Shown here: one piece after another, positions 1-64,000 of the stretch
Position numbering within the stretch: the stretch's first letter is position 1
How the letters are laid out: the number at the start of each line of letters is the position of its first letter
Origin: Methanothermobacter sp.
Lineage (GTDB): Archaea; Methanobacteriota; Methanobacteria; Methanobacteriales; Methanothermobacteraceae
Assembly (NCBI RefSeq): GCF_030055435.1
Contig: NZ_JASFYG010000007.1
Coordinates: forward strand, 1 to 64,000
Direction of reading: 5' to 3'
DNA: 64,000 bases
Made by a program: the position numbers and the translations under genes
The notes under the pieces: generated by a model
Seen by the model: only the letters and a program-made list of their open reading frames with translations
Databases searched by the model: none
What the model was told of the DNA's origin: nothing

Positions 1-593
1 CCACTCTGGTTAACGTTGCGGATGTGGTGGCGGATACCTACAACCCGAACCCTGATAAGAGCGCCAATGCCACTGTAACAGTTAACCCAAGGGCAGAGCT
101 CATCATTAACAAGACAGTGGATAGAAGGGCTGTGCGTGTGGGTCAGAACGTAAGGTTCACTATAACAGTAACCAACAATGGACCCGACACAGCACTCAAC
201 ACAATGGTTACCGACAGGCTGCCAGATGCCATGAGGTACATATCCTCCAATGCCACCAGGGGTTCATATAACCCTGCAACTGGTGTCTGGATGGTAGGCG
301 ACCTCCCAGCAGGCTCAAGCGCGGTCCTTGACATGGTGGTCCAGCTCATAAGGCGCGGCACATTCGTGAACGTTGCAACCGTGAGTTCAGGTTCAAGTGG
401 GGGTAACAACACGACTGATGTGGAGATTGATGTTGAACCATCACCAGGTCCAGGTCCATCTCCGGGACCATCACCTAGACCTCAACCAGGACCGGGAACC
501 GTACCAATGAAGCCAACAGGAGCACCTCTAACTGCATTTATTGCAGGAATGCTTCTTGTGGCAGCAGGTTCAGCGATATCAAGGAGAAAATAA
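1..593 (+). CDS. DUF11-repeat surface protein, C-terminal part (5' end outside window)
   Basis: The reading frame is open from base 3, so this is the 3' end of a longer gene. What remains is the tail of one repeat, then a complete DUF11-type beta domain (from about AELIINKTV to VEIDVEP) with the usual VTNNGPDTA core, a Pro/Gly/Ser-rich stalk (PSPGPGPSPGPSPRPQPGPG), a VPMKPTGAPL motif, one hydrophobic helix and a short basic end (SRRK). This is the architecture of a large cell-surface protein anchored at its C-terminus. The VPxxxTGAP motif before the helix recurs in the surface protein at 39774-40712, which lies beside a sortase, so sortase anchoring is inferred. The ligand or role is unknown. 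Confidence 0.85.
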   Translation, partial: TLVNVADVVADTYNPNPDKSANATVTVNPRAELIINKTVDRRAVRVGQNVRFTITVTNNGPDTALNTMVTDRLPDAMRYISSNATRGSYNPATGVWMVGDLPAGSSAVLDMVVQLIRRGTFVNVATVSSGSSGGNNTTDVEIDVEPSPGPGPSPGPSPRPQPGPGTVPMKPTGAPLTAFIAGMLLVAAGSAISRRK

Positions 594-616
594 ACCCTTT
601 CCTTTTATTTTTTTAT
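594..616 (+). terminator. T-rich intergenic terminator between convergent genes
   Basis: Only 23 bases separate the stop codons of two convergent genes. The plus strand reads CCTTTCCTTTTATTTTTTTA, an oligo-T run of the kind that terminates archaeal transcription without a hairpin. The reverse strand of the same spacer is A-rich, so it probably serves mainly the DUF11 gene. Confidence 0.5.
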
Positions 617-1558
617 TCAACCTGTGATTGCTATTCTTAAGGCAGCATAGATTATGTATATAATGAGAAGCACGACTCCTTCAACTCTTCTAAGCTCCAT
701 ATCCGTCCACATGAAGTACATTACAATAACTGTCACAACTATCAAAATGGGGGCATCAAGCACAACTGAGAGGGGCTCAACAGGGATTTTCACGAATAAT
801 GATGGAACCCCTATGCCTATGAGGATATTGAATATGTTACTCCCAAGTACCGTGCCCAGTGAGAGGCTGCACATATGCTTCCTTGCAGAGTTAACAGCGA
901 CAACAAGTTCAGCAAGGCTTGTCCCGATGGCAAGGGCAAAAAGGCCGACTATCATCTCAGGAATATGGAGAACCGCGGCAATTCCAACTGCGCTGTAAAC
1001 CAGTACCCTGCAGAACACCACAAGCCCGAAGAAACTTAAAACTGCAGTTACAATGGTCTTCCAGCCAGCATCACCACCCTCTATGAGGTGGCTCGCGTAA
1101 TATTTCCTCTGCTTCTTTATAAGAATTAAAAGGTAAACACCATAGATGCTGAGGAGAACGGCACCTGTAAGAGGGCCAATGGGCCCCATGAGCATGAAAG
1201 ATGAAAGTATCAGGATGCTGAGAAGCCCGAATAATCCATCCCTCCGGATCTCATCCCTGTTTGTTGTAACAGCACAGGAGAGAATGGCAGATATCCCTAT
1301 GATACCCGCGATGTTCCATATGTTCGAACCTATCACCACACCCACACCGAGTTCAGGGCTACCTGTAAGGACAGAGATCATGGCGGACCCGAACTCAGGA
1401 AGAGATGTCCCTGCAGCTGCAACCGTAACTCCAAGTATTATCTGTGATATTCCAAGCGCCCTCCCGATATCAACGATCCTGTCCACAAAGATGTCCGCTG
1501 ATCTTATAACACCGAGCAGTGAGGCGCAGAAGATTAGTATTAGGATGATGGGTGTCAT
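617..1558 (-). CDS. Sodium/calcium exchanger family (CaCA) membrane antiporter, YrbG-like
   Basis: The 313-residue protein is hydrophobic throughout, with about ten membrane segments in two inverted halves. Each half carries the alpha-repeat signature: GTSLPEF (about residue 50) followed by GSNIWNIAGI, and GTSLAELVVAVNSA (about 212) followed by GSNIFNILIG. The acidic residues in these motifs coordinate the transported cation in this family. Length and layout match prokaryotic YrbG/NCX-type exchangers that move Na+ or H+ against Ca2+. The actual ion pair cannot be read from sequence. The gene is single, convergent with the DUF11 gene and divergent from hypD. Confidence 0.88.
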   Translation of the reverse strand: MTPIILILIFCASLLGVIRSADIFVDRIVDIGRALGISQIILGVTVAAAGTSLPEFGSAMISVLTGSPELGVGVVIGSNIWNIAGIIGISAILSCAVTTNRDEIRRDGLFGLLSILILSSFMLMGPIGPLTGAVLLSIYGVYLLILIKKQRKYYASHLIEGGDAGWKTIVTAVLSFFGLVVFCRVLVYSAVGIAAVLHIPEMIVGLFALAIGTSLAELVVAVNSARKHMCSLSLGTVLGSNIFNILIGIGVPSLFVKIPVEPLSVVLDAPILIVVTVIVMYFMWTDMELRRVEGVVLLIIYIIYAALRIAITG

Positions 1559-1595
1559 GGTTGATAATCCCCCTGCTTAATAAATCCACTGCCAG

Positions 1596-1605
1596 TTATA
1601 TATAT
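1596..1605 (+). promoter_or_regulatory. TATA box for the hypD operon
   Basis: TTATATATAT lies 44 bases upstream of the hypD ATG in the divergent spacer. An archaeal start site about 25 bases downstream would leave a short leader carrying the GGTGG ribosome site at 1639-1643. Confidence 0.55.
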
Positions 1606-1648
1606 GGATCATGATAAATAGACCTTAACTGTAATTTGGTGGTAGCCT

Positions 1649-2704
1649 ATGAAGAATCTTTCAAGGGAACTGGTTTCAAGGATACATGAAATATCACGCC
1701 CTGTTAAGATAATGCACGTCTGCGGTTCACATGAACACACTATAATGCAGCATGGAGTAAGATCACTCCTCCCCGACGAGGTTGAGGTGGTGGCCGGGCC
1801 GGGGTGCCCTGTCTGCTGCGTCCCCGCAAGAGAAATAGACGAGTGCATAGAACTTGCAAGGCAGGGCGTTACAATCACAACATTCGGTGACATGCTCCGT
1901 GTTCCTGGTTCGAAGGGGTCACTTGCAGATGCTAGGGCCGAGGGCGCCGATGTCAGGATAGTCTACGGTGTGGGAAATGCGGTGGATATAGCGAGAAAAC
2001 TTGACAGGGAGGTCGTCTTTATGGCGGCAGGCTTTGAGACCACCGCACCAACAACAGCATCGGAGATACTATCAGGCCCACCAGAGAACTTTTCAGTCCT
2101 ATCCTGCCACAGGCTGATACCCCCAGCACTCAAATTCCTCATAGAATCAGGGGAGGTTAACCTCAACGCCCTCATAGAGCCGGGCCATGTATCAACCATA
2201 ATCGGCATGAAACCCTATGAGCCCTTCTCACGGGACTACGGAATACCTCAGGTCATAGCAGGATTCAACCCCCTTGACATACTCATGGCAGTGTACATGA
2301 TACTCAGGCAGATCGAAAGGGGCGAGGCAAAGGTTGAGAATGAATATAAGAGGGCGGTGAAACCTGAGGGTAACATAAAGGCCCAGCAGGCGATGGATGA
2401 GGTTTTCCGCATAACCGAGAGGGAGTGGAGGGGATTCCCGGTCATACCTGAATCTGTATATGAGATCAGGGATGAATTTTCAGAGTTCAATGCAAGGGAA
2501 AAATTCGATATTGACGTCGCTGATGCCGTTGAGGTGCCCACTGGCTGCATATGCGGCGCAATACTGAGGGGTGTTGCAAGGCCAGAGGAATGCTCACTCT
2601 TTAAGACCCAGTGCACGCCCACAAACCCTGTTGGGGCCTGTATGGTTTCAAGGGAGGGGACCTGCAACATAGCCTACCGCTACAGTTCATTCAGGGTGCA
2701 GTGA
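1649..2704 (+). CDS. hypD: Hydrogenase maturation factor HypD
   Basis: HypD is the iron-sulfur scaffold that, with HypC, assembles the Fe(CN)2CO centre of [NiFe] hydrogenases in the cytoplasm. The 351-residue length is typical. Signatures are clear: MHVCGSHEHTIMQHGVRSLL near residue 25, GPGCPVCCVP near residue 52 and, at the C-terminus, the cysteine set GCICGAILRGVARPEECSLF, with further Cys residues that hold the [4Fe-4S] cluster. A methanogen needs it for its F420-reducing, Mvh and Eha/Ehb hydrogenases. No other hyp gene is adjacent. The stop codon overlaps the next start (TGATG), so translational coupling is likely. Confidence 0.96.
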   Translation: MKNLSRELVSRIHEISRPVKIMHVCGSHEHTIMQHGVRSLLPDEVEVVAGPGCPVCCVPAREIDECIELARQGVTITTFGDMLRVPGSKGSLADARAEGADVRIVYGVGNAVDIARKLDREVVFMAAGFETTAPTTASEILSGPPENFSVLSCHRLIPPALKFLIESGEVNLNALIEPGHVSTIIGMKPYEPFSRDYGIPQVIAGFNPLDILMAVYMILRQIERGEAKVENEYKRAVKPEGNIKAQQAMDEVFRITEREWRGFPVIPESVYEIRDEFSEFNAREKFDIDVADAVEVPTGCICGAILRGVARPEECSLFKTQCTPTNPVGACMVSREGTCNIAYRYSSFRVQ

Positions 2705-3381
2705 TGAGGGCCATTGCGGTTGACATAGATGGTACAATAACCGACAGCACCAGAAAACTGTGCATCAGCGCTCTCAGGGCCCTCAGGGGTGCTGAAAGAA
2801 AAGGAATCCCTGTCATAATCGTGACAGGGAATGTCCTGTGCTTTGCAATGGCGACATCTGTCCTTATAGGGACAAGTGGTGGTATTGTGGCTGAAAATGG
2901 CGGCGTGATATACTCTAATGGGGATATAAGGGTTCTGGGTGATATCGAAAAGGCAGAAACCGCCTACAATCACCTTAGAAAAATTTACCCTGCCACGAAG
3001 GTCCAGTTCTCTGATCTCAGGTTATCTGAGGTGGCAATCACCAGGGAAATGCCTGTTCAGGTCATCAGGGAGGCCCTTAAGGGATTTGATGTTGAGGTCT
3101 ATGACACGGGCTTTGCAATACACCTTACAGACCCCCGGGTAGATAAGGGCTCTTCCCTGAAGCTTGTGGCAGAGAAAATGGGGATTAAAATGTCTGATGT
3201 CATGGCAATAGGGGACAGTGAGAACGATATTGAATTCCTTGAAAAGGCGGGCCTCAGCGTGGCCGTTGCCAATGCAGCCCCCGAGCTCAGGGAAATGGCA
3301 GATTATGTCACCGCAGGAAAATATGGTGATGGAGTTAGGGAGGCCATCGATAAATTTGTCGGGGTGGATACCGATGTTTGA
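2704..3381 (+). CDS. pgp: Phosphoglycolate phosphatase, archaeal HAD superfamily
   Basis: This is a HAD-family hydrolase that removes phosphate from 2-phosphoglycolate in the archaeal TA0175-like group. The nucleophile motif DIDGTITDS is at residue 6, and the Mg-binding motif GDSENDIEFL lies near residue 175. The C2-type cap between them has the compact size of this family (225 residues in all). I chose the ATG at 2704, not an upstream codon, because it starts directly before the HAD motif and overlaps the hypD stop as TGATG. Substrate preference is inferred from family; a sugar-phosphate or other small phosphatase is the alternative. Confidence 0.85.
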   Translation: MRAIAVDIDGTITDSTRKLCISALRALRGAERKGIPVIIVTGNVLCFAMATSVLIGTSGGIVAENGGVIYSNGDIRVLGDIEKAETAYNHLRKIYPATKVQFSDLRLSEVAITREMPVQVIREALKGFDVEVYDTGFAIHLTDPRVDKGSSLKLVAEKMGIKMSDVMAIGDSENDIEFLEKAGLSVAVANAAPELREMADYVTAGKYGDGVREAIDKFVGVDTDV

Positions 3382-4666
3382 TTTCGCTGAAAAGGCCATC
3401 AAGTTGGCCTTAAGGAACTCTGAGATGGCTGAAGTCTACATTGAAAGGGAACATACAGTTGAGGTGCAGGTTCAGAGGGACCTCATAGACTTTGGTAAGA
3501 TAGAATCCATGACAGGTATCGGTATAAGGGTACTTAAGGGAGGTAGGATGGGCTTTGCATACACCTCAGATCCATCGAATCTCCATAGAGCCGTTAAAAT
3601 AGCCACAGAGAATCTCAAGCTTGCCGATCCAGATGAAAATTTTGGATTCTCAGAGCCGGCCACCTACCCCACAGTGAAGGGGATCTTTGACACATCATTC
3701 CTGGAACTGGAAGTTGGGGAATCTGCCAGCATCGCAGAGGTCATGGTTGATAAAACACTTGATGAGGGTTGCAGACCAACAAGTGGCGGGTTTTCAGCAT
3801 CCATGGTTGAAACATTCATCCTGAACTCGGAGGGTGTTGAGGCTTCATCAAGGTCAACGGGATTCTCAGCATACATATCGGTGAATGCAGAGAAAAATGG
3901 GTCCAGGACAACGGCATATGAGTCTGATTCATCATGTATCATGGACATAGACCCTGAATGGATAGCTGGAAGGGCATGCCGGATAGCGAGGGATTCCCTT
4001 GGCGGTGAAAATGTTGAGAGCGGAAGGATGTCAGCTGTACTGGATTACCATGCAGCCGCAGGGTTGCTTGGCACATTTGCCGCGGCATTCAGTGCAGATA
4101 ACGTTCAGAGGGGGAGATCCGTCCTGGCTGATAGGATCGGCACTGAAATAACATCCCCTGACCTCAGCATATACGATGATGGTACACTGAGGGGAGGCCT
4201 TGGCTCATCACCCTTTGATGGGGAGGGCACACCATCCCAGAGAACACTCCTTGTTGCTGATGGAGTCCTTGAGGGCTACATACACAGCATCTACACTGCA
4301 TCCAAGGGTTCATGTGAGAGCACAGGTAACGGGCTGCGAGGCTACTCTGACATACCCATGGTTTCAACCACAAACTTCATCCTTGAATTTGGGGATGAGG
4401 TTTCACTTGATGATTTTAGCGGGATATATGTGACTGATGTGCTGGGTGCCCACACAGCAAACCCCATCTCAGGTGACTTCTCGGTTGAGGCCAACAACGC
4501 CTTCCTAGTGGAGGGTGGCGAATTCACGCCTGTGAAGAAGGCGATGCTCTCTGGTAACATATTTGAGCTCATGAATAACGTCTCATCCACAGACCTTGAG
4601 AGAAGGCAGATTGGAGACTTTGTAACGGCACCCCTCATTGTTGAGGGAATCCATGTAACAGGTTAA
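3374..4666 (+). CDS. TldE/PmbA-like protein of the TldD/TldE protease family
   Basis: Starting at the ATG at 3374 (MFDFAEKAIKLALRNSEMAE), which overlaps the phosphatase by eight bases, gives 430 residues, the usual size. The three-part layout is that of TldD/PmbA: an N-terminal domain with EVYIEREHTVEVQVQRDLID, a middle region with FILNSEGVEAS, and a C-terminal barrel with LVVADG- and TGAHTANP-like segments. I see no HExxxH zinc motif, so this is the non-catalytic TldE-like subunit. TldD/TldE heterodimers degrade unfolded peptides or mature modified peptides elsewhere. No TldD partner is present in the window. Confidence 0.85.
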   Translation: MFDFAEKAIKLALRNSEMAEVYIEREHTVEVQVQRDLIDFGKIESMTGIGIRVLKGGRMGFAYTSDPSNLHRAVKIATENLKLADPDENFGFSEPATYPTVKGIFDTSFLELEVGESASIAEVMVDKTLDEGCRPTSGGFSASMVETFILNSEGVEASSRSTGFSAYISVNAEKNGSRTTAYESDSSCIMDIDPEWIAGRACRIARDSLGGENVESGRMSAVLDYHAAAGLLGTFAAAFSADNVQRGRSVLADRIGTEITSPDLSIYDDGTLRGGLGSSPFDGEGTPSQRTLLVADGVLEGYIHSIYTASKGSCESTGNGLRGYSDIPMVSTTNFILEFGDEVSLDDFSGIYVTDVLGAHTANPISGDFSVEANNAFLVEGGEFTPVKKAMLSGNIFELMNNVSSTDLERRQIGDFVTAPLIVEGIHVTG

Positions 4667-4667
4667 A

Positions 4668-5660
4668 ATGTCACTGAAAGATGCTCTTGGCCACTACCTT
4701 GATGTGAGGGATGGAAGGAAGGATGCAAGATTTCTTGAGGCAAAGGTCATTCCAGCATCCTTCAGCAGGGAGTCAGATACCAGTGAACTCTGGCGGGAAC
4801 ATGAAAGAATAGAGCAGGGCTTTGAGTGTTCAGGGGAGTGCAGAGGATCATTCCTTGATCTGAAAATTGAAATTGCAGAGAGGATTTTCAGGAAATGTTC
4901 ACTGTGCCACTGGAGATGCTGTGTTGATCGTAAATTGAACCCTGGAAGATGCGGTGTTACATCACCCCGGGTTGCATCGGAGTTCCTGCACTACGGCGAA
5001 GAGGCACCGCTGGTGCCCAGTCACACCATCTTCTTCTCGGGTTGCACAATGAACTGTGTCTTCTGCCAGAACTGGGACATATCACAGAACCCGTCTGTGG
5101 GTGTCAGCATCCCTGAGGATAGACTTGCGGCCCTCATAGAGGAGCGGAGGCGGATGGGCTCAGCCAACGTCAACTTCGTCGGGGGAGACCCGACCCCCGC
5201 ACTACCCTACATTCTACGTGTCCTCCGGCGGATATCCATCAGTGTACCTGTGGTATGGAACAGCAACATGTACCTCTCACAGGAATCCATGAGGCTACTG
5301 AAAGGTATCGTGGACCTCTACCTCACCGACTTCAAATTTGGCAACAGTGACTGCGCATTGAAACTTGCCGGCGTAAGGAACTACTTTGAGGTTGTATCAG
5401 AGAACCACCTCAGAATAAGGGGTGAAGATATGATAATAAGGCACCTGTTGATTCCAGGGCACCTTGAGTGCTGCACAAAACCCATCATATCATGGGTCGC
5501 AGATAACCTTGGAAAGGACACCGTAATGAACATCATGGGCCAGTACAGACCCCTCTACAGGGCATCACGGTACCCTGAACTGAACCGTTACCCATCCAGG
5601 TATGAACTTGAAGAGGCGAGGCGATGGGCTCTGAGGGAGGGTGTTGAAAATCTTATCTGA
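4668..5660 (+). CDS. Radical SAM protein, PflX/PflA-like (COG1313 type)
   Basis: The 330-residue protein has the radical-SAM cluster motif CTMNCVFCQNW (CX3CX2C) near residue 125, preceded by a second cysteine group, CSLCHWRCCVDRKLNPGRC, at about 79-97. That pairing is typical of the PflX branch of pyruvate-formate-lyase-activating-enzyme relatives. GGDPTPALPYI matches the SAM-binding GGxxP element. The true substrate of PflX proteins is not known, and no glycyl radical enzyme is next to it. It starts two bases after the TldE-like gene, so the two are co-transcribed; a peptide- or protein-modifying pair is possible but is inference. Confidence 0.85.
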   Translation: MSLKDALGHYLDVRDGRKDARFLEAKVIPASFSRESDTSELWREHERIEQGFECSGECRGSFLDLKIEIAERIFRKCSLCHWRCCVDRKLNPGRCGVTSPRVASEFLHYGEEAPLVPSHTIFFSGCTMNCVFCQNWDISQNPSVGVSIPEDRLAALIEERRRMGSANVNFVGGDPTPALPYILRVLRRISISVPVVWNSNMYLSQESMRLLKGIVDLYLTDFKFGNSDCALKLAGVRNYFEVVSENHLRIRGEDMIIRHLLIPGHLECCTKPIISWVADNLGKDTVMNIMGQYRPLYRASRYPELNRYPSRYELEEARRWALREGVENLI

Positions 5661-5681
5661 GGACAAGTTGAGGTGAGCCAT

Positions 5682-6191
5682 GTGAAAATTTTAATAACAG
5701 GAAGACCTGGAAGTGGGAAAAGCACCCTTATTGAGAGAATAAAGGACCACCTGAAACTTAAAGGTCTTTCTACGGGGGGTATATTCACCCCGGAGGTGAG
5801 GGAGGGCTCATCAAGGGTTGGCTTTGAGGTTGTTGATATAAAATCAGGTAGGAGGGGTCTTCTTGCCTCAGTGAATAGCAGGGGGCCGCGGGTTGGAAGG
5901 TACGGTGTGAATGTTGATGTTATTGATGAAATCGCTGTTCCAGCGATAATGAGTGCTCTGGAAGAGGATGACTGTGTCCTGATAGATGAGATAGCGCCAA
6001 TGGAACTTAAGAGTGAGAGGTTCAGGAGGGCTGTGGAGGAAGCGCTGGATTCAGAAGTTCCTGTGGTTGCAGCGGTCCACAGAAAACTTGTTCAAAGTAT
6101 AAGAAAGAGGGGTGACATAAGAGTATTTGTTGTGGATCCTGAAAGTCGTGATCATGTTTATCGGAGGATCATTGATTTACTGGGTGATTGA
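5682..6191 (+). CDS. THEP1-type nucleoside-triphosphatase
   Basis: This small P-loop NTPase has Walker [10 protein letters not shown] at residues 7-15 and a Walker B-like segment [13 protein letters not shown] near residue 95, the arrangement of the THEP1/NTPCR family, which hydrolyses ATP and GTP. Two GTG codons are possible starts. I chose 5682 (169 residues) because GAGGTGA at 5670-5676 lies five bases upstream of it but overlaps the alternative at 5673. It ends over the start of the SepCysS gene. The cellular role of the family is not established. Confidence 0.82.
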
Positions 6192-6193
6192 TT

Positions 6194-7330
6194 ATGGAAT
6201 GCGCTGATTATGGTATTACAAGGTCACTTGAGAGGGACAATCTCAACCTTAACCCCCTCCAGAGGGGTGGTGTTTTACCTGCAGCCGCCAGGAGGGCCCT
6301 CTATGAATTTGGGGATGGCTACAGTGTCTGTGATTACTGCGATGGAAGACTGGACCAGGTTACAAGGCCGGCTGTGAACAGCTTCCTGGATGACCTCGCA
6401 GATTTCATAGACGCAGATGCTGTCAGGACGGTTCATGGGGCAAGGGAGGGTAAATTTACAGTTATGCATGCCCTCTGCGAGGCTGGTGACACCATCGTTG
6501 CGGATGGAAACGCACACTACACCACCCACCTCGCTGCAGAGAGAAACAACCTTGAGATTGTTGAGGTCCCATCAACGGGATACCCTGACTATGAGATAAA
6601 ACCTGAGGCCTACAGGGAGGTCCTTGAGGAGGTCGCTGACAGGGTTGATGTTAAACTTGCAGTTCTAACACATGTGGATGGTAATTACGGTAACCTCACC
6701 GAAGCAGAGGAGGTAGCCAAGATATGCAGAAATATGGGTGTCCCCCTCCTCCTGAACTGCGCCTATTCCATGGGTCGTCTCCCTGTTAAACTCGGAGAAA
6801 TCGGAGCGGACTTTGTCGTTGGAAGCGGGCACAAGAGCATGGCGGCCTCTGGACCGATAGGTGTTCTTGGGATGAGGTCTGAATGGGAGGACATCATCCT
6901 CAGAAGGTCAGTGAGGCATGAGAAGAAGGAGATTGAGATGCTGGGCTGCACATCACGTGGAGCACCACTTGCCACCCTCATGGCTTCCCTTCCACACGTT
7001 GTGGAGAGGGTTTCCCGGTGGGATGATGAGATTAAAAAAACCCGGAGATTTGTCTCTGAACTTGAGGAGATGGGAGGTATAAGGCAGATTGGTAAGAGAC
7101 CCAAGGAACACGACCTTGTGAGGTTTGAAACCCCTGTATTCCATGATATTGCGTCTTCACATCCCAGGAAGGGTTTCTTCCTCTACGAGGAACTTAAGAA
7201 GAGGAGGATTGTTGGTATAAGAAGGGGTCAGACCAAGTGGTTCAAGTGCAGTGTTTATGGGATGACCGACGGACAGGTTCAGTATGTCATTGACTCCTTC
7301 AGGGAGATCATCGAGAAAAACAGGAATTGA
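6194..7330 (+). CDS. pscS: O-phosphoseryl-tRNA:Cys-tRNA synthase (SepCysS)
   Basis: SepCysS is a PLP enzyme that converts Sep-tRNA(Cys), made by SepRS, into Cys-tRNA(Cys). It is the route to cysteine in methanogens that lack a normal CysRS. The PLP lysine is in [12 protein letters not shown] (about residue 214) and NAHYTTH (about 108) supplies the His-Tyr pair of the cofactor pocket. The CDYC pair at about 46-49 and the Cys in LGCTSRG correspond to the three conserved cysteines used for sulfur transfer. The ATG at 6194 gives 378 residues; a TTG two codons upstream overlaps the THEP1 stop. It ends the hypD operon. Confidence 0.95.
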
Positions 7331-7411
7331 ATTTTTGTCATGGAAATGCAATTAAATCATGAACCACATTTTACTTAAGAAAAACAGAAATTAAATCAAA
7401 CAGGAATTCTT

Positions 7412-7819
7412 TCATAGTATAACAGGGAACTGTATTTCCCTTACCTTTTTATGGCATATCTCCCGCGGAGCCCCTATTATGTCAATTCCGTTTTCCTCTG
7501 TGTAAGCTATGAGCTCCTCATAGGCTTCATTTCTATTTTCAGAATATTCTTTAAATATTACGGTGTGTTCGGGGATCGTAACAATTTTGATATCACCGGA
7601 GCCCTCTGATTCGCCCTTTACAGGTATTCCCACATCATATCGGCCATCATCCTTAAGGGGGCTTGTGTAGAATATCACCAGGGGGTCACCTGCTATTTCA
7701 AGGTTCTCTGATGAGATGAATTCCCTTACCTCTTCAATGAGTTCACCTGTTTTGCTTAAGGATCCGCTGAAGGTTATAAGCGCCAGTTTCTCGTCACTTA
7801 ATGTCTTTTTTCCTATCAT
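7412..7819 (-). CDS. GyrI-like effector-binding domain protein
   Basis: This is a stand-alone 135-residue domain. The segment PLVIFYTSPLKDDGRYDVGI is typical of GyrI/SOUL-like small-molecule-binding folds, in which P-x-x-x-Y-Y precedes a strand reading D-x-x-V-P. HTVIFKEYSENRNEAYEEL matches the following helix. There is no DNA-binding part, so it is a ligand-binding protein rather than a complete regulator; the ligand is unknown. It lies 18 bases downstream of the universal stress protein in the same orientation and is probably its operon partner. Confidence 0.65.
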   Translation of the reverse strand: MIGKKTLSDEKLALITFSGSLSKTGELIEEVREFISSENLEIAGDPLVIFYTSPLKDDGRYDVGIPVKGESEGSGDIKIVTIPEHTVIFKEYSENRNEAYEELIAYTEENGIDIIGAPREICHKKVREIQFPVIL

Positions 7820-7837
7820 TAAATCACCTTCACGTAT

Positions 7838-8284
7838 TCAGCCAACGACCAGTATTGGAGTTTCTGCAGATTTCAGAATCTTTCGTGTTATGCTTCCGGA
7901 TATTATACGGTCGAGGCCGTGTTTACCTGAGCTGCCCATAACGACTAGGTCAACATCCTCATCCTCCATTGTTTCAAGGATAACTTCTGCAGGGTTGCCC
8001 TCAAGTATCCGGGTATCGAGTTTGCACTCCTTCATTCTACCATTTTCCTGCATTGATGAAAATTCGTCCTTGAGGATGGATATTGCCTTTTCTGACTGTT
8101 TTCTGAGTATCCTTTCAATGCGCCTGCTGATATCCTCATGCCAGACCTTCCTGTAGGATGTGTCAACTACACTTATCCCGAGGATATCTGCACTGCTCAT
8201 CTCTGCAATTCTGAATGCGTGTTCTGTTGCCTTCCTGGCGTCATCTGAGCCATCTGTGGGTATCAGTATTCTGCGGTACACCAT
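7838..8284 (-). CDS. Universal stress protein, UspA family
   Basis: The 148-residue protein has the full Usp fold: RILIPTDGSDDARKATEHAF at the N-terminus and the ATP-binding signature GSSGKHGLDRIISGSITRKI (G-x2-G-x9-G-S) at the C-terminus, ending PILVVG. It is therefore of the ATP-binding class. Its ATG overlaps the TGA of the upstream NYN gene (TGATG), with GGTG just before it, so the two are translationally coupled. The role is presumably in stress or energy-state response; the target is unknown. Confidence 0.93.
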   Translation of the reverse strand: MVYRRILIPTDGSDDARKATEHAFRIAEMSSADILGISVVDTSYRKVWHEDISRRIERILRKQSEKAISILKDEFSSMQENGRMKECKLDTRILEGNPAEVILETMEDEDVDLVVMGSSGKHGLDRIISGSITRKILKSAETPILVVG

Positions 8285-8754
8285 CAGACACCTTCACTTA
8301 TTAGTTTTATGGAGTTATCTGCCGAGTTCTGGAGTGCTATGCTGAACCCTGGCTCTGCACCTATAACAAGGGTTTCCTTTCCCTTCTCCTTTGCTATGTT
8401 TATTAGCGGGAGGAAATCTGCATTTCTTGTCATCAGTGCAACCACATCAATGTGGGGGTTGTGTATGAGTTCAAAGGCCTCCACTGCAAGCTGGACATCC
8501 ACGTCCCCTGCGACTATCGTGGGTGAGAATCCCTGGTTTACAACTGCCTCGATGAGTTTATCTGAGGCGTACTGGTTGAGGAGGACCTTACCTACCCTGA
8601 GGTTTCCCCTGTCAAGCAGGAGGCTCTTAACAAAGTCAAGGTCTGAGCAGAATTCCTTTCTGAGCATGTTTGGGCCATCCACGAGGAGCCCAAGATTCTT
8701 TTTATCTTTCTGGCTGTTATCTATTATCACGAAGTTAACATCATCCATATTCAT
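8284..8754 (-). CDS. NYN-domain protein, TIGR00288-like (predicted RNase fold)
   Basis: The protein has the NYN/LabA PIN-like core: [13 protein letters not shown] near the start (first acidic residue), [10 protein letters not shown] in the middle, and [20 protein letters not shown] followed by GKETLVIG, which supply the remaining acidic residues. Such proteins are predicted metal-dependent RNases. I chose the ATG at 8754 because GAGG lies upstream at the right distance; a GTG at 8766 is the alternative. It matches methanogen proteins known only as TIGR00288. Co-transcription with UspA suggests RNA turnover under stress, which is inference. Confidence 0.78.
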
Positions 8755-8830
8755 TCTTTTCCTCACATCGTTACTTTAACTACAGATTGTATCTAAAACC
8801 TTATATAGTTATTTATGGTGCGGCTGCTAT

Positions 8831-9493
8831 TCATGGCTCTCTGCTTTCCGGCTTCTGATTTTTCAGGGCTGATTCAAGGAATATCTCAAGGTCCCTCCAG
8901 AATCTGTCTCTCCCGATTTCTCTGGCCTCAAGAACCATCCTTGATGTGAGGTCGAGGTTGAGGGAATTTATGGCCAGTGTATGTATGTATATGGATAGCT
9001 CAACCGGGTCGAGGTCACTGCGAATGCTACCGTCTTTCATACCCTCTATGATCGCCTCGACCATGAGCCTCCACATCCCTGTGCGGAGGTCAACTATTTC
9101 CCTTCCATCCTCACTCTCGCTCATCTCAAATCTTTCTGTGCCACTGTAGCAGTATATCCTGAAGTAGTCAGGGTGTTCCTTTGAGAATCTGTAGAGGGCG
9201 TCCAACATGGCCTTCACCTTGCCGTAACCGTCTGTTTCAAGCTCCGAACATTCTGAGTACATCTTGTGGAGTATTCTTACGCCGTAGAGGTTAACGGCGA
9301 AGAAAAGGGCCTCCTTATTTTTGAAGTAGTAGTAGAGGAGTGCCTTGTTGACCTCTGCCCTTTCTGCTATTTCATCCATGGTCACATTGTCGTAGCCCCT
9401 CTCGAAGAATGCCTTCTCAGCAGCCCTTATTATCTGCATCTGTCTTTTCTGCCTTTCACGTTCTCTCCTGGAAGTCGGGGCCATTTGGTTCAC
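8831..9493 (-). CDS. TetR-family transcriptional regulator
   Basis: The N-terminus carries a TetR helix-turn-helix: [20 protein letters not shown], then [20 protein letters not shown], at residues about 21-61. The remaining 150 residues form the all-helical ligand and dimer domain. It is divergent from the MtrA paralogue, and three palindromes at 9562-9612 lie in that gene's promoter. By position and symmetry they are the likely operators. Its own start is 69 bases from the nearest palindrome, so autoregulation is possible. The effector is unknown. A GGTGA ribosome site precedes the ATG. Confidence 0.92.
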
Positions 9494-9550
9494 CTTTTCT
9501 GTATCTGTAGGATATCTGTTCTGTGGCTTTAAAAGGATTTTACCGGAAGA

Positions 9551-9560
9551 TTTATATATT
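9551..9560 (+). promoter_or_regulatory. TATA box of the MtrA-paralogue gene
   Basis: TTTATATATT lies directly upstream of the three palindromes. With archaeal spacing, transcription would start near 9580, inside the middle palindrome, so a bound repressor would block polymerase. Confidence 0.6.
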
Positions 9561-9561
9561 T

Positions 9562-9612
9562 TTAACTACAAGTTAAACTTTAACCAGAAGTTAAAAATTA
9601 ACTGATGGTTAA
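9562..9612. promoter_or_regulatory. Triple palindromic operator, TTAAC-N5-GTTAA x3
   Basis: Three 15-base perfect-arm palindromes occur at 9562-9576, 9580-9594 and 9598-9612. Each reads TTAAC, five variable bases, GTTAA, and the starts are exactly 18 bases apart. They fill the space between the TATA box and the ribosome site AGAGGTG of the downstream gene. The divergent gene is a TetR regulator, so these are most likely its binding sites; the binding itself is inference. Confidence 0.75.
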
Positions 9613-9625
9613 AGAGGTGTTTGTA

Positions 9626-10171
9626 ATGGTTGACAAGAAACCGGTACCCGAGGACTGGCCACACATAGTTGGGGACTATGTGGTTGGTGATGCCGAAAGT
9701 CCGGTTGCGGTTGTCACCCTCGGGTCCCACATGGAAGATGAGCCTGTAAGGGCGGGTGCAGCAATTTCAGGTCCACTGCACACAGAGAACCTTGGAATAG
9801 AGAAGGTCGTTGGTAATGTAATTGCAAACCCCAACCTCAGATTCCTCCTTGTATGCGGTGCAGAGGTCATGGGTCACATCACGGGTCAGACCATTAAGGC
9901 CCTCCATACCAACGGGGTTGATGGAGAAACCGGGAGAATAATCGGGGCCACCGGCGCCATCCCCTACATAGAAAACATGCCTGATGAGGCCATAGAGAGG
10001 TTCAGAAGGCAGGTGGAACTTGTTGATATGGTAGATGTTGAGGATCCCAATGCAATAAGAGAAAGAATAGGGGAGTGTGTGGTGCATGATTCAGGGGCAA
10101 TTGATGAGGAGCCCCTCATTTTAAGACCTTCTGAGGATCTGAATAAAAAGAAACCCGATGAAAACACCTGA
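9626..10171 (+). CDS. Soluble MtrA-like corrinoid protein (methyltransferase subunit A paralogue)
   Basis: It matches the corrinoid-binding domain of MtrA, the subunit of the Na+-pumping methyl-H4MPT:coenzyme M methyltransferase. From the ATG at 9626 the numbering matches MtrA as I recall it, placing the cobalt ligand at His84 in [19 protein letters not shown] and [17 protein letters not shown] are also kept. It stops at 181 residues with a lysine-rich tail and lacks the C-terminal membrane helix, so it should be cytoplasmic. AGAGGTG precedes the chosen start; an ATG at 9605 would overlap the third palindrome. No other mtr gene is nearby. It may be a corrinoid carrier or a regulated accessory of methyl transfer. 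Confidence 0.9.
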
Positions 10172-10243
10172 TTAATTTTTTTAAGGGTCCAGACCGCCAC
10201 CCTCAAGGCGGTCTCTTCCTCCTATATTTTAAATCTTTATTCT

Positions 10244-10329
<86 letters not shown>

Positions 10330-10357
10330 AGAATAAGTTATTAGTTTTAGAAAAGAT

Positions 10358-10449
<92 letters not shown>

Positions 10450-10531
10450 AGCATTAGATAAAAGAGATTGATAAACTCTTATTTATATAGTTTTTGGTCC
10501 CTGAATTTGGTTATAGGGGTTTGCACCCCAG

Positions 10532-10840
10532 TTAACTCTTGAGTTCTATTTCTATGCTGACGTTGTCAGGTACATTGACCTTCATTACCTGACGCATTGC
10601 CCTTTCATCGGCCTCTATACCCACAAGTCTCTTGTGGATCCTCATCTCCCATTTCTCCCAGGTTGCGGTTCCCTCACCATCAGGGGATTTCCTTGTTGGG
10701 ACCACAAGCCTCTTGGTTGGGAGGGGTATTGGGCCTGACATGTCCACGCCTGTCCTCTCAGCGATCTTCTTCAGCTGGTCACAGACGTATGCCAGTTTTT
10801 CAGGGTCTGTCCCTGTGAGTTTAATCCTTGCTTTGTGCAT
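10532..10840 (-). CDS. rpsJ: 30S ribosomal protein S10
   Basis: The 102-residue protein carries the S10 pattern: [20 protein letters not shown] at the start, [20 protein letters not shown] in the protruding loop, and [20 protein letters not shown], the archaeal/eukaryotic version. It closes the long transcription/translation operon downstream of tuf (34-base gap), the standard archaeal position. Confidence 0.98.
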
Positions 10841-10874
10841 CTGAATCCTCCTTTAAAAAGGGAAGGGATGGGGT

Positions 10875-12116
<1,242 letters not shown>

Positions 12117-12226
12117 ATTATACCTCCATATGTGATGATTTAGCCTGATCTAGATTCAACACCTACACGTGTTTTTTGTCTAAGGTAATTTCCTATATTC
12201 CTTTTAATTATATAAGTTTAATGGGG

Positions 12227-14419
12227 TTAACCCAGGTAGTGGTCTGCGCTGTAAGGTTCAGGGCTTAGACCCTTCCTGGTCCTTACCTCCCTTATTATTG
12301 TGTGCTGCAGTTCATTTGGCAGTTTCTCGAATCCAGCGTTCTCTGTTGACCAGAGACATCTTCCCTCAGTGGCTGACCTGATATCACCTGCGAATCCGAA
12401 CATCTCTGCCACAGGTACCACGGATTCAACGGTTACCATGTCACCCTCCTGGGTCATGTTAATGATCTGTCCACGCCTGTTCTGTATCTCACGGGTTGCG
12501 CTTCCCATGTAGTCCTGGGGCACGTTGATGAACACCTTCTGAATGGGTTCAAGCATCGTCGGCTCGGCAGACATCATGGCACCGAATATACCCTTCCTTA
12601 TGGCGGGTAAAACCTGGGCCGGACCCCTGTGGACTGCATCCTCGTGGATCTTGGCGTCCATGAGCTTTATCTTAACACCCATAACCTTTTCCTTGGCTAT
12701 GGGACCATTGTCCATTGCGCTTTCGAAACCATCAAGGAGTAGCTCCTTTATCTCGTCAAGGTACTGGATACCACGGGTCATGTTGATGAAGAGGTTCTTC
12801 TCATAGACGTCCCACACCCTTCTAGCCTCTTCCTTGTCCATACCTGCCTCTATGAAGTCTTTCGCGGCTTCCTTACCCTTAATACGGCCTTCTTTTATCT
12901 TACCTTCCTGTATTGCCTGCATCACTGATTCTTCAAGGGGTTCAATTTCTATGTAGAATCTGTTGTGCTTGTTGGGTGATTTACCCTCAACTGGGCCTGC
13001 GGTTCCTGAAACCGTTTCCCTGTACACCACTATGGGCTCTGAGGTCTCTATCTCAACACCCTTTTCGTTTATCCTGTAGGCTATGATCTCAAGGTGAAGT
13101 TCACCCATACCTGAGATGAGGTGCTCACCGGTCTCCTCGTTGATCTCAACCCTTACTGTTGGGTCCTCCTTACCAACTTGTCTGAGGACCTCTATGAGTT
13201 TTGGAAGGTCCTTGGTATTCTTGGCCTCAACTGCAACTGTAACCACGGGTTCTGATATGTGTTCGAGACCCTCGAATGCCTTTATCTTTCTTCCTGTGTC
13301 ACAGATTGTTTCACCTGCAACAGCGTTCTTTGCACCGGTTATTGCGACTATGTTACCTGCAGGAACCTTGTCGGTGTTGACCCTTTCGGGTCCCATGTAG
13401 ACACCGACCTGCTGGACACGTGCCTTGCTGTGTGAACCAACAAGGAAGACCTCGCTTCCCTTCTCTATTGTACCGCCGTAGACACGTCCAGTTGCAACTT
13501 CCCCTGCATGTTTGTCTATACTCACATCTGTAACCATAACTGCAAGGGGGCCGTTGGGGTCTGTTTTGAGCATTGCCTGTCCTTCCTCGCTTTCAAGGTC
13601 CCCTGACCATATGATGGGCACCCTGTATGCCTGGGACTTGGCGGGGCTTGGGAGGTGCTCAACCACCATTCCGAGGAGCACCTGGTGGAGGGGTACCTTC
13701 TGGGCGAGTTCCTTCTGGTTGTCCTCCTTACAGTACTTGTAAATGTCATTGAAGTTTATACCTGTCTCCTGCATTATCGGGACGTTTATGGCCCAGTTGT
13801 GGTATGCTGAACCGAAGGCAACGCTTCCATCCTCCACACGGACCTGCCACTTGTCCCTGAATTCTTCAGGGGCCATGTTCTTGATGAGTTTGTTTGCATT
13901 GGCAATGATTTTTATGAATCTCTCCTGGAGCTCACTGGCGTCAAGTTTGAGTTCATTTATGAGCCTGTCAACCTTGTTGATAAAGAGGACGGGCCTGACA
14001 TTTTCCTTGAGGGCCTGTCTCAGCACGGTTTCTGTCTGGGGCATTATACCCTCAACTGCGCATACGACAACAACAGCACCGTCCACAGCCCTCATGGCCC
14101 TTGTAACGTCACCCCCAAAGTCCACGTGACCGGGGGTGTCTATGAGGTTGATGAGGTATTCTTTTCCATTATAGGAGTGGACCATTGAAACGTTTGCTGC
14201 GTCAATGGTGATACCCCTTGCCTGTTCCTGTTCGTCGAAGTCAAGGAAACGCTGATCCCCGGCCAGTTCAGCGGAGATCATGCCTGCACCAGCCAGGAGG
14301 TTATCTGAGAGGGTTGTTTTACCATGGTCGATGTGTGCCACTATACCGATGTTACGGATGTATTCCGGCTGGTACATGAGCTCCTTAATCTTGCTAATCA
14401 TTTTTGCACGTCTGCTCAC
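12227..14419 (-). CDS. fusA: Translation elongation factor 2
   Basis: EF-2 drives ribosomal translocation. It has G1 [10 protein letters not shown]3 [13 protein letters not shown]4 NKVDR and, in domain IV, the segment [18 protein letters not shown] containing the histidine modified to diphthamide in archaea. I chose the GTG at 14419 ([10 protein letters not shown], 730 residues) because AGGTGG lies six bases upstream of it; a GTG three codons earlier overlaps that ribosome site. It follows rpsG with a 17-base gap. Confidence 0.97.
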
Positions 14420-14436
14420 TAAAACCACCTGTAAGT

Positions 14437-14997
14437 TTAATGTGCGGATCTGGCTATCCTTTCTTTCTCTTCCTTCTTCTGGATTGCAAAGCTTCTTGTG
14501 TCATACTCTGCAGCCAGCATTATCTCGTTTGCAAGGCATTCCTCTATGGATTTCTTGTTCTTGAATGCTGCCTGCATTGCACCCTTGGTTATGAATCCGA
14601 GGGAAAGGTCCACCCTCCTCTGTGGGGATATGTCAACCGCAACCTGGTAACCTATACCACCGTACTTGATCCTTGTGGTCTCCTCCCTTGGGGAGGTGTT
14701 TTCGACGGCCTTAACAAGGACCTGGACTGGGTTCTCCTTGGTCCTCCGGTTTATGATTTCAAAGGCCTCCTTCACTATCTTGTAGGCCTTGTTCTTTTTA
14801 CCTGAGTTCCTCTCGGTCCTCATAACCTTGTTTATCAGTCTCTCAACTATTGAAACCTTTGACTTTGCAAACTGCCTCTTAACGTGTCTTCCCATTGTGT
14901 GGGGAACCAGGATACTGTCAAGGCATATGTACTTTGCAAGGCCCATATCCTCAACCTTGACTTCCTCCAGTTCCCATTTATCAAAAACTAGACTCAT
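14437..14997 (-). CDS. rpsG: 30S ribosomal protein S7
   Basis: S7 nucleates assembly of the 30S head. The 186-residue archaeal form shows [60 protein letters not shown] and [20 protein letters not shown]. It lies between rpsL and fusA in the usual order, five bases after rpsL. Confidence 0.98.
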
Positions 14998-15002
14998 AAG
15001 GA

Positions 15003-15428
15003 TTACCTCACAGGTTTTTCTATTTTCCCCTTAACCATTTCCTGCAGGGAAACATTGTTGACCTTTGTAACCTTCCACCTCACACCAGGAATATCACCCA
15101 TGGATCTTCCTGATGGTCCACCAATACCCTCAACAACGACTTCATCGTGCTCATCGATAAAACCAATAGCGCCGTCTCCAGGTGCGAAGGCTGTGATCTG
15201 TTTACCGTTTTTGATTAACTGGACCCTCACACATTTCCTTATTGCTGAGTTTGGCTGTTTTGCCTCTATACCCACCTTTTCAATCACTATGCCCCTTGCC
15301 TGGGGTGCGCCTTCAAGGGGGTCGGCCTTAACATCAAGGCGAAGTGATCTCCTCTTGTAGTGGGTGTCCTTCCATCTGAATTTCTGCCTCTTGCTTTTGA
15401 GTTTTTTTGCTGCGAATAATCCTGGCAA
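15003..15428 (-). CDS. rpsL: 30S ribosomal protein S12
   Basis: S12 lies at the decoding centre. The conserved loop is present as [20 protein letters not shown], and the second loop as [20 protein letters not shown]. The length of 141 residues is archaeal. It uses a TTG start ([17 protein letters not shown]) with GAGGAAT upstream. Confidence 0.97.
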
Positions 15429-15448
15429 GTAAGATTCCTCCTCGAGAT

Positions 15449-15880
15449 TTATTTTATTATAATATTGCTTATGTTGTGCTGTCTTCTGGCCAGTAACCTG
15501 GCCCTTTCAATGTTCTGTCCGCCGCGTCCAATGGCGATTCTCTTATTCTTTGGATCGGTTTCCACTGTTGCTATTTTTTCACCGTTTTCCTTCTGCAGTA
15601 TCCTGATACTCCTTATCTTGGCGGGTGCCATGAGGTTCTTTATGAACTCCACGGGGTCGTTGGAGTGTTCGATTACCTCAACACCCTTGTCGAGTGCCTT
15701 CTGGACCTTGGCTACTGTACTTCCCTTTTTACCAATGGCAAGGCCCATGTCACCCTTTTTCACAAGGAATGTTACCTTGCCATTTTCGTCATCCACAATG
15801 CAGTCCTTCACCATTGCACCGGTCATGCTTTCAAAGAGTGCAATGTATCTTATCTCGTTTGTGGTAAATTTGATGGTCAC
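15449..15880 (-). CDS. nusA: NusA-like KH-domain transcription factor
   Basis: This is the short archaeal NusA of 143 residues, consisting of two KH RNA-binding domains without the bacterial S1 and polymerase-binding parts. [18 protein letters not shown] and [20 protein letters not shown] are the two GxxG helix-turn segments. It sits between rpl30e and rpsL in the RNA polymerase operon, as in most Euryarchaeota, and presumably acts in elongation or termination. Confidence 0.93.
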
Positions 15881-15886
15881 AGCAAC

Positions 15887-16183
15887 CTACCCCACCATTT
15901 CCAGTATTGTTGAATCACCTGGATCCTGAATTAAGAGCGCCCCTACTATGAATGGTTTACCGCAGAGGGATCCCAGTTCAACGCTGGTGCCCTCATGGGT
16001 GTAAACCGGAATATCTGAGAGCTCTGCATAGTATTCTATGTCCTCTCTGAGATCCTCTGGAATGTTACTGGCGATTACCACCAGCTTACCCTTACCCAGT
16101 TTGAGGCTCTGAATTGTCCTCTTTGATCCAAGGATAACATTACCAGTATCTACAGCGACTCGTATTCCTCTATCTATGTCCAT
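15887..16183 (-). CDS. rpl30e: 50S ribosomal protein L30e
   Basis: This 98-residue member of the L7Ae/L30e family starts [20 protein letters not shown], has [20 protein letters not shown] for the kink-turn RNA contact, and [20 protein letters not shown] at the end. It lies in its canonical place between rpoA2 and nusA, six bases from nusA. Confidence 0.95.
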
Positions 16184-16193
16184 CTACTGCCTC

Positions 16194-17558
<1,365 letters not shown>

Positions 17559-20171
17559 TTACCCCTTTGATTTGAGCCTTATTTCCTCTACGAGTTTGTC
17601 GAGGTCCACAATCTTTCCATAGTCGCTCTTGGCAGGGTCTACACCATCTTCACCGAATTTAGTCTGTATTATAACTCCCCTGTTGTCAACGACCTTTCCA
17701 TCCTCTTTAACGGTGAGGTCCTGGAGGGCATTGACAAGACGTCTCTGCATGTAACCACTCTGGGCTGTACGGATGGCTGTATCCACAAGCCCCTCTCTTC
17801 CCCCCATGGCATGGAAGAAGAATTCTATTGGGTCTAGACCTTCCTTGTAACTTGAGTGTACGAATCCACGGGACTTGGCACCCAGTTCTCCCTTCTTGAA
17901 GTGTGGAAGTGTCCTGTTATCGTATCCTCTGCTTATTCGTCCACCCCTTACTGACTGCTGTCCCACACAGGCTGTTATTTGTGTGAGGTTGAGCATTGAC
18001 CCCCTTGCACCTGTAAGTGCCATTATGACAGCATGGTTTTCATCCATGTCAAAGTAGCTCTCTGCTATCTCCCCGGACTTGTCCCTGGCCTCGCCTAGAA
18101 CCTGCATTATCTTCATCTCCAGGGTCTCCTCAAGGCTTCTACCGGGGAGAGGTTCGAGTTCTCCGTTCTCGTAGGCCTCAATAAGCTGGTCAACCCTGGC
18201 CTCAGCATTCCTCAGGTGGGCCTCTATCCTTTCACGGGCCTCCTCCGGGATTTCCTCATCGTTGGTACTTGTGGTGAATCCAGCATGCATTATACCTGCA
18301 ATTGCAAGCTTTGTTGCTGAGTCAAGGAATTCTCTGGCGGCATCTGTACCATATTCCTTGACTATGTGGTCAAGTATCTTACCTGAGAATGCACCATAGG
18401 CTTTCTCATCAATAACACCTGATATGAGCTCACCATTCTCTATGACCACGTATGCATCATTTTCACAGTCCATCTCCACGCATTCCTCACATTTCCTGCA
18501 TATCTCGGCCCGGTAGACCATGTTGAGGTCATCAGGGAGGACCATGCTGAATATCTCCTTACCTGTCCAGTCACGACCCCTCCTGTCAGGTAGGGGCAGC
18601 CCTGCCTTCTTGAGGATCTGGAAAACCTTATCCTCACTGAAAACAGTCCTCTTCCTTGTAAGGAGATAGGCGCCTGATATGTGGTCGTGTATCCCTCCGA
18701 TGATGGGACCACCGAACCTGGGGGAGAGTATGTGTTCCTGCACCCGCATGAGTGTCTTGGCCTCTGCCCTTGACTCCTCGGTCTGGAATACGTGCATGTT
18801 CATCTCGTCCCCGTCGAAGTCCGCGTTGTATGGGGGGCAGACGCAGAGGTTCAGGCGGAAGGTCTTGTAGGGGAGGACGCGGACCTCATGGGCCATCATT
18901 GACATCCTGTGGAGTGATGGCTGACGGTTGAACAGGACTATGTCACCATCCTTGAGGTGCCTTTCAACGATGTACCCTGGTTTGAGGTTCTCAAGGACAA
19001 CATCCTTGGTCTCGTTGTAGATCCTTATCTTTCGGCCGTCTGGCCTTATAACGTAGTTGGCTCCGGGGTGTACATCAGGTCCGTTCTCTATGTACTCCTT
19101 CATCTTGTCTATGTTCCATTCTGTAACATAGACCGGTACTGTGACCTCCATGGCTATGATCTCAGGGACTCCCACTTCGTTTATGCTTATGTTGGGGTCT
19201 GGTGAGATGACTGTACGGGCAGAAAAGTTAACCCTCTTACCTGAGAGGTTGCTCCTGAACCGTCCCTCCTTACCCTTGAGCCTCTGGGCGAGGGTCTTGA
19301 GGGGTCTGCCAGAGCGGTGCCTTGCTGGGGGGACACCGGAGGCCTCGTTGTCGAAGTAGGTTGTCACGTGGTACTGTAGAAGTTCCCAGAGGTCCTCTAC
19401 GATTAGCTGAGGGGCTCCTGCTTCCATGTTCTCCTTGAGGCGCTGGTTTATCCTGAGGATGTCCACGAGTTTGTGTGTAAGGTCGTCCTCTGATCTCTCA
19501 CCGGTTTCAAGGGTTATTGATGGTCTCACAGTTACTGGGGGAACAGGGAGGACTGTGAGGACCATCCATTCAGGTCTTGCAACCTCTGGGTTGACCCCTA
19601 GGATTAGTGCGTCGTCGTCGGTTATCTTCTCAAGCCTCTCCCTCACTTCGCTGGGTGTTAGCTTATAGTCACCCTCAACTATGGAGACGGGTTTATCCAG
19701 TTTTATTTCCTTCTGTTCCTCCTCACAGTGGGGGCACTTCTCGCGTCTGGCCTCGGTGTATATCTCCTTTATTATGGGTGTGAGGCTCTCTTCCTTCTCC
19801 ATTGCCTCAAGTATCCGCTTTCTGTACTCTTCAATCTCGACCTCTGTGAGCAGGACCCTGCTGCATTTCCTGCAGATTGACCTGAGGATCTTGTGTATCG
19901 TGTCCGCGAACCCCACGTGTATAACGGGTCTTGCAAGGTTTATGCTTCCAAAGTGTCCGGGGCACTCACCACCCTTGGCCCCGCATGTCCTGCACCTGAG
20001 GCTCGGGTCTATGACACCAAGCCTTGGATCCATGAGCCCGTTCTCGATGGGGTACCCGTCCTCGTCATAGGTGTCCGGTGTTACAATCTGGGTAACGGAC
20101 ATCTTTCTTATATCCTCAGGGGACATGAGGCCAAAATTTATCTGGGAAATTTTCTTTAAAATTCCGCTCAA
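17559..20171 (-). CDS. rpoA1: DNA-directed RNA polymerase subunit A' (N-terminal part of the largest subunit)
   Basis: The 870-residue subunit carries the catalytic magnesium motif YNADFDGDEMNMHVF (three aspartates) near residue 455. The N-terminal zinc motif is CRTCGAKGGECPGHFG at about 59-74, and FSARTVISPDPNISINEVGV belongs to the lid/rudder region. It forms the active centre together with A''. Confidence 0.98.
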   Translation of the reverse strand: MSGILKKISQINFGLMSPEDIRKMSVTQIVTPDTYDEDGYPIENGLMDPRLGVIDPSLRCRTCGAKGGECPGHFGSINLARPVIHVGFADTIHKILRSICRKCSRVLLTEVEIEEYRKRILEAMEKEESLTPIIKEIYTEARREKCPHCEEEQKEIKLDKPVSIVEGDYKLTPSEVRERLEKITDDDALILGVNPEVARPEWMVLTVLPVPPVTVRPSITLETGERSEDDLTHKLVDILRINQRLKENMEAGAPQLIVEDLWELLQYHVTTYFDNEASGVPPARHRSGRPLKTLAQRLKGKEGRFRSNLSGKRVNFSARTVISPDPNISINEVGVPEIIAMEVTVPVYVTEWNIDKMKEYIENGPDVHPGANYVIRPDGRKIRIYNETKDVVLENLKPGYIVERHLKDGDIVLFNRQPSLHRMSMMAHEVRVLPYKTFRLNLCVCPPYNADFDGDEMNMHVFQTEESRAEAKTLMRVQEHILSPRFGGPIIGGIHDHISGAYLLTRKRTVFSEDKVFQILKKAGLPLPDRRGRDWTGKEIFSMVLPDDLNMVYRAEICRKCEECVEMDCENDAYVVIENGELISGVIDEKAYGAFSGKILDHIVKEYGTDAAREFLDSATKLAIAGIMHAGFTTSTNDEEIPEEARERIEAHLRNAEARVDQLIEAYENGELEPLPGRSLEETLEMKIMQVLGEARDKSGEIAESYFDMDENHAVIMALTGARGSMLNLTQITACVGQQSVRGGRISRGYDNRTLPHFKKGELGAKSRGFVHSSYKEGLDPIEFFFHAMGGREGLVDTAIRTAQSGYMQRRLVNALQDLTVKEDGKVVDNRGVIIQTKFGEDGVDPAKSDYGKIVDLDKLVEEIRLKSKG

Positions 20172-20209
20172 GGTATTCTCTCCTTTGATTTATTCCCTCA
20201 AATCCGTAA

Positions 20210-22021
20210 TCATGCCTTATCTTCCAGTATGAGTTTCGGGAAGATGCATAGACTCTTAAGCTCATCAAGGAGTAATTTGAAGGCGTATGATATCTCCACA
20301 GGGAATGACTCTGAGTCCTCACATATTGGACAGTACTTCTTATCCCTTATCTTGTCGTAGATTGCTATCATACCGCACTCGGCACATACCAGTGCCTCGT
20401 ATTTATCCGATTCATCAAGAAGTCTTTCCTTCAGGGCGAGCGCTGCTCCATGGGCAATCAGACAGTCTCTTTCCATTTCACCGAATCTGAGACCTCCTTC
20501 CCTGGCTCTTCCCTCGGTTGGCTGTCTTGTGAGGACCTGCACAGGACCCCTTGATCTTGCATATACCTTGTCTGTTGTCATATGGTGGAGTTTCTGGTAG
20601 TAGGCCACGCCTATGAATATCTCAGCCTCTATCCTTTCACCGGTTATTCCGTTGTAGAGTGATTCCACACCTGCACTTTCAAATCCATTGGCTTTGAGGG
20701 CCTTCTTTATGTCCTTCTCTTCCTCTCCGGTGAATGGTGTTCCGTCCACCCTGCGGCCCTCCATGCATGCAGCCTTACCTGCAAGCATCTCAAGGACCTG
20801 CCCAACTGACATCCTTGATGGTATAGCGTGGGGGTTTATTATGAGGTCTGGCACAACACCGTCCTCGGTGAAGGGCATGTCCTCCTGGGATACTATGAGG
20901 CCCACAACACCCTTCTGACCGTGCCTTGATGCGAATTTGTCACCGAGTTCGGGCTGTCTCTGTTCCCGCACCCTTATCTTGGCGAGCCTGCTCCCCTCAA
21001 CGGTTTCTGTTAGGAGGACAGCGTCAACTATTCCCTTTTCACCGTGTCGAACGGTTACTGAGGTTTCTCTTCTACGCTCCGCCACTGTTCCGAACTCATC
21101 GATTTCTTCCAGGAACCTTGGCGGTGATGTTTTACCTATGAGGACGTCACCTGAGGATACCACCGTCTCGGGGTTTATTATGCCGTCCTCGTCAAGGTGC
21201 CTGTAGTCGCTCTCTGACCTGTAGCCCCTTACCCCCTTTTCAGGTATCTCGAAGCGGTCCTCCTGACCACCGGGGTATCTTCGCTCTGCGGCCTCGTAGG
21301 ATCTGAAGAATGATGACCTTGCAAGTCCCCTCTCAAGGGATGCTTTGTTGAGTATCAGTGCGTCCTCCATGTTGTAGCCCTCATAGGACATTACGGCTAC
21401 AACGAAGTTCTGGCCTGATGGCCTCTCATCGTAGCCGGTCACGTCTATTATCCTTGTCTTGACTAGGGGGACCTGGGGGTGGTGGAGGAGGTGTGCACGT
21501 GTATCTGTCCTGAGGTCATAGTTGGATGCATATAGACCAAGGGCCTGCTTGGTCATCCCTGCCTCCATGGTGTTCCTTGGTGACGAGTTGTGGTTTGCGA
21601 ATGGAATGATACCTGCACATATCCCCAGCATGGTGGATGGGTCTATCTCAAGGTGGGTGTGTTCGTCTGTGATGTCCTCCGGACTCATTGCTATGTAGGC
21701 GTTTTCCTCTTCCTCGGCATCCAGATACTCTATTATGCCTTCATTTATGAGGTCATCCCATTCCATTTCCCCTGATTCAAGTTTTTCAAGGTGTTCCTCC
21801 TTTAAGAGAGGTTCGCCGTCCTTTACAATGATCAGGGGTCTTCTGGCCCTTCCAGGGTCTGTGAATATGTATATTTCATGGTTTTCAGGGTAATGGGTTA
21901 TGTTCATCTCAGGGGAGACCTCTCCGGATCTCCTCTTCTCCCTCATCTCCTGTACGAATTCTTCAGGGTTTTCACAGGTCCCTATAAGTTTCCCGTTAAT
22001 GTAAATCTTGGTTTTACTCAC
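20210..22021 (-). CDS. rpoB1: DNA-directed RNA polymerase subunit B' (C-terminal part of the second subunit)
   Basis: As in other methanogens the beta homologue is split, and this 603-residue half carries [20 protein letters not shown] and [20 protein letters not shown] of the hybrid-binding region, plus the C-terminal zinc ribbon [20 protein letters not shown]. The split from rpoB2 is a methanogen/Archaeoglobus trait. Confidence 0.98.
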
Positions 22022-22044
22022 TTGACAGCCTCCCGGTGGAAAAA

Positions 22045-23589
22045 TTAGTTCAGAACCCCCATTTTTTTGATTACCTCCTCGACCTCCCTGGCATCTGAAC
22101 CCTCGGATATCTTTGCAAGGAGGGCGAGGTTCTTAACAAGACCACAGTTTGGGCCCTCGGGGGTCTCGTTGGGGCAGATCTTACCGAACTGTGTGGGGTG
22201 AAGGTCCCTTGCCTCGAAGTGTGGCTGGCTCCTGCTGAGGGGGGAGACAACCCTTCTCATGTGGGATAGTGTACCCATGTAACTTGTTCTGTCCAGGAGC
22301 TGGCTTACACCTGCCCTTCCACCAACCCAGTTACCTGTTGCGATGGCGTGTTTGAGGTTCTCTGTGAGGACGTCTGACCTCACAGCCTGCTTTACTGAGG
22401 GCTCCTTACCCCTTGCAAGGCTCCTCTCCAGCTGGTAGCTCATGTCTCTGCTGAGACTTGTGAAGGCCACCCTCAGGAGGTCCTCCATGAGGTCACCTGA
22501 AACCCTGAGCCTCTTGTTGGTGTAGTGGTCCTTATCGTGGGGCTTTCGCTCACCGGATATAACCTGGAGGAGCATCTCGGTCATTTCAGCCAGGTATATC
22601 GCCTTCTCTAGTCTCTTATCTGGTTCTGTTCCTATGTGGGGGAGGAGGTAGCGGTCGATGACATCCTCGGCCCTTTTTATCCGGTAGTCCTCGGTCATGC
22701 CCTTGGCGACCCGGTTACCGATGTATCTTATGGCACTCCTTACAAGGTACTCCCTTCTCTCCTCCTCGTCCAGTTTCTCCATTTCATCCTTTTTGAGGTT
22801 CAGCTTGTCCAGCGAGACCTGTATGTCGTCGGCTGCGATCATCTGGTAGTTGAAGTCATCTGATATGCTTGTTATGATGTCCTGGTCAGTTGCAAGTCCA
22901 AGGGCCCTTAGCAGTATCACAAGCGGGAGTTCTCCCGGCACGTAGGGGAATGATATCCTGAGAAACACTCCGCTCTTCCTTGGCTTCCTGTATTCAAGGG
23001 ATATCCTGGCCCTGAAACCACTTCTTATAGAGGTGACTATTGCCCTGGCCCTGTTTTCATCCTCTTCCCCTATCCTCTCAAGTATTATCTTGTTTGGGGC
23101 TATTTCCTCCATGGTGACGATTGATCTCTCTGAACCGTTGACGATGAAGTATCCGCCGGGGTCCGCGGGGTCCTCACCCTTTTCAATGAGTTCATTCTTG
23201 CTGAGGCCATGGAGGTGGCATATCTCTGATTTAAGCATAACCGGTAGTTCACCGATGTAGACCTTTTCGAATTCTGTTTCAGGACCCCCCTCCTTTATGA
23301 GTCTCATTTCCAGACTCATGTGGGCTGAGTAGGTTAAATTCCTGAGCCGTGCCTCTGTTGGGTATATCTTGCTTTTTGATCCGTCCGCCTCCTTAATGAA
23401 GGGTTTTTCTATGCTTACCTTTCCGGTCTCTACGCGATACTTTCCCTGTTCCAGCTCTATGGGTTCGCTTGTGTCGATTATCTCCTGTATACGGTTACTC
23501 ACGAAGTCATTGTAGGAATGTATGTGGTGGTCCACAAGGTCGTATTTGTCAAAAAACGCGTCTACCAATCCCCATGCACTTTTTTTCAT
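22045..23589 (-). CDS. rpoB2: DNA-directed RNA polymerase subunit B'' (N-terminal part of the second subunit)
   Basis: This 514-residue half begins [20 protein letters not shown] and includes [20 protein letters not shown], the [20 protein letters not shown] region, and [20 protein letters not shown] near its end. The ATG at 23589 is chosen because GGAGG lies six bases upstream; a longer frame to 23607 has no such site. Confidence 0.97.
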
Positions 23590-23648
23590 GGACTTCCTCC
23601 AAAACAAATTAAATGATTGATTATGAGCCTACGGTTTTAACCAAAAAA

Positions 23649-23882
23649 TTAGTCCTGTACGAGTCTATAAGTAATAAATTCTTCGGCAGTTGGACTCTTG
23701 CGGATTATTTTCACAATATCCCCCCTTTTAGCACCTATGGCCTTCACCACAGGGTCTGTTGTTTTAATTTTCGGAAGCTGTTCTGGATGCGCATCCAGTT
23801 CTTTCAGCACCCTTTTTGCTTCAGAATCATTTAAAACCACGTGTTCCGGAACCAGATGATGTTTCAAGATTTCCGTCTTCAC
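23649..23882 (-). CDS. rpoH: DNA-directed RNA polymerase subunit H
   Basis: RpoH is the archaeal counterpart of the C-terminal domain of eukaryotic RPB5. The 77-residue protein begins MKTEILKHHLVPEHVVLNDS and ends with the conserved RKSPTAEEFITYRLV segment that contacts A'. It is the first gene of the RNA polymerase operon. Confidence 0.97.
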   Translation of the reverse strand: MKTEILKHHLVPEHVVLNDSEAKRVLKELDAHPEQLPKIKTTDPVVKAIGAKRGDIVKIIRKSPTAEEFITYRLVQD

Positions 23883-23924
23883 AATTTAGTCCTCCAGATA
23901 AAAAGTCACCGTAAAATTAGATAG

Positions 23925-23999
<75 letters not shown>

Positions 24000-24003
24000 G
24001 AAG

Positions 24004-24079
<76 letters not shown>

Positions 24080-24209
24080 GGTCTCCAGAATGAGAGCATT
24101 ACTGTGTTCTCTCGTTACCTGCTTATATACTTTACCATTGCTGTATGACATACATATTATGAATTCCATTTTCTTAGTATTTAAAGGTTTCACACCATTG
24201 GAGTTGGTG

Positions 24210-24285
<76 letters not shown>

Positions 24286-24329
24286 TTGATATACATCATT
24301 GGGGGTGATGTATATTTAAGCCTTTTGGA

Positions 24330-24404
<75 letters not shown>

Positions 24405-24411
24405 CTTAGGA

Positions 24412-24489
<78 letters not shown>

Positions 24490-24577
24490 CCAATGTTAGT
24501 AACTACTCATTTATATAGTTTGTGGTTGATTTCTGCGGGCACCATGGAGGGGAGGTTCAGCACCTCCCATTATGGGG

Positions 24578-25798
24578 TTAGTGGGGCGCGGACTCCTCAA
24601 GTACCCTCACAGCAGGCAGCTCCTCACCTGCAAGGAGACTTATGCTGGCACCGCCCCCACTGCTTATGTGCCCTATCTTATCCTCAAAGCCCATTTTGGC
24701 AGCTGCGGCGGCAAGATGACCCCCACCTATTATTGAGAAAGCCTGCGATGATGAGATGGCATTGAGTATATCCTCAGTGCCTATGCTGAAGTCAGGGTTT
24801 TCAAATACACCTGCAGGTCCATTTGCGAAAAGGGTTCTGGCCTCACGTATCTTCTCAGCATAAAGTTTTATTGTCTCCATACCTATATCCTGTATTGGAT
24901 GGTTCGGTATCTTTTTGACGGATACATCTACCCTCTTACCATTCCTGCTGATCGCAACATCAATGGGAACCAGTATTTTCTCAGGGAACCTCTTTTTTAG
25001 CTTCTTTGCCACCTTTATGAAGTCACAGTAACCCCTCTCCTTTATGAACTCCATGTTCACTTTTCCTATTTTGACACCACAGCCTGCCAGGAATATATTG
25101 GCGACAAGGCCCGTTGTGAGTACAAGGTCTGCGCTGCCATTTTCGAGGACGTTCTTCATGACCATGATGGAGTCATCGACCTTCACCCCTCCCAACACAT
25201 ATACACATGGTCTTTCAACATTTTCAAGGGCACTTCTGAGTGTTCTGAGCTCACGCTCCATGACCCTGCCTGCAGCTGAAGGTAACCTCAAGGCAAAACC
25301 TACAAGTGATGGCTGGGATCTGTGGGCAGCTGCAAAGGCGTCGTTTATGAAGTAATCAATGAGGGGTGTGAGTTTCCTCACAAGGTGTGTCTCTGCCTGT
25401 TCCTCAGGCTCCCTTTTAAGAACCTCCTCTGAGTAAAACCTTACATTCTCGAGGAGGAGTATTTCGCCATTCTTAAGTTCTTTGATGCTCTCCCTTGCTG
25501 CGGATCCGAATATGTCTTCCACGTACCTGACAGGCCTTCCCAGTATCTCTGAGAGTTTATAGGAATGCTGTTCAAGGGTTGTGAAGTCTTTCTTTCCTGG
25601 TCTGCTCTGGTGGGCCATTATAACTGTCCGGGCCCCCCTATCTGAGAGTTCTCTTATTGTCTCTGCATGGAGCCTCATCCTTGTGTCATCGAGTATTACG
25701 CCACTCTGGGGATCCACTGGCGAGTTTATATCAACACGTACAAGCACGGTCTTTCCCTCAACCTCAAGGTCATCCATGGTTCTGAATTTGAAGGACAC
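24578..25798 (-). CDS. pgk: Phosphoglycerate kinase
   Basis: This enzyme interconverts 1,3-bisphosphoglycerate and 3-phosphoglycerate, in gluconeogenesis in this autotroph. It shows VLVRVDINSPVD for substrate binding, VIMAHQSRPGKKDF, PCVYVLGGVKVDDSI, and the C-terminal nucleotide loop IIGGGHLAAAAAKMG. The 406 residues are normal for archaea. It starts at GTG with GGTGAT upstream, ten bases after tpiA, so the two form an operon. Confidence 0.96.
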   Translation of the reverse strand: MSFKFRTMDDLEVEGKTVLVRVDINSPVDPQSGVILDDTRMRLHAETIRELSDRGARTVIMAHQSRPGKKDFTTLEQHSYKLSEILGRPVRYVEDIFGSAARESIKELKNGEILLLENVRFYSEEVLKREPEEQAETHLVRKLTPLIDYFINDAFAAAHRSQPSLVGFALRLPSAAGRVMERELRTLRSALENVERPCVYVLGGVKVDDSIMVMKNVLENGSADLVLTTGLVANIFLAGCGVKIGKVNMEFIKERGYCDFIKVAKKLKKRFPEKILVPIDVAISRNGKRVDVSVKKIPNHPIQDIGMETIKLYAEKIREARTLFANGPAGVFENPDFSIGTEDILNAISSSQAFSIIGGGHLAAAAAKMGFEDKIGHISSGGGASISLLAGEELPAVRVLEESAPH

Positions 25799-25808
25799 GG
25801 GATCACCG

Positions 25809-26477
25809 TCACACTTTGCTTACAAGGTCCAGAAGTGCGTCCCTTGAGCTTTCTGCCAGTATGATGCCCGAGGCAAGAAGAACACCCTCGGCCCCAAGGT
25901 CGAGGGCGGCCCTCATGTCCTCACCGGTGGATATTCCTGCCCCGCAGAGGACGCTGACATCAGGGTTTATATCCTGCACTGCACTGACGCTTCCTCTTAT
26001 AACCTCTGGTTCTGCCTTTGAAACAGGTATGCCTGACCCTATGAGTTCAGGGGGTTCAACGGCCACGAAATCTGGTTTGAGGGCTGCTGCGGCCGCTGTT
26101 GTGCTCACATTGTTGGTGCATACGACTGAGGTCATTTTAAGTTTCCTTGTTCTTGATATGACACCTTCAATGTCTGCAAGTTTCATTCTTTTCTCTGAGT
26201 GGTTTATGAGGGTGCCAGCTGCCCCCGCCTCAAGGGCACATTCTGCAAGTATGCCTCCTGTGTGTCCCCCAGCCTCAATGGGGTCGAGGTGCTGGGCCAG
26301 TACTGGTATATCAACGGCCTCAGCCACCTGCTGGAGGTCCATGTGCTGGGGTGCAACTGCGATGTTAACGCCTGTTTCATCTGCAACCTCCTGGCAGGCA
26401 CATGCAAGTTCAAGGGCTCTTTTACCTGTTGACTCAATGTAGGTCTTAAAATTCAGTATGACGATAGGTGTCTCCAT
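25809..26477 (-). CDS. tpiA: Triosephosphate isomerase, archaeal type
   Basis: The 222-residue short archaeal enzyme interconverts dihydroxyacetone phosphate and glyceraldehyde 3-phosphate. NFKTYIESTG holds the substrate lysine, INHSEKRM the catalytic histidine and DFVAVEPPELIGSGI the catalytic glutamate region, followed by LCGAGISTGEDMRAALDLGA. I chose the ATG at 26477 (METPIVILNFK) because the extra 23 upstream residues are not part of the fold and GGAG precedes this ATG. Confidence 0.95.
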   Translation of the reverse strand: METPIVILNFKTYIESTGKRALELACACQEVADETGVNIAVAPQHMDLQQVAEAVDIPVLAQHLDPIEAGGHTGGILAECALEAGAAGTLINHSEKRMKLADIEGVISRTRKLKMTSVVCTNNVSTTAAAAALKPDFVAVEPPELIGSGIPVSKAEPEVIRGSVSAVQDINPDVSVLCGAGISTGEDMRAALDLGAEGVLLASGIILAESSRDALLDLVSKV

Positions 26478-26585
26478 CAACTCCAAATCCTCCGGCATGA
26501 TTCTGATGTTCATAGGTATGGTTGATGTGTTATAAAAATATGTCATCTGGATTTGCCGGACTTTTATTTTGGAAATAAAAAAGCA

Positions 26586-26598
26586 GATCTATATAACG
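26586..26598 (-). promoter_or_regulatory. TATA-like element upstream of tpiA-pgk
   Basis: The minus strand reads CGTTATATAGATC about 110 bases upstream of the tpiA start. A second AT-rich element (TTTTTATAACAC) lies nearer, at about 26528-26540. Either could serve as the promoter; nothing in the sequence decides between them. Confidence 0.35.
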
Positions 26599-26656
26599 AA
26601 TTTTTTGAATTATCATAGAAGCGCAGGGTGAGAATAAAAAATAGGTAAACATTATA

Positions 26657-27367
26657 CTACATGTTGTAGGTCCGCACAACACATGTTGCGCGCCCACAGG
26701 TTGCAGTATAATGTTTACTTCCATAACGTTTGGTTACCAGTGACGGTTCAAAGCTTGTCCATCTTCCCTCAGAGTATACGTGTAGCCATCTGTGTCTTGA
26801 TGACGCAGATGTGGCTCCCTGGACGACCTTCACCTTGTAGCCATTTGCAGCAAGTTTCTTTGCTGCCCAATCAGAGAGTCCCCAGCAGTCTCCGTACCCT
26901 GTCCTTTCAACACCTTCAGCGGTGTGAGGACCTCCTGCCCGGTGATTGAAGTGTCTGTTGATGTACGATGCAAGTTTTTCAAGGCCCTCGTCGCCCTGTA
27001 GATCATTAAGATCGTCAGAACTCGCAGACAGGGTATATGCTCTTCTGGAAGTTGTTGTGTAGGTTGCCTTTGTATGGTACCTCTTGTGACTTGTAGTTTT
27101 ATAGGTCGCCTTTGTCCGGTATCTCTTCTTTGTTGTGGTCGTGTAGGTTGCCTTTGTTGTGTACTTGTTCTTTATTCTTTTATTTGATTTGGCATAGACC
27201 TTACTGTATTTACTGTACTTTGAGGCTGCATCAACTCTGGGTGTGGATTCTGATTTAACCTTTATCTTTTCGCCACTGGCTTCTGAAGATCCCATCTGCC
27301 CGAATGTTATGGTACTCACTGCTACCGCAAGTGCGAGTAGAGCGAGGTAACGCGAGTGTCTCTTAAT
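26657..27367 (-). CDS. Secreted transglutaminase-like cysteine protein with TKATYTTT repeats
   Basis: The C-terminal domain has a transglutaminase/papain-like triad: Cys in GYGDCWGLSDWAAKKLA, His in SRHRWLHVYSEGRWTSFEP, then an Asn/Asp-less EPS strand. An N-terminal signal peptide (KRHSRYLALLALAVAVSTI) shows export. Between them lie three roughly 15-residue basic repeats, KATYTTTTKKRYRT, KATYKTTSHKRYHT and KATYTTTSRRAY, likely wall-binding. The fold suggests a pseudomurein or surface-peptide hydrolase; this is inference. The best ribosome site, GGAGG, is seven bases before an in-frame ATT at 27367, which I took as the start; a GTG at 27427 is the alternative. Confidence 0.75.
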   Translation of the reverse strand: MKRHSRYLALLALAVAVSTITFGQMGSSEASGEKIKVKSESTPRVDAASKYSKYSKVYAKSNKRIKNKYTTKATYTTTTKKRYRTKATYKTTSHKRYHTKATYTTTSRRAYTLSASSDDLNDLQGDEGLEKLASYINRHFNHRAGGPHTAEGVERTGYGDCWGLSDWAAKKLAANGYKVKVVQGATSASSRHRWLHVYSEGRWTSFEPSLVTKRYGSKHYTATCGRATCVVRTYNM

Positions 27368-27951
27368 TTTACCGCCTCCGATAATGGCAGGCCATACCTG
27401 CCGGAACTTACTATGGACCTTAATCACATCAAGCTTATATATAAACTTTTGTTTCCCGAATAAGACAAAAAGGCTTATATACGCCTTCTTTCTGGATTTG
27501 GGAGCATCTGGTAAAGAATTGATTGTAGGTCCCAAATTCTTTTTTGAATGTTTTATTTCACCCAGAAGGAAATTATGATGGTTTAAAAAATGTTTGAATT
27601 GCTTTTAAATCCTTTCAACAATTTTAGATAAAATATGCTTATTTTAGACACTTTAAAACTCTTAAAACCGCTTAAGAATACGTATATATTTTATCAGTGT
27701 TTTAAAACTCCGTTAAATGTTATAACTATTTAATAATTTGGGGAAGATATATATTAACATTTCAGATGGCAAATCACCCACTTCAGCATCACTCCAACAT
27801 GTATTTTATATTATAGAAAGATAACGAAAATTAACATTGCATCATCATGGACAGTTTGAGATGGGTTGGCAATGTATTTGGAAGAATCTCTTATAGAAAG
27901 ATAACGAAAATTAACATTGCATCATCATGGACAGTTTGAGATGGGTTGGCA
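27368..27951. other. 584-bp AT-rich divergent intergenic region
   Basis: No gene is supported here. It contains two minus-strand TATA-like elements for the transglutaminase-like gene (TTTATATATAAG at about 27429-27440 and GTATATAAGCC at about 27472-27482) and a 17-base hairpin, GGCAGG-TATGG-CCTGCC, in its leader. On the plus side are a TATA box (27746-27754) for taw1 and the 80-bp tandem duplication that runs into taw1. The stretch 27540-27740 is very AT-rich and holds nothing I can name. Confidence 0.6.
27746..27754 (+). promoter_or_regulatory. TATA box upstream of taw1
   Basis: GATATATATT follows AAGA and lies upstream of both copies of the 80-bp repeat. Transcription from about 27777 would include the decoy reading frame in repeat copy 1. 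A second TATA-like stretch, ATTTTATATTATAG at 27803-27816, is partly inside copy 1. Confidence 0.45.
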
Positions 27952-27970
27952 ATGTATTCGGAAGAACCTC
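27811..27970 (+). repeat. 80-bp tandem duplication spanning the taw1 start
   Basis: Copy 1 is 27811-27890 and copy 2 is 27891-27970. They differ at two positions, both T to C. Copy 2 contains the real ATG of taw1 (27952) and its first codons. Copy 1 carries the same ATG at 27872, but its frame runs only MYLEESLIER before TAA at 27902-27904, because 80 is not a multiple of three. Confidence 0.97.
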
Positions 27971-28863
27971 AGAGAAAAATGGAAAAAATGGGATACCGTT
28001 TTGTAGGCGATAACAGGCATTCAGCAGTTAAAACTTGCCTCTGGACGAAGAAAAGCATGATCAATGAGGGCGTCTGTTACAAGGAGAAGTTTTATGGTAT
28101 CAGAAGTCATAGATGCCTTCAGATGTCTCCTAGTGTACATTTCTGCCAGCAAAAATGCCTTTTCTGCTGGAGGGACCTCTCTTCAACAGAAACAGCTTGG
28201 AATGGTCCCTATGATGAGCCGGCGGATATAATTGATGGGGCGATCGAGGCACAGAGGAAACTTCTCTGCGGCTACTTTGGCAATGAAAGGGCAGATAAAA
28301 TAAAAGTTATGGAGGCGCAGGATCCCACAAATGCTGCAATATCCCTTGCAGGTGAACCCCTCCTCTACCCTGACATGGACGGGCTCCTTGCCGAGTTCCA
28401 TAAGAGAAACTTCACAACTTTCCTTGTAACAAACGGCCTTGCATCCAGCAATCTTGAGGCACTCTCTGTTGAGCCAACACAGCTTTACATATCCCTTGAC
28501 GCCCCTGACAGGGAAACCTACGAGAAACTCTGCAGACCCCAAATCCCTGACGCATGGGATCTTCTCAAAGGGTCCCTTGAGATCATGCCATCCTTTAACT
28601 GCAGAAGGGTTCTCCGCATAACAGCCGTCAGGGACATCAACATGAAGAAACCCGAAATGTTCGCGAGGATGATAGAAAGGGCCCAACCAGATTTTGTTGA
28701 GGTCAAGGCCTACATGTACATAGGTTACTCAAGAAAGAGGCTTGAAATTGATAACATGCCCCTCTTCTATGAGGTCCATGAATTTGCAGATAGCATTGCA
28801 GAGAGCTGTGGAATGGAGATCGTTGACGAGTCAAGGGAAAGCAGGGTTGTTCTCCTGTCATAA
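27952..28863 (+). CDS. taw1: tRNA 4-demethylwyosine synthase (radical SAM, Taw1/TYW1)
   Basis: Taw1 condenses N1-methylguanosine-37 of tRNA-Phe with pyruvate carbons to form the tricyclic wyosine base. The radical-SAM motif is CQQKCLFCWRD (CX3CX2C) near residue 65. The upstream RSHRCLQMSPSVHFC supplies the extra cysteine of the second cluster. AGEPLLYPDMDGLLAEF, YISLDAPDRETYEKLCRP and ITAVRDINMKKPEMFARMIE are family-conserved. The 303 residues are close to the archaeal norm. The ATG at 27952 lies inside repeat copy 2; a TTG two codons earlier is possible. The ribosome site is weak. Confidence 0.93.
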   Translation: MYSEEPQRKMEKMGYRFVGDNRHSAVKTCLWTKKSMINEGVCYKEKFYGIRSHRCLQMSPSVHFCQQKCLFCWRDLSSTETAWNGPYDEPADIIDGAIEAQRKLLCGYFGNERADKIKVMEAQDPTNAAISLAGEPLLYPDMDGLLAEFHKRNFTTFLVTNGLASSNLEALSVEPTQLYISLDAPDRETYEKLCRPQIPDAWDLLKGSLEIMPSFNCRRVLRITAVRDINMKKPEMFARMIERAQPDFVEVKAYMYIGYSRKRLEIDNMPLFYEVHEFADSIAESCGMEIVDESRESRVVLLS

Positions 28864-28880
28864 GTTTTATTTTTTTCTAT
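28864..28880 (+). terminator. Oligo-T terminator after taw1
   Basis: AGTTTTATTTTTTTCTA follows the stop codon directly, a typical archaeal T-run terminator. Confidence 0.5.
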
Positions 28881-28975
28881 GGCTTTTTTGCTTAATCATG
28901 TAACAGGAACTTTATTTTCGGTTTTTTGTGGCGCGTGTCAGAATAGGGGCTTTTGTTGCCGTGGTCACATTAATA

Positions 28976-28985
28976 CATATAAATA
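28976..28985 (+). promoter_or_regulatory. TATA box for the DUF1002 gene
   Basis: CATATAAATA lies 37 bases upstream of the ATG. A start about 25 bases downstream leaves a short leader containing GGAGGT at 29011-29016. Confidence 0.6.
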
Positions 28986-29022
28986 GCTCTTCATGTATTA
29001 ATTAATAACTGGAGGTATTGTT

Positions 29023-29883
29023 ATGAGACGACTTATCATTGCGCTTTTGGTTGCATTCATGGTGACAGCCCCGGTATTTGCAGTTTCCGGGTTCTCTGTG
29101 ACTCTTGGGGAGGCAACAGACAGCAACCCATCATACAGGAACGCGGTGATGGACTACTTCAAGTCAAAGACAGATAAGGATATCAATAGCGCAAATATAA
29201 AGATTGTAACAGCATCTGAGGTAAATGAGGTCTCCAGGGGAGTTACAGGTCGTGTATACTCGCCATCACAGATACTCTCCTGTGCCATGGTTGACCTTTC
29301 ATACTCAGATGGAATCAAGGTCTCTGTGGATACCGGTAAGATAAGGGTCGTGACCCCTGAGATGTATGCCAGTGCCCTACGGTCATCTGGTATTGACCGC
29401 GGCTACGTGGTTGTAACATCTCCGGTACCTGCCTCAGGGGAGGCAGCCCTTGCGGGTGTCCTGAAGTCGTATGAGGTGGCTGTGGGTGAGGAGATACCTG
29501 AGGAGGCCAAGAAGGCATCTGTTGAGGAGATCTACCTCCAGAGCAGGCTTGTGAATGAAACCAATGCAACCGGTGATGAGGTGGCACAGCTATTTGATGA
29601 GGTCAAGAACAGGACATGGGACCAGAACATTCATAGCCCTGATGAAATAAAAAACATTGTCGTTGATGTTTCACAGCAGATGAATATCAACCTAACAGAA
29701 GATCAGGTTCAGCAGGTTGCAGATTCGATTTCAGCATCCCAGAGGGTCCAGGGAAACCTCACGGAATTTAAACAGAGGCTTGAAAGTGTGAGTCAGCAGT
29801 TTGGGGGATCAGTTATCCTTGATCAGATCTATGCATTTCTACAGAGCATCTATGACTACATTGTGGGGATGACGTCCCCATAA
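29023..29883 (+). CDS. Secreted DUF1002-family protein
   Basis: The 286-residue protein starts with a signal peptide (MRRLIIALLVAFMVTAPVFA). VSGFSVTLGEATDSNPSYRN and VNEVSRGVTGRVYSPSQILS, with DRGYVVVTSPVPASGEAALA, match DUF1002 (COG4086), a family otherwise known mainly from Firmicutes. The second half is helical and Gln-rich. There is no membrane anchor beyond the signal, so it should be released or wall-associated. Function is unknown. It is a single gene with its own TATA box and a perfect GGAGGT ribosome site. Confidence 0.8.
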   Translation: MRRLIIALLVAFMVTAPVFAVSGFSVTLGEATDSNPSYRNAVMDYFKSKTDKDINSANIKIVTASEVNEVSRGVTGRVYSPSQILSCAMVDLSYSDGIKVSVDTGKIRVVTPEMYASALRSSGIDRGYVVVTSPVPASGEAALAGVLKSYEVAVGEEIPEEAKKASVEEIYLQSRLVNETNATGDEVAQLFDEVKNRTWDQNIHSPDEIKNIVVDVSQQMNINLTEDQVQQVADSISASQRVQGNLTEFKQRLESVSQQFGGSVILDQIYAFLQSIYDYIVGMTSP

Positions 29884-29897
29884 ACTCTTTTTTTGTT
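29883..29897 (+). terminator. Oligo-T terminator after the DUF1002 gene
   Basis: AACTCTTTTTTTGTT follows the stop codon. Confidence 0.5.
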
Positions 29898-29948
29898 CAT
29901 GCTCACTGATCAATGGGATGGCATCCTTTCACTTACTTTATCTGTCAG

Positions 29949-29972
29949 GGCTATCAGTCAATTCAGATAGCC
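29949..29972. other. Perfect 7-bp hairpin in the DUF1002/membrane-protein spacer
   Basis: GGCTATC and GATAGCC flank a ten-base loop (AGTCAATTCA). It lies just upstream of the TATA box of the next gene. It could be a protein-binding dyad or a 3' stabilising hairpin; position alone does not decide. Confidence 0.45.
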
Positions 29973-29983
29973 GCTCGGAGAAT

Positions 29984-29993
29984 GATATATATT
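29984..29993 (+). promoter_or_regulatory. TATA box giving a leaderless transcript
   Basis: GATATATATT lies only 25 bases upstream of the ATG at 30019, so transcription should begin at or next to the start codon. No Shine-Dalgarno site is present. Confidence 0.5.
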
Positions 29994-30018
29994 AATAGGT
30001 TAATACAATATCCCTATC

Positions 30019-31104
30019 ATGTTTATAGCTCAGAATAACCTTCAGTTCATACTTGAAGTTGCAGTGATAATTCACGTTGGCATAATACTCCTCTTCAATG
30101 TGGTTGCAGTACCTCTGAGTCTTGTGATGTTCCTTGGAACGGTGATCACGGTTATACTGGCTCTGATATTCTCATTTGATGCCGCCTTTCTCCTCCTGCC
30201 ATTCCTCTCACACCATGAGTTCACACACCCCTTTGGTCCATTCGCGGTTCTATTCTGGGTTACAATGGTGGCGTCATCAAATCTCCTCACAGAGGCAGGT
30301 ATAAGGTCTACATCGGTTAAGAAACTCTCACTGCTTCTCTTCTTCATAATTGCAATTGCAGGGGGACTCATGCATCGATCATTCCTGGTTCTATGGCTCC
30401 TTGGGTGGGTGTTCGGGTACTTGCTCATGTCAAAGAGTTTCAGGAGGAGCACAAGGATAACCAGAAAATCGATTCTATCATTCGTCCTTGCAGGTGCAGG
30501 AGCATTTGCACTGATGGAGTTCCTATCAAAGGTTCTCCATAAAAGTGTTCTAAGTCCCATGCTCAGGATCACAAGGCTCGAGGAGAACACCGTCCCAAGC
30601 CTTTCGCTGGTACTTAAGAATACCACATTCTGGGGCCATGTTCAGGGGTCCTGTTACTGGAAATCAGCCTGCCTAGGTGGCGCTGATGGGTACATAACTC
30701 TTCCAGTTACCATGATACAGAACCTGGGGCTCCCCTACCACATATTCTATGGGGTTCTGGTTGTAAAGAAGGACTACATAGACTACATGCTGCCAGGTAT
30801 ATTTGCGGTAGCCTTTGATGCAGGGTTTTTTGGTCTGTTCTTCCTCCTGGGATGGGTCATGATAGTCACATTCTCTGGCCTCACCGTCCTTAAAAAATAT
30901 CAGGAGCAGAGGCTCAATGGGAGCAGAATGTACCTGGGTAGGGAGGCCCTGCTCATAGGTTCACTGGCGGCTTTCCTCTCACAGAGCCTTGTGGGCCTTT
31001 TCATATTCAACAGGTCCTTTAACTCATCGGCCCTGCTCACCTATATAATAATATCAGCCCTTGTAATGGCACATACTGTCACTGTGAAGAGGACCATTCA
31101 GTGA
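30019..31104 (+). CDS. Polytopic membrane protein of unknown function
   Basis: I do not recognise a family. The 361-residue protein has about nine hydrophobic segments: two near the start, a cluster at about 70-155, one near 160-180, then, after a hydrophilic extracytoplasmic-looking loop (about 185-255, with SCYWKSACLGGADGY holding two Cys), three more at the C-terminus. The two cysteines could form a disulfide. O-antigen ligase/polymerase-like proteins have a similar large late loop, but I cannot confirm the motifs. It is a single gene and appears to be translated from a leaderless message. Confidence 0.7.
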   Translation: MFIAQNNLQFILEVAVIIHVGIILLFNVVAVPLSLVMFLGTVITVILALIFSFDAAFLLLPFLSHHEFTHPFGPFAVLFWVTMVASSNLLTEAGIRSTSVKKLSLLLFFIIAIAGGLMHRSFLVLWLLGWVFGYLLMSKSFRRSTRITRKSILSFVLAGAGAFALMEFLSKVLHKSVLSPMLRITRLEENTVPSLSLVLKNTTFWGHVQGSCYWKSACLGGADGYITLPVTMIQNLGLPYHIFYGVLVVKKDYIDYMLPGIFAVAFDAGFFGLFFLLGWVMIVTFSGLTVLKKYQEQRLNGSRMYLGREALLIGSLAAFLSQSLVGLFIFNRSFNSSALLTYIIISALVMAHTVTVKRTIQ

Positions 31105-31171
31105 GTTTTGCGATGACATGGTTTTCCTGATCATTAAAGTCCGATGGGGCTGTGAAGAGGACCATTCAGTG
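31082..31171. repeat. 22-bp direct repeat at the 3' ends of two convergent genes
   Basis: CTGTGAAGAGGACCATTCAG followed by TG occurs exactly at 31082-31103, where it ends the membrane-protein gene, and again at 31150-31171, where it overlaps the last bases of the ferredoxin gene on the other strand. The two starts are 68 bases apart. Confidence 0.9.
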
Positions 31172-31546
31172 GTGTTTACTGATTTCCACTCTGAGAAGAC
31201 TGCTGGGGCATGCCTCAATACATGCCGGAATCAGAACTTCAGCATCAAGGCACAGGGCGCACTTGTCTGCCACCAGATCTTCAAATATTATGCATCCTTC
31301 AGGACAGGCCTCAAGGCAGAGTCTGCAGCCGACACACATTTCAGGGTCAATGACAGGAATATTATTTATTATCTTAACTGCACCAACCCTGCAGGCACTT
31401 AGACAGGGGGCGTTGCTACACTGTCTGCAGAATACAGGTTTTTCTGCGTATTTCATTTTTTTCTTACCATGAACCTGCTGGCAAGCCCTGACACAGAGGC
31501 CACAGCCTGAGCACATCAGCTCATTTTTAATTACTATTCCGCCCAT
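31166..31546 (-). CDS. Four-cluster ferredoxin, CooF/HycB-like electron carrier subunit
   Basis: The 126-residue protein has four cysteine groups: CSGCGLCVRACQQVHG, CRQCSNAPCLSACRVGA, CVGCRLCLEACPEGC, and CALC with a later CIEAC. This is the pattern of four-[4Fe-4S] electron-transfer subunits such as CooF, which carries electrons from CO dehydrogenase. It starts five bases after the stop of the broken cdhA on the same strand, which supports a CODH-linked role. With cdhA inactive its present partner is unclear. Its last codons lie in the 22-bp repeat. Confidence 0.85.
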   Translation of the reverse strand: MGGIVIKNELMCSGCGLCVRACQQVHGKKKMKYAEKPVFCRQCSNAPCLSACRVGAVKIINNIPVIDPEMCVGCRLCLEACPEGCIIFEDLVADKCALCLDAEVLIPACIEACPSSLLRVEISKHH

Positions 31547-31550
31547 GGGA

Positions 31551-33923
31551 TCACCTGATGATTGTGGGCTCCTTTACTGGCTCACGTGGTTTCCAGTTCT
31601 TTTCCCTCAGTATCTCCAGTATATCATCTTTATGCTTGTAGGGGATCTCCCTCTCATTCCTTACGAAGAGATCAATATCCGCAGGTAGATCGCCGTAATA
31701 TTTCAGGTGGAGGTCAATGTAGTTTTCAGGTGGAGGTCAACGTAGTTGCTGAGCTTCACCATTCGCCCTCGGGGTGTGTCGTTGGGTCTTATGCACATCT
31801 TTGAAGCCATAACCAGGCATTCGTTGATACTCTCCGCCGCGTAGGTCAGGTGGGGTGGGGCCGGTTCAGAGGTGACCATGCTGTCATCAGCCCTATCCCT
31901 TATTACCCTTGGGCGGGATTCACCCAGGTAAAGCCTGCGGTACTTTGATGCATGGGGGCCAAGAACTGCAGGTATGCCCCACCTGTTTGCACCTGTGACT
32001 ATTGCAAATGCCTTCTGTGACATGGCACCCCATCCTATCACACAGACACCTATCCTGTTGAGTATGTAATCTGCTATTTCAGCGGTGTTTCCTTTCATGG
32101 ATACCTTTGCAAATATGCTGGCTATCTTTATGGCGCTTCCAATGGCATGGGAGTTCCCGACACATGGGCCGAGGTTGAGAAGTCCTCCCCTATCGAAGTC
32201 TCCAGGGTATTTCTCATAGAGTGTTCTGCCCTCGTCATCAGGTGTGAGGGTATATCCATGGCCGCACATCCTGCTGCAAGTACTAGATAGCCCCTTTTGA
32301 GGAACTCCTCTGCGATTATCTGCGCATCCCTTTCACCTGAGGGGTAGTTGGAGCATCCTGCCAGTGATATGACACCGGGTATATCACCAAACACTATCGG
32401 GGCACCCATCCTCCTTATCTCTATATCCTGTATCGGCCCCCTGCCTGCCCTTATGAAGAATCTTTCAGGGGTTTCTCCGCGTGATTCTCCTATGATATCT
32501 AGGATGGGCACTCCCATAGGGCACACCTCCATGCACCGACCGCAGCCACTGCAGCTTTCATAGAGGGTCCTCATGGCGCGTAAGTCACCCTTCTTTGCCT
32601 CATCTATTGCCTCCATGATGGGCAGCATTGCCGGGCAGACACGGTTGCATTCCCCACATAGTTCACAGTATCCCAGTACTGAATTTAGGTCAAGATCTTC
32701 CTGTCTTCCTGGTTTCCTGGCTGGCGTGCAGTTTGAATCACAGGGTGAGCACCTCACACAGTTCACCCTGAAACGGTCTGATGTTTTGGGGTCCCTGCCA
32801 CGGGTAAGCTGAAGTGCAAGGTTCACAGCAACATGGCAACCTTTTTTTCATCCTTTATAAGAACTCCCGGTATTTTCTCCTGCATTATCCTGTTTATTAT
32901 CCTGTAGGGGTTCTCTCCAGTCATGTCCTCAAGGCCCATACTGCACTTGTCACTTGTTGCAACCACAACCATCCCCATCTCACTGCACACATCATATACA
33001 TCTGAGCGTATACACTGTTCATCCAGTACAACCACATCTGGAATTCCTGATCTGAGGAAGGTGAGCTGCCTTGATATGGGCCCAACTATCTTCGATGATT
33101 TTGAGTACCTGCCCATCTCCATGGCTGTGCAGCAGAGGCCACAGATCTCGATTTCCTCCTCAACACCGATATTCTCTGCGTAGTCTATTATCTCAGCTGA
33201 GGGCGCTATGTTGTGCCCTATGCAAAGTATTACCGGTTTTTCACTGTCTATAACGTCCATTCCAATTTCCAGCATGTGCGTATCTGCTTTGCCTGTGGGG
33301 AGGCCATAATGGTTTATCTGTGCTATCTCGGCCACTTCAAGGGCCATGATATCCAACATGCCGGCATGGAGGGCCTTTGACTCGAAATCGGTTACATCAG
33401 CCTCCTGACCGGTATGAACTGAGGCCATGAGATTTGTGAGCTCCCTTTCTATGTATGTCATTATCCTGTCGAGGTCCTCTGGTGTTTCAGGATCTATACC
33501 GGTTACTGTGGTGGATATTGGTGTCTTTATGTCTATTGAACTATCATAATGGAGTTCTGATGTGGGGTTTTTCTCGATAAGGGTTTCCACGAGGTCCCTT
33601 GCGTGGGCTGCATGTGCTGATGCACCTATAACTGCAGTTGATAGGGTCTCCCTTGCCTGCTGTTTCTCGAGGTTTATACCGCAGGCTCCCCTCTTACCCA
33701 GAAGGTCACATTTGCCGTAGCTGCACATGCAGCATAGGTCACAGAGGGGTGCATAGAATGGCTTGAAATGGGATAGGAGATTGAGGTCCCATTTTCTAAG
33801 CTCATTGTAATCCATAGACGCCCTCTTGCTCTCGCATGATTTTCTTTTGAGGTATTCGTCAATTTCACCGAATTCAAGGTGAAGTCCCTTAACATTTATT
33901 GTATCCTTTGATGCTCTTGGCAT
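31551..33923 (-). pseudogene. cdhA: Broken CO dehydrogenase alpha subunit (second cdhA copy)
   Basis: CdhA is the Ni-Fe CO dehydrogenase subunit of the acetyl-CoA decarbonylase/synthase complex. Almost the whole length (about 780 codons) is recognisable: the N-terminal cluster motif CDLCCMCSYGKCDLLGKRGA, two ferredoxin-like motifs (CELCGECNRVCP and CSGCGRCMEVCP), and [20 protein letters not shown] towards the end. It is broken three times: a one-base loss in the T7 run at 32842-32848, a frameshift near 32249-32256, and a 23-bp tandem duplication at 31702-31747. After the last, the original frame continues YYGDLPADIDLFVRNERE to the stop at 31551. GGTGA before the ATG at 33923 sets the start. 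Confidence 0.9.
31702..31747. repeat. 23-bp tandem duplication inside cdhA
   Basis: Copies at 31702-31724 and 31725-31747 read TTCAGGTGGAGGTCAA, then T or C, then GTAGTT, with one mismatch. Removing one copy restores the reading frame [14 protein letters not shown] of cdhA, so the duplication is a clear inactivating event. Confidence 0.95.
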
Positions 33924-34004
33924 GCTGTCACCATATGCCATCAACTATAAATATCATTATTAATCATTATAATTGTAAAGGCAGTATTTAAATGTTGTGA
34001 AAGC
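33924..34004. promoter_or_regulatory. Divergent promoter region between cdhA remnant and cdhB
   Basis: This AT-rich spacer contains ATTATAATTG at 33966-33975 and CTATAAATAT at 33945-33954, readable as TATA boxes towards the cdhA remnant, and TATTTAAAT at about 33984-33992 towards cdhB. The last lies close to the cdhB ATG, so its use is uncertain. Confidence 0.35.
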
Positions 34005-34514
34005 ATGACCGCATGGAACCCAGCTTTAACATCAATAAGGAATGCAACCGTCATGCCACCAGAAATGGTTGCATTGACAATAAAAAAATCTGAAAGACCA
34101 CTCATGGTGGTGGGGTCACTGGTAAATGACCTTCCCCATGATATACTGGACAGGATAGTTAAAATAATAAAAAAAGGGAAAATGGAGGTTGCTCTAACAG
34201 GAGGGTCCAGTCTCAGGATAAATGAACTGAGAAGGAAAAACATAATAGGGGTAATCGAACTTGTAAACAACCTCAAAAATCCTGACTGGGAGGGCTTCGA
34301 TGGAAATGGCAATTATGACCTTGTATGCTTCATAGGTGTTCCCTATTACATAGGTTCACAGGGTCTCTCAACCCTCAAGGCCTTTGCACCCCACCTTAAA
34401 ACAGTGACCCTCTGCAGGTACATGCATCCAAATGCAGACATCTCATACCCCAGCATGAAATACACAGAATGGCTCAGATGGCTCGATAAACTCATAGTTG
34501 CCCTAGAGCAGTAG
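34005..34514 (+). CDS. cdhB: CO dehydrogenase/acetyl-CoA synthase epsilon subunit
   Basis: CdhB is the small partner of CdhA in the alpha2-epsilon2 CO dehydrogenase component; its fold binds FAD-like ligands and may aid electron entry. The 169-residue sequence is complete: PPEMVALTIKKSERPLMVVG, ALTGGSSLRINELRRKNIIG, and YDLVCFIGVPYYIGSQGLST near the end, with HPNADISYPSM. It is divergent from the broken cdhA instead of following it as in a standard cdhABCDE operon. Its partner here is defective, so it may serve the main ACDS complex or be losing function. The ribosome site is poor. Confidence 0.92.
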   Translation: MTAWNPALTSIRNATVMPPEMVALTIKKSERPLMVVGSLVNDLPHDILDRIVKIIKKGKMEVALTGGSSLRINELRRKNIIGVIELVNNLKNPDWEGFDGNGNYDLVCFIGVPYYIGSQGLSTLKAFAPHLKTVTLCRYMHPNADISYPSMKYTEWLRWLDKLIVALEQ

Positions 34515-34569
34515 GTCATGAAAAATTAGATGGCAGGGTCTGATATTGCAGCCGGGTCATGAAAAATTA
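34514..34569. repeat. 15-bp direct repeat downstream of cdhB
   Basis: GGTCATGAAAAATTA occurs exactly at 34514-34528, beginning at the cdhB stop, and at 34555-34569. The starts are 41 bases apart in the spacer convergent with sucC. Confidence 0.8.
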
Positions 34570-34578
34570 AATATTCTT

Positions 34579-35679
34579 TCAGAGGGCCTTTGATATTTCA
34601 ACAGCCTTCTCAGCGGCCCTCTCAAGGGAGGTCTCAAAGGGAATCCCTGCATCCTTGAGTATCCTCTGACCCTCCTCCTCATTGGTTCCTGTGAGCCTTA
34701 TTACAAGGGGCACATCCCTCTCGGCATCCTTCAGGGCATTCACAACACCCCTTGCAACATCATCTGCCCTTGTTATACCGCCAAGCACATTCAGGAACAC
34801 CACCTTCACATCATGGTGGGATATTACAAGGTTTATGGCCCTTCTTATGATGTCCTCTGAGGCACCACCACCTATATCAAGGAAGGTGGCGGGTTCACCC
34901 CCCTTCAGTTTTATGAGGTCCATGGCTGTGAGTGTCAGACCTGCACCGTTCCCTATCACTGCAATGTCCCCCTCAAGTTTAACAAAGGCGAACTCCTCTG
35001 GTTCATACTCATCCAGTTCCATGAATTCACGGTGACGGTAGATGGAGTCATCATCCACCTCAAGCTTTGCATCTGCTGCAATAACATCATCACCTGAAAG
35101 TACAAGGGGGTTTATCTCAGCAAGCCTCGCATCGTACTTCTTGAAGAGATGGTAGAGCTTCCATATCACAGCCCCCACCTTCGGTATGAGTTCACTTTCA
35201 AGGCCCATCTTCCTTGCTATCTCCCTTGCCTCATAGGGGAGAAACTCATCAAGAGGGTTTACATGGTAACGCACTATCTTCTCAGGGGATTCTGCTGCAA
35301 GTTCCTCAATATCAACTCCCCCCTCACTGCTTGCCATTATAAGGGGCATCCTGGCTGCCCTATCAATAACTACACTCACATAGAATTCCCTGTCGATGGG
35401 GATCTTCCTTTCAACCAGGACAGATTTAACCTCCTCTCCCTTAACCCGGGATGCAAGTAGATCAGCAGCAACATCAGCTGCAGCTTCTGGTGTTGCAAAT
35501 CTTATACCCCCCGCCTTTCCCCGGCCACCTGTGAGGACCTGTGCCTTGATGGCAACCTCCGAGCCCATGCTCTCAGCGACCTCAGATGCCTCCTGGGGGG
35601 TCCTGGCGACGGATCCCTCAGGGACGGGTATGCCCTCATTTCTGAATATTTCCTTGGCGCTGTACTCATAAAACTTCAT
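34579..35679 (-). CDS. sucC: Succinyl-CoA synthetase beta subunit
   Basis: This is the ATP-grasp subunit that, with SucD (not in the window), forms succinyl-CoA. It begins MKFYEYSAKEIFRNEGIPVP, has KAQVLTGGRGKAGGIRFA in the nucleotide site, EINPLVL in the grasp and GNGAGLTLTAMDLIKLKGG in the ligase domain. At 366 residues it is full length. Its ATG overlaps the korC stop (ATGA), so it is the last gene of the kor operon, which makes 2-oxoglutarate from succinyl-CoA in the incomplete reductive citric acid cycle. Confidence 0.96.
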   Translation of the reverse strand: MKFYEYSAKEIFRNEGIPVPEGSVARTPQEASEVAESMGSEVAIKAQVLTGGRGKAGGIRFATPEAAADVAADLLASRVKGEEVKSVLVERKIPIDREFYVSVVIDRAARMPLIMASSEGGVDIEELAAESPEKIVRYHVNPLDEFLPYEAREIARKMGLESELIPKVGAVIWKLYHLFKKYDARLAEINPLVLSGDDVIAADAKLEVDDDSIYRHREFMELDEYEPEEFAFVKLEGDIAVIGNGAGLTLTAMDLIKLKGGEPATFLDIGGGASEDIIRRAINLVISHHDVKVVFLNVLGGITRADDVARGVVNALKDAERDVPLVIRLTGTNEEEGQRILKDAGIPFETSLERAAEKAVEISKAL

Positions 35680-36245
35680 TTCTGTCCCTCCATGATAAGT
35701 TCACGACCTGCCTGGAATGCCATGATGTTCTTTTCCTCAGTACCCGGAGGCACACTGCTCTTTATGGCCTCCTCAGCGGCCCTGACACTTACAACTCCAG
35801 TGGCCTCTGTGAGGGCCCCTATCATCACCATATTGGCCACGATGGTTATACCGACCTTCTCCTCGGCTGTCCTGGTGGCAGGCGCACGGAAGTAATTGAT
35901 GTTTCTCTTCTCCACAAAGTCCCGGATTTCATCCTCAATTACCATGTCCGGGTCGACAATGAGGGTTCCACCGGATTTGAGATCGTCCATGTAGGTCAGA
36001 AGTGCCTGGTGTGACATTGCAACGAGTATATCAGGGCTCTGGACCTTGGGGTAGTCTATCTCCTCGTCACTTATAACAACCTCTGCCCTTGAGGCACCAC
36101 CCCTTGCCTCTGGTCCATAGGACTGGGTCTGTACAGCGTAAAGGCCATCATATAAACTTGCAGCTTTACCCAGAACGATTCCGGCAAGTATAACACCCTG
36201 ACCACCGAATCCAGCAATTCTGATTTCCTTCCTCACTTCAATCAT
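35676..36245 (-). CDS. korC: 2-oxoglutarate:ferredoxin oxidoreductase, gamma subunit
   Basis: The gamma domain of 2-oxoacid:ferredoxin oxidoreductases is shown by IRIAGFGGQGVILAGIVLGK at the N-terminus and AVQTQSYGPEARGGASRAEV (positions about 38-57). The protein has 189 residues. It overlaps korB by eight bases at its start and sucC by four at its end. The enzyme fixes CO2 onto succinyl-CoA using reduced ferredoxin. Confidence 0.95.
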   Translation of the reverse strand: MIEVRKEIRIAGFGGQGVILAGIVLGKAASLYDGLYAVQTQSYGPEARGGASRAEVVISDEEIDYPKVQSPDILVAMSHQALLTYMDDLKSGGTLIVDPDMVIEDEIRDFVEKRNINYFRAPATRTAEEKVGITIVANMVMIGALTEATGVVSVRAAEEAIKSSVPPGTEEKNIMAFQAGRELIMEGQK

Positions 36246-37095
36246 CTCTGTAGGCTGATTTGATTATATCAATTTTTCCGGATTTCTCTTTAATCATCTC
36301 ATAGATCCTGTCACATAGTTCAGGGCGCGGTGCATCAGCAAATTCACCGATGATGAGTTTTCCCTCGACCTCTTCGGGATCCATTTTGAGGGCCTTCCGC
36401 CGGTTGATACTGTTCTCCTTCATGAATTTCATCATCTCAACCGGGGACCGCATCCGGTTCTTTCTCCCGAAGTAGGTTGGACACTGTGAAACGGCCTCTA
36501 TGAACGAGAAACCCCTGTTCTTGAGTCCCTTCTTTATGGAGTTTGCAAGCTGCAGGGGGTGGGCGGCTGTCCATCTTGCAACGTAACTTGCACCGGCGGC
36601 CTTGACGAGTTCAGAAAGATCAAATGGTTCCTCAAGTGCACCGTATGGTGCCGTGGTACCGAAACTCCCCTCAGGGGATGTGGGGCTTATCTGCCCCCCG
36701 GTCATCCCGTATATGCTGTTGTTTATGCAGATAACTGTTAGGTCAATATTCTTTCTTGCCCCATGTATGAGATGGTTTCCACCGATGGCTGCGGCGTCAC
36801 CATCCCCGGTGAACACCACAACATTCAGGGAGGGGTTGGCAAGTTTGAGCCCGCTTGCGAAAGCTATGGGCCGCCCATGGGTTGTGTGGAGCGAATCGCA
36901 TTTAACATAACCAGGGATCCTTGATGAGCAGCCTATACCTGAAACCATTGCAATGCTGTCAAAGTCAACTCCGGCCATCTCCATGCCCTTAAAGAAGGTG
37001 TTGAGCACTATACCGTTACCGCAGCCTGCACAGAATATGTGGGGGAGTCTATCCCTCCTAAGGTACTTGAGGTATGGGTTTTCCTTTACATTCAT
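36238..37095 (-). CDS. korB: 2-oxoglutarate:ferredoxin oxidoreductase, beta (TPP) subunit
   Basis: The thiamine diphosphate subunit has FCAGCGNGIVLNTFFKGMEM at about 21, the TPP motif GDGDAAAIGGNHLIHGARKN and the metal-side NNSIYGMTGGQISPTSP. It is 285 residues long. A 62-base gap to korA is the largest in the operon and includes a GGAG ribosome site; ATATAA in the gap could be a weak internal promoter. Confidence 0.95.
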   Translation of the reverse strand: MNVKENPYLKYLRRDRLPHIFCAGCGNGIVLNTFFKGMEMAGVDFDSIAMVSGIGCSSRIPGYVKCDSLHTTHGRPIAFASGLKLANPSLNVVVFTGDGDAAAIGGNHLIHGARKNIDLTVICINNSIYGMTGGQISPTSPEGSFGTTAPYGALEEPFDLSELVKAAGASYVARWTAAHPLQLANSIKKGLKNRGFSFIEAVSQCPTYFGRKNRMRSPVEMMKFMKENSINRRKALKMDPEEVEGKLIIGEFADAPRPELCDRIYEMIKEKSGKIDIIKSAYRDD

Positions 37096-37157
37096 CTGGA
37101 CACTCCTTCATTTCATCTTATATGGTGTGTGTTTCTTACAGTCAACGGGGCACCCCC

Positions 37158-38291
37158 TCATTTCATCCCCAGAATCTTGTTTAGGATCTCATCGGGGTGG
37201 TGGATCTCACCACCAATCTTTGGAAGCAGTTCCACCTCGGCCATGCCTGAGGCAACTCTCTGAACCTCATAGAACATCTGCCCCAGGTTCATTTCGACAA
37301 CCAGAAGCTTCCTTGATGACTCAGCTGCTTTCCGGATTTCAGTCTCAGGGAACGGCCATGGTGTGTTTATCTTGATGTAACCCGCCTTCACACCCTCGGA
37401 CCTGGCCATCTTAACTGCGGTTGCAACTGAACGTGAGGGTGCGCCGTATGAGATGACCGTTATGTCTGCATCATCGGTGTACTCACCCTTAACATCTACT
37501 ATCTTATCTCTGTGGTTCAGTATCTTGTCACAGAGTCTCTTCACGAGTTTCTCGTGGCCCTCAGGGTTTGAAGCATCAGGGTATCCCCTCTCATCATGGG
37601 TGAGTCCTGTCACAGGTATCCTGTACCCATCCCCAAAGGCTGGCATCTCAGGGATGAAGTCTCCCTGTGGTTTGAATGGGATGAACTCACCGGGGGGACT
37701 TTTGGGTGACTTTCTCTTTCTGATCTCCACTCTCTCGGGTATGGTTATCTTCTCCCTCATATGACCAACTATTTCGTCGCTGAGGACCACCACAGGCACC
37801 CGGTATTCCTCTGCAAGGTTGAATGCCCTCACAGTGAAATCGAAGCACTCCTGCACAGAGGATGGTGAGAGGGCTATTATTTCATAGTCCCCATGTGAAC
37901 CCCATCGTGCCTGCATCATATCACTCTGTGATGCCATTGTTGGCTGTCCGGTTGAAGGTGAACCCCTCTGGACATCCACAATCACGAGTGGGGTTTCTGT
38001 CATGGCAGCGTAGCCGATATGCTCCTGCATGAGGGAAAAACCAGGCCCTGAAGTGGCGGTCATTCCCTTAACACCACCCCACACAGCACCTATAACTGCC
38101 CCGAGGGCACTGATCTCATCTTCCATCTGAACAAAGACTCCGCCTTCCCTTGGAAGAAGAACTGCAATCTCCTCAGCTATCTCTGTGGATGGTGTAATGG
38201 GGTAACCTGCAAAGAACCTGCAGCCGGCACTTATGGCACCACGGGCGCAGGCATCATTTCCCTGAATAAAGTACTCCTCAGTCATCGTCAT
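37158..38291 (-). CDS. korA: 2-oxoglutarate:ferredoxin oxidoreductase, alpha subunit
   Basis: The protein starts MTMTEEYFIQGNDACARGAI and has the domain I signature AGYPITPSTEIAEEIA and the SGPGFSLMQEHIGYAAMTET loop. The Kor-type IQRGSPSTG-like element (here VQRGSPSTGQPT) marks the 2-oxoglutarate class. It is 377 residues long. It overlaps korD by 14 bases; a second ATG two codons in is an equally possible start. Confidence 0.94.
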   Translation of the reverse strand: MTMTEEYFIQGNDACARGAISAGCRFFAGYPITPSTEIAEEIAVLLPREGGVFVQMEDEISALGAVIGAVWGGVKGMTATSGPGFSLMQEHIGYAAMTETPLVIVDVQRGSPSTGQPTMASQSDMMQARWGSHGDYEIIALSPSSVQECFDFTVRAFNLAEEYRVPVVVLSDEIVGHMREKITIPERVEIRKRKSPKSPPGEFIPFKPQGDFIPEMPAFGDGYRIPVTGLTHDERGYPDASNPEGHEKLVKRLCDKILNHRDKIVDVKGEYTDDADITVISYGAPSRSVATAVKMARSEGVKAGYIKINTPWPFPETEIRKAAESSRKLLVVEMNLGQMFYEVQRVASGMAEVELLPKIGGEIHHPDEILNKILGMK

Positions 38292-38481
38292 ACACCACTA
38301 TCGCCTGATCAGGACAGATGAGCATGCATAGCTTGCATCCCGTACATTTATCCAGATTTTTAGGGATGGGTTCATGCACGCCCTTTCTGTTGAGTTTCTC
38401 CGACCTGACATAAACCCCTTCAGGGCAGAACTCCCTGCATATGTCACATCCCTTACAGAGATCTGAATTTATCTTTATCAT
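38278..38481 (-). CDS. korD: 2-oxoglutarate:ferredoxin oxidoreductase, delta (ferredoxin) subunit
   Basis: This small 67-residue protein has two [4Fe-4S] motifs, CKGCDICREFCPEGVYV and CTGCKLCMLICPDQAIVV, the standard delta subunit carrying electrons to the alpha/beta core. It is the first gene of the korDABC-sucC operon. The upstream spacer contains ATTTAAAT (minus strand), a plausible TATA element. Confidence 0.94.
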   Translation of the reverse strand: MIKINSDLCKGCDICREFCPEGVYVRSEKLNRKGVHEPIPKNLDKCTGCKLCMLICPDQAIVVYDDD

Positions 38482-38578
38482 GGTAATCTTCCATCAAGGT
38501 TCTTATCATAGCTTTAATTTAGGAATTTAAATAATTAATCAAGACAGATTTTTGGGTAGTCACCGTGGATATGATGTC

Positions 38579-38659
38579 TCCTTCACATACATGAGGGTAA
38601 CCTCCGCAGTTGGGTTCAGATTCCCAGACTTTACAATCAATCCTTCACATACATGAGGG
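38579..38659. repeat. 19-bp direct repeat at the 3' end of mptD
   Basis: TCCTTCACATACATGAGGG occurs at 38641-38659, where it encodes the end of MptD, and exactly again at 38579-38597, downstream in the spacer. The starts are 62 bases apart. Confidence 0.88.
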
Positions 38660-39002
38660 GATATCTCAGTTCATCAAGGTACTCGAGGCAGACAGTAATC
38701 CTTGATGAACCATATTCCACCGTTAACCTCACCCTTAGCATTTCCCCTGTGAGAGAGGCATAACCGAATTCTCCAGCAGCCTCCCTTACCATATCCCTGT
38801 CTATATGGACCTCCGCATCCTTGATTGCTGGCTGAAGCTTTATGGATTCTGCAATTGCACCCTCAAGGCCGTCAACGGTTTCAAGGTTAACAGGGGTTCC
38901 GACGAACTGGTGGAAAAGGGCACCCATACTTATGCCACCCTCAAATATGGCTCTTTCCCGGTCTGATAGATTTGAAAAGTACTCTTCTCCCGGTTCTATC
39001 AT
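38637..39002 (-). CDS. mptD: Archaeal dihydroneopterin aldolase (MptD)
   Basis: MptD cleaves 7,8-dihydroneopterin to 6-hydroxymethyl-dihydropterin in the pathway to tetrahydromethanopterin. The short protein matches the family through LSDRERAIFEGGISMGALFH, followed by QFVGTPVNLETVDGLEGAI and YLDELRYPLMYVKD at the C-terminus. I chose the ATG at 39002 (MIEPGEEYF, 121 residues) because AGGTG lies seven bases upstream; a frame starting at 39020 overlaps the sortase stop. GTP cyclohydrolase III of the same window makes a GTP-derived intermediate of a different branch (flavin/F420). Confidence 0.82.
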   Translation of the reverse strand: MIEPGEEYFSNLSDRERAIFEGGISMGALFHQFVGTPVNLETVDGLEGAIAESIKLQPAIKDAEVHIDRDMVREAAGEFGYASLTGEMLRVRLTVEYGSSRITVCLEYLDELRYPLMYVKD

Positions 39003-39019
39003 TTTAAACACCTGATTCA

Positions 39020-39754
39020 CTACAGTCCAAATATTGAGTTAAATTCAATGAGCTTCTCTGATATGAATTCTGGCGGAATAGGGAATATGTAAGCCAGCAA
39101 CAGAAAGAGTGTGAGGCTTATTACCGCTGCAAGGAGAAGCCTCCTATCTTCATAAACAGGATAGAGTCTGGTGATCAAAAGACCTCCCCCAAGGAATCCA
39201 AGTATTATGAAGAGCGAATAGTACCTCTTGGGGTTCTCCACCTTGAGATTTCTCTGGTAGGGCTCCATATCCTCAAGCTGACACTCCACTATCAGCCTCT
39301 CCCTTGTTGATCCAAGGGGGTGGCATGTGATGAGAAATAGCCTCGCCCCCTGATTCACTGGGATCTGGTAGGATGCTGGTACGATGAATGATCGATTAAC
39401 CCTGTAACTCGCAAGGCCAACACCTGGCCAGTTAAGACGAACCTCATCCCCTGGCTTCAACTTATCAAGCTTCAGGAAGGGTGAACCGTAGAGTGTCCTG
39501 TGCCCGAAGAGTATGACGGTTCTGTTACCAGGGGGATAGGACATGGGTTCATGGTAGACTCCATAGAAAACGGATCGGTTGTTGATGGTCTCCTGGAGGT
39601 TAATGGATGGTATCTCAATTACCGGCGCCCTGATGTCAGGGTTCTGAACAATTACCTGTGAGGAGTAGAAACTCACCTCAAGAAGGGCGTAGAGTGACAC
39701 TATGAACATGCCTGCAATTATAAGAAAAGTTGCCAGCCTCATGAATGTCCCCAT
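39020..39754 (-). CDS. Archaeal sortase (transpeptidase)
   Basis: A sortase domain with the catalytic His in ILFGHRTLYGSPFLKLDKL (H85), Cys in LFLITCHPLGSTRERLIVE (C144) and Arg (R153) is followed by two C-terminal membrane helices; one N-terminal helix (residues 6-25) also anchors it. Sortases cut a C-terminal sorting signal and link the protein to a cell-surface acceptor. The adjacent upstream gene encodes a secreted protein with a TGAP-type sorting tail. A second ATG four codons in, preceded by GGGG, is an alternative start. The acceptor in a pseudomurein wall is unknown. Confidence 0.9.
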   Translation of the reverse strand: MGTFMRLATFLIIAGMFIVSLYALLEVSFYSSQVIVQNPDIRAPVIEIPSINLQETINNRSVFYGVYHEPMSYPPGNRTVILFGHRTLYGSPFLKLDKLKPGDEVRLNWPGVGLASYRVNRSFIVPASYQIPVNQGARLFLITCHPLGSTRERLIVECQLEDMEPYQRNLKVENPKRYYSLFIILGFLGGGLLITRLYPVYEDRRLLLAAVISLTLFLLLAYIFPIPPEFISEKLIEFNSIFGL

Positions 39755-39773
39755 AAAAAATTAAGGTGGATGA

Positions 39774-40712
39774 TTAACGTATGATCCTTGTGTAGGCAAC
39801 TGCGGCTGTAGTCACAAGCACACCTATCACCAGTGGACCGTAGGGGGCACCCGTTTTAGCACCTGGAACAGATGATGAACCGGTTGTCCCCTGAAGAGTG
39901 CCTGGCGGGTAATACCCCCCACCACTGGTTGAACCGTTACCCCCGCTTACCTTAGCAGGCCATTCATAGGTGTATACAAACCTCTGTGAGGTCTCGGGGT
40001 CCATTGTGACATCCCATGCAGCAACCTGTGTGCTCACAAAGAGATCATCATCCACAAAGGCTTTTGGTGAACTGTAAACGAGCTTTGAGTTTGTAGGAGC
40101 AATGGGGGCCCTCACAATACCTGAAACCTTTTCATTATCGATGTTGATCAGAGTGAAACCAAAGGTTCCCTTCCAGTATTTGAGGTCCAGTGATGGGTTT
40201 AGGACCTCTATTTCATTGGGCATGAACCATGAGGACATGAGGCCTGGTTCATTTATAAGTGACCAGTAGTTGCTGTCATCTGACTCAACGTTAACGATGT
40301 AAGTGGGTATCTCACCCATCTCACCTGTGGCCCTCAGGCCAAAGGAAACGGTTTTTGTCTCCCCAGGCTTCACCTTCCAGCCATAGTCACCTCCGAGTTC
40401 AGGCGTCCTTGACTTGACCATTTTAACTGCCGCTGGATCCGTCCACTGGATGAGCCACTTAATCGTGTTGTTCTCTGAAAGACTTCCCTGGTATACTTGT
40501 CCTATCTTGAAGTATTGGACATTGTTGTCATTGTTCTTTATCTTCACAGTTATAACAGCGGTCAGGTCCTTCAACCTGAAGCTGGTTGCAGATGGTTTTT
40601 CAGAAACCCAGGTCTCCTTGGCGGCTGACCCTGTATCAGGAACTCCCACAATGGAAAGCATGAACACAGCAGCTATAGCAATGTACACCCATTTTTTCAT
40701 AAACATCCCCAC
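39774..40712 (-). CDS. Secreted surface protein with sortase-type C-terminal signal
   Basis: No family is recognised for the main domain. The protein (312 residues) has an N-terminal signal peptide (KKWVYIAIAAVFMLSIVGVP), a mostly beta ectodomain with repeated aromatic strands, a Gly/Ser-rich linker (GGNGSTSGGGYYPPG), then VPGAKTGAPYGPLVIGVLVT, a hydrophobic helix ending YTRIIR. The VPxxxTGAP motif, helix and basic end have the form of a sorting signal. It lies 19 bases upstream of the sortase in the same operon, so it is its probable substrate. This is inferred from position and motif. Confidence 0.75.
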   Translation of the reverse strand: MGMFMKKWVYIAIAAVFMLSIVGVPDTGSAAKETWVSEKPSATSFRLKDLTAVITVKIKNNDNNVQYFKIGQVYQGSLSENNTIKWLIQWTDPAAVKMVKSRTPELGGDYGWKVKPGETKTVSFGLRATGEMGEIPTYIVNVESDDSNYWSLINEPGLMSSWFMPNEIEVLNPSLDLKYWKGTFGFTLINIDNEKVSGIVRAPIAPTNSKLVYSSPKAFVDDDLFVSTQVAAWDVTMDPETSQRFVYTYEWPAKVSGGNGSTSGGGYYPPGTLQGTTGSSSVPGAKTGAPYGPLVIGVLVTTAAVAYTRIIR

Positions 40713-40751
40713 CTAAATATTAAATAAAATTTAATAAATCTTTTGACTTAA

Positions 40752-42062
40752 TCAGCCGTATATTCTCTGCAGCTCCCGGATCATCCATTCAGGGGCGTTC
40801 TGTGTTGGCACGGTCAGAACGATGCTGTTCATGTTCTGTATCAGGAAGAGGACATCCTCTCTGGGGACTTCAAGTATTATGAGGTAGTTGGCATCCAGTT
40901 CTCCCAGATTTGATGACCTCTCATAATCAGAAAGCCTTATACCGTAGTTCTGGAGTATAGCGTTGATTTCGGCTTCATTCAGGCCACCGGAGGCAGCTGC
41001 CCTCAGGAGCTGCTCCACATCTGTCGATGATGTCCTCTCATTTTCACTCTGTGAGGTGATGGTGTTCAGTGTTAATCGTTGGCTGTTGAGTATCCGCGCA
41101 TCCACTGTACCGCTATCCTTGGATCTGAGAATCGCAAGCACAGTCGCCCCACTTATCCTTGGTGTTGACGTTGCAGTTGATGTATTGTTTCCGGTGGCGT
41201 TCTGGTTGAGGTAGACGTCGACCATGTTACCGACACTTATAAGGCCACCTGCAGCCTGCAGCCTTGTGATCATTATTGGGACGGCAACGGTATCAGGGGT
41301 CTGGATCTGTGTATTTGAAAGTACGGTTGCATCGGCTTGGCTAACAAATTTCTTTGCATCAGCCACCTTCATTATCACACGCTTTTCCTGGCCGTTATCT
41401 GTGTAATTAACCATAACCCTACCGACACGGTCCTTCTTGATATTTATCTGCTGGTTTTGATAGGTACGCCACGACTGTGTTGCGGGACCCACAACGTCAA
41501 CTGCTAGGGCCTCTTCTGGTGTAACAGCGGCATCTATCTGCGCAAGGATGGCTTGTTTCTGGGGATCAGTTGCAAGGGGACCTTTGAAGAGTGCGTTCAC
41601 CTCAGCGATTTTAGTGGCCTTGGCGTTCTGCAGCACCTCCTGGTATGGTTGATAGACCAGGAAGTAGTAGCCTGCACCAGCGAGAACCATGAGAATAACA
41701 CCAAATACAAGGGCACCAACGAGGGTTTTCTGATCTTCTTCCGGAATTTTTCGACCTATACCCCCAGATGGACCTCCAGGTCGTGTAGGTGGGGGTGTAA
41801 GTCTGGGCTTGGGCTTTTCATCACCCTTGAGAGGTTTTTCAGGGGGTTTTCTGACCTTTGACTCCTCACGGGATTTCAGCCGTGGCCTTGGCTTTGGCAT
41901 TGGTCTGGGTTTTTTCTTATCCGAGTCCCCACCACCACCAAATTTACCCACAAGCCCTTTGAGTCTGTCCCCAATTTTTGAGTCATCTTTTCCTCTGTTT
42001 TTCCGGAGATCAGGAGGGTTATTCTTCTTATCCTTGTCATTACCTTTAATCTTATCGAGCAT
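40752..42062 (-). CDS. DUF515-like membrane protein with a CpaB/SAF-like ectodomain
   Basis: The first 110 residues are charged and Pro/Lys-rich (DLRKNRGKDD, KKKPRPMPKPRPRLKSRE), followed by one membrane helix (LVGALVFGVILMVLAGAGYY, about 115-134). The large C-terminal part contains LQAAGGLISVGNMVDVYLNQ and, further on, ISGATVLAILRSKD. These resemble the RcpC/CpaB pilus-assembly SAF region (AGG-x-I-x-x-G-x-x-VDV-x-L). The protein is assigned to the methanogen DUF515 group by memory. It starts at an ATG overlapping the pssA stop by 11 bases. A role in surface-structure assembly is inferred. Confidence 0.65.
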   Translation of the reverse strand: MLDKIKGNDKDKKNNPPDLRKNRGKDDSKIGDRLKGLVGKFGGGGDSDKKKPRPMPKPRPRLKSREESKVRKPPEKPLKGDEKPKPRLTPPPTRPGGPSGGIGRKIPEEDQKTLVGALVFGVILMVLAGAGYYFLVYQPYQEVLQNAKATKIAEVNALFKGPLATDPQKQAILAQIDAAVTPEEALAVDVVGPATQSWRTYQNQQINIKKDRVGRVMVNYTDNGQEKRVIMKVADAKKFVSQADATVLSNTQIQTPDTVAVPIMITRLQAAGGLISVGNMVDVYLNQNATGNNTSTATSTPRISGATVLAILRSKDSGTVDARILNSQRLTLNTITSQSENERTSSTDVEQLLRAAASGGLNEAEINAILQNYGIRLSDYERSSNLGELDANYLIILEVPREDVLFLIQNMNSIVLTVPTQNAPEWMIRELQRIYG

Positions 42063-42738
42063 TCAGATCACGTCTCATTGGTGTTATAGGCACTGCAATA
42101 TATGCCACAGTGACCATAAAAAGCATGATAGCTGTGGGACCAGTGCCCATTCCAATTAAACCCGTTACAATTGCTGCCAGTATGAGTATTAAAGCAGCAG
42201 GGGCTATTTTATACCCCACACGAGGATATTCTATGCTGCTGACCATTAGGATACTGACAGCGAGCATCAGGGGCCCCACAACCTTATCACTGTAGAATCC
42301 TGTGAGATAAAATGATGATATAACAACCGCCGCCACGGGTATGGGGAGTCCCGTAAAGTTTTTCCCACCCCCTGTGAGAACATTGAACCTTGAGAGTCTC
42401 AGTATGCCACATATTACTATTAAGAGACCTACTAATATATTAACATATCGAAAATCAGCACTTGTTAGATAAATAAGGATAGCTGGAGCGACACCAAATG
42501 AGATTACATCTGAAAGGGAGTCCATGTTTTTGCCAAATCCCTGAGTATCCACTCTACCAGTTCGGCGTGCAACCCAACCATCAAGTGAATCAAAAAGGAC
42601 AGCCAAAAGCATCAGAATAGATGCAATATCAAAAAACCCATTAATGGACATTAAAATGGAAAAGTAACCTGAAGATGCATTTAAAATTGATAAAAGATCA
42701 GGTAATGATATGAAGGATGTTATTTTCTTGTCATTCAT
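42052..42738 (-). CDS. pssA: Archaetidylserine synthase (CDP-alcohol phosphatidyltransferase)
   Basis: The enzyme transfers L-serine to CDP-archaeol to make archaetidylserine. The CDP-alcohol motif is complete: DSLDGWVARRTGRVDTQGFG, then KNMDSLSD (D-x2-DG-x2-AR-x8-G-x3-D-x3-D). Six or more membrane helices follow. The ATG at 42738 (MNDKKITSF, 228 residues) is chosen over a GTG three codons earlier because AGGTG lies at the right distance. The matching gene in M. thermautotrophicus (MTH1027 in my recollection) has been characterised. The decarboxylase follows upstream on the same strand. Confidence 0.95.
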   Translation of the reverse strand: MNDKKITSFISLPDLLSILNASSGYFSILMSINGFFDIASILMLLAVLFDSLDGWVARRTGRVDTQGFGKNMDSLSDVISFGVAPAILIYLTSADFRYVNILVGLLIVICGILRLSRFNVLTGGGKNFTGLPIPVAAVVISSFYLTGFYSDKVVGPLMLAVSILMVSSIEYPRVGYKIAPAALILILAAIVTGLIGMGTGPTAIMLFMVTVAYIAVPITPMRRDLNAR

Positions 42739-42785
42739 CAGCGACACCTGTCCGTATAAAATAATGTGTCTGAAGTAGTGTCTGA

Positions 42786-43466
42786 CTATATGTTTGTGGT
42801 CTCATTCAGCCTTATGAACCTTGCGACTACGGTCTCCCCTGCAACAGCCCTTGAACCTGTCTTCACAAGTACCTCACAATTTTGTGGCAGTATAAGATCT
42901 ACCCTGGAGCCAAACCTTATCATACCTATACGGCTTCCCATTTCAACATGGTCCCCCTCATTTACGTACTGCACGATCCTCCTTGCAATGAACCCTGCTA
43001 TCTGCACTACACCGACATTACCATGCTCTGTTTCTATTACAATAAGGTTTCTTTCATTTTCTGTCAGTATACGTGAACGTGCAATCCTGAATTTACCGTC
43101 AAAGTGCTCTGTGTATATCACCCTTCCTGAGACAGGGGCTCTGTTGACGTGAACATCAAATGGAGACATGAAGGTGCTTATGAGAATACCTTCACCACTA
43201 TCAGGAAATATCCTGTCAATAAGAGGATAATCGGATCCCACACATTTTATGCGGTCTATTCCACCTGATAAGCGCCTTCCATCTGCGGGGGCAACTATTA
43301 GGTTGTCTTCAGTGGGGGTATTCCTTTCAGGATCCCTGAAGAACTGCATTATGAAGGCTATAAGAGTGAACATGAGTATACTGACCGTATGGTAGCCGAG
43401 GAGAAATGGGATGGTGGCCACACTTATGAGGAAACTGACCCTTTTTGCAACGCCCTTCACAAACAC
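42786..43466 (-). CDS. asd: Archaetidylserine decarboxylase (PSD-A type)
   Basis: This decarboxylase makes archaetidylethanolamine from archaetidylserine. It is the short PSD type (about 226 residues): FMSPFDVHVNRAPVSGRV holds the conserved histidines, and IRFGSRVDLILP contains the Gly-Ser pair where the proenzyme self-cleaves to form the pyruvoyl group. The N-terminal hydrophobic segment is membrane-associated. The GTG at 43466 is chosen because AGGTGA lies seven bases upstream. It pairs with pssA (47-base gap). Confidence 0.93.
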   Translation of the reverse strand: MFVKGVAKRVSFLISVATIPFLLGYHTVSILMFTLIAFIMQFFRDPERNTPTEDNLIVAPADGRRLSGGIDRIKCVGSDYPLIDRIFPDSGEGILISTFMSPFDVHVNRAPVSGRVIYTEHFDGKFRIARSRILTENERNLIVIETEHGNVGVVQIAGFIARRIVQYVNEGDHVEMGSRIGMIRFGSRVDLILPQNCEVLVKTGSRAVAGETVVARFIRLNETTNI

Positions 43467-43615
43467 ACAATTCACCTATTCTAATGCTGGATCACATGAA
43501 GACCCTTTAAGAGTAAACTCCTGGTTTCCACTCATTAGCAACTGCAATGAACCTTATTGGGCTGCAGCCTTTGAGGAAATCAGCACACTACTGGATGTTG
43601 AATATTTTAGTGAAA

Positions 43616-43626
43616 CATATATATAG
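43616..43626 (+). promoter_or_regulatory. TATA box for the MreB operon
   Basis: CATATATATAG lies about 105 bases upstream of the first start codon of the plus-strand operon, so the leader is longer than usual for this genome. The rest of the 43476-43730 spacer shows no gene. Confidence 0.5.
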
Positions 43627-43730
43627 TCATGTGCTGAAGATTAAATGTAATCTGTGGTTGATATGTATGTGTTTTCCTCTGGAGCAGGGGAACTTTCTTT
43701 TAAGTTCCTTTTAGAGTAGATGTGATGGTG

Positions 43731-44363
43731 ATGATAGAGAGTAGGATAAAGGTTCTCAGAAAGGCAGCGCAGGTTTCAACAGCCCAGAGTTCAGACAGGC
43801 TGTGGTGTGTGATTGCAGGTAATGAGGAGATGGTCAACTCTGTGGCATATGAGGCAATCACATCCAGGGATCTTGTAAAGATACTCTTCAGGGAACACGT
43901 TACCATCAAGGATTCCTTTTTAAGAAAACGCTTTGATTTAATAATGCTTCATGGTGAAAGCAACAAGATAAGAGATCTTTCACTTATATGCAAGGAAAAG
44001 GGAGGCGCCTATATAAAGATAGCCCCCTATTACGTTGAGAACGAACCCAACCTTGTGCTTCTGGTGGCCCCTGAAAACTACATGAAAAGATTTGCAGGGG
44101 AGGCCGAGAAGAATAAAATAGGTTTTTCATTCATCCTTGAGGACAGAACAAGTGGATTTATAGAAACAGACGTCTACCTTACAGAGAGGCTCCCGGCATT
44201 TATAAGGAATATAATCGATCCCCTCTTCAAGGTTACAGACGTTGTCCTGGTAACACTGCTGATATCTGTTCATGAAGCAGGGGATGTTGAGAGGATAAAT
44301 GAGATAGCATCCCGCAACAACATATTTGCAGTTGACTTTAGAGACATATTTAAGGAGGAGTAG
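43731..44363 (+). CDS. Unknown protein co-transcribed with MreB
   Basis: I do not recognise the family. It is a soluble alpha/beta protein of about 210 residues with strands ending in acidic and glycine residues (LWCVIAGNEEMVNSVAYEAI, FDLIMLHGESNKIRD). The second half contains APYYVENEPNLVLLVAPENY and a region rich in helices, DVVLVTLLISVHEAGDVERI. No membrane segment or signal is evident. The stop lies one base before the mreB ATG, so tight coupling with the actin-like gene suggests a linked function, for instance a modulator. Start choice is uncertain among three ATG/GTG codons between 43722 and 43731. Confidence 0.6.
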   Translation: MIESRIKVLRKAAQVSTAQSSDRLWCVIAGNEEMVNSVAYEAITSRDLVKILFREHVTIKDSFLRKRFDLIMLHGESNKIRDLSLICKEKGGAYIKIAPYYVENEPNLVLLVAPENYMKRFAGEAEKNKIGFSFILEDRTSGFIETDVYLTERLPAFIRNIIDPLFKVTDVVLVTLLISVHEAGDVERINEIASRNNIFAVDFRDIFKEE

Positions 44364-44364
44364 C

Positions 44365-45438
44365 ATGTTTTCATTTGGAAAGAAGAAATCTGAAGAGAAA
44401 CAGGAAAGAAAGAGTGCAATTACCAATACACTCGGAATAGACCTGGGCACCCTCAATACCGTGGTTGCCAAACCAGCAGGGGATAAATTTGATATCTACA
44501 AGATTCCCTCTGTGGTAGCCGTCAAGAAGGAAGACCCATCATATGTCCTGGCAGTGGGTGAAGAGGCAAAGATGATGCTGGGAAGAACCCCTGAGGACAT
44601 AATCGCTGTGAGACCACTGAGGAAGGGTGTTATTGAGAGCGTTGCACAGGCAGAGGCCCTCCTTGTATATGCAATGGAGATGGGGGCGGGAGATTCTGAG
44701 TCCATTGATAGGATAGTTATAGGCATACCAGGGGATGCCTCAGAGGTTGAAAGAAATGCCGTTGAGGAGATAGGAAAAAAGGCCGGCGCGAATTATGTCC
44801 TAGTTATAAGTGAGGGTCTTGCAGCCGCCATAGGGGCCGGATTGCCCATAGCAGAGGCATCGGGGACAATGGTTGTTGACATAGGGGCTGGTTCAAGTGA
44901 CATTGTTGTGATATCCCTTGGAGGCATAACTGACATTGAGACAATCCGTGTCGGTGGGGATGATATTGACTCCAACCTTGTTGAACTGGTGAAGGAGAAG
45001 TACAATGTTGAGATAGGCATCCATGAGGCAGAGAAGGCAAAGATAGAGGTTGGAATGGTCAAATGTGATGAGGATCTTGAAAACCTTAAAACAGTAGTTA
45101 TAGGCAAATGCATGGAGACAAACAAACCTAAAAAAGTTGAAATTGACTCTGAAATGGTTGCAGAGGCTGCTGAGCCAGTTGTAAAAGGTATAGTGGATTC
45201 CATAGCAGCAGTCCTTGAAAGACTCTCACCTGAACTCATCTCAGGGGTCTACAACAAGACTATAGTGGTGGGTGGAACCTCACAGCTCAGGGGCCTCAGG
45301 GAGAGGATACTGGATGAGGTTGGCATTCCTGCTGAGATATCAGATGACCCCATGACAGTGGTTGCCAAGGGAGCCGCAATAGTTGCTGCAGAGCCAAGGG
45401 CACTTGAACCTGAAGTAAGGCTCAAGGCAATGAAATAA
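44365..45438 (+). CDS. mreB: MreB-like actin-family ATPase
   Basis: The fold of the actin/Hsp70/MreB family is shown by ITNTLGIDLGTLNTVVAKPA (phosphate-1 loop), GTMVVDIGAGSSDIVVISLG (phosphate-2) and KTIVVGGTSQLRGLRERILD (adenosine loop). It is 357 residues, like bacterial MreB. The ATG at 44365 has an ideal AAGGAGGAG before it. Rod-shaped Methanobacteriales have an MreB-type protein, which fits a role in cell shape or wall synthesis. It has a charged N-terminal extension (FGKKKSEEKQERKS) that may contact the membrane. Confidence 0.88.
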   Translation: MFSFGKKKSEEKQERKSAITNTLGIDLGTLNTVVAKPAGDKFDIYKIPSVVAVKKEDPSYVLAVGEEAKMMLGRTPEDIIAVRPLRKGVIESVAQAEALLVYAMEMGAGDSESIDRIVIGIPGDASEVERNAVEEIGKKAGANYVLVISEGLAAAIGAGLPIAEASGTMVVDIGAGSSDIVVISLGGITDIETIRVGGDDIDSNLVELVKEKYNVEIGIHEAEKAKIEVGMVKCDEDLENLKTVVIGKCMETNKPKKVEIDSEMVAEAAEPVVKGIVDSIAAVLERLSPELISGVYNKTIVVGGTSQLRGLRERILDEVGIPAEISDDPMTVVAKGAAIVAAEPRALEPEVRLKAMK

Positions 45439-45454
45439 ATTTTTTTCTGATCTG

Positions 45455-46078
45455 ATGAAGGTTCTTGGAATTGATGAGGCGGGAAGGGGTCCTGTAATAG
45501 GTCCCCTTGTCGTGGCAGGTGTCATGGTCCCTGAGAGGAAGTTCTCGATACTCCGAAAGATGGGTATAAGGGACTCAAAGAAGCTCACACCCGAGAGGAG
45601 AAAATTTCTTGCCCGCAAAATAAGAAGGATCTCAAGGGTGTTCACGGTCAAGATATCGGCATCGGATATTGACAGGATGCGTGAGAAGGGCTTCAACCTC
45701 AATGAGATAGAGAAGATAGCAATAAAGAGGATAATAGCCGAGGCACAGCCTGACTCCGTCATAATAGATTCTGTGGATGTTAAACCAGAGAGGCTGGCTG
45801 AGGAGATAAGGTCTCACTTCGGGGACATCGAGGTGAAGGCCGAGCACGGTGCTGATGCAAAGTATTACCCTGTTGCAGCGGCATCAATAATAGCCAAGGT
45901 TGAAAGGGACCTTGAAATAGAGAAGATACAGAAGAGGAACAGGAAACTTGGGGACATCGGCTCTGGTTATCCCAGTGACCCCCGCACAAGGGCTTTTCTT
46001 GAATCATTCGGCTACGATGAACTCCCGGAATTTGTGAGGAAATCATGGGCCACGGTCCAGAAGAGTAGGAAAAATTAA
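45455..46078 (+). CDS. rnhB: Ribonuclease HII
   Basis: The enzyme removes ribonucleotides from DNA and RNA of RNA/DNA hybrids. The protein (207 residues) starts MKVLGIDEAGRGPVIGPLVV, with catalytic Asp and Glu in the DEAGRG box, and carries DSVIIDSVDVKPERLAEEIR and the KADAKYYPVAAASIIAKVER-like block (here HGADAKYYPVAAASIIAKV). A T7 run between mreB and rnhB could end some transcripts. Confidence 0.96.
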   Translation: MKVLGIDEAGRGPVIGPLVVAGVMVPERKFSILRKMGIRDSKKLTPERRKFLARKIRRISRVFTVKISASDIDRMREKGFNLNEIEKIAIKRIIAEAQPDSVIIDSVDVKPERLAEEIRSHFGDIEVKAEHGADAKYYPVAAASIIAKVERDLEIEKIQKRNRKLGDIGSGYPSDPRTRAFLESFGYDELPEFVRKSWATVQKSRKN

Positions 46079-46193
46079 TTTAATTATGTCTCTCATGAGA
46101 TTTTCATGAATATTGGTTAGTGCATATCTTCAACCAGACCATTATTTTTAAATATATCCTCTCCGGTAAATACCCATCAGGTGAGGCAGAAAA

Positions 46194-47033
46194 ATGTTTC
46201 TCGAACCAGTATTCAGCTTCTTTGGCACAGTACTTGAAATGTTCCGCAGCGGCGGTGTAATAACATACATAATAGCAATCATAGGCATATACGGTTTTAT
46301 CACGTCCATTGAGAAGATACACTATCTAAGGAAGATTTCACGTGTTAGCACACCCCAGATAATAGGTAAAGTCAATGAATCCATGGAGAAGGGCGGAGCA
46401 CTTGAGGCCCTCCGGGAGATAGGGCAGTACCAGAATCCAGTATCAAAGATAATATCAGAGGCCCTCAAGATAGGCTATAGGAACCGTTCAGAGGTTGAGG
46501 ATGCGATGGAGCGTGTTTTTATTGTTGAGATGAGCAACATGACAAAGGGTCTGGGGACTCTCAGGACAATAATAGAGGTCGCCCCAATGCTGGGTCTTAT
46601 AGGGACCGTCATAGGGATATGGTACACATTCAGGGCCCTCGGTGTTAACGCTGACCCCGCTGCAATGGCTGAGGGAATCTATGTTGCACTGATAACCACA
46701 ATACTTGGACTGGCAGTTGCTATAATCCTCATGCCCCTCTACTCCTACATAACAGGCAGAATAGACGATGAGATAGACAAGATTGAACTCATAAAGAAGA
46801 TGACAAACTGGGGGTACGCCATCATGAGGATAAGGGTCGATGGAGACGTTGATGATGTGGTTGGGGCCCTCATGGAGTCGGATGGTGTTGTCAGCGTGAG
46901 GACGGTTGATGACCCTGAGGCAAACCTTGTGGTGGCATTCAAGCCCAGCATGCTTGAGAAGAGCATAAACAACATAATACTTGAAAGGTGCGGTAAGAGC
47001 GCCGAGATAATTGAAAGCAAGCTGCGGCAGTGA
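46194..47033 (+). CDS. exbB: ExbB/TolQ/MotA-type proton-channel protein
   Basis: It has three membrane segments: GGVITYIIAIIGIYGFITSI near 18, and MLGLIGTVIGIWYTFRALGV and YVALITTILGLAVAIILMPL later, the MotA/TolQ/ExbB domain. Its C-terminal extension (about residues 200-279, beginning MRIRVDGDVDDVVGALMESD) is not found in bacterial ExbB. With ExbD it would form a pump converting ion flow to mechanical work. The next gene is ExbD, five bases on. No TonB or outer membrane exists in archaea, so the client is unknown. Confidence 0.9.
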   Translation: MFLEPVFSFFGTVLEMFRSGGVITYIIAIIGIYGFITSIEKIHYLRKISRVSTPQIIGKVNESMEKGGALEALREIGQYQNPVSKIISEALKIGYRNRSEVEDAMERVFIVEMSNMTKGLGTLRTIIEVAPMLGLIGTVIGIWYTFRALGVNADPAAMAEGIYVALITTILGLAVAIILMPLYSYITGRIDDEIDKIELIKKMTNWGYAIMRIRVDGDVDDVVGALMESDGVVSVRTVDDPEANLVVAFKPSMLEKSINNIILERCGKSAEIIESKLRQ

Positions 47034-47037
47034 TAAA

Positions 47038-47424
47038 ATGGTCCTGGATACAGAGAGGTACAGGAACAAGGTCCATGGAAGGCCAAGGTTCAACATGGTC
47101 CCATTCATTGATATACTCTTCACAATACTGATTTTCCTTGTGGTAACAACCACCTTTTCAGGGGGGGCAGATGAGGCATCAGGAAAGCCCCAGATAAGTG
47201 AAAACACCGGGCCATCAGAGTACTACTTAATACCTGTCGCAGGCCTGAGGCGGGTAACGGTTAATGGCATTGACATGTCCAGCCACATAAAGGACAGTGC
47301 GGTGGCAGTCCACACCAGGGTCATAGATGAGGGTGAAATAATAATAAGGCCCAGGGAGGGGGCCATAATCATAACAGCACCACCGGACCTCCCGGTCGAT
47401 AAGGCGGTTAAAACACCATCATAA
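47038..47424 (+). CDS. exbD: ExbD/TolR-type partner protein
   Basis: One N-terminal membrane helix is followed by a small ectodomain. The segment [20 protein letters not shown] contains the conserved Asp in the helix used for proton passage, and [19 protein letters not shown] lies in the periplasmic-type domain. It is 128 residues long. The ATG at 47038 is adjacent to exbB, which removes a nine-residue upstream extension without a ribosome site. Confidence 0.88.
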
Positions 47425-47437
47425 TTTTTCAGGTGAT

Positions 47438-48064
47438 ATGATGTATCTTGGAAGAATACTGGCAGTTGGGAGAAACAGCAGCGGATCCTTCGTGGCATAC
47501 AGGGTCTCAAGCAGGTCCTTTCCAAACAGGACGGCAAGGCTCCTGGATGAGAGGGTTGCGATTGTACCAGTTGAGGGCTGTGAGGGTGACGTATTCAAAA
47601 ACCCCTACATAGCATACAACTGCATAAGGATAGTTGATGGGACTGCAGTTGTATCCAATGGTTCCCATACCGATACCATTGCAGATAAGATATCCCTGGG
47701 GATGAACCTGAAGGACGCCTTGGGCTTCTCTCTCCTTACAATGGACTATGAGAAGGATGAACTAAACACCCCCAGAATCGCAGCGGCAATCAATGACTCG
47801 GATGCATTCATAGGAATAGTGACGGAGGATGGGATAAACATCAGAAGGGTCCCTGAAGGCGTTTCAATGTACATATCAACATATGAGCAGATAGAACCAG
47901 CAGAAACCAGTTTTGAAGCCGGAAATGCAGAGGAGGCGGCAGAGTTCATACTGGGCGGCGGAGATTTTGCAGCATTCACACACCCTGTTACCTCAGCAGC
48001 GGCATTCAACGCCGGAGATGGCTGGAAGCTGGCGACAGTAGAAAAAATAAATTCCGGTGCTTAA
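47438..48064 (+). CDS. purO: IMP cyclohydrolase, archaeal PurO
   Basis: PurO closes FAICAR to IMP, the last purine step in methanogens, in place of bacterial PurH. The 208-residue sequence follows the Methanothermobacter protein closely: [20 protein letters not shown], then [35 protein letters not shown] and [16 protein letters not shown]. Two adjacent ATG codons are possible starts; the second is equally good. It starts 13 bases after exbD, so ExbBD, PurO and CofED may share a transcript. Confidence 0.95.
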
Positions 48065-48823
48065 ATGCAGATAACCCTAACTGGAGTGGAGGGCCTACCA
48101 CTTGTCTCAGAGGGTGATGACATAGCAGCCCTCATAGTGGACGCCCTGAAATCCTCGGAGATGGAACTCCTTGATGGTGACATAGTAGTAATCGCTGAAA
48201 CACTGGTGGCAAAGGCAGAGGGAAACACAGTTGACCTCAGGAGAATTGAACCATCCAGAAAGGCACTTGAAATAGCATCAAGGACAGGTAAGGACCCCAG
48301 ACTAGTTGAAGCAATTCTTGAGGAGTCCAGTGAGATAATAAAGGTTGGTCATGACTTCATAGTATCTGAAACCCGGCACGGCTTTGTATGCGCCAATGCA
48401 GGTATTGACGAGTCAAATGTTGAGGATGGACTGGCAACCCCACTCCCGGAGGACCCTGATGGAAGCGCCAGAAGGATACTTGAGGGTCTTCAGAAACTCA
48501 CAGGAAGGGAATTGGCTGTCATAATCTCCGATACACAGGGAAGACCCTTCAGGGAGGGGGCTGTGGGTGTTGCAGTTGGAGTCGCTGGAATTTCACCGCT
48601 GTGGGATCGGAAGGGTGAAGTGGACCTTTATGGCAGGAACCTCCAGACAACCCGGGTGGCTGTTGCAGATGAGCTGGCAGCTGCAGCCTCCCTTGTGATG
48701 GGACAGGCAGATGAGGGCATACCCGCAGTCATAGTAAGGGGTTATCCATGGGGACACCTCCACGCCACTGGCAGCGCAAGGGAACTCTTAAGGCCCCGGG
48801 AACTTGACGTCTTCAGGGATTAG
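48065..48823 (+). CDS. cofE: Coenzyme F420:L-glutamate ligase
   Basis: CofE adds the gamma-linked glutamates to F420-0. The 252-residue sequence has [20 protein letters not shown], the ICANAGID-like block [16 protein letters not shown] and the GTP-site motifs [20 protein letters not shown] and [19 protein letters not shown]. It starts directly after the purO stop, and cofD follows after eight bases, so the two consecutive steps of F420 assembly are co-expressed. Confidence 0.96.
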
Positions 48824-48831
48824 GTGGTTCA

Positions 48832-49737
48832 ATGATAACAGTCCTCTCTGGGGGTACAGGCACACCAAAACTCCTTCAGGGCATTGTAAGGGTTGTTGAC
48901 CCCTCTGAGGTTACGGTGATAGTTAATACGGTTGAGAATGATTATTTCTCCGGAGTCTATGTTGCACCTGACATCGACACAGTTATCTACACCCTTGCAG
49001 GGATAATAAATGAGGAGACATGGTATGGGGTTCGGGACGACACATTCATAACCCATGAGAGGCTTGCTGAACTTGGATGCCCGGAGCTCCTTAGGATAGG
49101 CGACCTTGACCGGGCATTTAAGATACAGAAAACCCTCCTTTTAAGGGACATGCCACTCCACAGGGCGGTGGAACACCAGTGCAGGGCACTGGGTGTGAAA
49201 TCGAGGGTTATTCCAATGAGCAACCAGGAATCTGATATCAGGATAATTACAGATGAGGGTGAGATGGGGTTCCATGAGTTCCTTGTGGAGAGGAGATCAG
49301 AGCCTGAGGTCCTGGATGTTCGTTTCAGCGGGGTTAAACCAGCACCTGGTGTTCTTGAGGCGATTGAATCTGCTGAAAGGGTCATAGTGGGACCATCCAA
49401 TCCTGTGACATCCATAGGACCCATCCTTAAAACAGAGGGTGTGAGGGATGCTCTCAGGGATGCATGGGTAGCTGCAGTCTCCCCATTTATAGGTAGAAGG
49501 CCATTCAGTGGCCCTGCAGGGAAATTCATGGAAGCTAAGGGCTATGAGGTCTCGAGCCTTGGCCTTGCAGAGATGTACGGGGATTTTCTTGACATGCTGG
49601 TGATTGATGGGGCCGACTCAAACCTCAAGACGGAAATAGAAAAACTAATAAAAGAGGTAACGATAACAAACACCATCATGGAAAACATAGGGGATAAAAT
49701 AATGTTGGCCAGAATACTTTTGGGTGAAATATTATGA
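48832..49737 (+). CDS. cofD: 2-phospho-L-lactate transferase
   Basis: CofD joins the lactyl-phosphate part to Fo, giving F420-0. The sequence (301 residues) has [20 protein letters not shown] at the N-terminus, [20 protein letters not shown] for phosphate binding, and [18 protein letters not shown] near residue 185. It ends over the start of gch3 (ATGA). Confidence 0.96.
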
Positions 49738-50483
49738 TACAGATGACCTTAATTCAGATAGACAATTATGGGCCATGGACAGTCACACCAGCCCCACGTA
49801 ATGAGGCTGATCTTCAGATACTCCAGGCAGAACTTTACGCTGACCTCCAGCGCCAGTTTGCTGCCCGTCAGGGACTTGTTTTCTTCACAAGATTCGATAA
49901 CATGCTCGCCATCACTAATGGTATAGGAGTGGAGGACCACAGAAGGATACAGAGGTCCATAGGTAACCGTTACCCCATAACTGTGAGCATGGGTGTTGGG
50001 GCTGCTGAGACACCCTATGATGCCCAGAGAAACGCTTCAAGGGCTCTTCAGAGTCATGGAGGGGCCCAGTCAGAGGATAGGAAGGAGGTCCTTGCCATAG
50101 ATGGTCTTGTGGATGAGGGTCATGTGCAGATTGCACATATTGATATAAATGGCATCACAGAGACCATGACTGACATTGTGCCGGCCTATGACACATCATT
50201 CATTGTTAACCGGGTCCAGCACTTCCTGATGAAGAAACTCATAAAGGAGGGCGCCCTTCTATTCTTCATAGGTGGGGATAACTTCATGTCCCCCTGCAAT
50301 GGCCTTGAACCGCAGGGTCTGCTTCGCATACTCAATGAGATAGATGACGAGATAAACGTTGCACTCAAGGCGGGTATCGGGAAGGCGCCAACCGCTGAGA
50401 AGGCCGCTAACCTGGCAGACCTGGCCCTTGAGGAGATAAGGGGCGGCTTTACATATGACCTGGTCCATGTGATGAAGGAATAG
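49734..50483 (+). CDS. gch3: GTP cyclohydrolase III
   Basis: This enzyme opens GTP to 2-amino-5-formylamino-6-ribosylamino-pyrimidinone phosphate, the first archaeal step towards riboflavin and F420. The protein (249 residues) begins [19 protein letters not shown], as in the methanogen family, and carries cyclase-like domain features ([28 protein letters not shown]). Its ATG overlaps the cofD stop, so F420 synthesis genes cofE, cofD and gch3 form one unit. Confidence 0.95.
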
Positions 50484-50502
50484 CTGATGAATTTCTGATC
50501 AA

Positions 50503-51288
50503 GTGGATGTTCTAAACCAGAAACTTATGGTTGCTGATAGCATAATTGTCCTGGCCCCAATGGCAGGTATAACCGATGCAGAATTCTGCATGAAACTTAT
50601 CCCCTATGGTTTCGATACTGTTACACTGGGTGGCTACAATGCAGATGAGGAAACATCCAGGGCTGGAAGGCTGATAGCTCAGAGGGGCAGACCTGAATTT
50701 GATTTTGACTCTTCTGAACTTAAATCCATAGTAAAATCTGAGGCATCAAGGATAAAGGACAGTTTTGATGTGCTGGTCTCGGTGAACCTCAGGGCCCTTG
50801 ACCCAGAACCCATCATGGAGATATCATCCATTGAGGAAGTGGATATTGTTGAGATAAATGCACACTGCAGACAGCCAGAAATAACATCCCTGGGCGCCGG
50901 CCAGGCGATGCTCCGTGACCCTGATTTTCTGGAGGACTTCACATCTGAGGTCCTGAGGGGTGCCAATGCAGAGGTCTCTGTCAAGATACGGGGAAATGTG
51001 CCTGGAGTTGATACGGCTGACATTGCAGGAATGCTTGATGACCTTGGGGTGGGCTACATTCACCTGGACGCCATGAAACCAGGGGAGGATAGGGCTGACC
51101 TTGAACTTGTAAGTGAAGTTTCACAGGATTTAAGGAATGCTGTCCTGATAGGTAACAATTCTGTGAGAGACCTCGAATCCGCATTTAAGATGCTTGCTGC
51201 AGGTGCAGATGCGGTATCAATTGCAAGGGCCGCCATATCTGGTAAAATAGACTTCAATCTCAGGGAAATCAGATTTAATCTGGACTAA
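50503..51288 (+). CDS. TIM-barrel protein, dihydrouridine-synthase-like (TIGR00736 type)
   Basis: An FMN-type TIM barrel is suggested by [20 protein letters not shown] at the N-terminus, [20 protein letters not shown], the [20 protein letters not shown] strand and [20 protein letters not shown]. It resembles tRNA-dihydrouridine synthases and dihydroorotate dehydrogenases but belongs to an archaeal group (MJ0144-like), which also neighbours the GTP cyclohydrolase III gene elsewhere. That position hints at a role in flavin/F420 metabolism or tRNA modification. The start at GTG 50503 is uncertain; an ATG at 50527 is possible. Confidence 0.72.
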
Positions 51289-51382
51289 AAATTTAGAAAA
51301 TTTTAATAGTCCCTTTATCAAAAGAATAATACAGATTCATCTTTCACCGGTAACGTTAATTTTAGCAACTGAGGGTGAGCAC

Positions 51383-52975
51383 ATGTCTTTCATAAAGCTG
51401 GAAAACGTCACAAAGAAGTTTAAGGGTGTTGATGTTTTAAAAAACATCAGCATTGAAATCGATGAGGGCAAGGTCCTTGGTATACTGGGAAGAAGTGGGG
51501 CAGGAAAATCTGTTCTCATAAACATGCTAAGGGGTATGAAGGAATACAGGCCGGACTCTGGCCGTGTGATCTACAATGTGGCAATCTGTCCAGAATGTCT
51601 GAGGGTTGAACCCCCATCCTTTGAGGGTAAGATGTGTGGATGCGGCTCAAAATTTTCACTAAAGGAAGTGGACTTCTGGAACTGTGACAAGAAGACCTTC
51701 GCCGCTGTCAGGAGAAGAATAGCCATAATGCTCCAGAGGACATTCGCCCTCTATGAGGATGACACGGTAATCGATAACGTCATAAAGTCAATGCCGGATG
51801 TTGAATATGAAAAGGCCCTCTACCACGCCCTTGACCTCCTTGAAATGGTTCAGATGAGCCACAGGATAACTCACATTGCAAGGGACCTCAGTGGAGGTGA
51901 AAAACAGAGGGTTGTCCTTGCAAGGCAGCTGGCCAAGGAGCCAATGGTTTTCCTGGCTGATGAGCCAACCGGTACCCTTGACCCCCAGACAGCGGAGCTC
52001 ATACACGACGCCCTCCTTGAAGGTGTCAAGGATAAGGGAATAACCATGATCATAACCTCCCACTGGCCTGAGGTCATGAGGGACCTCTCTGATTATGCCA
52101 TATGGATTGAGAAGGGTGAAATAATTGAGGAGGGAGACCCTGATGACGTTGTTGCCAGTTTCATGGAACAGGTGCCCGCACCCGAGAAGGTGAAGGAGTT
52201 TGAAAGGGAAACTCCCATCATAAAGATGATTGATGTTAAGAAGCACTACTACTCCATCGACAGGGGTGTTGTAAAGGCTGTTGACGGTGTTGACCTCACA
52301 GTCTATGAGGGGGAAATCTTTGGTGTTGTGGGACTCAGCGGGGCCGGTAAGACGACTCTCTCAAGGATAATAATTGGAATAACCGAGCCAAGCAGCGGGA
52401 AGGTCTGCGTGAGGCTGGGTGATGAATGGATAGACATGACCGAAAGGGGGCCCCTTGGCCGTGGCCGTGTGACACCCTACCTTGGGATACTCCACCAGGA
52501 GTACAGCCTATACCCCCATAGGGATGTGCTGGGTAACCTCACAGAGGCCATCAGCCTTGAACTTCCGGCGGAGTTTGCTAGGATGAAGGCAATCTATGTC
52601 CTCAAGGCGGTGGGCTTTGATGAGGAGTACGCAGAGAAACTCCTTGACAAGTACCCTGATGAGCTCTCAGGTGGTGAGAGACACAGGGTTGCCCTTGCCC
52701 AGGTCCTCATCAGGGAGCCAAGGATAATAATTCTTGATGAGCCCACAGGTACAATGGACCCCATAACCAGGGTGCAGGTTACAGATTCAATCCTAAAAGC
52801 TAGGGAGGAGCTGAATCAGACCTTCCTGATAATTTCACATGACATGGACTTTGTCCTTGATGTCTGTGACAGGGCATCCCTCATGAGGGGGGGCAGGATC
52901 CTCAAGACCGGTGAACCAGAGTCAATCGTCGGGGACCTCACACCCGATGAGAAGAGGGGGATGCTCAGGGAATAA
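51383..52975 (+). CDS. atwA: Methyl-coenzyme M reductase activation component A2 (ABC ATPase)
   Basis: AtwA helps reduce and activate the Ni of methyl-CoM reductase. It is a soluble tandem ABC protein (530 residues). NBD1 has [28 protein letters not shown] and [23 protein letters not shown]2 has [40 protein letters not shown] and [17 protein letters not shown] cysteine insert ([15 protein letters not shown]) near residue 70-90 looks metal-binding. It is a single gene with a clear start at 51383 (GGGTGAGC upstream). Confidence 0.95.
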
Positions 52976-53107
52976 ACCCCCTTATTATCTACGAACCACA
53001 ATTTATTTATCAAAAAAGCTGTTAAAGGCATTAAGTGGTGTATTTCAGCCACCACGTGGTGAATTATTATTAACAGAATAAACATAATTAATAAAGGAGG
53101 ACTGTGT

Positions 53108-53575
53108 TTGGTATGGAGCGATGCACCATCCCATGTTTGCAGGGGTGGTGATAAAAGGGCGCTTGCATTCTGCTGCCCACCGGTGAAGCCCTGCCCAATA
53201 ATGATAGCACTCGAGGAGGCGGGACTGACACCACAGGATTACATTGAAATCAAGGAGTCATTCGCAAGGAAGACGAGGCTCGGCGAGGGCCAGGGGACAT
53301 GCTTCGGTTCACTTGTCTGGTGCTGCAAACCCTCAAAGCCCTGTCCACTCAGGGACATGGCCATGAAGAGGATCAACATGACAACCGAGGAGTACATGGA
53401 ACTCAAAAAGAGGCTCTCAGAGGAACTTGTTGGTACCTCTGAACCTGACACTGAGAGCGTGAAGGCCCTGGCAGAAGCCTTTGAGGTATCCATTGAGGAG
53501 GCTAGGGAGGCCCTTGCAGAGGCAGATAATGACCTCAGAACAGCTATGAAGATACTCAGAATGAAATCCCTCTGA
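53108..53575 (+). CDS. Methanogenesis marker 9-like cysteine protein
   Basis: The protein (155 residues) has two similar cysteine blocks, [20 protein letters not shown] and [16 protein letters not shown], each with a C-x9-10-CC-x-P-x-KPCP layout, suited to metal or cluster binding. The C-terminal 50 residues form a UBA/NAC-like helical domain ([20 protein letters not shown]). I assign it to the methanogenesis marker 9 group from memory. Its position next to atwA is consistent with a methanogenesis role. It starts with TTG seven bases after a perfect GGAGG. Confidence 0.7.
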
Positions 53576-53586
53576 GGGATGGTAAA

Positions 53587-54204
53587 ATGTCCCTCACACC
53601 CCTCTACATTGACATGGAAGGTAAGAGGGTACTCGTGGTGGGTTCAGGTGAAGTTGGAAGAAGAAGGGCAATGAGGTTCATCGAGGCCGGTGCAGAGGTT
53701 GCGGTTCTTGGACAGGAAGTTGAAGGTGCTGTTTCAATATCCGAGGAGAAACTTGAGGAGTGGATTAGTAAGGCAGACCTCATAGTTACTGCAAGTCCCG
53801 ATAGAAGTCTCAATGAAAGGGTAACTGAACTTGCAGGGGGTAAACTCCTTAACCGGGCGGATGACCCCTCAAGGGGTAACGTGGTTGTCCCATCGACATT
53901 CAAAATAGCGGATGTTTCAATCTCAGTATTCACAGGTAAAAAGAGTCCACTGATGGCAAAATACCTCCGCAGGAGGATCCAGGAGGTCATAAAACCAGAG
54001 GATATACTAATGATTGAGGTTCAGGATGTATCCCGCCGCATGCTCATGGAAGAAGTCCCGGATCACAGAAAGAGGCGGAGAATTCTCTATGAAATCTCTG
54101 AGGATAAACTGGTACAGAAAAAACTTGAAGCTGGTGATCTGGAGGGTGCCATAAGGAGGGCGCGGGACATAATCATGGATAGGGGGGCTTCAGGTGATTC
54201 TTAA
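53587..54204 (+). CDS. Precorrin-2 dehydrogenase/ferrochelatase (siroheme synthase-like)
   Basis: This Met8/CysG N-terminal-type protein oxidises precorrin-2 to sirohydrochlorin. It begins MSLTPLYIDMEGKRVLVVGS, a Rossmann GSGEVGRRRAMRF motif at about 20, then LLNRADDPSRGNVVVPSTFK and ISVFTGKKSPLMAKYLRRR. It is 205 residues long. The gene overlaps hemA by 11 bases, so both feed the tetrapyrroles (corrinoids, F430, siroheme) of a methanogen. Confidence 0.9.
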   Translation: MSLTPLYIDMEGKRVLVVGSGEVGRRRAMRFIEAGAEVAVLGQEVEGAVSISEEKLEEWISKADLIVTASPDRSLNERVTELAGGKLLNRADDPSRGNVVVPSTFKIADVSISVFTGKKSPLMAKYLRRRIQEVIKPEDILMIEVQDVSRRMLMEEVPDHRKRRRILYEISEDKLVQKKLEAGDLEGAIRRARDIIMDRGASGDS

Positions 54205-55390
54205 CATAAGACTTGACCACAAGACCTCTGATGTGAAGACAATGGAGACAGCATCAGACAGGATAGAGGAGATTGTGGGTGAACTTGAGGCCCTTGGAAC
54301 CGTGACCGAGAAGGTGCCCCTGAGGACCTGCAACAGGGTCGAGTACTACCTTCACGTCACAGGGGTCCCACCTGAATTTGATTTTAACGGATTTACAGTT
54401 GAAAAAGATGAGGAAGCCCTTCTACACATTTTGAGACTGGCTTCAGGTCTTGAATCAATGATAATAGGGGAGGACCAGATACTTGGACAGATAAAGGCTG
54501 CAAGGCTACAGGCCCTCCGTGAGGGTACCTGCGGACCCCTCCTTGATATGGTGTTCACCAAGGCGGTCCATGTGGGACAGACAGTGAGGCGTAAGACGAA
54601 GATAAACAGGGGTTCCGTCTCAATAGGATCAGCTGCTGTTGATCTTGCAGAGTCAATACACGGTGACCTCAAATGCAAGAAGGTCCTTGTTATAGGGGCC
54701 GGTAAAATGGGGACACTGGTTGCCCGCGCCCTCGCCGAAAAACACCTCAAGGCAATAATGGTTGCAAACAGAACATATGAGAGGGCCTACCATCTTGCAT
54801 GCGAACTCGGTGGTGATGCAATACACTTCGACAGGCTCAACAGGGCCCTCAGGGATGCAGATGTTGTTATAAGTGCCACGGGTTCACCCCACTATATACT
54901 CACCCGTGAGCGTGTCATGGAGTCAATACCACCTGAGAGAAGATCCAGAATTGTGATGATTGACATAGCCAACCCACGGGATATAGAAGAATCCGTGAGG
55001 GAACTTGGTGTCAGGCTGTTTACAATCGATGACCTCAGGGGCGTGGCCGAGGAGAACCGGAAGAGAAGGGAGGCAGAGGCGAGGGAGGCAGAGGCGATAG
55101 TGAGGGCTGAACTTGAACTCCTCCTGAGGACAATGAAGCACAGGGAGGTGGAGCCACTTCTTGCTGAAATAAGGGGACGGATGGAGTCCCTCAGGCAGAG
55201 GGAGGCAGCTAAAGCAATTAAGAAAATTGAAAACAGCGGAGACCCTGAGAGTGTTGTTGAGGGTCTTACAAGGTCCATCGTTGATAAGATATTCCATGAT
55301 ATCGCACTGAAAATCAGGGATGCTGCAGAGAGGGATGATAAAGAGTTCTTGAGGATGTGCTCTGAGCTCTTTGACTGTGAGGAATTTTAG
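54194..55390 (+). CDS. hemA: Glutamyl-tRNA reductase
   Basis: The enzyme reduces glutamyl-tRNA(Glu) to glutamate-1-semialdehyde, the first step of tetrapyrrole synthesis. The catalytic cysteine is in VPLRTCNRVEYYL (about residue 46). LRLASGLESMIIGEDQILGQ is the next conserved block, and the NADPH site is KKVLVIGAGKMGTLVARAL. At 398 residues it matches the Methanothermobacter protein. It starts with GTG within the preceding gene. Confidence 0.97.
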   Translation: MILNIRLDHKTSDVKTMETASDRIEEIVGELEALGTVTEKVPLRTCNRVEYYLHVTGVPPEFDFNGFTVEKDEEALLHILRLASGLESMIIGEDQILGQIKAARLQALREGTCGPLLDMVFTKAVHVGQTVRRKTKINRGSVSIGSAAVDLAESIHGDLKCKKVLVIGAGKMGTLVARALAEKHLKAIMVANRTYERAYHLACELGGDAIHFDRLNRALRDADVVISATGSPHYILTRERVMESIPPERRSRIVMIDIANPRDIEESVRELGVRLFTIDDLRGVAEENRKRREAEAREAEAIVRAELELLLRTMKHREVEPLLAEIRGRMESLRQREAAKAIKKIENSGDPESVVEGLTRSIVDKIFHDIALKIRDAAERDDKEFLRMCSELFDCEEF

Positions 55391-55495
55391 GGTTGGGATG
55401 TATTCTGAGCTTTTAAATGCAGAGAATAGAGTTTTGTACACAGAGTTCTACAGAAAAATTAAAGTTTAAGAGGAATTTAAAATTAAAAAATTGAT

Positions 55496-56614
55496 CTAGG
55501 CGAACATGTGTCTGGGTTCGCCTTTTATATCCCCTTTTTTAAGGGCATATTCTATGTGTTCACGCTCCACCCGGGGACTGTCATCTGCCAGTGCTCTGTG
55601 GAGGGCTGTTTTAAGAACCCTCTCCTTTATGTCCCTTCCGGACATCCCCTTTGTCAATTTAACAAGTTTGTCCAGGGAGAAATCCACATCCAGGGGCATG
55701 GTCTCAATGTATTTCTCAAGCATCATCCGCCGTTCCTCATCCCCTGGTAACTTGAACTCTATTTCCTCCTCAAAACGGCTTCTTATAGCATTATCAAGAA
55801 GTTCAGGGTTATTGGTTGCCCCTATGGTTACAACACCCCAGTTCTGATTTATACCATCCATCTCGGTTAGCAGTGCGTTAACCACCTCTGAGACGTCCCC
55901 ACGTAGGGACTGGAATCTCCTGTCGAGGCCAATTGCGTCCATCTCATCTATGAATATAACTGATGGGGCAGTTTTTGATGCCAGTTCATAGAGTTCATGT
56001 ATCTGCCTTGCACCGTCACCCACATGTTCACCTATGAGACTCGTGGCCTTTATAAGGTAGAGGGGAACCCTGAGTTCATTTGCAAGGGACTTTGCAAGCA
56101 TGGTCTTGCCTGTACCTGGACTTCCATGGAAGAGGACGTTTCTGGGCGCCCAGTCCCTGAATCTGTCGGGGTCCTCAAGGTACTTCATTATTATCCTGCA
56201 CTTTATCTTGGCGTCCTCCTGACCGATAACATCGTCCATGGTTATGTCACTTTTCACCTCATGGAACTCCTCCCTCTCGTTCTCCAGCAGTATGATGGAG
56301 GTGTTTCGGGTAATCTTTGAACCGTTGGGGTGGGCCCTTATTATTTTGAATGCATAGTCAGGGAGCAGTTTCTGGTCGAATAGATAGGAACCCTCAGTTG
56401 CACTGAAACCCTCCCACTGGTCCCTTGCATAGATCTCAAAGAGCTCCTTGTTAACGGCGTCTATCCTTGGGGACTCCATCAGGTTGCATACGAAGGGGTA
56501 TCCAACCGGCTGGAGAACAACAAGTTTCGCCTCCCTTTCAGGATCAGAGGCCTTCACAGGAAACTTTTTATCTGATAGCTGGGGGTCATAGACTATGTTA
56601 TTGAACTTCACCAC
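55496..56614 (-). CDS. AAA-family ATPase (archaeal single-domain, MJ1494-like)
   Basis: The protein (372 residues) has one AAA module: Walker [21 protein letters not shown] at about 172, Walker [21 protein letters not shown], sensor 1 [20 protein letters not shown] and a C-terminal helical part ([20 protein letters not shown]). The N-terminal 130 residues form a separate domain without a recognised fold. It resembles proteasome-type and Cdc48-like remodelling ATPases but lacks the coiled coil and HbYX end of PAN. Substrate unknown. Start is GTG at 56614 (or the next GTG). Confidence 0.8.
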
Positions 56615-56893
56615 ATCACCTGTTCTTCAGAAACAAGTTCTGATACTGTGATATATTCAAGAAATAAATTCATCATAGGTAAATTGTGTATAGGAGTGTA
56701 TAAAGTTTTAGGTACAGTCGTGAAGTGTGGACTTTAAGCACACTTCATGCAGTTAATTCGATAAACATGAAGGCACTATGATGTTGTCCTGGGAACTTTT
56801 GCTCCAGTTCGCTAAACAAGGAGACTCTTAGACTGCTTTTAAACTTCATTCAACAAATGGAGGAACTTTTCTGACACTTATTCTGGACCAACG
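56615..56893. other. 279-bp intergenic region with a perfect inverted repeat
   Basis: No gene is supported. At 56721-56747 TGAAGTGTG and CACACTTCA form a 9-base perfect inverted repeat around a 9-base loop. The minus strand contains no obvious ribosome site except next to the AAA gene. A short C/D-like look at 56777-56870 was not convincing. Confidence 0.5.
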
Positions 56894-57721
56894 TTATCTG
56901 CTGAGGTATCCCTCAAGGAGAGACTTTATCCTTCTTGCATCCTCATCCTTTCTGGGTGTCTCAGAGATTATGGTGGCATCCCATCCCCCCTCAACCAGCA
57001 CCTCAATTAGGGGCTTAATAGGAGGACCAAAGCCTTCAGATAGGGTGTGGTGCTTTCTCTCTCCAGCGTCTGTGTACTCTATCCCTGTGAAGTGACAGTG
57101 TAGGTGCTCCACTCCTAATCTTCCCTCAATCTCCTCAAGTATTCTCCTGTAATCACTGGCGCCCCCTATACACCCACCACCCCTTGCATGTATATGTGCA
57201 AAGTCCACGGTGGGCATGACCTTATCAAATTCCTCTGAAAGACTTATTATTTCCTCTAGACTTCCCACTTGTGACCTCTTGCCGGTGGTCTCAGGTGCAA
57301 GGATAAAATCTTTGACCTTGGAACTTTCAAGTCTTGAGATCAGTTCTCCAAGTGACTTCCTGCAGAGCTCAAAGGCCCCTCTCCTCCCAAGGTCACCGTA
57401 AAAGCCGGGGTGGAATACAATACGGTAGGCACCCATCCACTCCCCTGCAACCGCACAGTCAAAGAGCCGGTCAATTGACTTCTCTATGGTTTCCTCGTTG
57501 GATGATGAAAGATTTATATAGTAGGGGCCGTGCATTGAGACAAGTATATCATTCTTCCTTGAATTTTCACCTATCTTAAGGGCGTTTTCCTTCTTCAACC
57601 TGAGACCATAGGTTGCCTGGTACTCATAGGCGTCAAGTCCCATGGCCCTGATCTTCTTGAAAACACTGACTGTACTGCCACGGTAACCCACAGGGTTCCC
57701 TGCAGGACCAACCCTTATCAA
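56894..57721 (-). CDS. nfo: Endonuclease IV-like AP endonuclease (Nfo family, TIM barrel)
   Basis: The enzyme cuts DNA at abasic sites using metal ions. The metal-binding sequence blocks are present: SMHGPYYINLSSSNEETIEK, RIVFHPGFYGD, LAPETTGK, DFAHIHARGGG, HLHCHFTGIE and ISETPRKDED. At 275 residues it is normal. It starts with TTG, preceded by GGGTG. It sits between GAPDH and the AAA gene in the same direction but is separated by more than 40 bases from GAPDH. Confidence 0.88.
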   Translation of the reverse strand: MIRVGPAGNPVGYRGSTVSVFKKIRAMGLDAYEYQATYGLRLKKENALKIGENSRKNDILVSMHGPYYINLSSSNEETIEKSIDRLFDCAVAGEWMGAYRIVFHPGFYGDLGRRGAFELCRKSLGELISRLESSKVKDFILAPETTGKRSQVGSLEEIISLSEEFDKVMPTVDFAHIHARGGGCIGGASDYRRILEEIEGRLGVEHLHCHFTGIEYTDAGERKHHTLSEGFGPPIKPLIEVLVEGGWDATIISETPRKDEDARRIKSLLEGYLSR

Positions 57722-57763
57722 AAAAACACCCGGTTAAAGGGTTAAATAGAAAAAAATTGGTTT

Positions 57764-58777
57764 TTAGAGTATGCCCATGGCCCTGTTGGTCTTCATTATG
57801 GACTTCATGTTGTCCTCTTCAAGTTCAAGGAGGGCCCTTATTGCATCAACGCTCTCGGGGACGGCATCGGATTCCTGGTGGACCGCCTGCATGTAGAATA
57901 GTTCCCCTTCAACAACATTTATGGACTCCTCCCAGACGGGTATCTCGAAGAGGTCATTCCTTGACCTTCCAAGCTCCTTGGCGTACTCCATTATCTCTGC
58001 GGTTGATGCAAGGCCCTCTGAGGCCCTTACAAGCATGACCCTGGTTGTCTCGTCCAGCTTAGCCTTTATCTCATCGGCGTCCACCGGGTTCTCCAGTTCC
58101 ACCATTATATTGTGCTGGTGCATCAGTGTTGTTGGGACAAGGAGTGCGACGGTGTGGATATTAACGCCCTTCATGACAGTTTTGAGGTCAGGTCCGTGGT
58201 GTGAGGGGACCGTTGGGGGGTTCGGTACAATGGCGTTTATTGGACCCTTTTTCACCTGTACAGGGTCAGCACCCCTTCTTACCATCACTGCCCTCACCTT
58301 CTTTATTCCGCAGAGGTCATCTATTGGTTTCAGGGTCCTGCAGAGGCCGGTGGTGTTGCAGGAAACAACCCTTGTGTAGTCGGCCCCCAGTGACTCTTCG
58401 TAGTTTGTGAAGGAGTTGAAGGAGAGTCCAATGGCGTCGTGCTTTTCACCACCCTGGAATATGGCTTTTATCCCCTTTTCACGGTACAGTTCAAGGTTCT
58501 TGGCACCGATGCCCTCGGGTGTTGCATCAACCACGATGTCTGCTTCCTCCAGCATATCCTCCACGGTACCGCCCACAGGGATTCCAGCGTCATCAAAGAG
58601 CTTTTCACGTTCAGGGATGCTTACATAGAGGTCATAGCCCTTTTCAATTGCAACCCTCGCCTCAAAATCAGGTTTTGTTTTGCTGACACCAACTACCTTC
58701 ATGTCGTCCTGGGCAGCCACAGCGTCGGCGACTCTCTTTCCTATTGTCCCATACCCGTTAATGGCTACAGATATCAT
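57764..58777 (-). CDS. gap: Glyceraldehyde-3-phosphate dehydrogenase, archaeal type II
   Basis: The 337-residue enzyme interconverts 1,3-bisphosphoglycerate and glyceraldehyde 3-phosphate with NAD(P)[21 protein letters not shown] is the nucleotide fold, and the catalytic cysteine is in [40 protein letters not shown] is archaeal. A clean GGAGG site precedes the ATG. With pgk and tpiA elsewhere in the window, the gluconeogenic triose part is complete. Confidence 0.96.
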
Positions 58778-58865
58778 TAAAGAAACCTCCTATCCCCTGA
58801 AAACTTTTGTTCCCAGAGGAACCTCTTAAGTTTAAAGGTGTAATCTGATATTATTTCTCATCGAT

Positions 58866-58922
58866 TATTTTATATAGTTATCTCTGTGATGGGTGGGGAC
58901 TTTAGGTTTATAGTTATCTCTG
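58866..58922 (-). promoter_or_regulatory. Duplicated promoter element of the GAPDH gene
   Basis: On the minus strand CAGAGATAACTATA occurs twice, at 58886-58873 and 58922-58909. In the copy nearer the gene it is followed by TAAAAT, giving a good TATA box about 90 bases before the ATG; the other has AACCTA. The starts are 36 bases apart. Confidence 0.45.
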
Positions 58923-59029
58923 AATGAGTGACTTGGGGTGGATAACCATTAAAAACCGTTGAGTTTAAGACATGAGGAATTTTCTTATTCTAAAAAAATA
59001 AATAAAAACAAAGTTATGGAGAACAGTTT

Positions 59030-60083
<1,054 letters not shown>

Positions 60084-60091
<8 letters not shown>

Positions 60092-61658
60092 CGAGTGATT
60101 CCCCCAGAATTTCAAGTTTTGCCCTTCTTGTAACTGTGTCAAGGAGTTCCCTGTAATCAGGTGCCTCCCTCTCTGCCAGGAGAGCCGCCTGTTTTATGAT
60201 CACTGGAACGTATTTTTCAAATACCTTGGCCCTTTCAGCCTCCTCTTTGGCGGCCTTCTTCTTCCTAAGGTACTTGTAGAGTTTTCTTGCAACTATCATG
60301 GTGGCCTGCCTGATTTCATGGAGTATTTCAGGTTCAGGGGCCACGCTCTGCTTACCTGTTGAGAGGTATGGGACGTTGGTTGATACAATGTTCACGAATA
60401 TGGTTAGTGGTGTATTTTCAAGGTCCCTTATACCGTAGCGCCTCCAGTCAAGGCTCTTAACACCCTCGGTTATTGCGCAGCTACCGGCATCAAAGGTTAA
60501 CGGGACCCTGTTGGCAAATCTCATTATCTCGGCCTTCCTCTGGTCACCGACAAGTCTACCGGAGTTTCCACCGTAGGCTATACCAGCCTCAACCACAAAG
60601 GCTATACCCCCACGGTAGGTTTTGGGTTTCCTTGTCACGGTGGCGGTGAACTCTGGCTGGAGTATCTCCTTCATACCCTTCTCAATCTGCTCCTCCCCGA
60701 TGGGTATGAGGCCTGAGGTTGGTGGTGACATGAACTTCATTTTCTTGAATGCCTCAACTATCTTCTCGGCCTCTTCCCATTTCATGTCCTTGGGGCGCTT
60801 GTTGAGGTCTATTCCTGTGAGTTCCTCCAGTTCCTTTATCTTCTTGGAGGACATCCTTGAGAGGTTACTTGTAAGCATGCTTCTGAACCGTCTCTTGTTG
60901 GTGTGCTTTGCCATGAATATGAGGTCATCGGCTGTGACACCCCATGGATGTGGAAGGACTTCCTTTGGCATTGGTGGAATGACGTCTGATGCCCTGTTGA
61001 AGACGTAGCGGTTTCCTGTGGGGTCATTGAATATTATCTTTGCATGGGGGTTGGCTATCATCGTCCTTCTTATGTATTCGTAGGCTCCCTGCTCTGAGAG
61101 TGAGTAGGAGACGTCCTTGAAGTGGAGTTCTATGCAGACCCCTGTGTCTTCAACCTCCACCTCCTCCTTTTCGAGTATGAGGCCCTGGTTCTTCTTAACG
61201 TCCATCTTGAGGGTCATTTTGACCCCTTTGAGTTCACCGTTTTCCCTGGTCCCTGATATGACTTTTATGGGTTTGCCTGTGGTCATCTGTGATAATAGCA
61301 CGCAACCACTGCATCCAAGTCCCTGTTGCCCCCGGGACTGGATGTTTCTGAATTTGGACCCGGCGAACATGGTACAGAATACCTTTGGGATGTACTTTTC
61401 AGGTATCCCGGGGCCGTTGTCCTGGTGTCTGAGGATGTAGTGGTCCTTACCAATCCTTTTGAGGTCTATTTTGATCTCAGGGAGTATTCCCGCCTCTTCG
61501 GCGGCGTCAAAACTGTTTGTTATGAGTTCATGAAAAACTATCGTCAGTGACCTTATTTTTCCTGTAAAACCCAGCATCTGCTTGTTTTTCCTGAAGAATT
61601 CTGAGGGGGTGAGTTCCTGGAATCCTTCGTCAAAGAGATCCAAAGCTTGCCTAGCCAA
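60084..61658 (-). CDS. top6B: DNA topoisomerase VI subunit B
   Basis: This is the GHKL ATPase subunit that drives strand passage. The N-box [16 protein letters not shown] is at residue 43, the [11 protein letters not shown] motif at about 79 and the [16 protein letters not shown] loop at about 110. The protein has the H2TH insert and transducer regions and 524 residues. It starts with TTG seven bases after GGAGG. Topo VI is the main type II enzyme in this group and its subunits are translated as a coupled pair. Confidence 0.96.
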
Positions 61659-61848
61659 AAGTTCGCCTCCTTAAATAATTTTTCACAGGATAATACGCAT
61701 GGGATATCATGCTCATATACATATATGTATAACTTATAGCATATAAACTTATACACCTAGGTGTAGCTATTGAAGAAGTTATAGTTCGAGTGATATATGT
61801 GAAATAATTAAAATTTGCCCTCACAAAAAAACAGGTTTATGATGGAGT
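61659..61848. promoter_or_regulatory. Promoter region of top6BA with two 14-bp palindromes
   Basis: ATACATATATGTAT at 61717-61730 and TACACCTAGGTGTA at 61752-61765 are both perfect palindromes, 35 bases apart in start. An imperfect inverted repeat, GCATG-N6-CATGC, lies at about 61698-61712. A TATA-like AGTTTATATGC (minus strand) lies between the two palindromes, near 61742-61752. Confidence 0.5.
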
Positions 61849-62415
61849 TTACATGAATTTAACGCCTTTCTGAAACTCCTTCATTTTCATTTCCTGTTTC
61901 TTCTTTTCAAGAAATGCGTACACAGATTTGTGCCTGGCGCCATTAAGTATCATTTCAACGGCTTCCCTTGCAACAGATAGTTTTTCAAATTCACCTATCA
62001 GCGCAACAGTTTTTCCATAGACAGATATATCCACCCCGGTCATATCATGGATTATGCGTCTGGTTATACCACCCCTACCTATTACACGGCCCTTCTGCCG
62101 TGCTATGGCCTTTTTGGATTTGCCGACATAGTCGGTTATCTTGATGATGTCAAGGGCAACATCGTCGTCCAGGAGCCTTAGGGCAACCTCCGGGTTGAAG
62201 CCACGTCCTATAGCCCTGACTATGTTCCTTGCCTTCCATGGTGACAGGGGATCGTCGAGTTTATCCTGGGGTATTAGTGTAACTGCACCGGTTTCGCTGT
62301 CAATTTTAAGGTCTGTCTGCGTTAGACGCTCAATCTGTGACTTGACCTCACCATTTTTACCTATCAGAACTCCAACCCTTCCTCGGGGTATTTTTAGATA
62401 TTCCTCGGTGGGCAT
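61849..62415 (-). CDS. KH-domain RNA-binding protein, Dim2/Pno1/Krr1 type
   Basis: The 188-residue protein has an N-terminal KH domain ([20 protein letters not shown]) and a second near residue 110 ([20 protein letters not shown]) with the GxxG loop. It is the archaeal homologue of eukaryotic Pno1/Dim2, which binds the 3' end of 16S/18S rRNA during small-subunit maturation, and next to the Rio1 kinase gene this role fits. ATG at 62415 is preceded by GGTGAA. Confidence 0.92.
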
Positions 62416-62620
62416 CTAATTCACCTCAATGAATAAATAGGGATCAACGTTTATAACACTAAATTAAATTCCTGTAAAGTATCCAGCGGACTTTCCATTC
62501 CTGTTTTGTTATCCGCCCCTTCGCCAGGGTTCAAGGTAATGTTTTAAGATTTTTCTTTTTTTAATTCTTTTTGTCAGGTTGTGGTTTTCCGTGTTCTTTA
62601 ATACTTTTCCTTGGAGCTGA

Positions 62621-63472
62621 TTATTGTAGGGTTTCTGGTTCCTTTTTGATTCTTCTCCTTATATCACCCTCATTTACACTGACACCCAGCCTTTTGAAGT
62701 CACGGACCACATTCTTTATATCCCTTTCAAGGAGCTCCATGGCCAGTGGGTGATCAAGGACCATTGCCTGGGATACGTCAATTATAACCGGTTCTCCTGA
62801 ATGATTCAGTATGTTGAAGAAGGATAGATCCCCATGTACAAGCCTTGCACCAGTGTAGAGGCGGTGCATATATTCAACTATCAACTCAAGGGTCCTCTCA
62901 GGGTCATCGGGTGGAACCTCCCTCATGGTGGGAGCCGGTTCACCGTCATCCCCGATGAACTCCATTATGAGGATGTTGTCCCTTGCGACCACTGGTTCAG
63001 GCACACGGACACCTGCCTCCAGGGCTCTTTTAAGGTTCCTGAACTCCTTGTTAACCCATGCCTGGACAAGCTGGCGTCTGTTGGTTGTCCTCACCCTGAA
63101 TCTCGGGTCCCCCTGTATGTAGTACTGCATCTTCCTGAAGTCAGATGTGGCGACACGGTAGATCTTGACAGCAACAAATTCGTCGTTATCGGTTATACCC
63201 TTGAAGACATTCGCCTCCTTACCTGTGCTCACAGCACCATTGAGCACCGCAAGGTAACCCGAGTTGGCAAGTTTGTAGAGTGTTTTGAGGGTAAGCTCAT
63301 CAAAGACCTCACTTCCCACCCGACGATCCTCAACACCCTTCAACCTCTTGGCGGCCTCCATCCTTCCAAGATCAGATTCCACCCTATCCACAGCCCCTGA
63401 TTTAAGTGCCCTGAGTTCAGGGGCCCGTCCTGTTTCTTCAGGATCCATTAGAATCAGCTTCTCTCGGGACAA
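62621..63472 (-). CDS. rio1: Rio1-type serine protein kinase
   Basis: Rio1 is an atypical kinase/ATPase used late in 40S-type subunit maturation. The protein (283 residues) has the ATP loop [37 protein letters not shown] with the flexible loop, the hinge [16 protein letters not shown], catalytic [20 protein letters not shown] and metal-binding [12 protein letters not shown]. The start is a TTG directly after the aIF1A stop; an ATG eight codons in is possible. It is adjacent to Dim2/Pno1 and aIF1A. Confidence 0.95.
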
Positions 63473-63772
63473 TCAGAGTTTGAGGTAGCCCTTCCTCTCA
63501 AGCCAGTTGGACTCTGTACGGGTGTACCTCCACACTATATCGGCCTTCTCCTCGCTCTGGAACTCCCATGGCTTCACAAGTACAACGTCACCCTCACGGA
63601 TCCATATCCTCTTCTTCATCTTGCCGGGGATCCTGGCAAGCCTTATATGGCCATCGGCACACCTCACCTTGAGTTTCCCGTGCCCCATTATCTGCTCAAC
63701 AACTCCAGGTATCTCGCCCTTCCTGGGCGTCCTCACACGCCTAACTTCCTGTGTCTGATGTCCTCTACTCAA
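63473..63772 (-). CDS. eif1A: Translation initiation factor 1A
   Basis: This is the archaeal factor with a single OB fold: MSRGHQTQEVRRVRTPRKGE at the start, GHGKLKVRCADGHIRLARIP in the fold core, and KMKKRIWIREGDVVLVKPWE. The protein has 99 residues. It starts with TTG; GGAG in the leader sets the start. It binds the ribosomal A site during initiation. Confidence 0.95.
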   Translation of the reverse strand: MSRGHQTQEVRRVRTPRKGEIPGVVEQIMGHGKLKVRCADGHIRLARIPGKMKKRIWIREGDVVLVKPWEFQSEEKADIVWRYTRTESNWLERKGYLKL

Positions 63773-63912
63773 ATACTCTCCTCCTCTTTTTTTCGTTGAT
63801 TAACTTTGATTCTAATGCGATTACACATTCAGCAATCAAAGAAATAGACAGTATAATTTATTACCGGTGCAGATATAAATAAATTGCTTAGACTGCTTTT
63901 CATGGTGATCCA

Positions 63913-64000
63913 ATGGGAGTCGAATTTCTTGATATAATCGATCTGGATGATGCAAGGAGGATAATGGCCGATCTCTTCAGGGAACTTTACAGTAGAGGTT
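63913..64000 (+). CDS. N-terminus of an unidentified gene (truncated by the window end)
   Basis: An ATG at 63913 follows GGTGAT and opens MGVEFLDIIDLDDARRIMAD, running out of the window after 29 residues. The start resembles the first helix of MoeA-type molybdenum cofactor proteins (a leading EF-L plus an acidic DDAR stretch), but 29 residues are too few to assign. The spacer to eif1A is divergent. Confidence 0.45.
   Translation, partial: MGVEFLDIIDLDDARRIMADLFRELYSRG

Follow-up and report, generated by a model that had tools for sequence, protein, structure and literature searches.

What controls a lone gene for a soluble MtrA paralogue in Methanothermobacter, and what is the role of the three evenly spaced palindromes in front of it? 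The question is raised by a window of 64,000 nucleotides (contig NZ_JASFYG010000007.1), in which this gene, here called mtrA2, stands back to back with a gene of the TetR family. The first-pass annotation read the arrangement as a dedicated repression switch. In all likelihood, the 51-bp array is a triple operator of the divergent TetR, which would block the mtrA2 promoter until a ligand releases the protein. The features considered are given below; the promoter elements and the ribosome-binding site were assigned from sequence.

8831..9484, minus strand: tetR, TetR-family regulator of 217 aa from ATG 9484, PF00440 domain, orthologues in 8/8 species
9527..9535, minus strand: inferred TATA-like box of tetR, CTTTTAAAG; TTTAAAA/TTTTAAA in 8/8 species
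9550..9557, plus strand: TATA box of the mtrA paralogue, TTTATATA; TTATATA or TTATATG in 8/8 species
9562..9576, no strand: candidate operator site 1, TTAACTACAAGTTAA; pattern match, kept across species
9580..9594, no strand: candidate operator site 2, TTAACCAGAAGTTAA; transcription is predicted to start here
9598..9612, no strand: candidate operator site 3, TTAACTGATGGTTAA; part of the predicted leader
9578..9614, plus strand: possible leader hairpin from sites 2 and 3, judged by fold z-score, pair counts and energies at 65 °C
9614..9619, plus strand: ribosome-binding site of the mtrA paralogue, GAGGTG, preceding ATG 9626
9626..10171, plus strand: mtrA2, soluble MtrA paralogue of 181 aa, PF04208 (E 6.7e-80), His84 kept, no membrane helix

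The palindrome array and its position

The spacer between both genes holds three TTAAC-N5-GTTAA palindromes with start-to-start distances of 18 and 18 bp. The exact register described in the first-pass annotation is thus confirmed at 9562, 9580 and 9598. When the 141-bp spacer was shuffled 20,000 times with its dinucleotides preserved, one match appeared in 46 shuffles and two or three in none. The palindromes fill the interval from the TATA box to the ribosome site, as had been claimed: the first base of the array lies 4 bp past the former and the last base 1 bp short of the latter. The sites are also less than two helical turns apart, 18 bp being 1.71 turns, and neighbouring dimers would therefore sit on different faces of the helix. 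Alternatively, the six half-sites could form two palindromes of the type GTTAA-N3-TTAAC, each with a linker at its centre. Three N5 sites are nevertheless the better reading, since the N3 parse has no role for the first and the last half-site, although both are as invariant as the other four.

In the whole genome of 1,669,713 bases, the exact motif occurs three times, always in the tetR/mtrA2 spacer; about 2 matches anywhere in the genome are expected from simple base composition. Ten other sites differ by one mismatch. Six of them are in coding frames, and the remaining four are found before mtd, before an Spt5-like gene, on a ribosome site and between genes. These four were rejected as further operators because they are not repeated in the three nearest species, whose one-mismatch sites were listed in full, and all ten look accidental. 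The term "dedicated" is borne out in that no exact site exists elsewhere in the genome. The array was not found elsewhere in a scan of genome contigs, a collection that may omit near kin. CtrA is a bacterial response regulator and not a TetR protein. The nearly identical letters of the CtrA box of alphaproteobacteria, TTAAC-N5-GTTAAC (PMC7232146), are taken as coincidence.

Archaeal transcription usually starts about 24 bp past the centre of the TATA box. By this geometry, the start of mtrA2 is predicted at about 9577-9583. Site 2 would thus coincide with the start and be preceded by site 1, on the side of the TATA box, while site 3 would occupy the leader as far as the ribosome site.

Two side observations concern the tetR half of the spacer. 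The sequence ATATCTGTTC at 9509-9525, just downstream of the TATA-like box of tetR (minus strand), is kept in 7/8 species and may belong to the leader or the promoter of tetR. The TATA-like boxes of both genes (9527-9557) are arranged back to back with a separation of about 23 bp, which could make the core promoters rivals for TBP and TFB.

Conservation of the array

The locus was compared in eight Methanothermobacter-type species, the genome studied here included. By the criterion of the first-pass annotation, the switch would be contradicted by close relatives that have both genes but not the palindromes. What was found is the divergent pair with its three palindromes at 18-bp spacing in 8/8 species. 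The tetR orthologues of the other seven species share 79-97% identity, and those of the soluble mtrA share 78-98% across the genus comparison.

In the oriented alignment of the eight species, all 30 arm bases are invariant (30/30), while 6/9 central bases and 18/33 bases just upstream vary. The two positions flanking the arms are always a pyrimidine and a purine in the aligned species, and the motif is therefore written TTAACY-NNN-RGTTAA. The unit proposed by the first-pass annotation stands as far as its exact matches are concerned, but the conserved core has a 6-3-6 structure rather than 5-5-5. The contrast between the arms and the upstream bases gives a Fisher p of 3e-7, to be taken as a guide and not as a strict probability given that the species are related. 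Measured inside one genus, the conservation figure is inflated by shared ancestry; the flanks did diverge, though. Invariant arms around a drifting centre would be explained by a symmetric, sequence-specific DNA reader that makes no contact with the centre.

A reading at the RNA level has also been considered and appears unlikely. Sites 2 and 3 would form a hairpin before the ribosome site, which would set the stability or translation of the mtrA2 mRNA, alone or on top of TetR. The stretch 9578-9640 folds at -16.9 kcal/mol (z -4.9), and 0/200 shuffles are equally stable, but pairing between the sites is inherent in their being DNA palindromes, and at 65 °C the energy is just -5 to -7 kcal/mol. 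The hairpin forms in 8/8 species with its foot touching the ribosome site, and one pair is A-U in some species and G-C in others, both sides having changed. This covarying pair is a single event, however, whose score is matched by 30/500 shuffles, and the arms are invariant without compensatory change. Moreover, site 1 is equally conserved and precedes the predicted start, so it would stay untranscribed. A search of Rfam gave no match apart from the two tRNAs.

The TetR protein as the probable binder

The identification of the divergent gene as a TetR regulator is well founded, the TetR_N match (PF00440) having an E-value of 5.5e-20 and a score of 71 bits against a cut-off of 24. The ORF caller placed the start at GTG 9493. 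Since this codon is inside the AGGTGA ribosome site, ATG 9484 is the more likely start. The predicted monomer (pLDDT 89.4) has the all-helical TetR fold with a C-terminal ligand/dimer domain. Its best solved structural relatives are DarR, HapR-like, FadR-like and KstR2 proteins (E 4e-8); their identity is roughly 16-25%, and neither sequence nor fold points to a particular ligand.

Downstream of tetR are genes for an NYN-domain protein (8284-8766) and a universal stress protein (7838-8284), and the same neighbours are found in G007, the most divergent species (L089). A universal stress protein gene is also near several soluble mtrA genes of another genus.

The divergent TetR very probably binds the three palindromes, judging from the genomic context and the protein itself. 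Its recognition helix, NKALLYYYF, is identical in the aligned orthologues and differs in the aligned distant TetR homologues. These distant homologues of the order (33-47% identity) are beside other genes, at loci without exact palindromes. Methanothermobacter-type genomes encode one or two TetR_N-domain proteins. In the genome studied here, the only other one (L088, G000:C6:45700-49200) adjoins a gene resembling nucleotide-sugar epimerases/dehydratases.

It is rather improbable that a different regulator binds the palindromes. Binding by the divergent TetR is itself a prediction, most species have the second TetR_N protein, and a regulator from another HTH family could in principle read such palindromes. 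Against this, G007 lacks the second protein and keeps all three sites; its sole TetR_N protein is the one facing mtrA2, which favours the divergent TetR over any other TetR. In addition, there is not one species among the eight in which another regulator gene adjoins the array.

Proposed mechanism of the switch

One TetR dimer would occupy each TTAACY-NNN-RGTTAA site. Three adjacent dimers would cover the DNA from just past the TATA box, over the transcription start, to the ribosome site, and would block RNA polymerase at the mtrA2 promoter. Binding of a small molecule in the C-terminal domain would release the repressor and switch on mtrA2 alone. MtrA2 would then be a cytoplasmic carrier, loaded with a cobamide and a methyl group, apart from the membrane Mtr complex.

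Repression, the mode claimed by the first-pass annotation, is the natural one for an array located between the TATA box and the ribosome site, across the predicted start. Some TetR-family members activate and many are autoregulated, but activation of mtrA2 through the array, or control mainly of tetR itself, is very improbable here: the location of the sites, past the TATA box and over the predicted start, points to blocking of mtrA2. As for tetR, about 27 bp separate its TATA box from the edge of the nearest site, which is about 57 bp upstream of the predicted tetR start, so that direct autorepression is not evident.

The soluble MtrA paralogue

The annotation of the target as a soluble MtrA paralogue is supported by comparison with the operon MtrA of the same genome. 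The latter has 238 aa and a C-terminal membrane helix, before which the mtrA2 product ends. Cytoplasmic MtrA homologues were defined as proteins with an MtrA domain, no membrane helix and less than 215 aa, and the mtrA2 product is one of them. The cobalt ligand His84 is present and invariant in the compared set, and the nearest solved structures are 5laa and 8q3v.

A tree of 34 MtrA proteins unites the soluble Methanothermobacter copies in a single clade (100/100), whose branch has a length of 0.94 changes per column. In g10, another genus of the order, the soluble MtrAs cluster with membrane MtrAs from their own family. The soluble Methanothermobacter clade has fourteen fixed positions that differ from every other compared MtrA, e.g., L51-H52 for C51-K52. 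On these sequence grounds, mtrA2 is an old, diverged paralogue and not a recent copy.

The gene stands alone, with the divergent tetR upstream and two tRNA-Ser genes on the opposite strand downstream. Elsewhere in the phylum, the soluble mtrA genes that were examined, including that of a likely Methanothermus genome, have no neighbouring tetR, and the regions before them hold no repeated palindromes except A/T runs. In the g10 genomes (L044-L055), several soluble mtrA genes are followed by a convergent MarR-like gene and not by a TetR gene; these may be under a different regulator. A literature search, with many subscription papers beyond its reach, found no report on the regulation of the mtrA2 paralogue. 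As for function, MtrA2 might be an uncoupled outlet for methyl groups, used only in response to a particular signal: it would pass them from methyl-tetrahydromethanopterin, perhaps with the help of MtrH, to some acceptor that is not the sodium-pumping Mtr complex. At this stage, the proposal is doubtful.

Comparison with known systems

That an archaeal TetR can repress through very few genomic sites is known from FadR of Sulfolobus acidocaldarius, which binds semi-palindromic operators and is relieved by its ligand, acyl-CoA (PMC6449355). FadR differs in targeting a 30-kb lipid cluster as well as its own gene, whereas the TetR facing mtrA2 would have one target gene. Its sites are single and take one or two dimers, in contrast to three sites in a fixed 18-bp register. 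TetR regulators of the QacR type, which bind as a dimer of dimers, likewise place more than one dimer on a promoter (PMC6449355), as is predicted here, but they do so on two overlapping inverted repeats and not on three separate palindromes side by side.

Soluble MtrA homologues of methanogens have been described as cobamide-binding domains of 170-180 aa with His84, and M. marburgensis is listed with one (PMC4915002). The mtrA2 product is alike in its soluble domain and His84; the Methanothermobacter copies are set apart by their own long branch. Group II/III mtrA genes, reported from Methanosarcinales and Methanocellales only, share with mtrA2 the missing membrane helix and the long branches (PMC4632066). 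Assignment of mtrA2 to group II (mtxA), whose members form an operon with mtxX and mtxH (PMC4632066), was rejected because mtrA2 has no such operon and is a single gene between tetR and the tRNA-Ser genes.

Significance for Methanothermobacter

Neither a TetR switch with a divergent target nor a soluble paralogue of MtrA is new in kind. The strict three-site register and the restriction to one genus are unusual, and the locus looks like a repressor switch with a single target, specific to the genus. Among methanogens, Methanothermobacter is used both as a model and in biotechnology, and it possesses an extra soluble MtrA without known function. A repressor with a single target is an entry point to this protein, as the signal that releases TetR would tell when the carrier is needed. 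The tetR/mtrA2 pair makes both this signal and the reaction of MtrA2 testable, and it could provide a tight, native inducible promoter for these thermophiles.

Follow-up and report, generated by a model that had tools for sequence, protein, structure and literature searches.

A candidate C-terminal sorting signal and a conserved putative partner sortase in pseudomurein archaea

The window analysed here, a 64,000-nucleotide stretch of a Methanothermobacter sp. genome, carries on its minus strand four adjacent genes. In the window annotation their order is: a gene for a DUF515/RcpC-CpaB-like membrane protein (40752..42062; PF04415, 87.3 bits; PF16976, 34.7 bits), a gene for a 312-aa surface protein (39774..40712, hereafter the partner), a gene for a 244-aa sortase (39020..39754, hereafter the window-type or W sortase) and a gene for an archaeal dihydroneopterin aldolase (38637..39020; PF04038, 143.2 bits). 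The DUF515 and partner genes are separated by 39 bases, and the sortase gene follows downstream of the partner gene after a gap of 19 bases (39755-39773). The start of the aldolase gene overlaps the sortase stop, and the aldolase is probably functionally unrelated to the sortase. On the plus strand, positions 3..593 encode the last 196 aa of a giant surface protein built of DUF11 repeats (PF01345, 105.9 bits). This protein is cut because the window starts at a contig end (C7:1). A 2431-aa open frame of DUF11 repeats is found at C4:1, and the rest of the giant protein probably lies on this end of contig C4, with an assembly break within the repeats between C4 and C7.

Both surface proteins end in a similar way. 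The partner ends with VPGAKTGAPY and the DUF11 protein with VPMKPTGAPL, each followed by a hydrophobic helix and a basic end. The two putative sorting signals, delimited by matches to the tail profile described below, are SSVPGAKTGAPYGPLVIGVLVTTAAVAYTRIIR (39777..39875, minus strand) and GTVPMKPTGAPLTAFIAGMLLVAAGSAISRRK (495..590, plus strand). The original prediction had placed a sortase with His85, Cys144 and Arg153 beside one of two proteins sharing this tail, 19 bases away; its coordinates, both tails, the gap and the three residues were all confirmed by translation and homologue alignment.

The W sortase matches PF04203 with 61.8 bits (Pfam cut-off 26.6), and its likely start is the second Met, at 39742. 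It consists of an N-terminal membrane helix, a sortase barrel bearing His85, Cys144 and Arg153, and two C-terminal membrane helices, which in the AlphaFold2 model (pLDDT 85.5) fit two membrane spans. The catalytic His, Cys and Arg show no variation in 13 aligned homologues. When the model was compared with the PDB by Foldseek, the best matches were sortases (E 6.5e-10, probability 1.00), the top one being the class E enzyme SrtE of Thermobifida fusca, and the best PDB match by sequence was a class C sortase (8t28). By family, catalytic residues and modelled fold, the window gene is a real sortase with predicted transpeptidase activity. It reaches no bacterial class cut-off among the NCBIfam class models, so its specificity is not readable from its class.

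The partner is composed of a signal peptide, two beta-rich regions, a Gly/Ser-rich disordered linker, the sequence VPGAKTGAPYG, a hydrophobic helix and a basic end. Its structure model (pLDDT 64) places strands at residues 45-129 and 175-251 and a helix at 292-311, with low confidence for residues 255-300; a fold search with this model gave no match at E <= 0.001. T287 and G288 are unchanged in 11 homologues, and the partner proteins have a tail subtype of their own, VPx[K/R/A/P]xTGx[P/A], in most cases with [Y/W]G directly after it. In the partner family, residues 203-218 hold a near-invariant AP[IV]xPxNSKL motif; it includes a conserved Lys and may mark a pilin-like cross-link site.

Counting motifs at the DNA level was abandoned as a way of finding further tails. 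The TGAP pattern occurs at 72 sites, against 55 for the reversed control, and the signal is inseparable from background unless position and frame are considered. Read in frame, TGAP gives only two tails with helix and basic end, those of the window. Examination of 40 stretches, taken from 58 VPxxxTG sites without a stop, was also carried out. A third tail, VPMQETGAS (C2:40179-40271), is borne by a 223-aa DUF11 protein of the same genome. A profile of the three tails returned exactly three strong matches there (E 9e-20 to 3e-17, the next at 0.28), as can be expected of a model built from these same three, and no fourth tail protein was found by this search. A 508-aa DUF11 protein of the same genome (C6:31000-33500) bears no tail signal; thus, DUF11 and the tail are separable.

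The same profile (A1) detected tails at E <= 0.01 in 22 of 150 genomes of the order, 21 of them besides its own. Widening it over two rounds, to 40 and then 43 rows, raised this to 85 of 150 genomes at E <= 0.1 and then to 119 of 151 at E <= 0.01; these later counts are not independent, since matches from the preceding rounds went into profiles A2 and A3, whereas A1 derives from the window's genome only and is independent. Tail-bearing genomes contain from 1 to 37 matches each (151 genomes of the phylum), and all translated matches stand at frame ends. The loci fetched contain 14,625 unique frames. Of these, 103 are matched by the tail profile at E <= 0.01, and in every case the match ends no more than 20 aa before a stop; a reversed profile and five column-shuffled profiles had 0 matches in the same frames at this threshold. 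As the loci were mostly fetched on account of a match, it is the C-terminal position that is informative here and not the number of matches.

T and G are present in all 102 aligned unique tails and in the 103rd, which has a longer end; they were also the sole invariant columns among the 43 aligned tails. Such invariance is expected of a cleavage site. The other positions are conserved to lesser degrees: P at +3 in 93 of 102 tails, V or I at -5 in 84 (V alone in 67), Q or K at -2 in 81, M at -3 in 77, P at -4 in 67 and A at +2 in 38. At least two Lys or Arg residues occur within the last 8 residues of 99 of the 103 unique tails. The putative signal, order-wide in its distribution, has the consensus [V/I]-P-M-[Q/K]-x-T-G-x-P followed by a hydrophobic helix and a basic end. 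The tails depart from L-P-x-T-G, the LPXTG_anchor model TIGR01167 matching 1 of 43 at E <= 0.01, and no Pfam or NCBIfam model covers them, at most 4 of 43 matching any one model at this threshold (NPXTG, best 0.0009). Their nearest weak family matches include the sortase signals NF033846 (NPXTG) and TIGR01167. In form, with its C-terminal T-G, hydrophobic stretch and basic end, the predicted signal is an LPXTG-like anchor. The genome-wide search called for by the original prediction led to a third protein in the same genome, and the stretches examined in genomes of the phylum gave 103 unique tails, so that further proteins with the motif do exist. The shared T-G tail with helix and basic end proved real, and VPxxxTGAP, the form first proposed, turned out to be a local version of a wider M[QK]xTGxP motif.

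A search of 150 genomes detected sortases in 118, and these belong to two main types. The W type is present in 117 of 151 genomes, with 78 to 388 bits against the W profile. The S type, about 200 aa long and scoring about 45 to 58 bits, is present in 19 genomes, behind an MscS-like gene where examined; the S sortase of the window's genome is at C6:78880-79254. The S sortases (18 proteins and that of genome G150) read TCYPPGxxxAAWIT, with Trp/Ala where a catalytic Arg would stand. Genus g15 has yet another, third kind of sortase, of about 320 aa, whose N-terminal region is long.

Over the 151 genomes, tail and W sortase are both present in 109 and both absent in 24, which makes 133 in agreement, 12 genomes per result set having been placed by exclusion. 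The W sortase alone was detected in 8 genomes (G012, G015, G026, G070, G079, G086, G087 and G105) and the tail alone in 10 (G007, G018, G019, G024, G025, G044, G057, G067, G108 and G135). Completeness of at least 90% and contamination of at most 5% are reached by 91 genomes; the tail was found in 76 of them and a sortase profile match in 75. The mismatches among these good genomes are G025 and G067, with a tail and no detected sortase, and G012, with a sortase and no detected tail; each is in about 110 or more contigs. Neither sortase nor tail is present in any of the 20 genomes of genus g14, to which we take Methanosphaera stadtmanae to belong, and both are absent from the well-assembled G011. 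As these amount to about two loss events, one genus and G011, the shared absence is supportive, not conclusive.

The gene neighbourhood gives a second line of evidence. A scan of named genomes with one peptide pattern gave 70 records with a W sortase; all its matches came from Methanobacteriaceae or from archaeal records without placement, and no Methanopyrus was recognisable in the phylum set. The aldolase gene was found in 67 of these 70, the DUF515 gene in 64 and a tail-bearing partner in 6. The DUF515 protein looks like a standing companion of the W sortase; being CpaB-like, it may assist in the wall or membrane, as a possible accessory factor in anchoring. By our own count of the surveyed genomes, the partner adjoins the W sortase in 19: 8 of the window's genus, 4 of g2, and genomes of g3, g5, g16, g17 and g19. 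It does not stand beside it in the g7, g10 and g11 loci readable that far, nor in G141. In G150 the distance from the partner to the W sortase is about 290 kb, and to the S sortase about 5 kb. The partner was considered as a defining part of the system and dropped, as 64 of the 70 loci gave no partner while tails persist. Being beside the W sortase only in some lineages, it appears as a lineage-specific substrate, and gene adjacency is accordingly the weaker evidence. The link between sortase and tail proposed in the original prediction is supported by partial microsynteny and by shared presence and absence.

The tails might instead be substrates of the S-type sortase, the W enzyme serving only its neighbouring partner, for example in a pilus-type system. 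All 19 genomes with an S sortase have tails, the partner gene of G150 is near the S sortase, and under the narrow profile this assignment was favoured, since its 22 of 150 genomes were nearly the S set. It was dropped once the broader profiles showed tails without S. Of the 119 genomes with tails, just 19 also have an S sortase, and with about 100 lacking it, it cannot be the general tail enzyme. That the S proteins read AAWIT in the position of the catalytic Arg also argues against this assignment, which we regard as quite unlikely.

The nature of the cargo also speaks for a sortase system. Seven of ten scanned tail-bearing proteins contain DUF11, in up to 10 copies; one of the seven also has a von Willebrand A (VWA) domain and one Big_1 repeats. 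Of the other three, one gave a weak Chlam_PMP match only and two gave no match. Judged by their sequences, the tail-bearing proteins look like adhesins. In strain CaT2, a nonsense mutant of the adhesin MTCT_1020 (3,162 aa) showed significantly reduced aggregation, and the end of this adhesin was read as a membrane anchor by the authors, according to the available part of PMC6759345. A 3202-aa frame of G144 at 1,013,789 fits MTCT_1020 and matches the tail profile with 40.1 bits; in the near-identical stretch of G148, the tail of this type of adhesin reads GKVPMKPTGAPLALLVLGILLVAAGYFKRNG. The CaT2 aggregation adhesin carries the tail.

The authors' reading of the CaT2 adhesin agrees with another explanation, that the tails are plain membrane anchors whose motif is kept for membrane or Sec reasons, without transpeptidation. 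A helix and a basic end would suffice for this purpose. However, all 103 tails keep T-G, which borders the helix on its outer side, and the sortase-free genus g14 lacks the tail although M. stadtmanae, taken as its member, has been reported to possess adhesin-like proteins. For this species, Table 1 of PMC2812497 gives 0 sortases and 37 adhesin-like proteins. Only a slim chance is therefore left to plain anchoring. Processing of the tails by another enzyme such as an archaeosortase, with attachment to lipid as described for other archaea in the available parts of PMC12617251 and PMC7157517, is very improbable, since sortase signals are among the weak family matches closest to the tails, and PF09721 matches 3 of 151 genomes (1 above cut-off, 0 in the window's genome), a weak point being that the Haloferax volcanii control was also unmatched. 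The exosortase/archaeosortase-like protein above the Pfam cut-off is found in one genome of the order (G141, C10:202001-202531).

Taken together, these features suggest that a housekeeping sortase, the W enzyme, probably cuts M[QK]xT|GxP and moves adhesins to the pseudomurein envelope. The surface proteins would leave the cell by way of Sec, and the C-terminal signal, with its motif, hydrophobic helix and basic end, would keep them in the membrane. Cys144, aided by His85 and Arg153, would then cut between T and G, and it would be the W sortase, not another enzyme, that makes this cut. The cut protein would be kept as a thioester on the sortase and transferred to an amino group of the envelope, most likely in the pseudomurein peptide. 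The original prediction held that a pseudomurein archaeon would need an acceptor different from that of Gram-positive bacteria, and such a putative non-murein acceptor is reasonable. With more reserve, we lean towards the fuller proposal that pseudomurein archaea have their own single conserved sortase, which recognises M[QK]xT|GxP and couples adhesins by a covalent bond to a pseudomurein amino group, in parallel to bacterial LPXTG anchoring. The peptides KVPMQPTGAPL and SVPGAKTGAPYG are candidate sortase substrates of the tail type.

Sortases have been recorded in these organisms before. In Table 1 of PMC2812497, M. thermautotrophicus has 2 sortases with 0 LPxTG proteins, and M. ruminantium has 1 of each; two Methanothermobacter species have 2 sortases each in the available part of PMC3087415. 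The presence of sortases without LPxTG proteins in M. thermautotrophicus would be explained by a tail signal of their own. In the available part of a 2025 pangenome paper (PMC11915815), cluster C (RcpC/CpaB and 'Sortase E', the latter being the W ortholog) marks pseudomurein archaea and is judged probably not to be part of pseudomurein synthesis; that part gives no substrate signal, and one is defined here. Our search of the literature on sortases of pseudomurein archaea and methanogens, in which subscription papers were mostly outside the search and others were seen in part, found no paper defining this signal.

Genome papers on methanogens recorded sortases with hardly any LPxTG proteins, which left these enzymes without substrates, and the signal offers between 1 and 37 candidates per tail-bearing genome, including the CaT2 aggregation adhesin. 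With it, covalent anchoring to pseudomurein can be put to a direct test, and it offers an attachment route for the adhesins of gut and rumen methanogens. If true, this would be an enzymatic covalent attachment of proteins to an archaeal wall polymer.

The closest parallel is the LPXTG/sortase A system of Gram-positive bacteria, which has the same C60 fold, the His-Cys-Arg residues, a C-terminal T-G with helix and basic end, and adhesin cargo. It differs in that the signal here is M[QK]xTGxP, which lacks the LP pair and has M at the place of L and Q or K at that of P; moreover, the wall is of pseudomurein and not murein, and two additional membrane helices stand at the C-terminus of the enzyme. 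Class C (pilin) sortases are anchored in the membrane at their C-terminus, a trait which the W sortase shares along with its best PDB sequence match. However, it remains below the class C cut-off (NF033745, 32 bits against 160) and most genomes have no linked pilin-like gene. The class E sortases of actinobacteria recognise an LAxTG signal; this class provides the best structural matches of the W sortase, but the score with its NCBIfam model (NF033747, 34.5 bits) is far below the cut-off of 160. Finally, the archaeosortase/PGF-CTERM system also sorts archaeal proteins by a C-terminal signal that contains a helix and a basic end. Its enzyme family is unrelated and its signal is PGF, whereas the tails described here carry an invariant TG.
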